From Candidatus Woesearchaeota archaeon (GTDB lineage: Archaea; Nanobdellota; Nanobdellia; Woesearchaeales; GW2011-AR9): DNA of 33,031 bases. Below the pieces are notes generated by a model. It had not been told where the DNA came from. It did not search any database and was given only the letters and a program-made list of their open reading frames with translations. Position numbers and translations under genes: made by a program. The stretch spans positions 1 to 33,031 of the forward strand of contig JABJOX010000046.1 of assembly GCA_018664115.1 (NCBI GenBank), in the 5' to 3' direction. This document shows, piece after piece, positions 1 to 33,031 of the stretch (its first letter is position 1; each line of letters starts with the position of its first letter).

Positions 1-237
1 AAAGAATTATTAGGTAAAACTATAGTTTCTAAAGCAGGAAAGAAGTTTGGTGATGTAGGAGATTTAATTTTTGAAGTTGGTTCTGGAGAACTAATTCATT
101 TACAGCTAAGAAATCCTACCTCTTACATTGATCGAATGGAATTGGAAAAAACTAAAGAAGGGAGTATCTTAATCCCTTTCAGTGCAGTAATCGCTTCTGG
201 TGACTTTATTGTTGTTGCTGAAGAAGATATTCTTTAA
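1..237 (+). CDS. PRC-barrel domain protein (5' end outside window)
   Basis: The open frame runs from base 1 to a TAA at 235-237 and gives 78 residues; only the first few residues appear to be missing. It begins KELLGKTIVSKAGKKFGDVG and ends in a beta-rich stretch with IPFSAVIASGDFIVV. This is the layout of the small single-domain archaeal PRC-barrel proteins (about 80 residues), which are thought to mediate protein or RNA contacts; their precise job is mostly unknown. A T-rich stretch follows the stop and may end its transcript. The family call rests on pattern only. Confidence 0.75.
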   Translation, partial: KELLGKTIVSKAGKKFGDVGDLIFEVGSGELIHLQLRNPTSYIDRMELEKTKEGSILIPFSAVIASGDFIVVAEEDIL

Positions 238-253
238 TTTTTTATTTTTTAAA

Positions 254-484
254 ATGTCATTTTGGAACCCTGATCCCCGGAAAGCTTATTTTGAGCTTTT
301 AAATAAAGAGTTTAATCAAGTTCTTAGTTCTTTGAGAATTCTACTTCAAGAAGCAGGAGTTAATAGCCCCAATCATGGTGCTAGTACTGAAGAAAGAGAA
401 AAACTTCATTCTGAAATCAATGAAATTATTACAAAAATAAAAAACGTTGAAAAAGTAATTACGGAAATTAAAGAAAGAGTTTAA
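254..484 (+). CDS. Small helical protein, function unknown
   Basis: I take the ATG at 254, which gives a 76-residue protein starting MSFWNPDPRKAYFELL. The longer frame back to base 200 overlaps the end of the PRC-barrel gene and would add a Leu/Phe-rich stretch encoded by the T-rich intergenic tract, so it is probably spurious. The protein is charged and almost wholly alpha-helical, with heptad-like spacing over residues 45-76 (EEREKLHSEINEIITKIKNV), suggesting a short coiled coil. It has no Cys, signal or membrane segment. It starts 16 nt after the PRC-barrel stop and may be cotranscribed with it. I do not recognise a family. Confidence 0.6.
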   Translation: MSFWNPDPRKAYFELLNKEFNQVLSSLRILLQEAGVNSPNHGASTEEREKLHSEINEIITKIKNVEKVITEIKERV

Positions 485-531
485 TTTTTCTTATTATTCT
501 TTTTTATTATCTATTTCTAAGTATAACAATG

Positions 532-574
532 TATATAAGATAGTGATTAATCTCTAAAGTAAGGGGTGATTACA
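532..574 (+). promoter_or_regulatory. purB promoter (TATA box) and Shine-Dalgarno
   Basis: TATATAAG at 532-539 is a good archaeal TATA box. Initiation would be expected near 560, leaving a very short leader. The leader holds GGGGTGATT (563-571), a strong match to the 3' end of 16S rRNA. This Shine-Dalgarno overlaps the GTG at 566, which matters for choosing the purB start. Confidence 0.55.
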
Positions 575-2287
575 ATTAAATCAGAAGATCTAAATTTACA
601 TTCTTTAAAAGCTATTTCTCCAATCGATGGTAGACATAGATTAATGACCGAACCATTAGCAGATTGGTTTTCAGAATTTGCTTTAATCAAATATCGACTT
701 TTTATGGAAGTAGAATATTTGGTGGCTTTATCTGAGTGTGTTGAATTTAAAGCAGTAAGAACTTTTACTTTAGAAGAGAAAAGTTTTCTGAGAAATATTG
801 TGAAAAATTTTACTTTACAAGACGCTCAAATTGTTCAAAACATTGATCGTTTCGGTTATCAAGAAATGAAAGCAACCAATCACGATTGCAAAGCAGCAGA
901 ATATTTCTTAAAAATTAAAATGAAAGAAAGTTCTTTGCAGGATATGATTGAATTTGTTCATTTCGGATTAACTTCTGAAGATATGAATAATGTTGCTCAT
1001 GATTGTATGATTCAAGGTGCGTTAAAGTCTTATTACATTCCTGGTTTAGTTTCTTTATTAGATCAATTAGCGGTGATTGCGGAGAAAGAGAAATCTACGG
1101 CGATGTTAGGTAGAACACATGGTCAGCCTGCCACCCCTACAACTTTTGGTAAAGAGATGGCCAATTATCTTGACAGATTAAGAAAACAGTTGATTAGATT
1201 GAATAATTTTAAATTACCAGCCAAGTGTAATGGTGCGGTAGGTAATCATGCGGCACAACAATTTGCGGCGGAAGAAGTTGATTGGATTTCTTTTACAACA
1301 AGGTTTATTGAAAATCTTGGTTTTGAAGCAAATTTAATGAGCACCCAAATTGAGTTTCATGATGGATTTACAGAATTGTTTAGTATCATGATTAGTATTA
1401 ATAATATTCTAAAAGATTTAGCGATGGACTTTTGGAAATACATTTCTTTAGGATATTTACAACAACAAAAAATTGCTCACGAGGTTGGCAGTTCTACTAT
1501 GCCACACAAGATTAATCCTTGGCGGATGGAAGTTGCTGAAGGGAGTGTAGGAGAAGCAAACGCTAAATTTATTGGTTTTATCAATAAATTACAAGTTTCT
1601 AGATTACAAAGAGATTTATCTGATCATGAAGCACAGCGAGCAATTGGGGTTGGTTTTGCTCATTCTTATTTAGTAGTTTTACATGTTTTAGAAGAATTGG
1701 AAAGGTTACAAGTAAATCAAGAAAAGATTTCTAACGAATTGAAAGATTTTGGTAGCATTCTTACAGAAGCTGTACAAACTTTGTTAAGGAAAGAAGGTTA
1801 TGCACAACCTTATGAATTATTGAAAGATTTTTCTAGAGGAAGACATTGTACGGTTCAGGAGTTGCATGATTTTATTGATAATCTAGATATTAGGGAAGAA
1901 ACTAAATTAAAACTGAAATCTTTACGGCCAGAGAATTACATTGGTTTGAGTAAAGAATTGACTGAACTTGCTATTAAGAGATGGGAAGAATTCAAAGAAG
2001 AGTACGAAGAACCTTTACCGGCGGTTAAAAAAGTGTTTTTGAATGCAGAAATTAAAACATTTGAGATTGTTGAAAAGTTAAAACAAATGGAAATTGAAGT
2101 TGTTGATGAGCTTGTTTTTGAAAAAGGAATTTTGTATGTTGGACCAATAAATGAACAATTTCAAGAAGCAAAAAAGAAAGGTTTTATTTGCGTCAACTAT
2201 GATCCAGAGAGAAAGACACAAGCTGAATATAATATCATTGATTTGTTTGAACTGCCAGACTTAATTAACTCTTTTGGAGGTGACTAA
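566..2287 (+). CDS. purB: Adenylosuccinate lyase, E. coli type, with C-terminal extension
   Basis: Converts adenylosuccinate to AMP plus fumarate, and SAICAR to AICAR. Family motifs are all present: SPIDGR (about 18-23), HFGLTSED (132-139), GRTHGQPATP with the catalytic His (182-191) and the flexible signature loop GSSTMPHKINP with the catalytic Ser (308-318). The sequence follows the E. coli PurB subtype rather than the shorter Bacillus/archaeal subtype, hinting at an old acquisition from bacteria. At 573 residues it is over 100 longer than usual. After the normal end (ENYIGLSKELTELA, about 457-469) there are about 100 more residues, ending in a stretch resembling the last part of a HAD domain (YVGPINEQF, then YNIIDLFELPDLI). 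The 566 start is a GTG buried in the Shine-Dalgarno; ATT at 575, in frame, sits at the correct spacing and may be the true start. The purA start lies 1 nt after the stop, so the pair is an operon. Confidence 0.95.
   Translation: MITIKSEDLNLHSLKAISPIDGRHRLMTEPLADWFSEFALIKYRLFMEVEYLVALSECVEFKAVRTFTLEEKSFLRNIVKNFTLQDAQIVQNIDRFGYQEMKATNHDCKAAEYFLKIKMKESSLQDMIEFVHFGLTSEDMNNVAHDCMIQGALKSYYIPGLVSLLDQLAVIAEKEKSTAMLGRTHGQPATPTTFGKEMANYLDRLRKQLIRLNNFKLPAKCNGAVGNHAAQQFAAEEVDWISFTTRFIENLGFEANLMSTQIEFHDGFTELFSIMISINNILKDLAMDFWKYISLGYLQQQKIAHEVGSSTMPHKINPWRMEVAEGSVGEANAKFIGFINKLQVSRLQRDLSDHEAQRAIGVGFAHSYLVVLHVLEELERLQVNQEKISNELKDFGSILTEAVQTLLRKEGYAQPYELLKDFSRGRHCTVQELHDFIDNLDIREETKLKLKSLRPENYIGLSKELTELAIKRWEEFKEEYEEPLPAVKKVFLNAEIKTFEIVEKLKQMEIEVVDELVFEKGILYVGPINEQFQEAKKKGFICVNYDPERKTQAEYNIIDLFELPDLINSFGGD
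2277..2285 (+). promoter_or_regulatory. Strong ribosome binding site of purA
   Basis: GGAGGTGAC lies inside the last codons of purB, five bases after its GGTGA core comes ATG at 2289. It fixes the purA start at 2289 rather than the upstream in-frame codon at 2274, and suggests translational coupling with purB. Confidence 0.7.
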
Positions 2288-2288
2288 G

Positions 2289-4502
2289 ATGGCTAATATA
2301 TTTGCAATTCTTGGTGGTCAATGGGGAGATGAAGGTAAAGGTAAGTTTGTTGATTGGGCGGCAAAATATTTTGATGTTTCTGCCCGAGCTACTGGCGGTA
2401 ACAATGCGGGTCATACAGTTTACGTTGGTGAAGAAAAACATATTTTTCATTTGATTCCTTCGGCAATAACTTGGAAGAATGTTAATTGCTTACTTGGAAA
2501 TGGAATGGTGATTGATCCTTTAGTTTTACTAAAAGAAATTCATACTTTAGAACAGAAAGGATATACTATTGACAATTTGTACATCTCTGGCAGAGCACAT
2601 GTTATTTTACTTTACAATAAAGTTTTAGATAAGTATAAAGAAAAATCTAAAGGGAAAAAGAAAGTTGGCACTACTGGTAGAGGAATTGGTCCTACGTATG
2701 CTGATAAAGCTTATTACACCGGAATTAGAATAAATGATTTGTTGGATAAAGAGTTATTACAGAGAAAAGTTAGTTTACATGTTTGGGAAAAGTTTGGTGC
2801 TTTTAAGAAATTGCATGAAGATGATGACGAAATGATTATGGAATCGTTAAGACAATCTCTTCCAGAAGATTCATTTTTTGACCGTTGGAGAGAAAAATTA
2901 ATTCTTTTAGGGAATGATGTTGATTTGAATCAATTAACAGAATTATTTATTGATATTTATTACAATGTAGGGAAATTGTTAAAGAAATATTTTGTGGATA
3001 CTCGTTTGATGCTAGAACAAAATATTCGGGAAGGAAAAAGTATCTTATTAGAGGGTGCTCAGGGATTATTGTTAGATGTTGATCACGGAACTTATCCATT
3101 TGTAACTTCTTCCAACGCTTCTTTAGGTGGATTAAAAACCGGTTTAGGTTTGCCTAACATTGATTTGACTTTTAGTGTTATTAAAGCTTATACTACAAGA
3201 GTTGGAGAAGGTCCTTTTCCAACTGAATTGTTTGATGAGATGGGTGATTACTTACGAGAGAAAGGTGGCGAGTTTGGTTCAACTACAGGAAGACCAAGGA
3301 GATGTGGTTGGCATGATGCAGTTTTAACAAGACATACAGCTTTAATTAATGGTCCAAAAATTGTGATCAGTAAATTAGATGTTTTAACTGGTTTAGAAAA
3401 TATTAAGATTTGTAATTCTTACAAATATCTTGGTCCGAAAAAAGTTTTCAATGGTGAGATATATTTTTCCGGAAAGATTATCAAAGATTTTCCAGCAGAC
3501 GGATTTTTGTTAGAACATTGTGTTCCTCACGAATGGGTTGAAATGCCTGGTTGGGATGAAGATATTACTCGGATGAAAGATTATAGTGATTTGCCGGTTA
3601 ATGCTCAGAATTATTTGAATAAGATTGAAGAGTTAGGAAATGTAGAAATTAGTTTGGTAAGTATTGGTCCGGAACGGGAACAGATGATTGTTATGCCAGG
3701 CAGATGGAACTTAGAAGTTAAGCAGGAAAAGTTTGCTGTTGAGAATGAAGTTGTTACTGAGCCTGTTGTTGTTGCTGGTGAGGAAACTTTTGTTGCTGAG
3801 GAATTGGAAACAGAAGAAGCCAGTGAAATTAAAGCGATTATTTATGACATGGATAATACTTTAGTTGATACAAATGGTTTTGTTTTAGATCATTTAAGAA
3901 GAACAGCAATGAAAGTTTGTCAAGAGACTCCGTTTATGATTCCTACAGATGAAGAGATCAAGTTTGTTCAGAAAAGGAATTTAGCTTTTGAAGATATTTT
4001 TGTTTCTTTGTTTCCTGATCCCGGGGGTTATCTTCGAGATGAACCTTTATCTAGTGTAATTTTAACTAGGTATCGGGAAGATGCTCAAGAAATACCTTAT
4101 GTTTCCACTTTAGGAGGGATTGAGATTGTTAATGAAATGTCTTTTTTAGGAATTGTTCAGGGAATTGTTACTAACCGAGTGAAGATGGCTCGGCATCGTC
4201 TTGATCAAGCTGGTTATGGAGAGTTTGCATTTATTGTTCAACCAGAGGAGAAAGAACATCGGAAACCAAGTCCATTATGTTTAAATCCAGCTTTGGATTA
4301 TTTACAAGAGAAAGGAATTTCTACAAAGGAAATTATTTCTGTTGGCGATCATCCGGATGATTATTTAGCGGCTCAAGGAGCAGGTGTGAAGTTTATTGCG
4401 GTCTTGACTGGCGAAAGCAGAAAAGAAGATTTTGTGGAATTGGGATTAGATGAGAGTATGGTTGTTAATAATTTAGGAGAATTAAAAGAAAAGATAAAAT
4501 AA
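2289..4502 (+). CDS. purA: Adenylosuccinate synthetase fused to a C-terminal HAD phosphatase domain
   Basis: Joins IMP and aspartate using GTP to form adenylosuccinate, the step before PurB. The synthetase part (about residues 1-475) has the nucleotide loop GGQWGDEGKGK (9-19), GGNNAGHTV with the catalytic His (36-44), GTTGRGIGPTYADK (128-141) and GSTTGRPRRCGW (331-342). An acidic, Val/Glu-rich linker (about 477-513) leads to an extra domain of about 220 residues. That domain has every HAD motif: DMDNTLVDT (520-528), the Thr of IVTNR (628), the Lys of RKPSP (659) and GDHPDD (686-691), with a helical cap between motifs I and II. The domain therefore looks catalytically intact. A normal PurA is about 430 residues and carries no phosphatase. 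The HAD substrate is unknown; a nucleotide such as IMP or AMP, or removal of a damaged by-product, is only an inference. The start at 2289 follows a near-perfect Shine-Dalgarno. Confidence 0.95.
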   Translation: MANIFAILGGQWGDEGKGKFVDWAAKYFDVSARATGGNNAGHTVYVGEEKHIFHLIPSAITWKNVNCLLGNGMVIDPLVLLKEIHTLEQKGYTIDNLYISGRAHVILLYNKVLDKYKEKSKGKKKVGTTGRGIGPTYADKAYYTGIRINDLLDKELLQRKVSLHVWEKFGAFKKLHEDDDEMIMESLRQSLPEDSFFDRWREKLILLGNDVDLNQLTELFIDIYYNVGKLLKKYFVDTRLMLEQNIREGKSILLEGAQGLLLDVDHGTYPFVTSSNASLGGLKTGLGLPNIDLTFSVIKAYTTRVGEGPFPTELFDEMGDYLREKGGEFGSTTGRPRRCGWHDAVLTRHTALINGPKIVISKLDVLTGLENIKICNSYKYLGPKKVFNGEIYFSGKIIKDFPADGFLLEHCVPHEWVEMPGWDEDITRMKDYSDLPVNAQNYLNKIEELGNVEISLVSIGPEREQMIVMPGRWNLEVKQEKFAVENEVVTEPVVVAGEETFVAEELETEEASEIKAIIYDMDNTLVDTNGFVLDHLRRTAMKVCQETPFMIPTDEEIKFVQKRNLAFEDIFVSLFPDPGGYLRDEPLSSVILTRYREDAQEIPYVSTLGGIEIVNEMSFLGIVQGIVTNRVKMARHRLDQAGYGEFAFIVQPEEKEHRKPSPLCLNPALDYLQEKGISTKEIISVGDHPDDYLAAQGAGVKFIAVLTGESRKEDFVELGLDESMVVNNLGELKEKIK

Positions 4503-4506
4503 TCAT

Positions 4507-5295
4507 TTATTTTTTTGTTCCTACAACTAGAACTTCATGTTTCCTGAACCAAATTCCAGATTCTGTTTTTCCGTTAAGCTGATAAGGTTTTGTATGTTGT
4601 TCTACAATCTCATCAAGAACATCGTCATCTTTTTGTTCATCAAAAGCACGTACAGCTCTATTACCTAAAGTTTTTAGAAAATGTACTAACGCAGGTTTAG
4701 TTGGCAAATAACAATCAAAGAAAAACTGATGAGTTTCTGAAATCTCAAAACCATTTGTTTCTAATTCTTCTTCAAGGAGCATTATTCTTTCTCCTTTTTC
4801 CATTTCCATATTGTATCCTCTGGGTCCTTCATTATCATTACCAAACATGGCTTTTAATTCTCTTTTGTCTTCTTCGCCAACTTTCCAAACGTAAAATTTG
4901 CCTTCTGGTTCTAATACTCGATAAGCTTCTGAAGTACTATGGCCAATTGGTCCTAACAGAGAAAGAACAACATTAATACTTTGATCATTTACTGGTTGTT
5001 GATCTAAAGGACAAGTGTAAAGAAGAGGTTGGTCACTTTCTTTTTTTACCCCATCAATCATTTCTTGTTTTGGGTTTGTTCCAATGTATTTCTTTTTACA
5101 TTGTTCTACAAATTGTAAAGATCCAGATCCGGGCATAATCCCTATTTCTAAGATTCTGGAATTAGGGTTAATGCCTTTTTGGATATAATCCATAATGTTT
5201 GGAGCATCAATATTTACTTCTTCGTCAAGTACTTTTCTATATGCGTCTGGTGTTTTCATTTTAATCGTTTTGATAACTCCTATCTCTTTCTTCAT
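4507..5295 (-). CDS. Class I SAM-dependent methyltransferase (Methyltransf_11-like)
   Basis: The 262-residue product has a Rossmann-type methyltransferase core: ILEIGIMPGSGS (motif I, about 48-59), an acidic strand-2 region replaced by YIGTNPKQEMI, SINVVLSLLGPIGH (motif IV region, about 107-120) and EAYRVLEPEGKFYVW (strand-5 region, about 123-137), typical of the UbiE/Methyltransf_11 group. The substrate is not evident. The gene ends 4 nt from purA, in convergent orientation. The upstream small gene ends at 5261, so the 5295 start overlaps it by 35 nt; the inner ATG at 5259 (MKTPDAYRK) would lie just after that stop and is equally plausible. Neither has a well-placed Shine-Dalgarno. It forms a minus-strand operon with the next two upstream genes. 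Confidence 0.75.
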   Translation of the reverse strand: MKKEIGVIKTIKMKTPDAYRKVLDEEVNIDAPNIMDYIQKGINPNSRILEIGIMPGSGSLQFVEQCKKKYIGTNPKQEMIDGVKKESDQPLLYTCPLDQQPVNDQSINVVLSLLGPIGHSTSEAYRVLEPEGKFYVWKVGEEDKRELKAMFGNDNEGPRGYNMEMEKGERIMLLEEELETNGFEISETHQFFFDCYLPTKPALVHFLKTLGNRAVRAFDEQKDDDVLDEIVEQHTKPYQLNGKTESGIWFRKHEVLVVGTKK

Positions 5296-5518
5296 ATTGG
5301 TTTAATAAATATTCTCTTGCATTAATAATTTGTTTTGCTCTTGTAACCACATCAACATCAACTTTTTTCAAAGAAAAATATTTTCTTCTTGCCTTAGAAA
5401 CCTCTGTTGGACTAATTGATTCATATGATTTTTTTGGTGTAATTGATTTTAAATCTTTCCTTGCCTTTGTTATTGCTAAAATTCTTTCTTCAATTGTTTT
5501 TTGATTAGATTGTTCCAT
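5261..5518 (-). CDS. Small basic helical protein, function unknown
   Basis: An 85-residue protein starting MEQSNQKTIEERILAITKAR, rich in Lys, Arg and Glu, mostly predicted helix, with no Cys, signal or membrane segment. It starts 3 nt after the stop of the winged-helix gene and runs into the methyltransferase gene, so it belongs to the same transcript. The tight packing argues that it is a real gene. Its charge pattern would suit a nucleic-acid or ribosome-associated protein, but that is only a guess; no family is recognised. Confidence 0.6.
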   Translation of the reverse strand: MEQSNQKTIEERILAITKARKDLKSITPKKSYESISPTEVSKARRKYFSLKKVDVDVVTRAKQIINAREYLLNQYEERDRSYQND

Positions 5519-5521
5519 CCC

Positions 5522-5995
5522 TTATTCCTCGTGATGTTTGAACTCTTCGTCCATCTTTTTTAAATAATCTTTAACACGACTCATTACAGACTTCAGTAAG
5601 AAGCCTTCTACTTTCTCTTCAAAGATTTCAGATAAATTACTAAACTCAGTTACTCGATAAAGATTAGCGTTTGTTTCAATCAAATGCAAGTCTTTCAATC
5701 TTTTCAATTGTCTTCTGATGTTAGATGAAGCGATACCTAACATTGGCAATTTAGAATCTTTTCTCAAATCCATAACATTATTCTTAACTTCTTCTGAATG
5801 CAATTGTTCTTTTTGCTGTCTAGCTTTTAGTAAAACATGTAGAACGTCTACTACCACATCTCTACTGTCTCCGGGTTGTAATAAGCCAACGGATAAACAG
5901 AATTTTCTTACTAGATCTCTGTCGTTCATGGTTGGTTTTTCATAACGTCTTAATGTAATTTCCGCAAGCGGAGTATCTCTTGATATTTTTGCCAT
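5522..5995 (-). CDS. Winged-helix DNA-binding protein, probably a transcription regulator
   Basis: The 157-residue product starts MAKISRDTPLAEITLRRYEK. I recall similar N-termini in hypothetical proteins of DPANN archaea, though no search could be run. Residues about 44-120 look like a winged helix: helices around VVVDVLHVLLKARQQ and VKNNVMDL, a recognition-type helix IASSNIRRQLKRLKDLHLIE, then a wing ending LYRVTEF. The C-terminus (about 120-157) is helical. The start has a good Shine-Dalgarno, GGTGA seven bases before ATG. It is the first gene after gltX on the minus strand, separated by a structured 77-bp element that would form part of its mRNA leader if the two are cotranscribed. Its targets are unknown. 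Confidence 0.65.
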   Translation of the reverse strand: MAKISRDTPLAEITLRRYEKPTMNDRDLVRKFCLSVGLLQPGDSRDVVVDVLHVLLKARQQKEQLHSEEVKNNVMDLRKDSKLPMLGIASSNIRRQLKRLKDLHLIETNANLYRVTEFSNLSEIFEEKVEGFLLKSVMSRVKDYLKKMDEEFKHHEE

Positions 5996-6031
5996 TTTTA
6001 TTTCACCTTTTTTTTATTTTTTTGAACAATA

Positions 6032-6108
6032 CAAGAGCACTACGCACGGCGCCTTAGATTTTGTGATATTCTTCACAAAATGCGCCTCCATTGGCGGTAG
6101 TGCTCTTG
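6032..6108. other. 77-bp structured palindromic element between gltX and the winged-helix gene
   Basis: CAAGAGCACTAC (6032-6043) is repeated exactly as its reverse complement at 6097-6108. Inside lies a second perfect 9-bp inverted repeat, ATTTTGTGA (6058-6066) and TCACAAAAT (6073-6081), plus GGCGC/GCGCC (6048-6052 and 6082-6086) and a small CGCC/GGCG hairpin (6083-6096). At about 50% GC the element stands out against the AT-rich surroundings. As RNA it would fold into a long multi-part hairpin. It could be a leader or processing structure, or a small dispersed palindromic element; no second copy was found in this window. Confidence 0.6.
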
Positions 6109-6118
6109 TTAATATTGT

Positions 6119-7810
6119 TTATTTATGTAAATACCAGAAGGTAAGTTTATTACCTTCTTTTTTATCTAATCGACAAAAGGAGAATCGTTCTAATTGAACC
6201 AAGTCTCCTTCTTTTAAATTTAACATACTTTTCTCTCCCAAACCGAGAGCGTGAGAGTTATCTTCTAAAACTACTTCTGTAACTACATTATCTTCTACTG
6301 GAAGCCAATGGATAATCATTCCTCGATTTTTAGCGTTTTTGAAATCTTCATAATCTTTGGAGACAAATAAGAATTTTCTATCTTTAACTTCAAAATTACA
6401 ATAATCCATTAAACGATATAATTTGTTTTCAATTAGTTTTTCATAATCATCTTCAGCAATATTTATTTCATCATGGACAGTCAAAGTTCTCTGTCCTCGA
6501 TCTGGGAAGTCTGGATGCAAATCTAATTGCACAGACTTTTTTGGAGAGTTTAATATTTTTATTCCAACCGGATCATGAATAAAGAAATATCTGTTTGCTT
6601 TTTCTTCAATTAGTTCTTTATTGAACGCGTTGATATTTTTCCAGAATTCTTTTTGGGAAACTGTTTTATCATTTAAACTTAAACCAATTTCTAAAGCATA
6701 TTTTCTGAAAGCGCCTGCTTGGTATCCTCTTTTACGTAAAGCAAGAAGAGTCATTAATCTAATATCATCCCAGCCAGTATATTCACCTTGTTCAATGGCA
6801 AGTTTAGTTTTTGTTGTTGATAATTTGAAACCTTCAAAATTAATTCTGCCCCAATGTTTATATTCAGGAGTTTTCCATCCTAAATATTTCATAATTAAAG
6901 CTTCTTTAATACCATTATCATGGTGGTCTTTTCCATTAAGAACATGGGTGATTCCAAGTTCATGGTCATCAATAGCAACAGAGAAAACCATTAATGGCCA
7001 GACTCGTTGTTCTTTACCAGTTTTTGGATGCACTCTTTCATTAATTCTCATTAAAGAGAAATCTCTCATAGCGGGATTTTTATCTTTAATATTTGTTTTT
7101 AATTTCAGAACAGCTTCTCCTTCTGCATATTCGTTAAACATTTTTGCATATCTAATCTGTTGTTCTTTAACTTCTAAATCACGGCAAGGACAGGCTTTCC
7201 CTTCTTTTTTCATTTCTCGCCATTCATCTAAGTTACAAGTACAAACGTAAGCTTTATTTTTTTGTACTAATTTTTCTGCGTAGTCATAATAAATTCCCAA
7301 GCGTTCTGATTGAACTACAACTTGCGAAACATTGTTGTCTGTAAGCCAATTGGTATCATCTTCAATTAATTCATAAGCGTTTGGATAAATATTATCGGGA
7401 TTAGTATCTTCGATTCTGACAATAAACTTGCCAGAGTACATTTTTACATATTCGTAATTTAATGAAGAGCCGTAAGCATGACCAATATGTAAAGGGCCGC
7501 TCGGAGAAGGAGCGATTCTTAAAACAACTTTACCTTCTTTTGCGTTTGGGAGCGGTTTTAATGGGCCTTTAACTTCTTCTTTCTTTTCTTTTAATAATTC
7601 TGGAGCGAGTTCTTCTAGTTTGGATTTTGCTTCTTCTTTTGATAATTTAGAAATTTCTTTGATTGTATTATCAATTTCTTTGAGAACTTTAGGGACATCT
7701 TTCTTTAGATCTGGATGATCTCTTAAAGTTAATCCGAGAACAACTTTAGGATTGACAGAACCAAATTCGTAAATGTTTTTTAAGCAATGTTTGAGAATAG
7801 TATCTTTCAT
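6119..7810 (-). CDS. gltX: Glutamyl-tRNA synthetase, archaeal type
   Basis: Charges tRNA-Glu, and in archaea usually also tRNA-Gln before amidation by GatDE. The 563-residue protein has an N-terminal helical extension (about 1-95), typical of archaeal and eukaryotic GluRS. The catalytic domain follows, with APSPSGPLHIGH (100-111, HIGH motif), VRIEDTNP (131-138) and the KMSKS-loop variant KLSTTK (329-334). Two Cys pairs, CTC (190-192) and CPC (207-209), look like a zinc site inserted in the catalytic fold. The C-terminus (about 380-563) matches the beta-barrel anticodon-binding domain of the archaeal type. The length is normal. Downstream on the same strand comes the structured element and then the winged-helix operon. 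It probably has its own promoter in the short gap 7811-7867, where no clear site was identified. Confidence 0.95.
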   Translation of the reverse strand: MKDTILKHCLKNIYEFGSVNPKVVLGLTLRDHPDLKKDVPKVLKEIDNTIKEISKLSKEEAKSKLEELAPELLKEKKEEVKGPLKPLPNAKEGKVVLRIAPSPSGPLHIGHAYGSSLNYEYVKMYSGKFIVRIEDTNPDNIYPNAYELIEDDTNWLTDNNVSQVVVQSERLGIYYDYAEKLVQKNKAYVCTCNLDEWREMKKEGKACPCRDLEVKEQQIRYAKMFNEYAEGEAVLKLKTNIKDKNPAMRDFSLMRINERVHPKTGKEQRVWPLMVFSVAIDDHELGITHVLNGKDHHDNGIKEALIMKYLGWKTPEYKHWGRINFEGFKLSTTKTKLAIEQGEYTGWDDIRLMTLLALRKRGYQAGAFRKYALEIGLSLNDKTVSQKEFWKNINAFNKELIEEKANRYFFIHDPVGIKILNSPKKSVQLDLHPDFPDRGQRTLTVHDEINIAEDDYEKLIENKLYRLMDYCNFEVKDRKFLFVSKDYEDFKNAKNRGMIIHWLPVEDNVVTEVVLEDNSHALGLGEKSMLNLKEGDLVQLERFSFCRLDKKEGNKLTFWYLHK

Positions 7811-7867
7811 TGTTGATTGTAAAGAAGAAGTTATTATTAAATCTTTTGATTGTTGTTTATATTGTTT

Positions 7868-8677
7868 CTAGAATTTGCCGCGTTCTACCAGCTTCTTCAT
7901 TCTTCTCACGAAAGCTTCTGCTTCATGATAATACTTCTCGTATTCTGGGCCAGAAATTTGTTTAATTTCCCGATGAGTGATCATCTTACTTAATTTATAG
8001 AATCTGTTCATACTTTCAACATATTTCTTTTCTAATAATTTATGTTTAACATAAACTTTATCTAAAATTTCGGCAACGTGTTCAGGAGTAGGAGGAACTT
8101 CATTTTTACGCATCAAAGCAGCATGGGCAGAATCAATTACAGCCCAATACAAATCTAACGTTGCTTGTAATAAATGCCATCTACTATTTAATAAAGTTCT
8201 TGGAGCCCGGCCAAAGTATCGCCAAACAGATTCTTCACTAGGACGAATACGGCCTTGTTGCAATAATTTTTGTAAAGGTTCAAAGAAACCAGTATCCATT
8301 ATTCCTACGCCATCTCTTAAAATGTTCACCGCTACAGGGTCGCCAGCTTTAACATATTCCCAAAATGAAGTATAAGTCATTGAAGTTACGTGTAATTTTC
8401 CAGAAGTGTTAGCAATAATTTTTTCAATGATGATTCGATAACTTTCAACTAAAGCATCGTTAATTTGAAAAGAGATGTCATTACTAACCACTAAAACATC
8501 AATATCACTCTCTTGAGTGGTTTGTCTACGAGCAGAACTACCAAACATTACTATGCCCATAATGAAATCTCCCAGCTCATTCTTTAACTGTTGAGAAAAT
8601 TTTTGTACTATTTTAAAGTCTTCAGTAGGATATTTGTGAATATTTTCATTTTCCTTTTTCATAATTTTAAATTCCAT
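7868..8677 (-). CDS. Minimal nucleotidyltransferase fused to a HEPN-like helical domain
   Basis: The N-terminal half has the polymerase-beta-type nucleotidyltransferase signature: GSSARR (46-51) followed by DIDVLVV (58-64), i.e. G-S-x10-D-x-D. The C-terminal half (about 150-269) is helical. Its segment VIDSAHAALMRKNEVPPTPE (180-199) resembles HEPN domains, which are often paired with such nucleotidyltransferases as toxin-antitoxin or housekeeping modules; here both would be on one chain. I do not see the R-x4-6-H RNase motif of toxic HEPN proteins, so RNase activity is doubtful. A third acidic catalytic residue after TSGKLHVTSM is also not obvious. A second start is possible at residue 6. The gene diverges from trxB. 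Confidence is high for the nucleotidyltransferase, moderate for the HEPN part. Confidence 0.75.
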   Translation of the reverse strand: MEFKIMKKENENIHKYPTEDFKIVQKFSQQLKNELGDFIMGIVMFGSSARRQTTQESDIDVLVVSNDISFQINDALVESYRIIIEKIIANTSGKLHVTSMTYTSFWEYVKAGDPVAVNILRDGVGIMDTGFFEPLQKLLQQGRIRPSEESVWRYFGRAPRTLLNSRWHLLQATLDLYWAVIDSAHAALMRKNEVPPTPEHVAEILDKVYVKHKLLEKKYVESMNRFYKLSKMITHREIKQISGPEYEKYYHEAEAFVRRMKKLVERGKF

Positions 8678-8773
8678 TATTTCTTTTAAATAGCTTAGAC
8701 TTTATTAAGCTTTTTTAACTATTCCAGAGTAGGTAGTGCGTTAATTGCAACTTATACACCATAATTCAGCAAC

Positions 8774-8782
8774 ATTTTTAAA
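8774..8782 (+). promoter_or_regulatory. trxB TATA box in divergent promoter region
   Basis: ATTTTTAAA lies about 28 nt upstream of the trxB ATG, so the transcript would be leaderless, in keeping with the lack of a Shine-Dalgarno. The 128-nt region between the divergent genes also holds AGCTTA (8692-8697) and its reverse complement TAAGCT (8706-8711), overlapping the likely promoter of the minus-strand nucleotidyltransferase gene. Confidence 0.5.
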
Positions 8783-8805
8783 CCCAACTTACAACCTCTC
8801 TAATT

Positions 8806-9732
8806 ATGTATGATACAATTATAATCGGAGCTGGTCCTGCGGGATTAGCAGCGGCAATTTATTGCGGAAGAAAAAAATTAAAAACTGCCATTGTTACAAT
8901 TGATGTTGGTGGTCAAGGAAACTTAACAAGTCACATTGAAAATTATCCCGGAGCTTTACCACAATCAGGAATGGAACTGATGAATATTTTCAAAACTCAA
9001 GTAGACAAATTTGAAGCAGAGTTTATTTATGGGAAAGTGATGGAAGTAAAAAAAGTAAAAAATACTTTTGAAGTAGTTCTTGGCAATAATGAGAAATATT
9101 CTGCAAAAACAATTATTTTAACTTATGGAAAAGTTCCGCGAAGATTAGGTATTCCTGGCGAGGATGAATTTTTTGGAAGAGGAGTGAGTACTTGTGCTAC
9201 TTGTGATGGTCCATTGTATAAAGATAAAGAAGTAGCGATTGTTGGTGGCGGTAATTCGGCAGTAGAAGCGGCTTTAGACATTTCTGCTTACGCAAAAAAA
9301 GTTTATTTGATTCACAGAAGAAAAGAATTTCGAGCTGATGAGGTAACTGTTGAGAAACTAAAACAAAATAAAAAAGTTGAATTAGTTTTGGATAGTGTTC
9401 CTGCAGAAGTAAAAGGTGATAAATTTGTTAGTTCAGTAGTTATTGAAAACACAGTTACCAAAGAAAAGAAAGAATTATCAATTACAGGATTATTTTTAGA
9501 AATTGGCTATGTGGTTGATAGCAGCATGGTAAAAGATTTAGTTAAAATTAATAAATGGAATGAGGTTATTATCAATTCCGTTGGGGAAACATCTTGCCCG
9601 GGAATATTTGCTGCTGGTGATGTTACTAATACTCCATTCAAACAAGCAATCATTGCGTCTGGTGATGGGGCGAGAGTAGCTTTACAAACGTATGGATATC
9701 TAACTGGTGGAAAAGCAGTTTCTGATTGGTAA
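8806..9732 (+). CDS. trxB: Thioredoxin reductase (NADPH-type flavoprotein)
   Basis: Transfers electrons from NAD(P)H through FAD to a disulfide acceptor such as thioredoxin. The 308-residue protein has the FAD loop GAGPAG (8-13), the redox pair CATCD (130-134), a second dinucleotide loop GGGNSAVEAA (147-156), the NADPH-phosphate signature HRRKEFRA (170-177) and the C-terminal FAD motif GIFAAGDVTNTP. Length and order match bacterial and archaeal TrxB. The gene ends in TAA, whose last A begins an ATG (9732) of a tiny ORF leading into acsA. The two thiol-disulfide proteins nearby (11724 and 18707) are probable downstream users of its reducing power only if electrons can cross the membrane, which is not shown here. 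Confidence 0.93.
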   Translation: MYDTIIIGAGPAGLAAAIYCGRKKLKTAIVTIDVGGQGNLTSHIENYPGALPQSGMELMNIFKTQVDKFEAEFIYGKVMEVKKVKNTFEVVLGNNEKYSAKTIILTYGKVPRRLGIPGEDEFFGRGVSTCATCDGPLYKDKEVAIVGGGNSAVEAALDISAYAKKVYLIHRRKEFRADEVTVEKLKQNKKVELVLDSVPAEVKGDKFVSSVVIENTVTKEKKELSITGLFLEIGYVVDSSMVKDLVKINKWNEVIINSVGETSCPGIFAAGDVTNTPFKQAIIASGDGARVALQTYGYLTGGKAVSDW

Positions 9733-9773
9733 TGATTAAAGTATTGAAAAGAGGGTTGGATGATTTAAAATGA
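9732..9773 (+). other. Candidate 13-codon mini-ORF coupling trxB to acsA
   Basis: [13 protein letters not shown]: its ATG overlaps the trxB stop (TAATG) and its TGA overlaps the acsA start (ATGA). The Shine-Dalgarno-like GAGGG before acsA (9751-9755) lies inside it. It could pass ribosomes from trxB to acsA, or be a chance frame in AT-rich DNA. Confidence 0.3.
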
Positions 9774-11710
9774 AAAAAGATGTTGAAGTTTATTTAAAAG
9801 AGAAGAGAATTTTTTCTCCAAGTAAAGAATTGGTAGAAAATTCTAATGTGAAAAAGTGGATGGATAAACAAAATATTAAAGATTATGATGCTTTGTTAAA
9901 AAAATCTCAGGACATAGAATGGTTTTGGGGTGAAGTTGCTAAAGATCTGATTTCTATTGGTGATTATGAAAAAGTTTTGGATTGGAAATTACCTTATGCT
10001 AAATGGTTTACGGGTGCAAAGTATAACATTGTTCAAGATGCTTTAGACAGACATAAAGATTCAGACAAAATTGCTTACATTTTTGAAGGAGAGCCCGGAG
10101 AGGTTGAAAATACTACTTACAAACAACTTTATGGGGAAGTTTGTAAATTAGCTAATGCTTTAAAAGAATTGGGAGTGAAGAAAGGAGAGAGAGTTGGAAT
10201 TTATTTGCCAATGATTGTTCAATTGCCTGTTGCTATGTTAGCATGTGCAAAAATTGGAGCAATTCATTCTGTTGTTTTTTCTGGATTTTCTGCTAAGGCG
10301 TTTCAAGATCGAATGATTGATTGTGAAGCAAAAGTTGTTATTACTTGTGATTCATTTTATCGTAATGGAAAAACTGTACCCTTGAAAAAGCAAACAGATG
10401 AAGCTTTAGAAAAAGTTGATTGTGTTGAGAAAGTAATTGTTTATCAAAGAACTAAAGAAGAAGTTTCTTGGAATAAAAATAAAGATTTATGGTGGCATGA
10501 TTTTGTAGAGAAACAAGAGATGGAATGTGAAACAGAAAAAACTGATGCTAATGATACTTTATTTTTCCTTTATACTTCTGGCACAACAGGAAAACCGAAA
10601 GGGATTATTCATGCTCATGCTGGTTACGCTTTAGGCATTTCTTTAACTTTGAAATGGGTTTTTGATTTAAAAGAGAATGATGTTTGGTGGTGTGCAGCAG
10701 ATATTGGTTGGATTACTGGTCATTCTTACATTGTTTATGCACCATTAATTTTAGGTGTAACTTCTTTAATGTATGAAGGTGCTCCGGTTTGTCCTCAACC
10801 AGATAGGTGGTGGGAATTAATTGCAAAACATAAAGTTTCTGTACTTTATACTTCTCCAACGGCAATTAGATTATTTACTCGTTACGGAGAAGAGTATCCA
10901 CAGAAACATGACTTATCTTCATTAAGACTTCTTGGGTCTGTTGGTGAACCAATTAATCCAGAAGCATGGATGTGGTATTACAAATATATTGGAAATGAAA
11001 AATGTCAAATTATGGATACTTGGTGGCAAACAGAAACTGGATCGCATGTAATTGCGCCTTTACCAATAACTGATTTGAAACCTGGTTCTGCAACTAAACC
11101 CTTACCTGGATTTTCAGCAGCAATTTTTAATGAAAAAGGAAAAGAAGTAGAAAATGGTGGTGGTAACTTAGTTTTGCTTAAACCTTGGCCGGGAATGTTA
11201 AGAGGAATTTACAAAGAGCCAGAGAGATATCAAAAAACTTATTGGGATCAGTTTAAAAATGTTTATTCTGCAGGGGATATTGCTCGTCAAGATAAAGATG
11301 GTTATTTTTGGATTCAAGGAAGGTCAGATGATGTTTTGAGTGTGGCTGGACATAGAGTTGGTAATTCAGAAATTGAATCTGCTTTAGTAAGCCATCCTTC
11401 TGTGGCAGAAGCAGCAGTTATTGGAAAACCTCATCCGATTAAAGGTGAATCAATCACTGCTTATGTTATTGTTAAAAAAGGGATTAAACTTAATGATGCT
11501 TTGAAAGAAGAATTGAGGAATCATGTTGCGGAAGAGATTGGGAAAATAGTTAAACCTCAAGAGGTGTTATTTGTTTCAGATTTACCAAAAACAAGATCAG
11601 GAAAGATTATGAGAAGAATAATTAAAGCTAAAGCTTTAGGTGAAGAAGTGGGTGACTTATCTACTTTAGCTAATCCAGAAGCAGTAGAAGAAATTGGAAA
11701 TGCGAAATAA
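9770..11710 (+). CDS. acsA: Acetyl-CoA synthetase (AMP-forming)
   Basis: Activates acetate with ATP and CoA to give acetyl-CoA, AMP and pyrophosphate. The 646-residue protein has the full AMP-forming ligase set: phosphate loop [11 protein letters not shown] (268-278), [18 protein letters not shown] in the acyl pocket, [11 protein letters not shown] (the acetate-specific Trp region), the adenine/ribose motif [22 protein letters not shown], and the catalytic Lys in [12 protein letters not shown] (K612). That Lys site is the one controlled by acetylation in bacteria. The length is typical of the Acs family rather than of shorter acyl-CoA synthetases. It probably shares a transcript with trxB upstream and the thioredoxin-like lipoprotein 13 nt downstream. 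It would let the cell make acetyl-CoA from scavenged acetate. Confidence 0.95.
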
Positions 11711-11723
11711 AAGGTGATGAAAA

Positions 11724-12074
11724 ATGAAAATGATAAAATCTTTATTGTTGATATCGATGTTTGTAGGTGCTATTATTTTAAGTGGTTGTGGTGAAAAAAC
11801 AAATGGGTCATTAGATCAATTTGCAATTTGTTTATCTGAAAATGGGGCTGAGATGTATGGTGCTTATTGGTGTGGACATTGTAAAGACCAAAAAGAAATG
11901 TTTGGCAGTTCTTTTGAAAAAGTAAATTATATTGAATGTACGGTTGATCAAGATAAATGTGAAGCAGCAGGAATTAAAGGTTATCCTACTTGGAAATTTG
12001 CTGATGGTAGTCTTTTACCAGGAGCACAACAATTTTCTACGTTAGCACAAAAAACTGGTTGTCCATTACCTTAG
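11724..12074 (+). CDS. Thioredoxin-like lipoprotein (CGHC active site)
   Basis: The 116-residue protein has a signal peptide ending in a lipobox (ILSGC, Cys at 22) and then one short thioredoxin-fold domain with YWCGHCKDQ (active-site Cys 50 and 53) and the cis-proline region GYPTW (P88). This compact form resembles the thioredoxin-like domain found next to or fused with VKOR disulfide-forming enzymes. It probably faces outside the membrane, forming or rearranging disulfides in surface proteins. The start is set by AAGGTGATG just upstream; the gene begins 13 nt after acsA, so it is likely cotranscribed. Whether a lipid is really attached at Cys22 in this archaeon is an inference. Confidence 0.85.
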   Translation: MKMIKSLLLISMFVGAIILSGCGEKTNGSLDQFAICLSENGAEMYGAYWCGHCKDQKEMFGSSFEKVNYIECTVDQDKCEAAGIKGYPTWKFADGSLLPGAQQFSTLAQKTGCPLP

Positions 12075-12166
12075 GTATATTTAGAACCAATATATTTATA
12101 AAGTTCATTTTATTTTTTATTATTATAAATAAAGTATAAATTAATAGTAATGCTTTATTTATCACT

Positions 12167-12209
12167 TAAAATTTTGTTAAGTCCATGATTTTAGAATAAC
12201 AAAATTTTA
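12167..12209. promoter_or_regulatory. 13-bp perfect inverted repeat upstream of the COG1361 gene
   Basis: TAAAATTTTGTTA (12167-12179) and its exact reverse complement (12197-12209) flank a 17-nt loop, ending 21 nt before the ATG at 12231. It could be an operator for a dimeric regulator or an mRNA leader hairpin near the Shine-Dalgarno AGGTG. The rest of the 156-nt gap is very AT-rich, with TATA-like TTATAAAG near 12098; the active promoter could not be fixed. Confidence 0.5.
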
Positions 12210-12230
12210 TTGTTATAAAAAGGTGTAAAG

Positions 12231-13532
12231 ATGAAAAAGTTACAATCATTATTATCATTGTTTATTGTTTTGTTATTAATGCCTCTAGCTTATGCTGGTG
12301 CAAATGAACTTGTTATTGGGAATTCTGCGCAATTAAAAGTGACTTTACAATCTCAAACTCCTGATCCAGTAGAACCTGGACAGATTGTTACAGTTAAATT
12401 TAAAATTGAAAATGAGGGTAAAGAAACTAATGACGATGCGATTGTTAAAATAGTTCCAAAATTTCCTTTTTCAGTTTATGGTGGTAGTGGGGAGAAAAAT
12501 ATTGGTAAATTAAGAGCAAGTTCTACAGGAGCAGATGCAATTGTTGTTGAATTTAAATTAAAAGTAGCTGATAATGCAGTTGAAGAAGAAACTGAGTTGG
12601 AATTACAGGTTCAAATTGGAACTTCTATTTTTAATTTTGATGAAGATGATTTTACTATAGATATTGAAACTCAGGATGCGATATTAGATATTACTTCAAT
12701 TACTTCTGAACCAAAACAAATTGCTCCAGGAGAAGCTGGAGAAGTTACAATCATGGTTAAGAATTTAGCAGATTCATTATTAAAAGATATTAAATTTAAA
12801 TTAGATTATGATGATGATGATTTGCCCTTAGCGCCGTATCAATCATCTTCAGAAAGAAGAATTTCTCAACTTCAGTCTGGTTATCAAAATTCTTTAAAGT
12901 TTAAAATGATTGCTGATCCTGAGGCCTCTCCAGGGTTATATAAAGTTTCAGTGACAATAACTTATAATGATGAGAAAGGGAACGGTTATTCTGTAAGTGA
13001 TATTTTAGCAGTTACAATTGGAGAAATCCCAAAATTAAAAGCTTACATTAAAAAGAGTGATGTTTTACAATCTAAAAAAGAGGGTAAAGTTACTTTGGAA
13101 ATTGCTAATACTGGTAGTTCAGATGTTAAGTTTTTAGAATTATTTTTATTGCCTTCAGATGATTATCAATTAGTTTCTACTACAGATTATTATTATCTTG
13201 GTGATGTTGATTCGGATGATACTGAAAGTGAAGAAATTGATGTTTATATTAATAAAAAAGTTAAAAATTTTAAACTTCCAGTAATGTTAAAATATACTGA
13301 TGCTAATAATAAGCCATTTCAACAACAATTTGATTTAGAAATGAACTTATATTCTTCTTCACAATTAAAAAAGTTTGGAGTATTAGAAACAAGTAATAGT
13401 TTATCTTATCTATTGTTTATAATTTTAATTGTGGTTGGTATTATTCTTTATCGGAATTATAAGAAAGATCCTGAAAAATTCTCTAGGAAATGGAGAAGAA
13501 GATTGTCTAAATTTAAATCAAAGAAAAAGTAA
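12231..13532 (+). CDS. COG1361-type S-layer-like surface protein
   Basis: The 433-residue protein has a signal peptide (1-22, ending AYA) and three beta-sandwich repeats of the CARDB/COG1361 kind: PVEPGQIVTVKFKIENEG (about 46-63), PKQIAPGEAGEVTIMVKN (about 162-179) and SKKEGKVTLEIANTGSSD (about 282-299). It ends in one membrane helix (about 392-408) and a very basic cytoplasmic tail. It is therefore anchored with most of its mass outside. COG1361 proteins often sit beside ABC exporter genes in archaea, as here with the FtsX/MacB-type system at 14683-18542, suggesting that it acts as the extracellular or accessory part of that system. The Shine-Dalgarno AGGTG sets the start. A 13-bp inverted repeat lies just upstream. 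Confidence 0.8.
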   Translation: MKKLQSLLSLFIVLLLMPLAYAGANELVIGNSAQLKVTLQSQTPDPVEPGQIVTVKFKIENEGKETNDDAIVKIVPKFPFSVYGGSGEKNIGKLRASSTGADAIVVEFKLKVADNAVEEETELELQVQIGTSIFNFDEDDFTIDIETQDAILDITSITSEPKQIAPGEAGEVTIMVKNLADSLLKDIKFKLDYDDDDLPLAPYQSSSERRISQLQSGYQNSLKFKMIADPEASPGLYKVSVTITYNDEKGNGYSVSDILAVTIGEIPKLKAYIKKSDVLQSKKEGKVTLEIANTGSSDVKFLELFLLPSDDYQLVSTTDYYYLGDVDSDDTESEEIDVYINKKVKNFKLPVMLKYTDANNKPFQQQFDLEMNLYSSSQLKKFGVLETSNSLSYLLFIILIVVGIILYRNYKKDPEKFSRKWRRRLSKFKSKKK

Positions 13533-13559
13533 GTAGAGGACAATAATATTAAAAAACAG

Positions 13560-14564
13560 TTAATCATTTAATTCTTTTACAGTTTTGGCCCAGTTTTTAA
13601 TTGTTGCATTATAATCAAAATAACCCAGATTACTTCTTAAAGAAACAACGGGCGTTTGTTTGTTTTTTAATTCTGCTTTTTCGTATAATTTAATAAATTG
13701 ATATGGTTTTAATGATAATAAATCTTCTGGGGTATAGGGATCGTTAAAAATATAAGCTATTGTGAAGAACATGTAACACCCTAAAACGTATGTAGATTCA
13801 GAAAGTAAATGTTCTATTTCTACTAATTGTTTTTTAGTTGTTTTTTCCTTTGTTAGAGATTCTAAGAAAGCATTATATCTTCTTGTCAGTTCAATGGCTT
13901 CACTTTTAGCGTACTGGTACTCTAATTTATGCTGATTTGTTGAAAAATATAGTTGTTTTCCTTCCATTTTGCCAAAAAATTCTGCTGCGCCTTCTGATAA
14001 AAGAAGAAAGATAAATTTTTGAGACATAACTCTTAATGATAAAAATGCGTGTTTAGTAAATTCGTTTCTTTTCACATTAAGAGTAAGTTTCTTTTTCTTT
14101 TTAATTAAAGAGAGGATTGTGTTTACATTTGTTGATATTCTTCTACGACTTATTTTGTAATTTTTATCTTGAATTATATGGGTTAATTCGTGAGTTGCTG
14201 TACTAGACAATTCTCTATAAAAACTACTTGCACTTATTGTTTTATATGAACGGAGAATTTTTTCAATTAAAAACGTAATGTTTAAATGGATAATTGCTTT
14301 ATTTGAAGCAATTTCTGAAAGAGTAACCCAACCCATAGTATCTCTTGATGGTGAATCATCCTGGGAAGTTTTCTCATTTTCTAATATAAAAGTTAGTTTT
14401 GGAAAACGTTTAGCTAAAGCAGTTTTCATACAAAATATTTGGATTCCTTTATTGACAGAATCAAGTGTTTCTTTATTTATTCTGGAATGATTAATGATGA
14501 TAACTGTTCTTTTATCAATTTTAAATTTTTTTGATTTAAAGAAATTTTTAATCCAATTTAGCAT
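13560..14564 (-). CDS. Putative zinc metalloprotease (HExxH), unknown family
   Basis: The 334-residue protein has STATHELTHIIQD with an HExxH zinc site (HELTH, 125-129), followed about 60 residues later by SEGAAEFFGKM, whose Glu (191 or 195) is placed like the third ligand of a gluzincin. The N-terminus is basic with no signal peptide, and no clear membrane helix was seen, so it is probably cytoplasmic or peripheral at the membrane. The rest is Lys- and Ile-rich and matches no family I know. A TATA-like TTTATAAG about 29 nt upstream of the ATG suggests a leaderless transcript. It lies on the opposite strand between the COG1361 gene and the permeases, an odd place if unrelated. The metalloprotease call is an inference from the motif pair. 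Confidence 0.6.
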   Translation of the reverse strand: MLNWIKNFFKSKKFKIDKRTVIIINHSRINKETLDSVNKGIQIFCMKTALAKRFPKLTFILENEKTSQDDSPSRDTMGWVTLSEIASNKAIIHLNITFLIEKILRSYKTISASSFYRELSSTATHELTHIIQDKNYKISRRRISTNVNTILSLIKKKKKLTLNVKRNEFTKHAFLSLRVMSQKFIFLLLSEGAAEFFGKMEGKQLYFSTNQHKLEYQYAKSEAIELTRRYNAFLESLTKEKTTKKQLVEIEHLLSESTYVLGCYMFFTIAYIFNDPYTPEDLLSLKPYQFIKLYEKAELKNKQTPVVSLRSNLGYFDYNATIKNWAKTVKELND

Positions 14565-14640
14565 TATTATTTTGATAATGAGTTCTCTTATAAATAATTA
14601 TCTTATTTTTTAATTTTTAATATTACTTTCTTATTACCAC

Positions 14641-14660
14641 AAAGCTATTAAACTTCTTTT
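14641..14660 (+). promoter_or_regulatory. Promoter of first permease gene
   Basis: AAAGCTATTAAACTTCTTTT matches the pattern CAAAAAGC-(TATA)-CTTCTT also seen before the genes at 20402 and 22969. The TATA part is about 35 nt upstream of the ATG, giving a short leader. The rest of the 118-nt divergent gap is AT-rich and holds the minus-strand metalloprotease promoter. Confidence 0.45.
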
Positions 14661-14682
14661 CTTTATCATTCAAAAAAAGAAG

Positions 14683-15897
14683 ATGATTAAAGACTATTTT
14701 AAGTTAGCATACAAGAGTGCAAGACAAAGAAGGATGCGTTCTTGGCTGACGATGATTGGAATTTTTATTGGAATTGCGGCAGTAGTAGCTTTAGTTTCTC
14801 TTTCTCAAGGTTTACAAACGGCGATTGGTGAACAGTTTGTAAGTTTAGGTTCTGATAAAATAATTATTCAAGGGATTAGTTCTGGTTTTGGTCCTCCTGG
14901 AACGGGTGTTGAAGTTCCTTTAACTACTAGTGATTTAGAAGTAATTGAAAAAGTTAAAGGAATTGATAATGTTGTTGGTAGGTTAGTTCGTTCTGTTAAA
15001 ATGGAATTTAATGATGAAGTTAAATATGCATTTGGGGCTTCTCTTCCTGAAGACAATGAAGACATTACTTTGGCAGTTGAAGCTAATAATTATAAAATTG
15101 GACAGGGCCGATTACTCAAAAAGGGAGATAAATTTAAAGTTATGATTGGGTATAATTTTGCAGAAGATTTTTTTGATGATAGTTTAGAAATTAGGGACAA
15201 TATTCTAATTGAAGATGTTGATTTTAAGGTTGTTGGAATTTTAAAGAAATCAGGGAATCCTCAACAAGATGAAACTGTAGTTATTCCTGAATCAGCAATG
15301 AGAGAAATTTTAGGAATTGAAGAAATTTATGATATTATGCCTGCAAAAGTTAATGATGGTGAAAATCTTGGGCTTGTTACAGAAAGAGCAAAAAAAGAGT
15401 TAAGAAAGCATCGTAATGTTGAGGAAGGTAAAGAAGATTTTACTATTCAAACTCCTGAAAGTCTTTTAGCAACTCTTAATACCATCTTATTGATTGTACA
15501 AGGAGTTTTAGTTGGCATTGCGGCAATCTCTTTACTAGTAGGGGGAATTGGGATTATGAACACGATGTATACTGCCGTATTGGAGAGAACAAAAGAAATT
15601 GGAGTGATGAAAGCAATCGGAGCAAGAAATTGGGAAATCATGTCAATCTTTATTATTGAATCGGGAATGTTAGGATTAGTTGGGGGTTTAATTGGAGTTA
15701 GTTTAGGGTTTGGAATTAGTAAATCTGTAGAATTAATTGCTTTTCAAATTTATGGAAGTTTTTTAATCAAAGCAGATTTTAATTTAGGATTGTTAATAGG
15801 GATGTTAATGTTTGGTTTTATTATCGGTTCTTTATCTGGGGCTTTTCCAGCAAAACAAGCAGCAGCGTTGAAACCGGTGGATGCCCTGAGAAAATGA
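14683..15897 (+). CDS. FtsX/MacB-type ABC transporter permease (copy 1)
   Basis: The 404-residue protein has a basic N-terminus, a first membrane helix (about 21-41, MIGIFIGIAAVVALVSL), a large extracellular MacB periplasmic-core-like domain (about 45-265) and three C-terminal helices (about 267-291, 320-345 and 360-387). The hallmark GGIGIMNTMYTAVLERTKEI followed by MKAIGARN is present. Such permeases pair with LolD/MacB-type ATPases and work by mechanotransmission or by exporting lipids, peptides or lipoproteins, rather than by import. It is a close paralog of the permease at 16555; with the ATPase at 17838 they could form a heterodimeric transporter. The C-terminal codons form half of a 9-bp hairpin. 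Confidence 0.88.
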   Translation: MIKDYFKLAYKSARQRRMRSWLTMIGIFIGIAAVVALVSLSQGLQTAIGEQFVSLGSDKIIIQGISSGFGPPGTGVEVPLTTSDLEVIEKVKGIDNVVGRLVRSVKMEFNDEVKYAFGASLPEDNEDITLAVEANNYKIGQGRLLKKGDKFKVMIGYNFAEDFFDDSLEIRDNILIEDVDFKVVGILKKSGNPQQDETVVIPESAMREILGIEEIYDIMPAKVNDGENLGLVTERAKKELRKHRNVEEGKEDFTIQTPESLLATLNTILLIVQGVLVGIAAISLLVGGIGIMNTMYTAVLERTKEIGVMKAIGARNWEIMSIFIIESGMLGLVGGLIGVSLGFGISKSVELIAFQIYGSFLIKADFNLGLLIGMLMFGFIIGSLSGAFPAKQAAALKPVDALRK

Positions 15898-15943
15898 CTG
15901 CGTCATTTTCTGGGGTAACAAAAATTTGTTTAGGCAAATTTTT
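15890..15943. other. Two perfect 9-bp hairpins after permease 1
   Basis: GAAAATGAC/GTCATTTTC (15890-15898 and 15902-15910, 3-nt loop) includes the stop codon of the permease gene. AAAAATTTG/CAAATTTTT (15920-15928 and 15935-15943, 6-nt loop) follows 9 nt later. Back-to-back perfect stems suggest an RNA structure that slows 3' decay, ends transcription or sets the expression ratio of neighbouring genes. Confidence 0.55.
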
Positions 15944-15966
15944 CATTACATTGAGGAAATAAAAAT

Positions 15967-16461
15967 ATGGCAAAAATAAATCTTAAAAAACCAGTACGGG
16001 ATGTTTTATTGGGAATGGAAAAGGATTATCCGAAAATTAAAGAATTTATTAAAGGGTTTGATTTTTATTGTTCTAATATTATTTTTAAAGATAATAAACT
16101 TCATCTTAATTATAAAAATGATTTAAAATTACTTGCTAGAGCAAGAAAAGTTTCCAAAAAAGAATATGAACCAATCTCTTATTCTCGAGATTATTGGTTA
16201 GGTATTGCTTTGGCTCAAGTGATTTATGTGTTGTCTAAATATCTTTCTGATTTAAAGATTACTTGGAGAAGAAAGAGATGGTTAAGTTTTCGTCTTTTAA
16301 CTACTGCAACTTTAATTGGTAGAGCGATGAAAAGATTTGAATGGGGAAAAAAAACAGTTAAAATGATTCGTGTTGAATTAATAGCTGTTATTAAACAAAA
16401 AAAACTTGAAAAAAGAGAGGAACTACTAATGCTTTTATTTGAAAAAAGTTTTGCTAAATAA
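15967..16461 (+). CDS. Basic helical protein between the two permeases, unknown function
   Basis: A 164-residue protein, very rich in Lys and Arg (for example ITWRRKRWLSFRLLTTATLI and the Lys-rich segment around residues 120-150), predicted mostly helical. There is no signal peptide. The segment YWLGIALAQVIYVLSKYL (about 76-93) is hydrophobic enough to be amphipathic or buried but is not a convincing membrane helix. It lies between two permease paralogs on the same strand, so a role in the transporter is possible but unproved. A GAGGAAAT stretch precedes the start. No family is recognised. It ends one base before the duplicated permease start described next. Confidence 0.6.
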   Translation: MAKINLKKPVRDVLLGMEKDYPKIKEFIKGFDFYCSNIIFKDNKLHLNYKNDLKLLARARKVSKKEYEPISYSRDYWLGIALAQVIYVLSKYLSDLKITWRRKRWLSFRLLTTATLIGRAMKRFEWGKKTVKMIRVELIAVIKQKKLEKREELLMLLFEKSFAK

Positions 16462-16462
16462 A

Positions 16463-16558
16463 ATGATAAGCGATTACTTTAAAACAGTTCTTTCGCGAAC
16501 TGGGAGCGAAGTGCGGGATGCGCAACTAACGTTGCTTACCCCCACCAGAAAAAGATGA
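16463..16558 (+). pseudogene. Duplicated permease start (MISDYFK) followed by GC-rich structured insert
   Basis: ATG at 16463 opens a 31-codon frame starting MISDYFKTVLSRTG, and the true permease starts MISDYFKIPVKE at 16555. The first 22 bases of each copy match except for three synonymous third-position changes. The intervening stretch (about 16485-16550) is about 58% GC, far above its surroundings, and has stems CAGTTC/GAACTG, TTCGC/GCGAA and GCAAC/GTTGC. The frame ends in a TGA that overlaps the true start (ATGA). It may be the remnant of a third permease copy, a small inserted palindromic element, or a translated leader. Confidence 0.5.
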
Positions 16559-17766
16559 TAAGTGACTATTTTAAAATACCTGTAAAAGAAATCAGAAGAA
16601 GAAAGTTACGTAGTTGGTTAACTCTGATTGGGATCTTTATTGGAATTGCAGCGATTATTTCTTTAATTACTCTCGGACAAGGATTAGAAAATGCGATTGA
16701 GAAACAATTTTCTGCTTTAGGTAAAGATAAATTGTTTATTCTTCCAAAAGGGGGTTTTTTTGGAATGGGTTCTTCAGAATTACTTACAGAAGATGATTTA
16801 GAATTAATTAAGAAAACTTCTGGTGTTAAAATAGCTACTGGTCTTTCGCAAGGTTTTGCAAGGTCTGAATTTAATGATTTGGTTCATTATGGTTTTATTT
16901 CAGGAATTTCTACTGATCCTGAAGAAAGAGCTTTAGTATGGGATGCACAGACATTTGGGATGGCAGAAGGGAGATTGCTCAGAAAAGGTGACAAATTTAA
17001 AACAATCTTGGGTTATGAATATTCTTTACCTAATCTGTTTGACAAGAGAGTAGAAATGGGAGATAAGATTTTACTGCATACTAAGGAATTTAAAGTGGTA
17101 GGATTTTTAGAAAAAATTGGTTCTCCTCCAGATGACCAGGCAGCCATTATTCCTTTAAATGCGTATGAAGAAGTGTTTAATTCTAACGATGAATTAAATT
17201 TTATTATCGCTCAAACTCAGCTTGCAGAAGATCCTCTTTTAGTTGCTGAAGACATAAAAAAAGGGTTAAGGGATGATCATCGTCTTGATGAGGGTGAAGA
17301 AGATTTTGAAATTCAAACTCCTGAACAGTTTGCAGAAGCTTTTGGAGTAATTCTTGATATTGTGCAAATTGTTTTGATTGGAATTGCTTCTATAGCTTTA
17401 TTAGTTGGTGGGATTGGAATTATGAACACAATGTACACCGCAGTATTACAAAGAACAAAAGAAATTGGAATTATGAAAGCAATTGGTGCTAGGAATGAAC
17501 ATATTCTTTATTTATTTTTGGTGGAGTCGGGACTTTATGGTTTTTTTGGTGGTTTAATTGGAATAGTTTTAGGAATTGGTTTTGCTAAATTAGTTGAACT
17601 TGCTTTTGTTGTTGCGGTTGGTCCTGCATTTTTATCAATAAAAATTGATTGGATTTTAGTAATTGGAACATTAATCTTTTCATTCTTGATTGGGGTTTTA
17701 TCAGGGATTGCGCCGGCAAGAAGGGCTTCGAAATTAAATCCAGTGGATTCATTGAGGTATGAATAG
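16555..17766 (+). CDS. FtsX/MacB-type ABC transporter permease (copy 2)
   Basis: The 403-residue protein has the same build as its paralog at 14683: basic N-terminus with RRKLRSWLTLIGIFIGIAAI (first helix about 21-41), an external domain, and three C-terminal helices including GGIGIMNTMYTAVLQRTKEI, then MKAIGARN. The external domain is diverged from copy 1, starting with a different Gly/Phe-rich loop (GGFFGMGSSELLTEDD), so the two may contact different partners. Together they probably form a heterodimer with the ATPase 71 nt downstream. The start overlaps the TGA of the short frame 16463-16558, and no separate Shine-Dalgarno is obvious, so translation may depend on that upstream frame. Confidence 0.88.
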   Translation: MISDYFKIPVKEIRRRKLRSWLTLIGIFIGIAAIISLITLGQGLENAIEKQFSALGKDKLFILPKGGFFGMGSSELLTEDDLELIKKTSGVKIATGLSQGFARSEFNDLVHYGFISGISTDPEERALVWDAQTFGMAEGRLLRKGDKFKTILGYEYSLPNLFDKRVEMGDKILLHTKEFKVVGFLEKIGSPPDDQAAIIPLNAYEEVFNSNDELNFIIAQTQLAEDPLLVAEDIKKGLRDDHRLDEGEEDFEIQTPEQFAEAFGVILDIVQIVLIGIASIALLVGGIGIMNTMYTAVLQRTKEIGIMKAIGARNEHILYLFLVESGLYGFFGGLIGIVLGIGFAKLVELAFVVAVGPAFLSIKIDWILVIGTLIFSFLIGVLSGIAPARRASKLNPVDSLRYE

Positions 17767-17837
17767 AAGATAGATAAAAAATAGATGATGAATGAGAATA
17801 GAAAATTAAATAAAAACATTGGAAATATGATACTAAG

Positions 17838-18542
17838 ATGAAAAAAGAAACCATTATTGAATTGAAAAAAGTATGGAAGACTTATTACATGGGGCAAGTT
17901 TCTTTAGATGTACTGAAAGGTATCGATTTAAAAATAAACAAAGGCGAGTTTGTAGTGATTGTTGGTCCTTCTGGATCTGGTAAAAGTACAATGATGAACC
18001 AGGTAGGAGTTTTAGATGTTCCCACTAGTGGAAGTATTTATCTTAATGGAATTGATATTTCAACTTTATCTGAATCGGATTTAGCACAATTGCGTGGAAA
18101 AACGATTGGTTTTGTATTTCAACAATTTAATTTAATTCCTACTTTGACTGCATTAGAGAATGTTACTTTACCAACAATTTTTCAAAATGTTTCTGAAAAA
18201 GAAAGATTAGAGATGGCGGAAAAACTTTTACGGATGGTGGATTTAGGGGAAAGAATGCACCATAAGCCAAATGAATTAAGTGGTGGACAACAACAGAGGG
18301 TAGCTATTGCAAGATCTTTAGTTAATGATCCGGAGATTATTTTAGCTGACGAACCTACAGGAAATTTAGATTCTAAGTCTGGACAACAAGTAATGGATTT
18401 TTTAGCCAAGTTACATACTCAAAAACATAAAACTATTATTTTAGTAACTCACGATTTAGAGTTGGTTCGTTATGCACAAAAAGTAGTTTATTTGAAAGAT
18501 GGTGAAGTTGTTAGAATTAAGCACGGGCATGGACATAAGTAA
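17838..18542 (+). CDS. ABC transporter ATPase, LolD/MacB type
   Basis: The 234-residue protein has Walker A GPSGSGKST (about 43-51), a Q-loop (FVFQQFNLIPTLTALENV), the signature LSGGQQQRVA (about 147-156), Walker B IILADEP (about 168-174) with TGNLDS, and the switch His in LVTHDLE. The spacing and the motif PTSGSIYLNGIDI place it with the ATPases that serve FtsX/MacB-type permeases. It would energise the permeases at 14683 and 16555. The His-rich tail (KHGHGHK) might bind metal, or mean nothing. It is the last gene of the cluster. Confidence 0.93.
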   Translation: MKKETIIELKKVWKTYYMGQVSLDVLKGIDLKINKGEFVVIVGPSGSGKSTMMNQVGVLDVPTSGSIYLNGIDISTLSESDLAQLRGKTIGFVFQQFNLIPTLTALENVTLPTIFQNVSEKERLEMAEKLLRMVDLGERMHHKPNELSGGQQQRVAIARSLVNDPEIILADEPTGNLDSKSGQQVMDFLAKLHTQKHKTIILVTHDLELVRYAQKVVYLKDGEVVRIKHGHGHK

Positions 18543-18594
18543 GATTTCTACTTGATGATTTAAATGAGCGTAAAATATCTATTAAACCATCTAA

Positions 18595-18706
18595 ATCTTT
18601 ATAAATACTCAAGAAGAGTAACACTAAAAAGGGTGAGTTATTGCTCTAAATCATGTTACAGAGGGTGAAATTAAATGATTTTAAAAATTAATGGGGTGGA
18701 TATTTT
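18595..18706 (+). promoter_or_regulatory. Promoter and unusual multi-Shine-Dalgarno leader of the DsbA fusion gene
   Basis: A TATA box (CTTTATAAAT, 18597-18606) is followed by a leader with three anti-SD matches: GGGTGAG (18631), GAGGGTGAA (18661) and GGGGTGGA (18693). The second precedes a 16-codon ORF (MILKINGVDILWNKNN, 18675-18725) that overlaps the start of the main gene in another frame; the third serves the main ATG at 18707. The layout suggests a leader peptide or reinitiation control. Confidence 0.45.
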
Positions 18707-20293
18707 ATGGAACAAAAACAATTAGATGAAGAAGATACTTTTTTTGGTGAAGAATTTATTGAGGATGAGACTTCTAAAGAAGAAATTAAAGTTGAATCGT
18801 TAAATGAAGAGAAAATAAAAAAAAATAAAAAAACTTCAATTAAAAAAGAAAAAACTGTAAAAAATATTGAAGAAAAAGTTGAAGAAAAGGTGGAAGATAA
18901 AGTGGAAATTATTCCTAATGATGAAAAAGTTAATGAACCCAAAGAAGAAGTTAAAACTGCTGTAAAAGAAACTGAGAAAGTAGAACCAGTAGCTCCAATT
19001 GATCCTTGGGATGATGAAGAAGATGAAGGTGGACTTTTTAAGAATACTTCTGGTTGGAAATTAATTGCTGGAATTTTGTTAGTTTTATTAGTGGCTTCAA
19101 TTTATACTAATGGTTTTGGGATGGCTGGAGATTCGAATAGTCAGGGTTTATCTTTATCTGAGGCGGAAAGTAAGGCATTAGGTTATGTTAACGAAAATTT
19201 ATTACAAGCACCTTTTGTTGCTGAATTAGAAAGTTCTGAAGATGTAGGTAATTTATACAAAGTAACTTTATCTGTAGCAGGTCAAACAGTAGATTCATAT
19301 TTGACTAAAGATGGAAATTTGTTTTTTCCTCAGGGATTTGAAACAGGTGGATCTGTTGAAGGGTCTGTTTCTGATGAAACTGAGTTGGTAGAAGTGTCTT
19401 TAGATGATGATGCTGTTAAAGGGGATGCGAATGCTCCGGTAACAATTGTAGAATTTAGTGATTATGAATGTCCATTTTGTGGAAAGTATGTTCAGGAAAC
19501 TTATCCTAGTATTGTAAATGAATATATTAATACTGGAAAAGTTAAATATGTTTTCAGAGATTTCCCGTTAAGTTTTCATCAAAATGCACAGAAAGCTTCA
19601 GAAGCAGCAGAATGTGCTGGTGAACAGGGTAAGTATTGGGAAATGCATGATTACTTGTTTGCAAACCAAGATTATTTGGCTGTTGAGAATTTGAAAGGTT
19701 ACGCTAAAGATTTAGGTTTAGATACTGCTGAGTTTAATGATTGTTTAGATTCAGGTAAGTTTGCTGATGAAGTTGAAGCAGATTTGTTGGATGGTCAAGC
19801 TTATGGCGTTTCTGGAACTCCTGCATTCTTTATTAACGGAAAATTGATTTCTGGAGCTTTGCCTTTTGCAGCTTTTAAAGCTGAGATTGATGCTGCTTTG
19901 GCTACTGCTGGAGAAACTGTAGATGAAGTTGCTGAAGAAATTGATTTAGGTGAAGAAGAAACTTCTGATTTAGTTTTGCCTGTAGTAGAAGAGCCAGTTG
20001 TTGAGGAGCCTGTTGTTGAAGATGTTGTTGAAGTTAAAATGGTTCCGGTAACTGCAAAGAAATGGATGTTTGGTCCAAATAAGATTGTGGTTGAAAAAGG
20101 AAATGTTGTTCAGTTGAATATTATTCCTCAGGGAGTAGAGTTTACTTTTGCTGTACCTGCGTTTGGTATTGAACAGGAAATAACTGGAGCAACTATGGTT
20201 GAACTTACTGCTGATAAAGTAGGAACATTTGAGTTTAAGTGTTCTAGCTGTGAAGATTGGCGTGGAATGACTGGAACTTTAGTAGTTGAATAA
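18707..20293 (+). CDS. Membrane-anchored DsbA-like oxidoreductase fused to a cupredoxin-like domain
   Basis: The 528-residue protein has a charged, Lys/Glu-rich cytoplasmic stretch (1-115), one membrane helix (about 117-133) and a small beta domain (about 145-210). Then comes a DsbA/DsbG-like thioredoxin fold (about 228-400) with DYECPFCGK (active-site Cys 255 and 258) and the cis-proline loop SGTPAFFINGKLISG (P372). A Val/Glu/Pro-rich linker (425-445) leads to a cupredoxin-fold domain (about 443-528) resembling cytochrome-oxidase subunit II: KKWMFGPNKIVVEKG, then FEFKCSSCEDWRGM. The copper ligands seem incomplete: the first His is absent and the CuA motif is reduced to C512, C515 and M521. 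The CSSC pair could be a redox disulfide instead. It probably forms or isomerises disulfides in surface proteins. The DsbA part is certain; the role of the cupredoxin domain is open. Confidence 0.88.
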   Translation: MEQKQLDEEDTFFGEEFIEDETSKEEIKVESLNEEKIKKNKKTSIKKEKTVKNIEEKVEEKVEDKVEIIPNDEKVNEPKEEVKTAVKETEKVEPVAPIDPWDDEEDEGGLFKNTSGWKLIAGILLVLLVASIYTNGFGMAGDSNSQGLSLSEAESKALGYVNENLLQAPFVAELESSEDVGNLYKVTLSVAGQTVDSYLTKDGNLFFPQGFETGGSVEGSVSDETELVEVSLDDDAVKGDANAPVTIVEFSDYECPFCGKYVQETYPSIVNEYINTGKVKYVFRDFPLSFHQNAQKASEAAECAGEQGKYWEMHDYLFANQDYLAVENLKGYAKDLGLDTAEFNDCLDSGKFADEVEADLLDGQAYGVSGTPAFFINGKLISGALPFAAFKAEIDAALATAGETVDEVAEEIDLGEEETSDLVLPVVEEPVVEEPVVEDVVEVKMVPVTAKKWMFGPNKIVVEKGNVVQLNIIPQGVEFTFAVPAFGIEQEITGATMVELTADKVGTFEFKCSSCEDWRGMTGTLVVE

Positions 20294-20331
20294 ACAAGAA
20301 AAACCTAAAAACTGTTAAAGTTTTTCTGGTC

Positions 20332-20375
20332 ATTACATCTTAAAAATATAAGCTGTAATAAACCAAAAAGCTTTT
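20332..20375 (+). promoter_or_regulatory. 28-bp palindrome and promoter upstream of the Cys-rich gene
   Basis: ATTACA-t-CTTA (20332-20342) and TAAG-c-TGTAAT (20349-20359) form an imperfect palindrome with ten paired positions. It directly adjoins AAAAAGCTTTTAACTTC (about 20365-20381), whose TATA part lies about 31 nt before the ATG at 20402. It looks like an operator beside a core promoter of a leaderless gene, though it could also be the tail of the upstream transcript. Confidence 0.45.
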
Positions 20376-20401
20376 AACTTCTTTTTCTTTTCTTTATTTT
20401 T

Positions 20402-20956
20402 ATGCGTAAAAAAAGAGATAAGTTGTTCAGTAAAATATTATTATTATTTTTAGTAGTAATGATTGTTTTAGGTTTTACTGTCCCAGGTTTTATTGATGAT
20501 GGGCAACAACAATTTGTTGAGCCAAGAATTTGTCAAACAGATACAGATTGTTATTTGATGTGTGGTGAAGAAAGTGATGAACCTGTTACAGTACTTTGTT
20601 CTCAAAATTTATGTCAACAGAATTCTTGCCAGGAAGGAAATTATTACCCTTATTCTAATGAGGTGGTTACTTTTGAATTGATTGTTGAAGAGAATGGAGA
20701 AAAGGTTGATTTAGTGGGGAATGAGAAAGATATTTTTATTAAGTTTAGTGGGGAGAAAGTTAGTTTGTTTTCTTCAGGATTATCTTTGGGGCATGTATTG
20801 GAGAAAGTTGGCTTGAAAATAGATTCTGAATCTGGGAATGTTTTTGTTAATGATGAACAAAATTATGCTTATTCTGAATTTGTGCCAGAAGAAGGGGATA
20901 AAATTAGGATTGTTTATGGTGAAATGGAAGATAATGATGATTTATTGATTAATTAA
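20402..20956 (+). CDS. Membrane-anchored Cys-rich small protein, unknown function
   Basis: The 184-residue protein has a basic N-terminus and one membrane helix or uncleaved signal (about 10-30, ILLLFLVVMIVLGFTVPGF). A Cys cluster follows, with six Cys between residues 44 and 80 (CQTDTDCYLMC, then VLCSQNLCQQNSC), which should be disulfide-bonded outside the cell. The C-terminal half (about 87-175) looks like a small mixed alpha/beta domain with FELIVEENGEKVDL, SLGHVLEKVGLKI and GDKIRIVYG, vaguely like a beta-grasp fold. It lies just after the DsbA-cupredoxin gene, and its Cys cluster makes it a plausible client of that enzyme; this is inference from neighbourhood only. No family recognised. 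Confidence 0.65.
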   Translation: MRKKRDKLFSKILLLFLVVMIVLGFTVPGFIDDGQQQFVEPRICQTDTDCYLMCGEESDEPVTVLCSQNLCQQNSCQEGNYYPYSNEVVTFELIVEENGEKVDLVGNEKDIFIKFSGEKVSLFSSGLSLGHVLEKVGLKIDSESGNVFVNDEQNYAYSEFVPEEGDKIRIVYGEMEDNDDLLIN

Positions 20957-20995
20957 AATGCATTTATTTCTCTAATTATTGCACAACATCTAAAT

Positions 20996-21005
20996 GTTTA
21001 TAAAC
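20996..21005 (+). promoter_or_regulatory. gdhA TATA box
   Basis: GTTTATAAAC is a strong TATA element whose centre is about 26 nt upstream of ATG 21027. It decides the start: the upstream in-frame codon at 20994 lies before the TATA box and would not be in the transcript. The message is leaderless. Confidence 0.7.
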
Positions 21006-21026
21006 AGATTATTTCTTATTTTTGTT

Positions 21027-22235
21027 ATGGAATACGCAAGCATAATTAATTTTTTAAATAAAATTGGCAAGATTGCTAATTTAAATGATTCGGAATTAGA
21101 ATTATTAAAAACACCTCAATTTATTCATCAAGCAGAATTAGAAGTTTCTGGAAAGAAATATCCTGCGTATCGAGTACAACATAATAATGCTCGTGGTCCG
21201 TTTAAAGGTGGCATTAGATATCATCCGGAAGTTAATTTGGATGAAGTTAAAGCTTTAGCTTTTTGGATGTCATTGAAAACTGCAACTGCAGATATTCCTC
21301 TTGGTGGTGGAAAGGGAGGAGTTACAGTTAATCCTAAAGAATTGTCTGTCGAGGAATTGGAGGAGTTAAGTCGGGCTTATGTTAAGGCTTTCTACAAAGT
21401 AATTGGTCCTCAGCAAGATATTCCTGCTCCTGACGTTTATACTACACCAGAAATGATGGCTTGGATGCGTGATGAGTACGAGAAGTTAATTGGAGAGAAA
21501 GCTCCTGGTGTAATTACTGGTAAACCAATTGAAGCAGGTGGTTCTTTAGTAAGAGATATTGCTACTGCTTTAGGTGGGGTTTATGTTTTAGAAGAAGCGA
21601 TTGAAAAGATTGGTTTGGAAGAGAAAACTGTTGCAATTCAAGGTTTTGGTAATGCGGGAATGAATGCCGCGAAATTACTTGTGGAAAGGGGATTTAATGT
21701 TGTTGCTGTTTCAGATTCTAAAGGTGCTGTTTTTGATGCTTTGGGATTGGATATTGAAAAATTGGTTAAAATAAAATCTGAAACTGGAAGTGTGATTAAT
21801 TATAATTCAGAGAAAATTAGTAATAAACAATTATTAGAATTAGATGTTGCTATTTTAGTGCCTTCAGCTTTAGCAAATGTTATTACTGTAGAGAATGCTG
21901 CTAACGTGAAAGCGAAGATTGTTTTAGAATTGGCTAATGGTCCAACGACTTCTGGAGCTGATGATATTTTACATTCTAGTGGGATTTTGGTGTTACCAGA
22001 CATTTTAGCAAATGCTGGTGGGGTAACTGTTTCGTATTTTGAATGGGTACAGAACAATGAAGATAATTATTGGGATGCAGAAACTGTTAAGAGTAGGTTA
22101 AAAGAAAAAATGGTAAGTGCTTTCTCACAGGTTTGGGAGAAGTATTCTGGAAGTGAGCATGATTTTAGAACTAACACTTACGTTTTAGCGGTGAAGAAGA
22201 TTCTGGATGCTGAGAGGGCTAGGGGAAACCTTTAG
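21027..22235 (+). CDS. gdhA: Glutamate dehydrogenase (Glu/Leu/Phe/Val family)
   Basis: Interconverts glutamate with 2-oxoglutarate and ammonia using NAD(P). With the start at 21027 (MEYASIINFL) it is 402 residues, close to archaeal hexameric GDH. It has GPFKGGIRYHPEV with the substrate Lys, PLGGGKGG (about 92-98) with the catalytic Lys, the PAPDVYT loop with the catalytic Asp, and the dinucleotide fold IQGFGNAGMNAA (about 204-215). The C-terminal helices close the active site. Cofactor choice cannot be read safely by eye. The gene stands alone, with its own TATA box and a convergent neighbour 6 nt downstream. It links nitrogen assimilation or amino-acid breakdown with the 2-oxoacid pool. Confidence 0.94.
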   Translation: MEYASIINFLNKIGKIANLNDSELELLKTPQFIHQAELEVSGKKYPAYRVQHNNARGPFKGGIRYHPEVNLDEVKALAFWMSLKTATADIPLGGGKGGVTVNPKELSVEELEELSRAYVKAFYKVIGPQQDIPAPDVYTTPEMMAWMRDEYEKLIGEKAPGVITGKPIEAGGSLVRDIATALGGVYVLEEAIEKIGLEEKTVAIQGFGNAGMNAAKLLVERGFNVVAVSDSKGAVFDALGLDIEKLVKIKSETGSVINYNSEKISNKQLLELDVAILVPSALANVITVENAANVKAKIVLELANGPTTSGADDILHSSGILVLPDILANAGGVTVSYFEWVQNNEDNYWDAETVKSRLKEKMVSAFSQVWEKYSGSEHDFRTNTYVLAVKKILDAERARGNL

Positions 22236-22241
22236 TGATTT

Positions 22242-22835
22242 TTATTTCAAATAATTTAATATACATCTTCCAGTTTCTTTAACAAGTTCATAACTGGGTG
22301 GATTTTTTGAATCTGGTCCATTTAATTCTAATTGAACTATTTGAACTTTATTATTTATTGGAGAATGATTTTGATTGATTTTCTTTTCTTTGTAATCTGG
22401 ATCATTAAATTGTTTATGAATAATCCTAATTTCTTCTCCACCAGTTAGTTTTGTATTATAATCAAATATTATCCTTTTTTCTACTAAACGTTCTGCTAAA
22501 TTGGCTACTATTAATTCATCTAAAGATTGTCCCTTTAATGTCCCTAATTCTGCTTGGTTTAGTGGACTTTTAATGTTACGGCTACTTAATGTACGTCGAT
22601 GTAAAGAAATGATCCCTATTTTTTCGTATTTTGTTAACATTTCGTTAATTAAAGAAAGAAAGTATTGTTCTGTATCTTGAATACATCTTTCTCTTGGTCC
22701 GCCATAGATTAAAGAGTAACAATTTTCTTCTGAATGTAGTTTTTGATTATATTCAACTGTTTTTTGTTCTAAAGGATGAAGTGTTATTGCCAAAATGGGC
22801 TCATCACCTTTTATGATTGCAATTTTACTGGACAT
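22242..22835 (-). CDS. Possible N-formylglutamate amidohydrolase-like protein
   Basis: The 197-residue protein is not securely assigned. Three stretches recall the N-formylglutamate amidohydrolase superfamily: IGIISLHRRTLSS (where family members have a DLHS-like motif), DYNTKLTGGEEIRIIHKQF (compare the family's N-x-P-x-x-GG-x-x-R region) and VQIVQLELNGPDSKN (compare Q-x-E-x-N-R). The usual metal-binding HSG near the N-terminus is not evident, so it may be a diverged or non-enzymatic member. There is no signal or membrane segment. It is convergent with gdhA and divergent from aspS, so it is transcribed alone. Alternatives include an unrelated DPANN-specific family. Confidence 0.5.
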   Translation of the reverse strand: MSSKIAIIKGDEPILAITLHPLEQKTVEYNQKLHSEENCYSLIYGGPRERCIQDTEQYFLSLINEMLTKYEKIGIISLHRRTLSSRNIKSPLNQAELGTLKGQSLDELIVANLAERLVEKRIIFDYNTKLTGGEEIRIIHKQFNDPDYKEKKINQNHSPINNKVQIVQLELNGPDSKNPPSYELVKETGRCILNYLK

Positions 22836-22928
22836 ATTGTTTATTTTTTTGTATTCTTATTTAATGTTTGTTGTTTTTAGGTACGTATCTGGTTTTGTTT
22901 GTTTTATTTGTGCTTATTAATTTTATAA

Positions 22929-22952
22929 CCAAAAAGCATAAAAACCCTTCTT
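22929..22952 (+). promoter_or_regulatory. aspS promoter
   Basis: CCAAAAAGCATAAAAACC with a following CTTCTT resembles the promoters before 14683 and 20402. The TATA part lies about 28 nt upstream of ATG 22969 and no Shine-Dalgarno is present, so the message is probably leaderless. The remainder of the 133-nt divergent gap is T-rich with nothing else recognisable. Confidence 0.5.
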
Positions 22953-22968
22953 AATTATCATATTTAAA

Positions 22969-24276
22969 ATGGAAAGAACACTAATTAAAGATCTTAAAGA
23001 TAACATTGGCAAGGAAGTTTTACTAAAAGGTTGGATTCAAGAATTAAGGAATTTAAGCAAAATCAAGTTTCTTATTTTAAGAGACAGAACTGGCGATATG
23101 CAAACTTTGGCTTTCAAAGGCGATACTGAAGAAGAATCATTTAATGCGTTAGATGATTTTACTAAAGAGTCTGTTGTAGAAATTATTGGTACTCCTAAAG
23201 AAAATAAGACTTCTCATTGGGGAATTGAAGTAATGATCAAGAATATTAAAATGGTTTCTCTTTCGGAAGTTCCACATCCAATCGATAATTCTGATAAAAG
23301 TCAAACTAACATCGATAAGAGAATTGATTATCGATTTTTAGATACAAGAAATTTGAAGAAGCAAGCGATCTTTAAAATTAGAAGTAAGATTGTTAAAATT
23401 GTGGGGACTTATTTAGAGAGTAATGAATTTACTAATATTCAAACTCCGAAGATGACCACAATTGGTGTTGAATCTGGAGCAGACTTATTTACAGTAGATT
23501 ACTTTGGTACACCAATTTATTTATCTCAATCACCACAAATTTACAAACAAATGTTTGTTGTTGGCGGTTTTGAAAGGGTCTACGAAATTGCTCCTGTTTT
23601 CAGAGCAGAGAAATCTCATACTACTCGACATTTAACAGAATTTACGGGTGTGGACTTTGAAATGGCTTTTATCAAAGATGAAATAGAATTGATGAATTTT
23701 GTTGAAGAAATGCTTGTTGACCTATTGACAAAGTTAAAAGAAGAGTGTTCTTCTGAGTTAGAATTGTTAGGGGTGGAACATAAAATTCCTGAAGATATTC
23801 CTAGGATAACAATGGGTGAGGCTAAAGCTTTACTTGCAGAGAAAGGTAAAAAGTATACTGAAGAAGATGATTTAGATCCGGAAGGAGAAAAATTATTGGG
23901 TGAGATTGTTAAAGAGAAGTATGGCAGTGAATTTGTATTTTTAACAAATTTTCCTTTTGCTGTTCGGCCATTTTATTGTATGAAATCAGAAGCTGATTCT
24001 AATGGGACAAAAAGTTTTGATTTATTATTTAATGGAGTAGAAATTGCTACTGGTACACAGCGTGAACATCAATTGGATGTTTTGGAGAAGCAGGCGAAAG
24101 GAAAAGGTTTAGATTTGGATAAGATGCCTGAGTACAAAGATTTATTCAAGTATGGTTGTCCTCCACACGGTGGAGTTGGTTTTGGATTAGATCGGATTAC
24201 TCAGAGATTGCTTAAGTTGGATAATATTCGTGAAGCTGTTCTGTTACCTCGGGATCCTGAGAGAATGAGTCCTTAG
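22969..24276 (+). CDS. aspS: Aspartyl-tRNA synthetase, archaeal type
   Basis: Charges tRNA-Asp, and in non-discriminating forms also tRNA-Asn. The 435-residue class II enzyme has an N-terminal OB-fold anticodon domain (about 1-105, with GWIQELRNLSKIKFLILRD). The catalytic core has motif 2 FRAEKSHTTRHLTEFTGVDF (about 211-230) and motif 3 GVGFGLDRITQRLL (about 401-414). It lacks the bacterial GAD insertion, so it belongs to the archaeal/eukaryotic type. At the OB-fold position that is Trp in discriminating and His in non-discriminating archaeal enzymes, this protein has Gln (GWIQE), so tRNA specificity cannot be called. The first ATG has no Shine-Dalgarno but a well-placed TATA box. Confidence 0.95.
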   Translation: MERTLIKDLKDNIGKEVLLKGWIQELRNLSKIKFLILRDRTGDMQTLAFKGDTEEESFNALDDFTKESVVEIIGTPKENKTSHWGIEVMIKNIKMVSLSEVPHPIDNSDKSQTNIDKRIDYRFLDTRNLKKQAIFKIRSKIVKIVGTYLESNEFTNIQTPKMTTIGVESGADLFTVDYFGTPIYLSQSPQIYKQMFVVGGFERVYEIAPVFRAEKSHTTRHLTEFTGVDFEMAFIKDEIELMNFVEEMLVDLLTKLKEECSSELELLGVEHKIPEDIPRITMGEAKALLAEKGKKYTEEDDLDPEGEKLLGEIVKEKYGSEFVFLTNFPFAVRPFYCMKSEADSNGTKSFDLLFNGVEIATGTQREHQLDVLEKQAKGKGLDLDKMPEYKDLFKYGCPPHGGVGFGLDRITQRLLKLDNIREAVLLPRDPERMSP

Positions 24277-24307
24277 TTTTTTATTTTTTTAAACTTCAAC
24301 TTCATTC

Positions 24308-24331
24308 AAAGTATTCTTTACATTTATATAT
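24308..24331 (+). promoter_or_regulatory. Promoter of DUF4349 gene with AAAGTATTCTTT element
   Basis: AAAGTATTCTTT (24308-24319) sits directly upstream of a TATA box TTTATATAT (24323-24331). The same 12-mer occurs just downstream of the TATA boxes at 28277 and 31356, and with one change after that at 29795. GGAGGT (24366-24371) is the Shine-Dalgarno before ATG 24379. Confidence 0.5.
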
Positions 24332-24378
24332 GATTAAGATTTACTTATTTCTATTAAACTTAAACGGAGGTCATTAAA

Positions 24379-25239
24379 ATGACATTTAAACAACAATGGA
24401 ACACAATTAAACAAAACTGGATTTTAGTATTAGTGTTTTTGCTATTTTTTTTACTACCATTTTTTTCAGGAACTACTTCTAGTTTTGCAAAAAGTGGCAG
24501 TTTTGGAATGTTAGAATCTGCAGAAATGATGGTTACTTCAGATTCAATGGGGAGATATTCTGGTTCTGATTTTGCACCGGAAGTAGAAGATAGAAAGATA
24601 ACTAAGTCAGCTTATTTATCTTCAGAAGTTGAGCGTGGAACTTTTAAAACATCTGCTGAGAAATTAAAAAGTATTATTAAATTAAGCGAAGGTTATCTTT
24701 TGAATGAAAACGTTAACAAGTATGGAACAGACAAGAAGTCTTATTATTCTGGAAGTTACCAAATTAAAGTGGAAACTGCTAAGTATGATTCTGTAGTTTT
24801 ACAATTAAAAGAAGTTGGAGAAGTACAATCGTTTACTGAAAGTATGGATGATATTACCGCTAGATTTACTAATTTACAAACAGAATTAAGTGCAGAGAAA
24901 TCTAGATTGGTAAAGTTTCAACAGATGTATAATTCCGCGGAAGAGATCTCTGATAAGATTGCTTTGGCAGACAAGATCTACTCTTTAGAGAAAACTATTG
25001 ACTATTTAGAACAAGCATTAAGTAACGTACAGAAGAAAGTTGATTATTCAACAATTAGTGTCAGTTTACAAGAAGAACGTTCTGAGTATGCTAATGTTGC
25101 TTTAGTAAAGTTTTCTAAATTGATTGATTCTTTAGTAGACAGTTTCAACAGTTTGTTACAATTAATCTTTGTAATCTTTCCGTATTTAATTGTAGTTGGA
25201 TTGATCTGGTTAGTTGTTAGATTTGTTAAGAGAAGATAA
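24379..25239 (+). CDS. DUF4349 membrane protein
   Basis: The 286-residue protein has an N-terminal membrane helix (about 14-30), an external domain and a C-terminal membrane helix (about 258-281) with a basic end. The middle matches the DUF4349 pattern: DRKITKSAYLSSEVERGTF, a beta strand with YQIKVETAKYDSVVLQLKEV, the signature DITARFTNLQTELSAEKSRL, a long coiled coil (about 160-220) and a final DYSTISVSLQEE. DUF4349 proteins are exported or membrane-bound and of unknown function, often near membrane-stress regulators. Here the convergent neighbour is a membrane-tethered regulator operon, a similar setting. The start follows a strong GGAGGT site. Confidence 0.82.
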   Translation: MTFKQQWNTIKQNWILVLVFLLFFLLPFFSGTTSSFAKSGSFGMLESAEMMVTSDSMGRYSGSDFAPEVEDRKITKSAYLSSEVERGTFKTSAEKLKSIIKLSEGYLLNENVNKYGTDKKSYYSGSYQIKVETAKYDSVVLQLKEVGEVQSFTESMDDITARFTNLQTELSAEKSRLVKFQQMYNSAEEISDKIALADKIYSLEKTIDYLEQALSNVQKKVDYSTISVSLQEERSEYANVALVKFSKLIDSLVDSFNSLLQLIFVIFPYLIVVGLIWLVVRFVKRR

Positions 25240-25269
25240 TTTTTATTCTTTATTCTTTTTTTTTTCTTT
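25240..25269 (+). terminator. T-rich terminator between convergent genes
   Basis: The DUF4349 stop is followed by a run of mostly T including twelve or more in a row around 25254-25265, the usual archaeal termination signal. The next gene ends on the other strand at 25270. Confidence 0.5.
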
Positions 25270-25572
25270 CTAATAAAGAAAACTTAACATGGCTGTAATT
25301 GTGTTTGCAAATAAAGATAATCCTAAACAATAATAGTAATTTTTTCTTAATAACAGCATTAGTAAATGCGCTTCCGTTAAGATTACCACCAGTTCTATTA
25401 AATAAAAGTTTGCTCCAAAATTATAGCTAATAATAGCTAAAGGCCAAGTAAAACAATTAATTAAAACAATGTATAATAATAATTTTTGCCATTGATATTT
25501 CGTTATCACATAAATGATAAAATATTCAATTATAATAGTTAATAATAAAGAAAGAAGATAAATCAAAATCAT
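25270..25572 (-). CDS. Small multi-pass membrane protein, unknown function
   Basis: A 100-residue, highly hydrophobic protein with three or four membrane helices: MILIYLLSLLLTIIIEYFII, LLLYIVLINCFTWPLAIISY, YLIELVVILTEAHLLMLLL and YCLGLSLFANTITAMLSFLY. The buried acidic residues in the third helix (ELV..TEA) and the Asn residues recall small archaeal membrane proteins of unknown role. Its ATG overlaps the stop of the preceding small membrane gene (ATGA), so both are translated together with the membrane-tethered regulator upstream. Confidence 0.65.
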   Translation of the reverse strand: MILIYLLSLLLTIIIEYFIIYVITKYQWQKLLLYIVLINCFTWPLAIISYNFGANFYLIELVVILTEAHLLMLLLRKNYYYCLGLSLFANTITAMLSFLY

Positions 25573-25745
25573 TTTTTTAGTTTTCTAATTATGAAAATAA
25601 TCAAGAAAATTAATGCGACTAATGATAAAGAGAATAAAATTAATAATCCTCCGTAGTTTAAAATCATGCTTGTTGGAGTGATAAGATCAGATAAAACATT
25701 TTTAGAAAATAAAATTAAAATAAAGAGGTATAAGATTTGTTTCAT
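25569..25745 (-). CDS. Small membrane protein with signal-like N-terminus
   Basis: I choose the ATG at 25745 (58 residues, MKQILYLFILILFSKNVLSD) because it has GGAG six bases upstream and overlaps the regulator's TGA by four bases; a start four codons earlier (25757) is possible but less well placed. It has an N-terminal hydrophobic segment, possibly a cleaved signal, a short external loop (LITPTSMILNYGG), and a second helix (about 32-54) ending IIRKLKK. It is the middle gene of a three-gene coupled operon. Function unknown; it may partner the membrane-tethered regulator. Confidence 0.6.
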   Translation of the reverse strand: MKQILYLFILILFSKNVLSDLITPTSMILNYGGLLILFSLSLVALIFLIIFIIRKLKK

Positions 25746-26365
25746 TTTTTTCTCCATTCTTTAATTATAATTATTAACAGATAAATTACAATCGCAGATA
25801 AACTTCCTACTAAGAACCATAAGGCGATGTCTGGTTGAGAAGTTGTAATCTGTGGTAAACAATTCCCTCCTATTTCTTGAGCAACAGGGGCAGCATCCAT
25901 CATTACTGCTTGTTCTAACATTGGTGCTGTTTTTTGTAAATCTCCAGAAAACGATCCTATTCTGGAAGTGAAACTAGTAGTTAACTTGATAACTGCACTA
26001 ATTCCTACAGCGATAATTCCAACTGGAAGGACGTTCTTTAACGCTTGTCTCAATCCAGAAACTTTTCGAGGAGCGATAATAATATATTTATTCGCTAATT
26101 TGTAATGGTTAATTTCTCTTCCTTTCTTAGAATAATGAAATTCTTCTGCAATTATTAGACTTGCTTCTGTTAATTTTTGTAAATGATAATGTACAGTAGA
26201 GATAGGGATTTTTAATTCTTGGGCGATATTTGTTTCTGTATCGTGTTCTTTCTCTGCCAAATAATTAAGAATTTTTCTGCTGGTATCAGAAGTAATAGTT
26301 TCTGCTAGTTTCTTAGTTTTCTTTTCGTTTAGATCTACTAAAAGGAAATTGTTTTTCTTAGTCAT
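25742..26365 (-). CDS. Membrane-tethered ArsR-like winged-helix regulator
   Basis: The 207-residue protein starts with an ArsR/TrmB-like winged helix (about 15-95): SDTSRKILNYLAEKEHDTE, TNIAQELKIPISTVHYHLQKL (recognition helix with typical STVHYHLQKL) and a wing with KKGREINHYKLANKYII. A first membrane helix (about 110-128), an external loop of about 50 residues with one Cys (GGNCLP), and a second helix (about 180-201) follow. DNA-binding domains fixed to the membrane are known in archaea and could sense an external or membrane signal directly. A small inverted repeat, ATACT-tt-AGTAT, lies between its TATA box and the ATG, suggesting autoregulation. It heads an operon with two small membrane proteins. 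Confidence 0.8.
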   Translation of the reverse strand: MTKKNNFLLVDLNEKKTKKLAETITSDTSRKILNYLAEKEHDTETNIAQELKIPISTVHYHLQKLTEASLIIAEEFHYSKKGREINHYKLANKYIIIAPRKVSGLRQALKNVLPVGIIAVGISAVIKLTTSFTSRIGSFSGDLQKTAPMLEQAVMMDAAPVAQEIGGNCLPQITTSQPDIALWFLVGSLSAIVIYLLIIIIKEWRKK

Positions 26366-26376
26366 TTTATTAGTTT

Positions 26377-26394
26377 ATACTTTAGTATTTAAAT
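26377..26394 (-). promoter_or_regulatory. Promoter and candidate autoregulatory operator
   Basis: Read on the minus strand, the TATA-like ATTTAAAT (26387-26394) lies about 26 nt before the regulator's ATG, fitting a leaderless message. ATACT-tt-AGTAT (26377-26388) abuts it, at the expected transcription start, a natural site for repression. Confidence 0.4.
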
Positions 26395-26441
26395 AGGTTG
26401 TGATAACTTTAAGTGAGGTTGAAGTTTAGAAATTTATAAAT

Positions 26442-27452
26442 TTAAAAATCTATAGGGAACAAGAAGTTTCTTAATACCAAATAGGTGATGAAGATTATAA
26501 TTAGAATAATTGCTTCCCATTTGTTCAGTTTTTCGTTTCTCCATAAGAACCAGAAAATTAAACAGGCAATTCCAATCTTAAATGGCAAATCATAAAACAT
26601 AGTAACTTTTGGAATAGCATAGCCAGAAATCATTGCTCCTAAGCCAAGTCCCATTAATGGATTTGTGACGTTACTTCCGATAAGAACACCTGCGGAAATT
26701 CCTTTCTTGTTTTTGAAAACTGCGACTAACGCTGTAGTTAATTCTGGTAAAGCGGAAGCAATTCCTAGTAAGAGAACTCCGAAAAATGAAGCGCTGATGG
26801 ATAATTGAGAAACTAATTTCGTAGATGTTTTAATCACAATATTGGCAGCAAAAGCCATGATTACAAAAGCAATAATTATAGTGGTTATTTGGAAAACAAT
26901 TTTCCAGTCAGGAAGTTTTCTTTTTTTCTTTATTTTAGCATGGACAATATGTTTAATGTTTAGATCTTCATGTTTCTTTTTCTTTTGTCTTTTCTTTAGA
27001 TAAAATAGATATGCAATATAAGCAACAAACATAATAAACCCTTCAAATCTGTTGATTGTTCCTCCAATAGTCATAATCCACATTAAAACAGCACCAGCGA
27101 TTAAAGCGCCAACTTCAGAGATAATATTTTTCTTAACAACAACAATAGTTCCTATCAAACCAACAACTGCGAGAATAAAACTTTGTTGGAAAATGTCTGA
27201 ACCAACATTAGTTCCGATAATTAGTCCGGAAATAGTATTCATCAAACTTGGTTCTTTAACAATATCAATACTACCCACAACTGCAGACATAATTTCAGGA
27301 ATAGATGTACCTATGGAAAGAATAGTTAATCCAATAAATGTTCCGCTCCAATTAAAATGGTGGGCTAAGCGAATAGAGTTTCTTACAGCAATCTCTGCTA
27401 AGATTAAGATGGCAATTACGCTTACTATTAATGTTAAGATTTCTGATAGCAT
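26442..27452 (-). CDS. Calcium/sodium antiporter (CaCA family, YrbG-like)
   Basis: The 336-residue protein has ten or so membrane helices in two halves, each with an alpha repeat: GLTILSIGTSIPEIMSAVVG followed by GTNVGSDIFQ in the first, and GVLLLGIASALPELTTALVA followed by GSNVTNPLMG in the second. The paired Glu residues in S-I-P-E and A-L-P-E are the ion-binding acids of the CaCA superfamily. The central loop (about 153-180) is cytoplasmic and very Lys-rich. It exchanges Ca2+ for Na+ (or H+) across the membrane. The exact ions cannot be fixed from sequence. It is divergent from the DUF6485 gene. Confidence 0.92.
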   Translation of the reverse strand: MLSEILTLIVSVIAILILAEIAVRNSIRLAHHFNWSGTFIGLTILSIGTSIPEIMSAVVGSIDIVKEPSLMNTISGLIIGTNVGSDIFQQSFILAVVGLIGTIVVVKKNIISEVGALIAGAVLMWIMTIGGTINRFEGFIMFVAYIAYLFYLKKRQKKKKHEDLNIKHIVHAKIKKKRKLPDWKIVFQITTIIIAFVIMAFAANIVIKTSTKLVSQLSISASFFGVLLLGIASALPELTTALVAVFKNKKGISAGVLIGSNVTNPLMGLGLGAMISGYAIPKVTMFYDLPFKIGIACLIFWFLWRNEKLNKWEAIILIIIFITYLVLRNFLFPIDF

Positions 27453-27515
27453 TTATCCTCTTTTTAGTAGAGTAGAATCTAAAAGTTTAAAAATGTTAGT
27501 TTTTTGTAGTTAGTT

Positions 27516-27719
27516 ATGGATTGTAAACAAGAAGAAAATTTAGTGAATTGTAAGTGCACTTATCCTGGCTGTTCACGGAAAGGGATTTGTTGCGAATGTA
27601 TTAGGCATCATTTGGCTAACAGAGAACTTCCTGGCTGTTGTTTTGATAAGGAAGGAGAGGCTAGTTATGATAGAAGTTTTGAACATTTCGTTAAGTTGGT
27701 TAGCGAGAAGAAAGTTTGA
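27516..27719 (+). CDS. DUF6485 small Cys-rich protein
   Basis: A 67-residue protein with eight Cys (CKCTYPGCSRKGICCECIRH, then PGCCF), matching the DUF6485 pattern of C-x-C-x-Y-x-x-C-x-R-K-G-x-C-C-x-C, ELPGC and a final YDRSFEHF. The Cys and His arrangement suggests a metal, probably zinc, site; the function is unknown. The first ATG has no Shine-Dalgarno but a TATA-like AGTTTAAAA about 28 nt upstream, so it is probably leaderless. It ends 9 nt before the DJ-1/PfpI gene and is cotranscribed with it. Confidence 0.85.
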   Translation: MDCKQEENLVNCKCTYPGCSRKGICCECIRHHLANRELPGCCFDKEGEASYDRSFEHFVKLVSEKKV

Positions 27720-27728
27720 GGTGGAAAA

Positions 27729-28247
27729 ATGAAAAAAGTATTATTAATTATTGCTCAGCAAGATTATCAAGATCATGAGTGTGGAGCTCCGAAGAAGATT
27801 CTGGAAGATGCAGGAATTGAAGTAGTGATTGCTTCTAAACAGATTGGAGTTTGTCATGGTGCTTTTGGTGCTGAGGTTGAAGCAACTGTTGCTATTGCAG
27901 AAGTAAATGTTTCTGATTTTGATGCGATTATTTTTATTGGTGGTGCTGGTGCTGTTGGATATCAGCACGATGTACAGGCACATTTAACTGCACAAGAAGC
28001 GATTAATCGTGGGAAAATTTTAGGGGCGATTTGTATTGCACCAACAATACTTGCTTACGCTGGTGTTTTGGAAGGAAAGAAAGTTACTGTTTGGAATCAA
28101 GATGGTAAACAGGCTGAAATTCTTACTAAGAATGGTGCAGAGTTTGTAGATGAGATGGTTGTTGTTGATGGAAAGATCGTTACTGCGAATGGTCCGCCGG
28201 CAGCAGAAGCGTTTGGAAAGAAGATTTTAGAAATGTTGAAAGAGTAG
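27729..28247 (+). CDS. DJ-1/PfpI family protein
   Basis: The 172-residue protein has the class I glutamine-amidotransferase-like fold of PfpI/DJ-1: KKVLLIIAQQDYQDHE (conserved Glu 17), FDAIIFIGGAGAVGY, the nucleophile elbow GAICIAP (Cys 102), VTANGPPAAEAFGKKI at the end. Members act as proteases, glyoxalases or deglycases, or redox-sensitive chaperones; sequence alone does not choose. The His that follows the Cys in PfpI proteases is Ile here, which argues against the classic protease triad. The Shine-Dalgarno GAGGTGG precedes it, and it follows the DUF6485 gene by 9 nt, so they form an operon. Confidence 0.9.
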   Translation: MKKVLLIIAQQDYQDHECGAPKKILEDAGIEVVIASKQIGVCHGAFGAEVEATVAIAEVNVSDFDAIIFIGGAGAVGYQHDVQAHLTAQEAINRGKILGAICIAPTILAYAGVLEGKKVTVWNQDGKQAEILTKNGAEFVDEMVVVDGKIVTANGPPAAEAFGKKILEMLKE

Positions 28248-28270
28248 TAAAGTTAGTAATGAAATAAGTA

Positions 28271-28331
28271 GTAACCTATATAAATGATAAAGTATTCTTT
28301 TCAAGTAATTATACTTAGAGGTGAATAAAAG
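28271..28331 (+). promoter_or_regulatory. Shared-type promoter and leader, copy A
   Basis: TATATAAAT (28277-28285), AAAGTATTCTTT (28289-28300) and a leader ending GAGGTGAATAAAAG before ATG 28332. From 28276 to the ATG, 52 of 56 bases match copy B (29795-29850). The first 30 bases from 28271 match copy C (31351-31380) at 28 positions. Confidence 0.7.
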
Positions 28332-29762
28332 ATGGTAAAAAAGAGAGTGAAAAAAGTTAATAAGAAAGTAAAATCTTCAAATGGAGTTAAAGATTTTTTT
28401 ATGAACAAATATTTTGTTTCTGCGGTATTTATATTGGTTATCGTTGGTGGATTTTTTTTAATAAGTACGTTAAGTCAAAATGAAGAAGCAATTGCTGGTG
28501 AAGCGTATCGAAGAAGTATCACTAGTAAGTCTCCAGAACCTTTTTTTCAGCTTTACAAAGAATATAAAACTTTTCATGAGATGAGTGGTGAAGGAAAAAT
28601 AACTTTTAAAAAATTTGATGATGCTCTAATTCGAAGTAATGTTTTTTTAATTGATTCTCGTAGAGATTATCGTAATGAACGAGCAGAGTTAAAAAATAGT
28701 TATTCTAGTATTAGAAAGTTGGTTAACAAAGTTTATGCCGGAGCTTCATCTGATACAATTTCATTAACTGCTTGGTATATGGTTTTTGAGGATAGATGGA
28801 AAACAGAAACATTTGGTCGAACTTTTGACAAACCAATCAATCCTACTTTTTTTAGAAAATTGTCTAAGCTTAGAAGTGGGGAAACAATTATTGTTGAAAA
28901 AGAAATTAAGCGTTCTTCACGGAATAGTTTAACTGGGGCAGCAGCAGTAGGAGGAAATTCTGGTGGTACTGCTTTTTCTGATTGTGCTGAGGGTGATAAT
29001 CCTAAAGCAAGTGGTGGTTTAGTTGGTACTTCAGTAGATCCTACTGGCCCAACTGGAACTGGTTCTTCTGGACAACCAACTCCTTATAGTGAAGGGGGGA
29101 ATGGTGATGCTTGCGGTAATTTAGATCCTAATAAAGTTGGTTTTGGTTCTAGTAGTACTGATCCTTTTGATGATTTGCAAGATGAAGCAAAGAAATTTGC
29201 CGAACAAACTGGTGAAGATGGATATGCAGAACAGACTGGTGGAGAGGAATCTGCGGAACAAACTGGTGGAGAGACAGAACAAACTGGTGAAGGTGGATTT
29301 GCAGAACAAACTGGTGGGGAGACAGAACAAACTGGTTCTGGAGATTCTGGTGGTTCTGGCATGTTTAGAGAAATGGAACAAAAAGAAGAAGAACATAAAG
29401 GTGAAGAAGGAACTTGGCAAGAAATTTATTCATCAGACTCTGGTGGTGGCAGTTCACAAAAAATAGGTGATGGAACTGGTGATGATTGTGGTGGTGCCGG
29501 AAGTAATGCTGGAAGTACTTTAATGGATTGTGCCGGTGGAGATGAGGATGGTTGTGATGAGGACGATATTGCTCCTGCTGGAATGGGCGATCAAAATTAT
29601 GGGGATTCTGGTTGTGGTGGTGGTGGAGCAGATCCAGCCATGGTTCAAGCAGATATCACTCAAAGCCATATTTCTGGTTATAATCCCATGGATTCCGCTA
29701 GTATGGACAAATTGGGTTTGAGTACCTTTGGAGGAGAGCTTTTCATAATGTTTCCAAAGTAA
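28332..29762 (+). CDS. Membrane-anchored Gly/Ser/Cys-rich protein A with EQTG repeats
   Basis: The 476-residue protein has a very basic N-terminus, one membrane helix (about 28-46) and, just after it, EEAIAGEAYR, which could be a cleavage or processing site. A conserved helical domain (about 68-185) contains FQLYKEYKTFHEM, DDALIRSNVF and LVNKVYAGAS. The rest (about 200-476) is low-complexity Gly/Ser/Thr/Asp/Glu, with six EQTG repeats (291-335), scattered Cys and the block GTSVDPTGPTGTGSSGQPTP (232-251), shared at the same residue positions by the paralog at 29851. The topology suggests a long, flexible surface protein. No known family or catalytic motif was recognised. An adhesin, S-layer partner or host-contact protein is speculation. 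The start is fixed by GAGGTGA. Confidence 0.8.
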   Translation: MVKKRVKKVNKKVKSSNGVKDFFMNKYFVSAVFILVIVGGFFLISTLSQNEEAIAGEAYRRSITSKSPEPFFQLYKEYKTFHEMSGEGKITFKKFDDALIRSNVFLIDSRRDYRNERAELKNSYSSIRKLVNKVYAGASSDTISLTAWYMVFEDRWKTETFGRTFDKPINPTFFRKLSKLRSGETIIVEKEIKRSSRNSLTGAAAVGGNSGGTAFSDCAEGDNPKASGGLVGTSVDPTGPTGTGSSGQPTPYSEGGNGDACGNLDPNKVGFGSSSTDPFDDLQDEAKKFAEQTGEDGYAEQTGGEESAEQTGGETEQTGEGGFAEQTGGETEQTGSGDSGGSGMFREMEQKEEEHKGEEGTWQEIYSSDSGGGSSQKIGDGTGDDCGGAGSNAGSTLMDCAGGDEDGCDEDDIAPAGMGDQNYGDSGCGGGGADPAMVQADITQSHISGYNPMDSASMDKLGLSTFGGELFIMFPK

Positions 29763-29785
29763 TTTTTTCTTTTCTTTCTTTCTTT
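29763..29785 (+). terminator. T-rich terminator after protein A
   Basis: The stop codon is followed directly by a 23-nt tract of T broken only by single C residues, typical of archaeal transcript ends. The next promoter starts 10 nt later. Confidence 0.5.
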
Positions 29786-29794
29786 AACCACAAC

Positions 29795-29850
29795 TAATAT
29801 AAATGATAAAGTGTTCTTTTCAAGTAATTATACTTAGAGGTGGATAAAAG
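29795..29850 (+). promoter_or_regulatory. Shared-type promoter and leader, copy B
   Basis: AATATAAAT (29796-29804), AAAGTGTTCTTT (29808-29819) and a leader ending GAGGTGGATAAAAG before ATG 29851. It is nearly identical to copy A with the same spacing, showing that promoter, leader and gene were duplicated together. Confidence 0.7.
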
Positions 29851-31320
29851 ATGGTAAAAAAGAGAGTGAATAAAAAATCTAAATCAAATGGATTTGCTGA
29901 TTTTTTTAAAAATAAATATTTTGTTTCTGCGGTATTTGTTTTGATTATCGTTAGCGGATTTTTTTTAATGAGTACGTTAAGTCAAAGTGAAGAAGCAATT
30001 GCTGGTGAAGCTTATCGGAAGAGCGTATCTCGGGGAACTACAAGTCCTTATTTTCAGTTGTATAAAGAGTATAAAACTTTTCATGAGATGAGTGCCGGTA
30101 AAGTTACTTTTAGAACTTTTAATGATGCTTTAATGCGAAGTAATGTTTTTTATGCAGATTCGTTTAGTCGTGTTCCTGAAAGTAGAATAGAAACAAGAAA
30201 TAGTTATAGAGATTTGAAAAAGTTGGTTAATGAAGTTTATGCTGGGAAAAGCAAAAGTTCTATTAAGAGCATTGCTTGGTTAATGGTTTATGAAGATTCT
30301 GTTAAGATGAAATTATTTGGTAAAATTGATAAAAAGCCTTTAAATCCTCTTTTTTTAAGACAACTTAAAGAAATTTTGGTAGGGACAACTGAAAGCGGTG
30401 GCCCTAGTGGTAGCGGAGGTTCTAGTGGTGGTTCTATTGACACTGGTTTCCTTGGAGGAGGCTCCAGTGGTGGTTTTGATTGTGGTGAAGGTTCCGGTAG
30501 TGGCGGCGCTATGGGCGAAGCCGGTGGTGGCAATAATCCAATGGGGACATCTGTTGATCCAATGGGTCCAACTGGAACTGATTCTTCTGGACAACCAACC
30601 CCTTTTAGTGAAGTGGGTTATGGTGATCCTTATAATGCTGGTGGACCTTGTGGTCCTGGCGGTTCTATTGATGCTGATAAGTTAGGTGGTCAAACTGGTA
30701 ATGAAGGTTCTGGTGATAGTTCTAGTGTGGATAATGATATGTATAAAGGTAATAGTGGTGTGACTTATACTGAAACGAACAAGAATAATGATGGTTCATA
30801 TGACCAAACAGAACATACTTACAAGACTATTGGTGAATCTTATGGTGTGGGCGGAACTAAATACGATGTTACACATACCTCACAAACTAGCTCTTATGAT
30901 TCAAATGGTGAAATGTCTGGGATGGGGGCAACTTCAACATCTACTGGCTCATATAACCAACAAGAATTTAATGACCTTAAGGATGACATTAAAACTGGCA
31001 TGTCGAAAGGGTTTGATCCTTTAGGTGACGATGGTGGAAATAATTGTGGTCCTGGTGGTCCTGGTGGAGCTTTTATGGATTGTGCTTCTGATGACGAAGC
31101 TATCTGTGGTCCTGGCGGTGCTGATCAATCTGTTGTTAAAAATACTGGTGGCGGACCTCAAGGTCAAACAGCTGGTTCGTTTGGTTGTGGTGTTGGAGAA
31201 GCAGCAATGATGATGATGAAGAAAGAGATGTTGTGGGATCCGAACCCAATTGATTTAGTGTCAAACAATTTAGGAAACATGTTTAACACTATGCAAGAAG
31301 GAGATTTTAACAACAAGTAA
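29851..31320 (+). CDS. Membrane-anchored Gly/Ser/Cys-rich protein B, paralog of protein A
   Basis: The 489-residue protein has the same build as protein A: basic start, membrane helix (about 24-42), EEAIAGEAYR (48-57), the helical domain (about 66-178, FQLYKEYKTFHEM, NDALMRSNVF, LVNEVYAG) and then a low-complexity region. That region differs: instead of EQTG repeats it has Gly/Ser blocks, CGPGG motifs (267, 399 and 419) and a Thr/Tyr/Ser-rich stretch (about 303-370, with VTYTETN and THTSQTSSYD) that could form beta strands. The block GTSVDPMGPTG (232-242) and the MDCA motif (409-412) are shared with A. The anchor and helical part have been held constant while the outer part diverged, as seen in surface proteins under selection for variation. 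Function unknown. Confidence 0.8.
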   Translation: MVKKRVNKKSKSNGFADFFKNKYFVSAVFVLIIVSGFFLMSTLSQSEEAIAGEAYRKSVSRGTTSPYFQLYKEYKTFHEMSAGKVTFRTFNDALMRSNVFYADSFSRVPESRIETRNSYRDLKKLVNEVYAGKSKSSIKSIAWLMVYEDSVKMKLFGKIDKKPLNPLFLRQLKEILVGTTESGGPSGSGGSSGGSIDTGFLGGGSSGGFDCGEGSGSGGAMGEAGGGNNPMGTSVDPMGPTGTDSSGQPTPFSEVGYGDPYNAGGPCGPGGSIDADKLGGQTGNEGSGDSSSVDNDMYKGNSGVTYTETNKNNDGSYDQTEHTYKTIGESYGVGGTKYDVTHTSQTSSYDSNGEMSGMGATSTSTGSYNQQEFNDLKDDIKTGMSKGFDPLGDDGGNNCGPGGPGGAFMDCASDDEAICGPGGADQSVVKNTGGGPQGQTAGSFGCGVGEAAMMMMKKEMLWDPNPIDLVSNNLGNMFNTMQEGDFNNK

Positions 31321-31350
31321 TTTTTTCTTTTTTTCTTTTTTTTTATTTTA
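31321..31350 (+). terminator. T-rich terminator after protein B
   Basis: Thirty bases after the stop, nearly all T, with a nine-T run or longer near 31336-31344. It is followed at once by the next promoter. Confidence 0.55.
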
Positions 31351-31407
31351 GTAACTTATATAAATAATAAAGTATTCTTTATCTTATAAAAAGAGGTTAA
31401 TAGATAA
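31351..31407 (+). promoter_or_regulatory. Shared-type promoter and leader, copy C (kinase gene)
   Basis: TATATAAAT (31357-31365) and AAAGTATTCTTT (31369-31380) match copies A and B, but the leader after 31381 differs and ends GAGGTTAATAGATAA before ATG 31408. The core promoter alone is conserved, which argues for shared regulation rather than mere duplication. Confidence 0.65.
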
Positions 31408-32376
31408 ATGATTAAGCGTTATGATGTGCTTTGTGTAGGTTCGGCTACTTTAGATAATTTCTTAACTACTGATTGTTCTTTAAAATCTGTTAAATTGGGT
31501 GATAAAGTTTTAGTAAAAAAAATAGAGAAACATTCTGGTGGTGGAGCTACTAATTCTGCTGCAGCGTTATCTAAATTAGGGTTAAAAGTGAAGTTATTAT
31601 CCAAGTTAGGTAATGATCATGATGCTGAGTTTATACTAAGAGAATTAAAACAATATAACTTGAAAAATGTTTGTTTACATCCAAGTAAACATAATACTGA
31701 TTTTTCTACAATTATTTCTTGTCCGCATAAAGATAGGGATAGAATTATTTATGTTCACAAAGGTGCTTCTCGAGATTTAAGTGTTAATGATTTTAAGAAA
31801 TCGCAATTAAAAGCGAAATGGATTTATTTGGCTAGCTTAATGGGAAAATCATTTCAAACAGGAAAAGAGATTGCTCAACACGCAAAGAAAAAGAAGATTA
31901 AGTTATTGTTTAACCCCTCTTTATACTTAGCAAAAAAAGGCAAGAAGTATTTGAAATTGGTATTGGAAGCAACTACTCTTCTTGTTTTAAATAAGAAAGA
32001 AGCACAGGTATTATTAGGAACAAAAACTAATTCTTACAAAGAATTGTTGATGGGGTTATACGAATTGGGTCCGGAAACAATAGTGATTTCTAATGGTCGA
32101 AAGATGACTTATGCTTTTCACGATGATAATTTTTATTCTATTTTACCTACAGATATTAAAGTTATTCACACTGCGGGAGCAGGAGATGCTTTCACTTCTG
32201 GGTTATTGGCAGGGATGATCAAGAAATATTCTTTTGAAGATGCTTTAAAGTTAGGTGTTGCTAATTCGTTATCTGTGATTCAACATGTTGGTACAAAGAA
32301 TAAGCTGCTTAATGAAAGGGAAGCAAAGTTGATGATGAAGAAATATAGGTTGAAGGTGGTTAAGCATGCATTCTAG
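31408..32376 (+). CDS. PfkB/ribokinase-family carbohydrate or nucleoside kinase
   Basis: The 322-residue protein has the family fold: VLCVGSATLDNF at the N-terminus, HSGGGATNSAAALSKLGL (about 43-60, PfkB signature 1 region), LVLNKKEAQVLLG, TIVISNGRKMTYAF, and signature 2 with the catalytic Asp in HTAGAGDAFTSGLLAGM (about 254-270). It phosphorylates a sugar, sugar phosphate or nucleoside; the substrate cannot be read from sequence. Archaeal relatives include ribokinase, nucleoside kinase and ADP-sugar kinases. Its promoter matches those of the two preceding surface-protein genes. It overlaps the next gene by 11 nt, so the two are coupled. Confidence 0.88.
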   Translation: MIKRYDVLCVGSATLDNFLTTDCSLKSVKLGDKVLVKKIEKHSGGGATNSAAALSKLGLKVKLLSKLGNDHDAEFILRELKQYNLKNVCLHPSKHNTDFSTIISCPHKDRDRIIYVHKGASRDLSVNDFKKSQLKAKWIYLASLMGKSFQTGKEIAQHAKKKKIKLLFNPSLYLAKKGKKYLKLVLEATTLLVLNKKEAQVLLGTKTNSYKELLMGLYELGPETIVISNGRKMTYAFHDDNFYSILPTDIKVIHTAGAGDAFTSGLLAGMIKKYSFEDALKLGVANSLSVIQHVGTKNKLLNEREAKLMMKKYRLKVVKHAF

Positions 32377-33031
32377 AAAACTAATTGATTGGATTAGGTC
32401 TAAAGAGGCAAAAGGATTAAGCGATAGTAAAGTTAAGAACAGGCTTCTAAAAGGTGGTTGGCCAGAAAAAGATATTGATTATGCTATCAATTATGCCCAC
32501 AAAGGCAAAGTCAACTGGATGCCTTTACTTTTATTGTTTATTGGTTCATTGATTTTGTTTTTTGTTGTTAATTCAATTAGCGAGAGTGGAGAGTGGGTAT
32601 TTATTTTCCTATTAGGTTCATTGATTGCTTTTTTTTATTCTCTTGTCCCTTATTTTAAATCAAACAAAAAAGAATGGTTTACAGAATTATTAATAATCAA
32701 TTATTCTTCGGGATTATTTGCTTTAGCTTTAACATTTTTCTTATTTAATTTAATAGTTTTTATTATTTATTTGACTAATTTATCTGTAACTATTCCTTTA
32801 ATTATAATTTTGGTATCTTTATGTATTATCTTTTTGTTTTATGTTTTCTTTTTCACGATTGAAAATATTTCAAAACATTTTGTTGGTTATTTTGATTATG
32901 AATCTTATTTTGTTTTCAAGCATTGGCCATTTAAGATTTTTAATGTTAACTGGAAGAAGAAATGGACTTTATTGAAGTATCCAGTAATTGTTATTGTGAT
33001 TGGATTGATTATTGCTGGGTTTATGTTTAAT
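32366..33031 (+). CDS. Multi-pass membrane protein (3' end outside window)
   Basis: An ATG at 32366, inside the end of the kinase gene and preceded by AAGGTGGTT, opens a frame that stays open to the window edge (222 codons). It starts MHSRKLIDWIRSKEAKGLSD. The first 45 residues form a short helical module (KVKNRLLKGGWPEKDIDYAI) of a kind often placed at the N-terminus of archaeal membrane proteins. Four or five membrane helices follow (about 52-70, 80-96, 110-135, 138-165 and 205-222), with a soluble loop around residues 170-200. Function unknown. Coupled translation with the kinase suggests a shared role. Confidence 0.75.
   Translation, partial: MHSRKLIDWIRSKEAKGLSDSKVKNRLLKGGWPEKDIDYAINYAHKGKVNWMPLLLLFIGSLILFFVVNSISESGEWVFIFLLGSLIAFFYSLVPYFKSNKKEWFTELLIINYSSGLFALALTFFLFNLIVFIIYLTNLSVTIPLIIILVSLCIIFLFYVFFFTIENISKHFVGYFDYESYFVFKHWPFKIFNVNWKKKWTLLKYPVIVIVIGLIIAGFMFN

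Follow-up and report, generated by a model that had tools for sequence, protein, structure and literature searches.

We lean toward the view that two neighboring genes of a woesearchaeal contig, here called P1 and P2, encode fast-evolving proteins anchored in the membrane with the N-terminus inside and the C-terminus outside, which would display a Gly/Ser/Asp-rich ectodomain with three disulfides at the cell surface. The contig, a 33-kb stretch of 33,031 nucleotides that was analyzed whole and is referred to below as the window, belongs to a 1.1-Mb genome in 68 contigs (87% complete), and P1 and P2 are the only copies of their family there. Woesearchaeota are mostly uncultivated, and little is understood about how they interact with other cells. 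The most portable result is the leader motif of the two proteins. With a compact locus holding two, one or zero copies within one genus and a leader marking a set of otherwise unrecognizable outer domains, Woesearchaeota surface proteins could be listed from sequence, and it could be tested which of them vary with partners.

P1 (28332..29762, 476 aa) and P2 (29851..31320, 489 aa) are ORFs placed head to tail between a gene of the DJ-1/PfpI family (27729..28247, Pfam PF01965) and a PfkB-family kinase gene (31408..32376, Pfam PF00294), which are the conserved left and right neighbors in the related genomes G001 and G002 as well; these and all other features located here are on the forward strand. 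A first-pass annotation made from the sequence had called the two genes tandem paralogs with a common promoter, leader, membrane anchor, conserved domain of about 115 residues and GTSVDP block but diverging outer regions, an observation that is right and slightly understated. Each leader comprises a K/R-rich N-terminus, one transmembrane (TM) helix (residues 29-47 in P1 and 25-43 in P2) and the motif AIAGEAYR, and runs to residue 60 in P1 (28332..28511) and to residue 56 in P2 (29851..30018). The common membrane-proximal helical domain of about 115-130 residues was placed by alignment in both proteins (28539..28892 in P1 and 30046..30396 in P2) and additionally by an AlphaFold2 model in P1. 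Further along, the GTSVDP...GPTGT...SSGQPTP block (29025..29112 in P1 and 30544..30631 in P2) forms a direct repeat with 83% DNA identity and lies, as had been claimed, at the identical position in both, i.e., 693 bases from each start at residue 232. The outer regions do differ: P1 has an array of EQTG tandem repeats (29198..29336, TRF periods 27/48/21), and P2 has CGPGG three times.

The two proteins are 44% identical overall and 61% identical across 182 aligned N-terminal residues. At the DNA level, identity is 82% across 211 nt of the anchor region and 89% in the TM and motif segment (P1 residues 21-61), with 58-69% in the helical domain, 48% in the linker and, past the GTSVDP block, 47% in the remaining tail. 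Silent positions show a similar gradient, the same codon being used at 41 of 46 shared residues within the first 61 residues vs 94 of 153 in the rest (Fisher p = 2.8e-4), and the upstream DNA that includes the promoter, leader RNA and start (28273-28355 vs 29792-29874) is 94% identical over 83 nt. Since identity upstream is this high and the codons follow a gradient, the comparison suggests, on small numbers, that the 5' part has seen copying or conversion at a later date than the remaining sequence or, alternatively, is under constraint at the DNA level.

A profile of the core domain, i.e., the helical domain, retrieved five members (E <= 1.9e-46 for each) from 4 of the 352 genomes in the order, with E-values that are inflated because all five were rows of that profile; ten other matches, in 10 further genomes, were none of them better than E 0.0017. 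Single-sequence searches with the protein from genome G012 as query gave independent matches to P1 (E 2.0e-30) and P2 (E 1.1e-28). The G012 and G071 members, from another genus, are short (221-223 aa) and have no Gly-rich six-Cys tail, and they have the leader and helical domain in common with P1 and P2, which places them in the same family. When named genome contigs were scanned, P2 as the sole query gave no match and the alignment as query gave three relatives, all three from Candidatus Woesearchaeota records (JABHQW, JABHDY and PCYB), in agreement with the DPANN archaeon proposed earlier; the JABHQW relative is from the same genus as the window, and the PCYB relative is the same protein as that of G071. 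The description of the family as one of unknown type also holds, with no known-function domain found in P1, P2 or their relatives: Pfam, NCBIfam and PHROGs searches with P1 and P2 returned nothing above cutoff or with a convincing E-value. A DUF6517 match (E 0.096, Pfam) was rejected as below its own cutoff. Viral origin was likewise set aside, as viral contigs gave no relative and the PHROGs matches reached only E >= 0.035. A match of P2 to a PDB H/ACA subunit (E 0.018) was taken as a low-complexity chance match because the residues involved, 145-229, include the Gly/Ser-rich linker.

The core is predicted, with moderate confidence, to be all-helical, the best of five AlphaFold2 models having a mean pLDDT of 74 (47-61 for the other four). 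Foldseek with this model gave no match with E below 7, and a VIA-align run of the core on 11 chains gave one row with a Z of 2.0. A model of the 221-aa G012 protein was poor (mean pLDDT 57), and its Foldseek list held nothing at E <= 0.001. The lack of a fold match is no evidence of a new fold because the core alignment had only five sequences.

The genes around P1 and P2 are far better conserved than the pair itself. Between the window and G001, all seven syntenic neighbor proteins compared are 77-88% identical, vs 34% for P1 and 31% for P2 against the G001 protein across leader and core, which is below the 38% that they share with the G012 protein, which is from another genus. The outer region had been described as variable, as it is between species and between paralogs, and the divergence of the two proteins is far above that of the neighboring genes. 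This divergence could be relaxed constraint, dN being below dS in every segment of P1 and P2, with both about 0.9 in the tail.

Copy number at the locus also varies. The gene order glutamate dehydrogenase, aspS, DUF4349, HTH, Na/Ca exchanger, DJ-1, site and pfkB is found in full or in part in G001, G012 and G002, and within the genus the DJ-1/pfkB site holds two family copies in the window, one in G001 and zero in G002. In the empty site of G002 (84% complete; L179:1567-1651), the stop of a DJ-1 that is 95% identical to that of the window lies 85 bp from the pfkB start, and the gap aligns with the window's pfkB promoter and leader, its last 41 bases being identical; given the incomplete genome, a copy may lie elsewhere in G002. 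The site is empty in G012 too, where the 221-aa member adjoins aspS instead. In the single G001 copy (L004:1501-2988), codon 149 is an in-frame TAG, aligned with a Trp of P1 and P2, beyond which the frame is open for 347 codons. This TAG may reflect either a nonsense mutation of recent origin or an error in the sequence; recoding is ruled out, as TAG is the ordinary stop of 39 of the 242 long ORFs there. Because the G001 copy has this TAG and G002 has no gene at the locus, the P1/P2-type gene seems dispensable, a point that weighs against the favored reading. Just upstream of the DJ-1 gene, the window also encodes a 67-aa Cys-rich DUF6485 protein (27516-27719, Pfam E 1.9e-11), and G002 has one too.

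The promoter had been noted as duplicated, and it is indeed repeated before P1 and P2; however, the repeat is a threefold direct one, with a further copy before the pfkB gene. The 23-nt promoter-like element, ATATAAATRATAAAGTRTTCTTT, matches by pattern at exactly three places in the window, with 0 expected from shuffles, namely before P1 (28278..28300), before P2 (29797..29819) and before pfkB (31358..31380), the first two as direct repeats and the third with 94% identity over 32 nt to the P1 copy. As the third copy precedes the kinase gene, the element is not private to P1 and P2. The repeats bracket the pair, and unequal recombination between them could yield clean states of zero, one or two copies.

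The cysteines, previously described as scattered, number six in P1 and six in P2 and are not merely scattered, as the last four have near-fixed spacing. Six are also present in the G001 protein when read past its TAG, and in all three proteins every cysteine is in the tail. Cysteines 3-6, placed by spacing and tail alignment, are C386, C400, C408 and C428 in P1 (29487..29615) and C399, C411, C419 and C446 in P2 (31045..31188), giving spacings of 14/8/20 in P1, 12/8/27 in P2 and 13/8/20 in the G001 protein; six cysteines placed at random fell within these ranges in 61 of 1,000,000 trials, a figure that applies to one protein. In the aligned tails, five cysteines match between P1 and P2, four between P1 and G001 and five between P2 and G001, and shuffled tails reached these numbers in 0, 5 and 0 of 500 cases, respectively. 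The short members from G012 and G071 have two cysteines. By its sequence, the P1/P2-type ectodomain would thus fit three disulfides formed outside the cell. The disulfide machinery said to be encoded nearby does exist as a DsbA-like protein (18707-20293) about 8 kb upstream; its closeness, however, says little because 52 of the 60 genomes searched, the window's own included, have a match at E <= 1e-10.

A structural envelope filler is the alternative that survives best, although we think it rather unlikely. In that case, P1 and P2 would be anchored proteins of low complexity that add thickness or spacing to the cell coat. They would have no partner, variability would not be selected for, and their tails would drift because almost any Gly-rich, Cys-bonded chain suffices. 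The Gly content of the tails (21-23%), the small tandem repeats of P1, the nearly equal dN and dS of the tails and the one sister species with no gene at the locus would all suit such a filler. In contrast, the near-fixed spacing of the six cysteines, the conserved DNA of the GTSVDP block amid diverged tails and a W-x-P-like C-terminal end in four of the five family members (P1 being the exception) suggest specific constraints. For P1 and P2 as fast-evolving surface proteins, a role in host or cell contact or adhesion is plausible, judging from location and variability.

Comparable proteins have been described elsewhere in archaea. In Jarett et al. 2018 (PMC6142677), hypothetical cell-surface proteins of Nanoarchaeota have a high density of nonsynonymous SNPs, and their diversification is proposed to concern host binding. 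These proteins resemble P1 and P2 in being from DPANN, unannotated and faster to diversify than other categories, and that work concerns population SNPs in hypothetical surface proteins as a category, whereas ours concerns divergence between species and paralogs. Unlike that category as presented there, P1 and P2 have a defined leader, six cysteines and a changing copy number. In Thermococcales, the VARTIG modules (Makarova et al. 2021, PMC8416519) are likewise archaeal with a hypervariable C-terminal part; they contain Ig domains and precede unique combinations of downstream genes, whereas P1 and P2 show no Ig domain, having no Pfam match above cutoff, and are flanked on both sides by ordinary genes of metabolic type. 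Castelle et al. 2021 (PMC8204110), in the accessible text, report many lineage-specific DPANN families with no function prediction that are predicted to be membrane-bound or extracellular, as is the case for P1 and P2; the leader motif, tandem organization and cysteine pattern are features of P1 and P2 that were not found for those families in that text.

By charge, P1 and P2 are single-pass proteins with the N-terminus in and the C-terminus out, the net charge of the N-flank being +9 in P1 and +7 in P2 and that after the helix -1, and neither has a second TM window. A lipoprotein was rejected, as there is no lipobox Cys and the first Cys does not occur before residue 218 in P1 or 211 in P2. 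We suppose that an uncleaved N-terminal TM helix ending in AIAGEAYR would hold the helical membrane-proximal domain, from which the ectodomain with its putative disulfides would project, and that the common leader may keep export and expression constant while copies come and go.

The leader is found on other proteins as well. A search with leader and core gave, beyond the true members, weak matches mostly confined to the TM helix and following motif, which on reading were unrelated proteins with the same ending, e.g., EEAVAGEAIR. A 13-row leader profile retrieved eight further proteins outside its input with matches running through the motif, from G033 (three contigs), G065, G014, G003, G070 and G032, and all eight have GEA at the same place. 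By reading, [IV][AV]GEA-x-R lies outside the TM helix of single-pass proteins in 22 proteins from 16 of the 49 genomes of the window's taxonomic family, one of which (in G016) has GLA in place of GEA; the count is a tally, not a test, because most of these proteins built the profiles. Only matches running through the motif within that family were counted, and looser look-alikes in G062, G032 and G003 (within the family) and in G049 and G143 (outside it) were left out. In G033, five single-pass proteins on five contigs (L104-L108) have a leader ending AVAGEA and unrelated, mostly Cys-rich outer parts. Over the first 35-45 residues, these five range from similar to nearly identical, and the remainder is different; their DNA agrees throughout the leader except for numerous silent changes, and the agreement ends at the motif.

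A comparison of 19 leader proteins gave matches between outer parts at E <= 0.01 only inside the known homologous sets (P1/P2/G012/G071, G003/G032 and two of G065), apart from a marginal match of a G033 protein to P1 (E 0.006). The number of outer cysteines is even in 18 of the 19, many of which are related and thus not independent; zero was counted as even for G030 and G001, the latter read only up to its TAG, and the exception has three. The G016 protein (L116:1363-2400), with a leader of the same type (EEAVVGLAIR), contains a laminin-G/concanavalin-like Laminin_G_3 domain (E 5.6e-14), a domain typical of extracellular proteins; like the cysteines, it supports surface exposure of the outer part of P1 and P2 indirectly. 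Among the other nine leader proteins scanned for domains, only a sub-threshold EB-module match was found.

A profile of 18 leaders applied across the order matched 44 of 352 genomes at E <= 0.001, with the weak matches mostly being hydrophobic helices. The same number, 44 of 352, was reached by a control profile in which the end of the motif was reversed; hence, profile matches give no basis for claiming a spread of the leader outside the family, and we dropped an order-wide spread as a claim. In a 400-kb sample of G001 with 394 ORFs, the motif is rare, the [EQ]A type accounting for three of 26 pattern matches, one of them in a lipoprotein-like ORF. Lipoprotein-like ORFs in G001 (L066:11537-12533) and G012 (L005:9385-9864) have AIAGQA or TIVGEA about 50-65 residues in, not directly beside the hydrophobic segment. 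No description of the motif was found in the literature searched, which does not prove that none exists. A bolder reading, which we offer tentatively and consider doubtful, is that the TM helix and the [IV][AV]GEA-x-R after it might together be a hitherto undescribed signal for sorting or processing, general in Woesearchaeota, by which interchangeable disulfide-bonded passengers are displayed on the cell surface. GEA would then be recognized by a dedicated membrane enzyme that trims, releases or attaches the passenger, and P1 and P2 would be one passenger family, variable via promoter-mediated gene gain and loss.

It is improbable, in our view, that P1 and P2 are instead secreted, with an N-terminal signal peptide whose cleavage at or close to AIA/GEA frees the mature protein instead of leaving it anchored. 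Signal peptidase sites have the form A-x-A, which the AIA preceding GEA resembles, and homology among the five G033 proteins stops at the GEA boundary. However, I or V precedes GEA in some members (MIGEA, VVGEA), unlike A-x-A; the conserved part is GEA itself, which signal peptidase I does not require; and GEA starts 6-14 residues past the predicted helix end. That the tail faces the cytoplasm, or that the genes are pseudogenes in the making, is very improbable: the in-frame ordinary stop of the G001 copy and the G002 site with no gene would suit decay, but P1 and P2 are intact frames of 476 and 489 codons with their own promoters, and the charge pattern and even cysteine numbers favor the outside.

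Elsewhere in the window, a 742-aa ORF (2274-4502) reads like what we take to be an adenylosuccinate synthetase with a C-terminal HAD-like phosphatase part.
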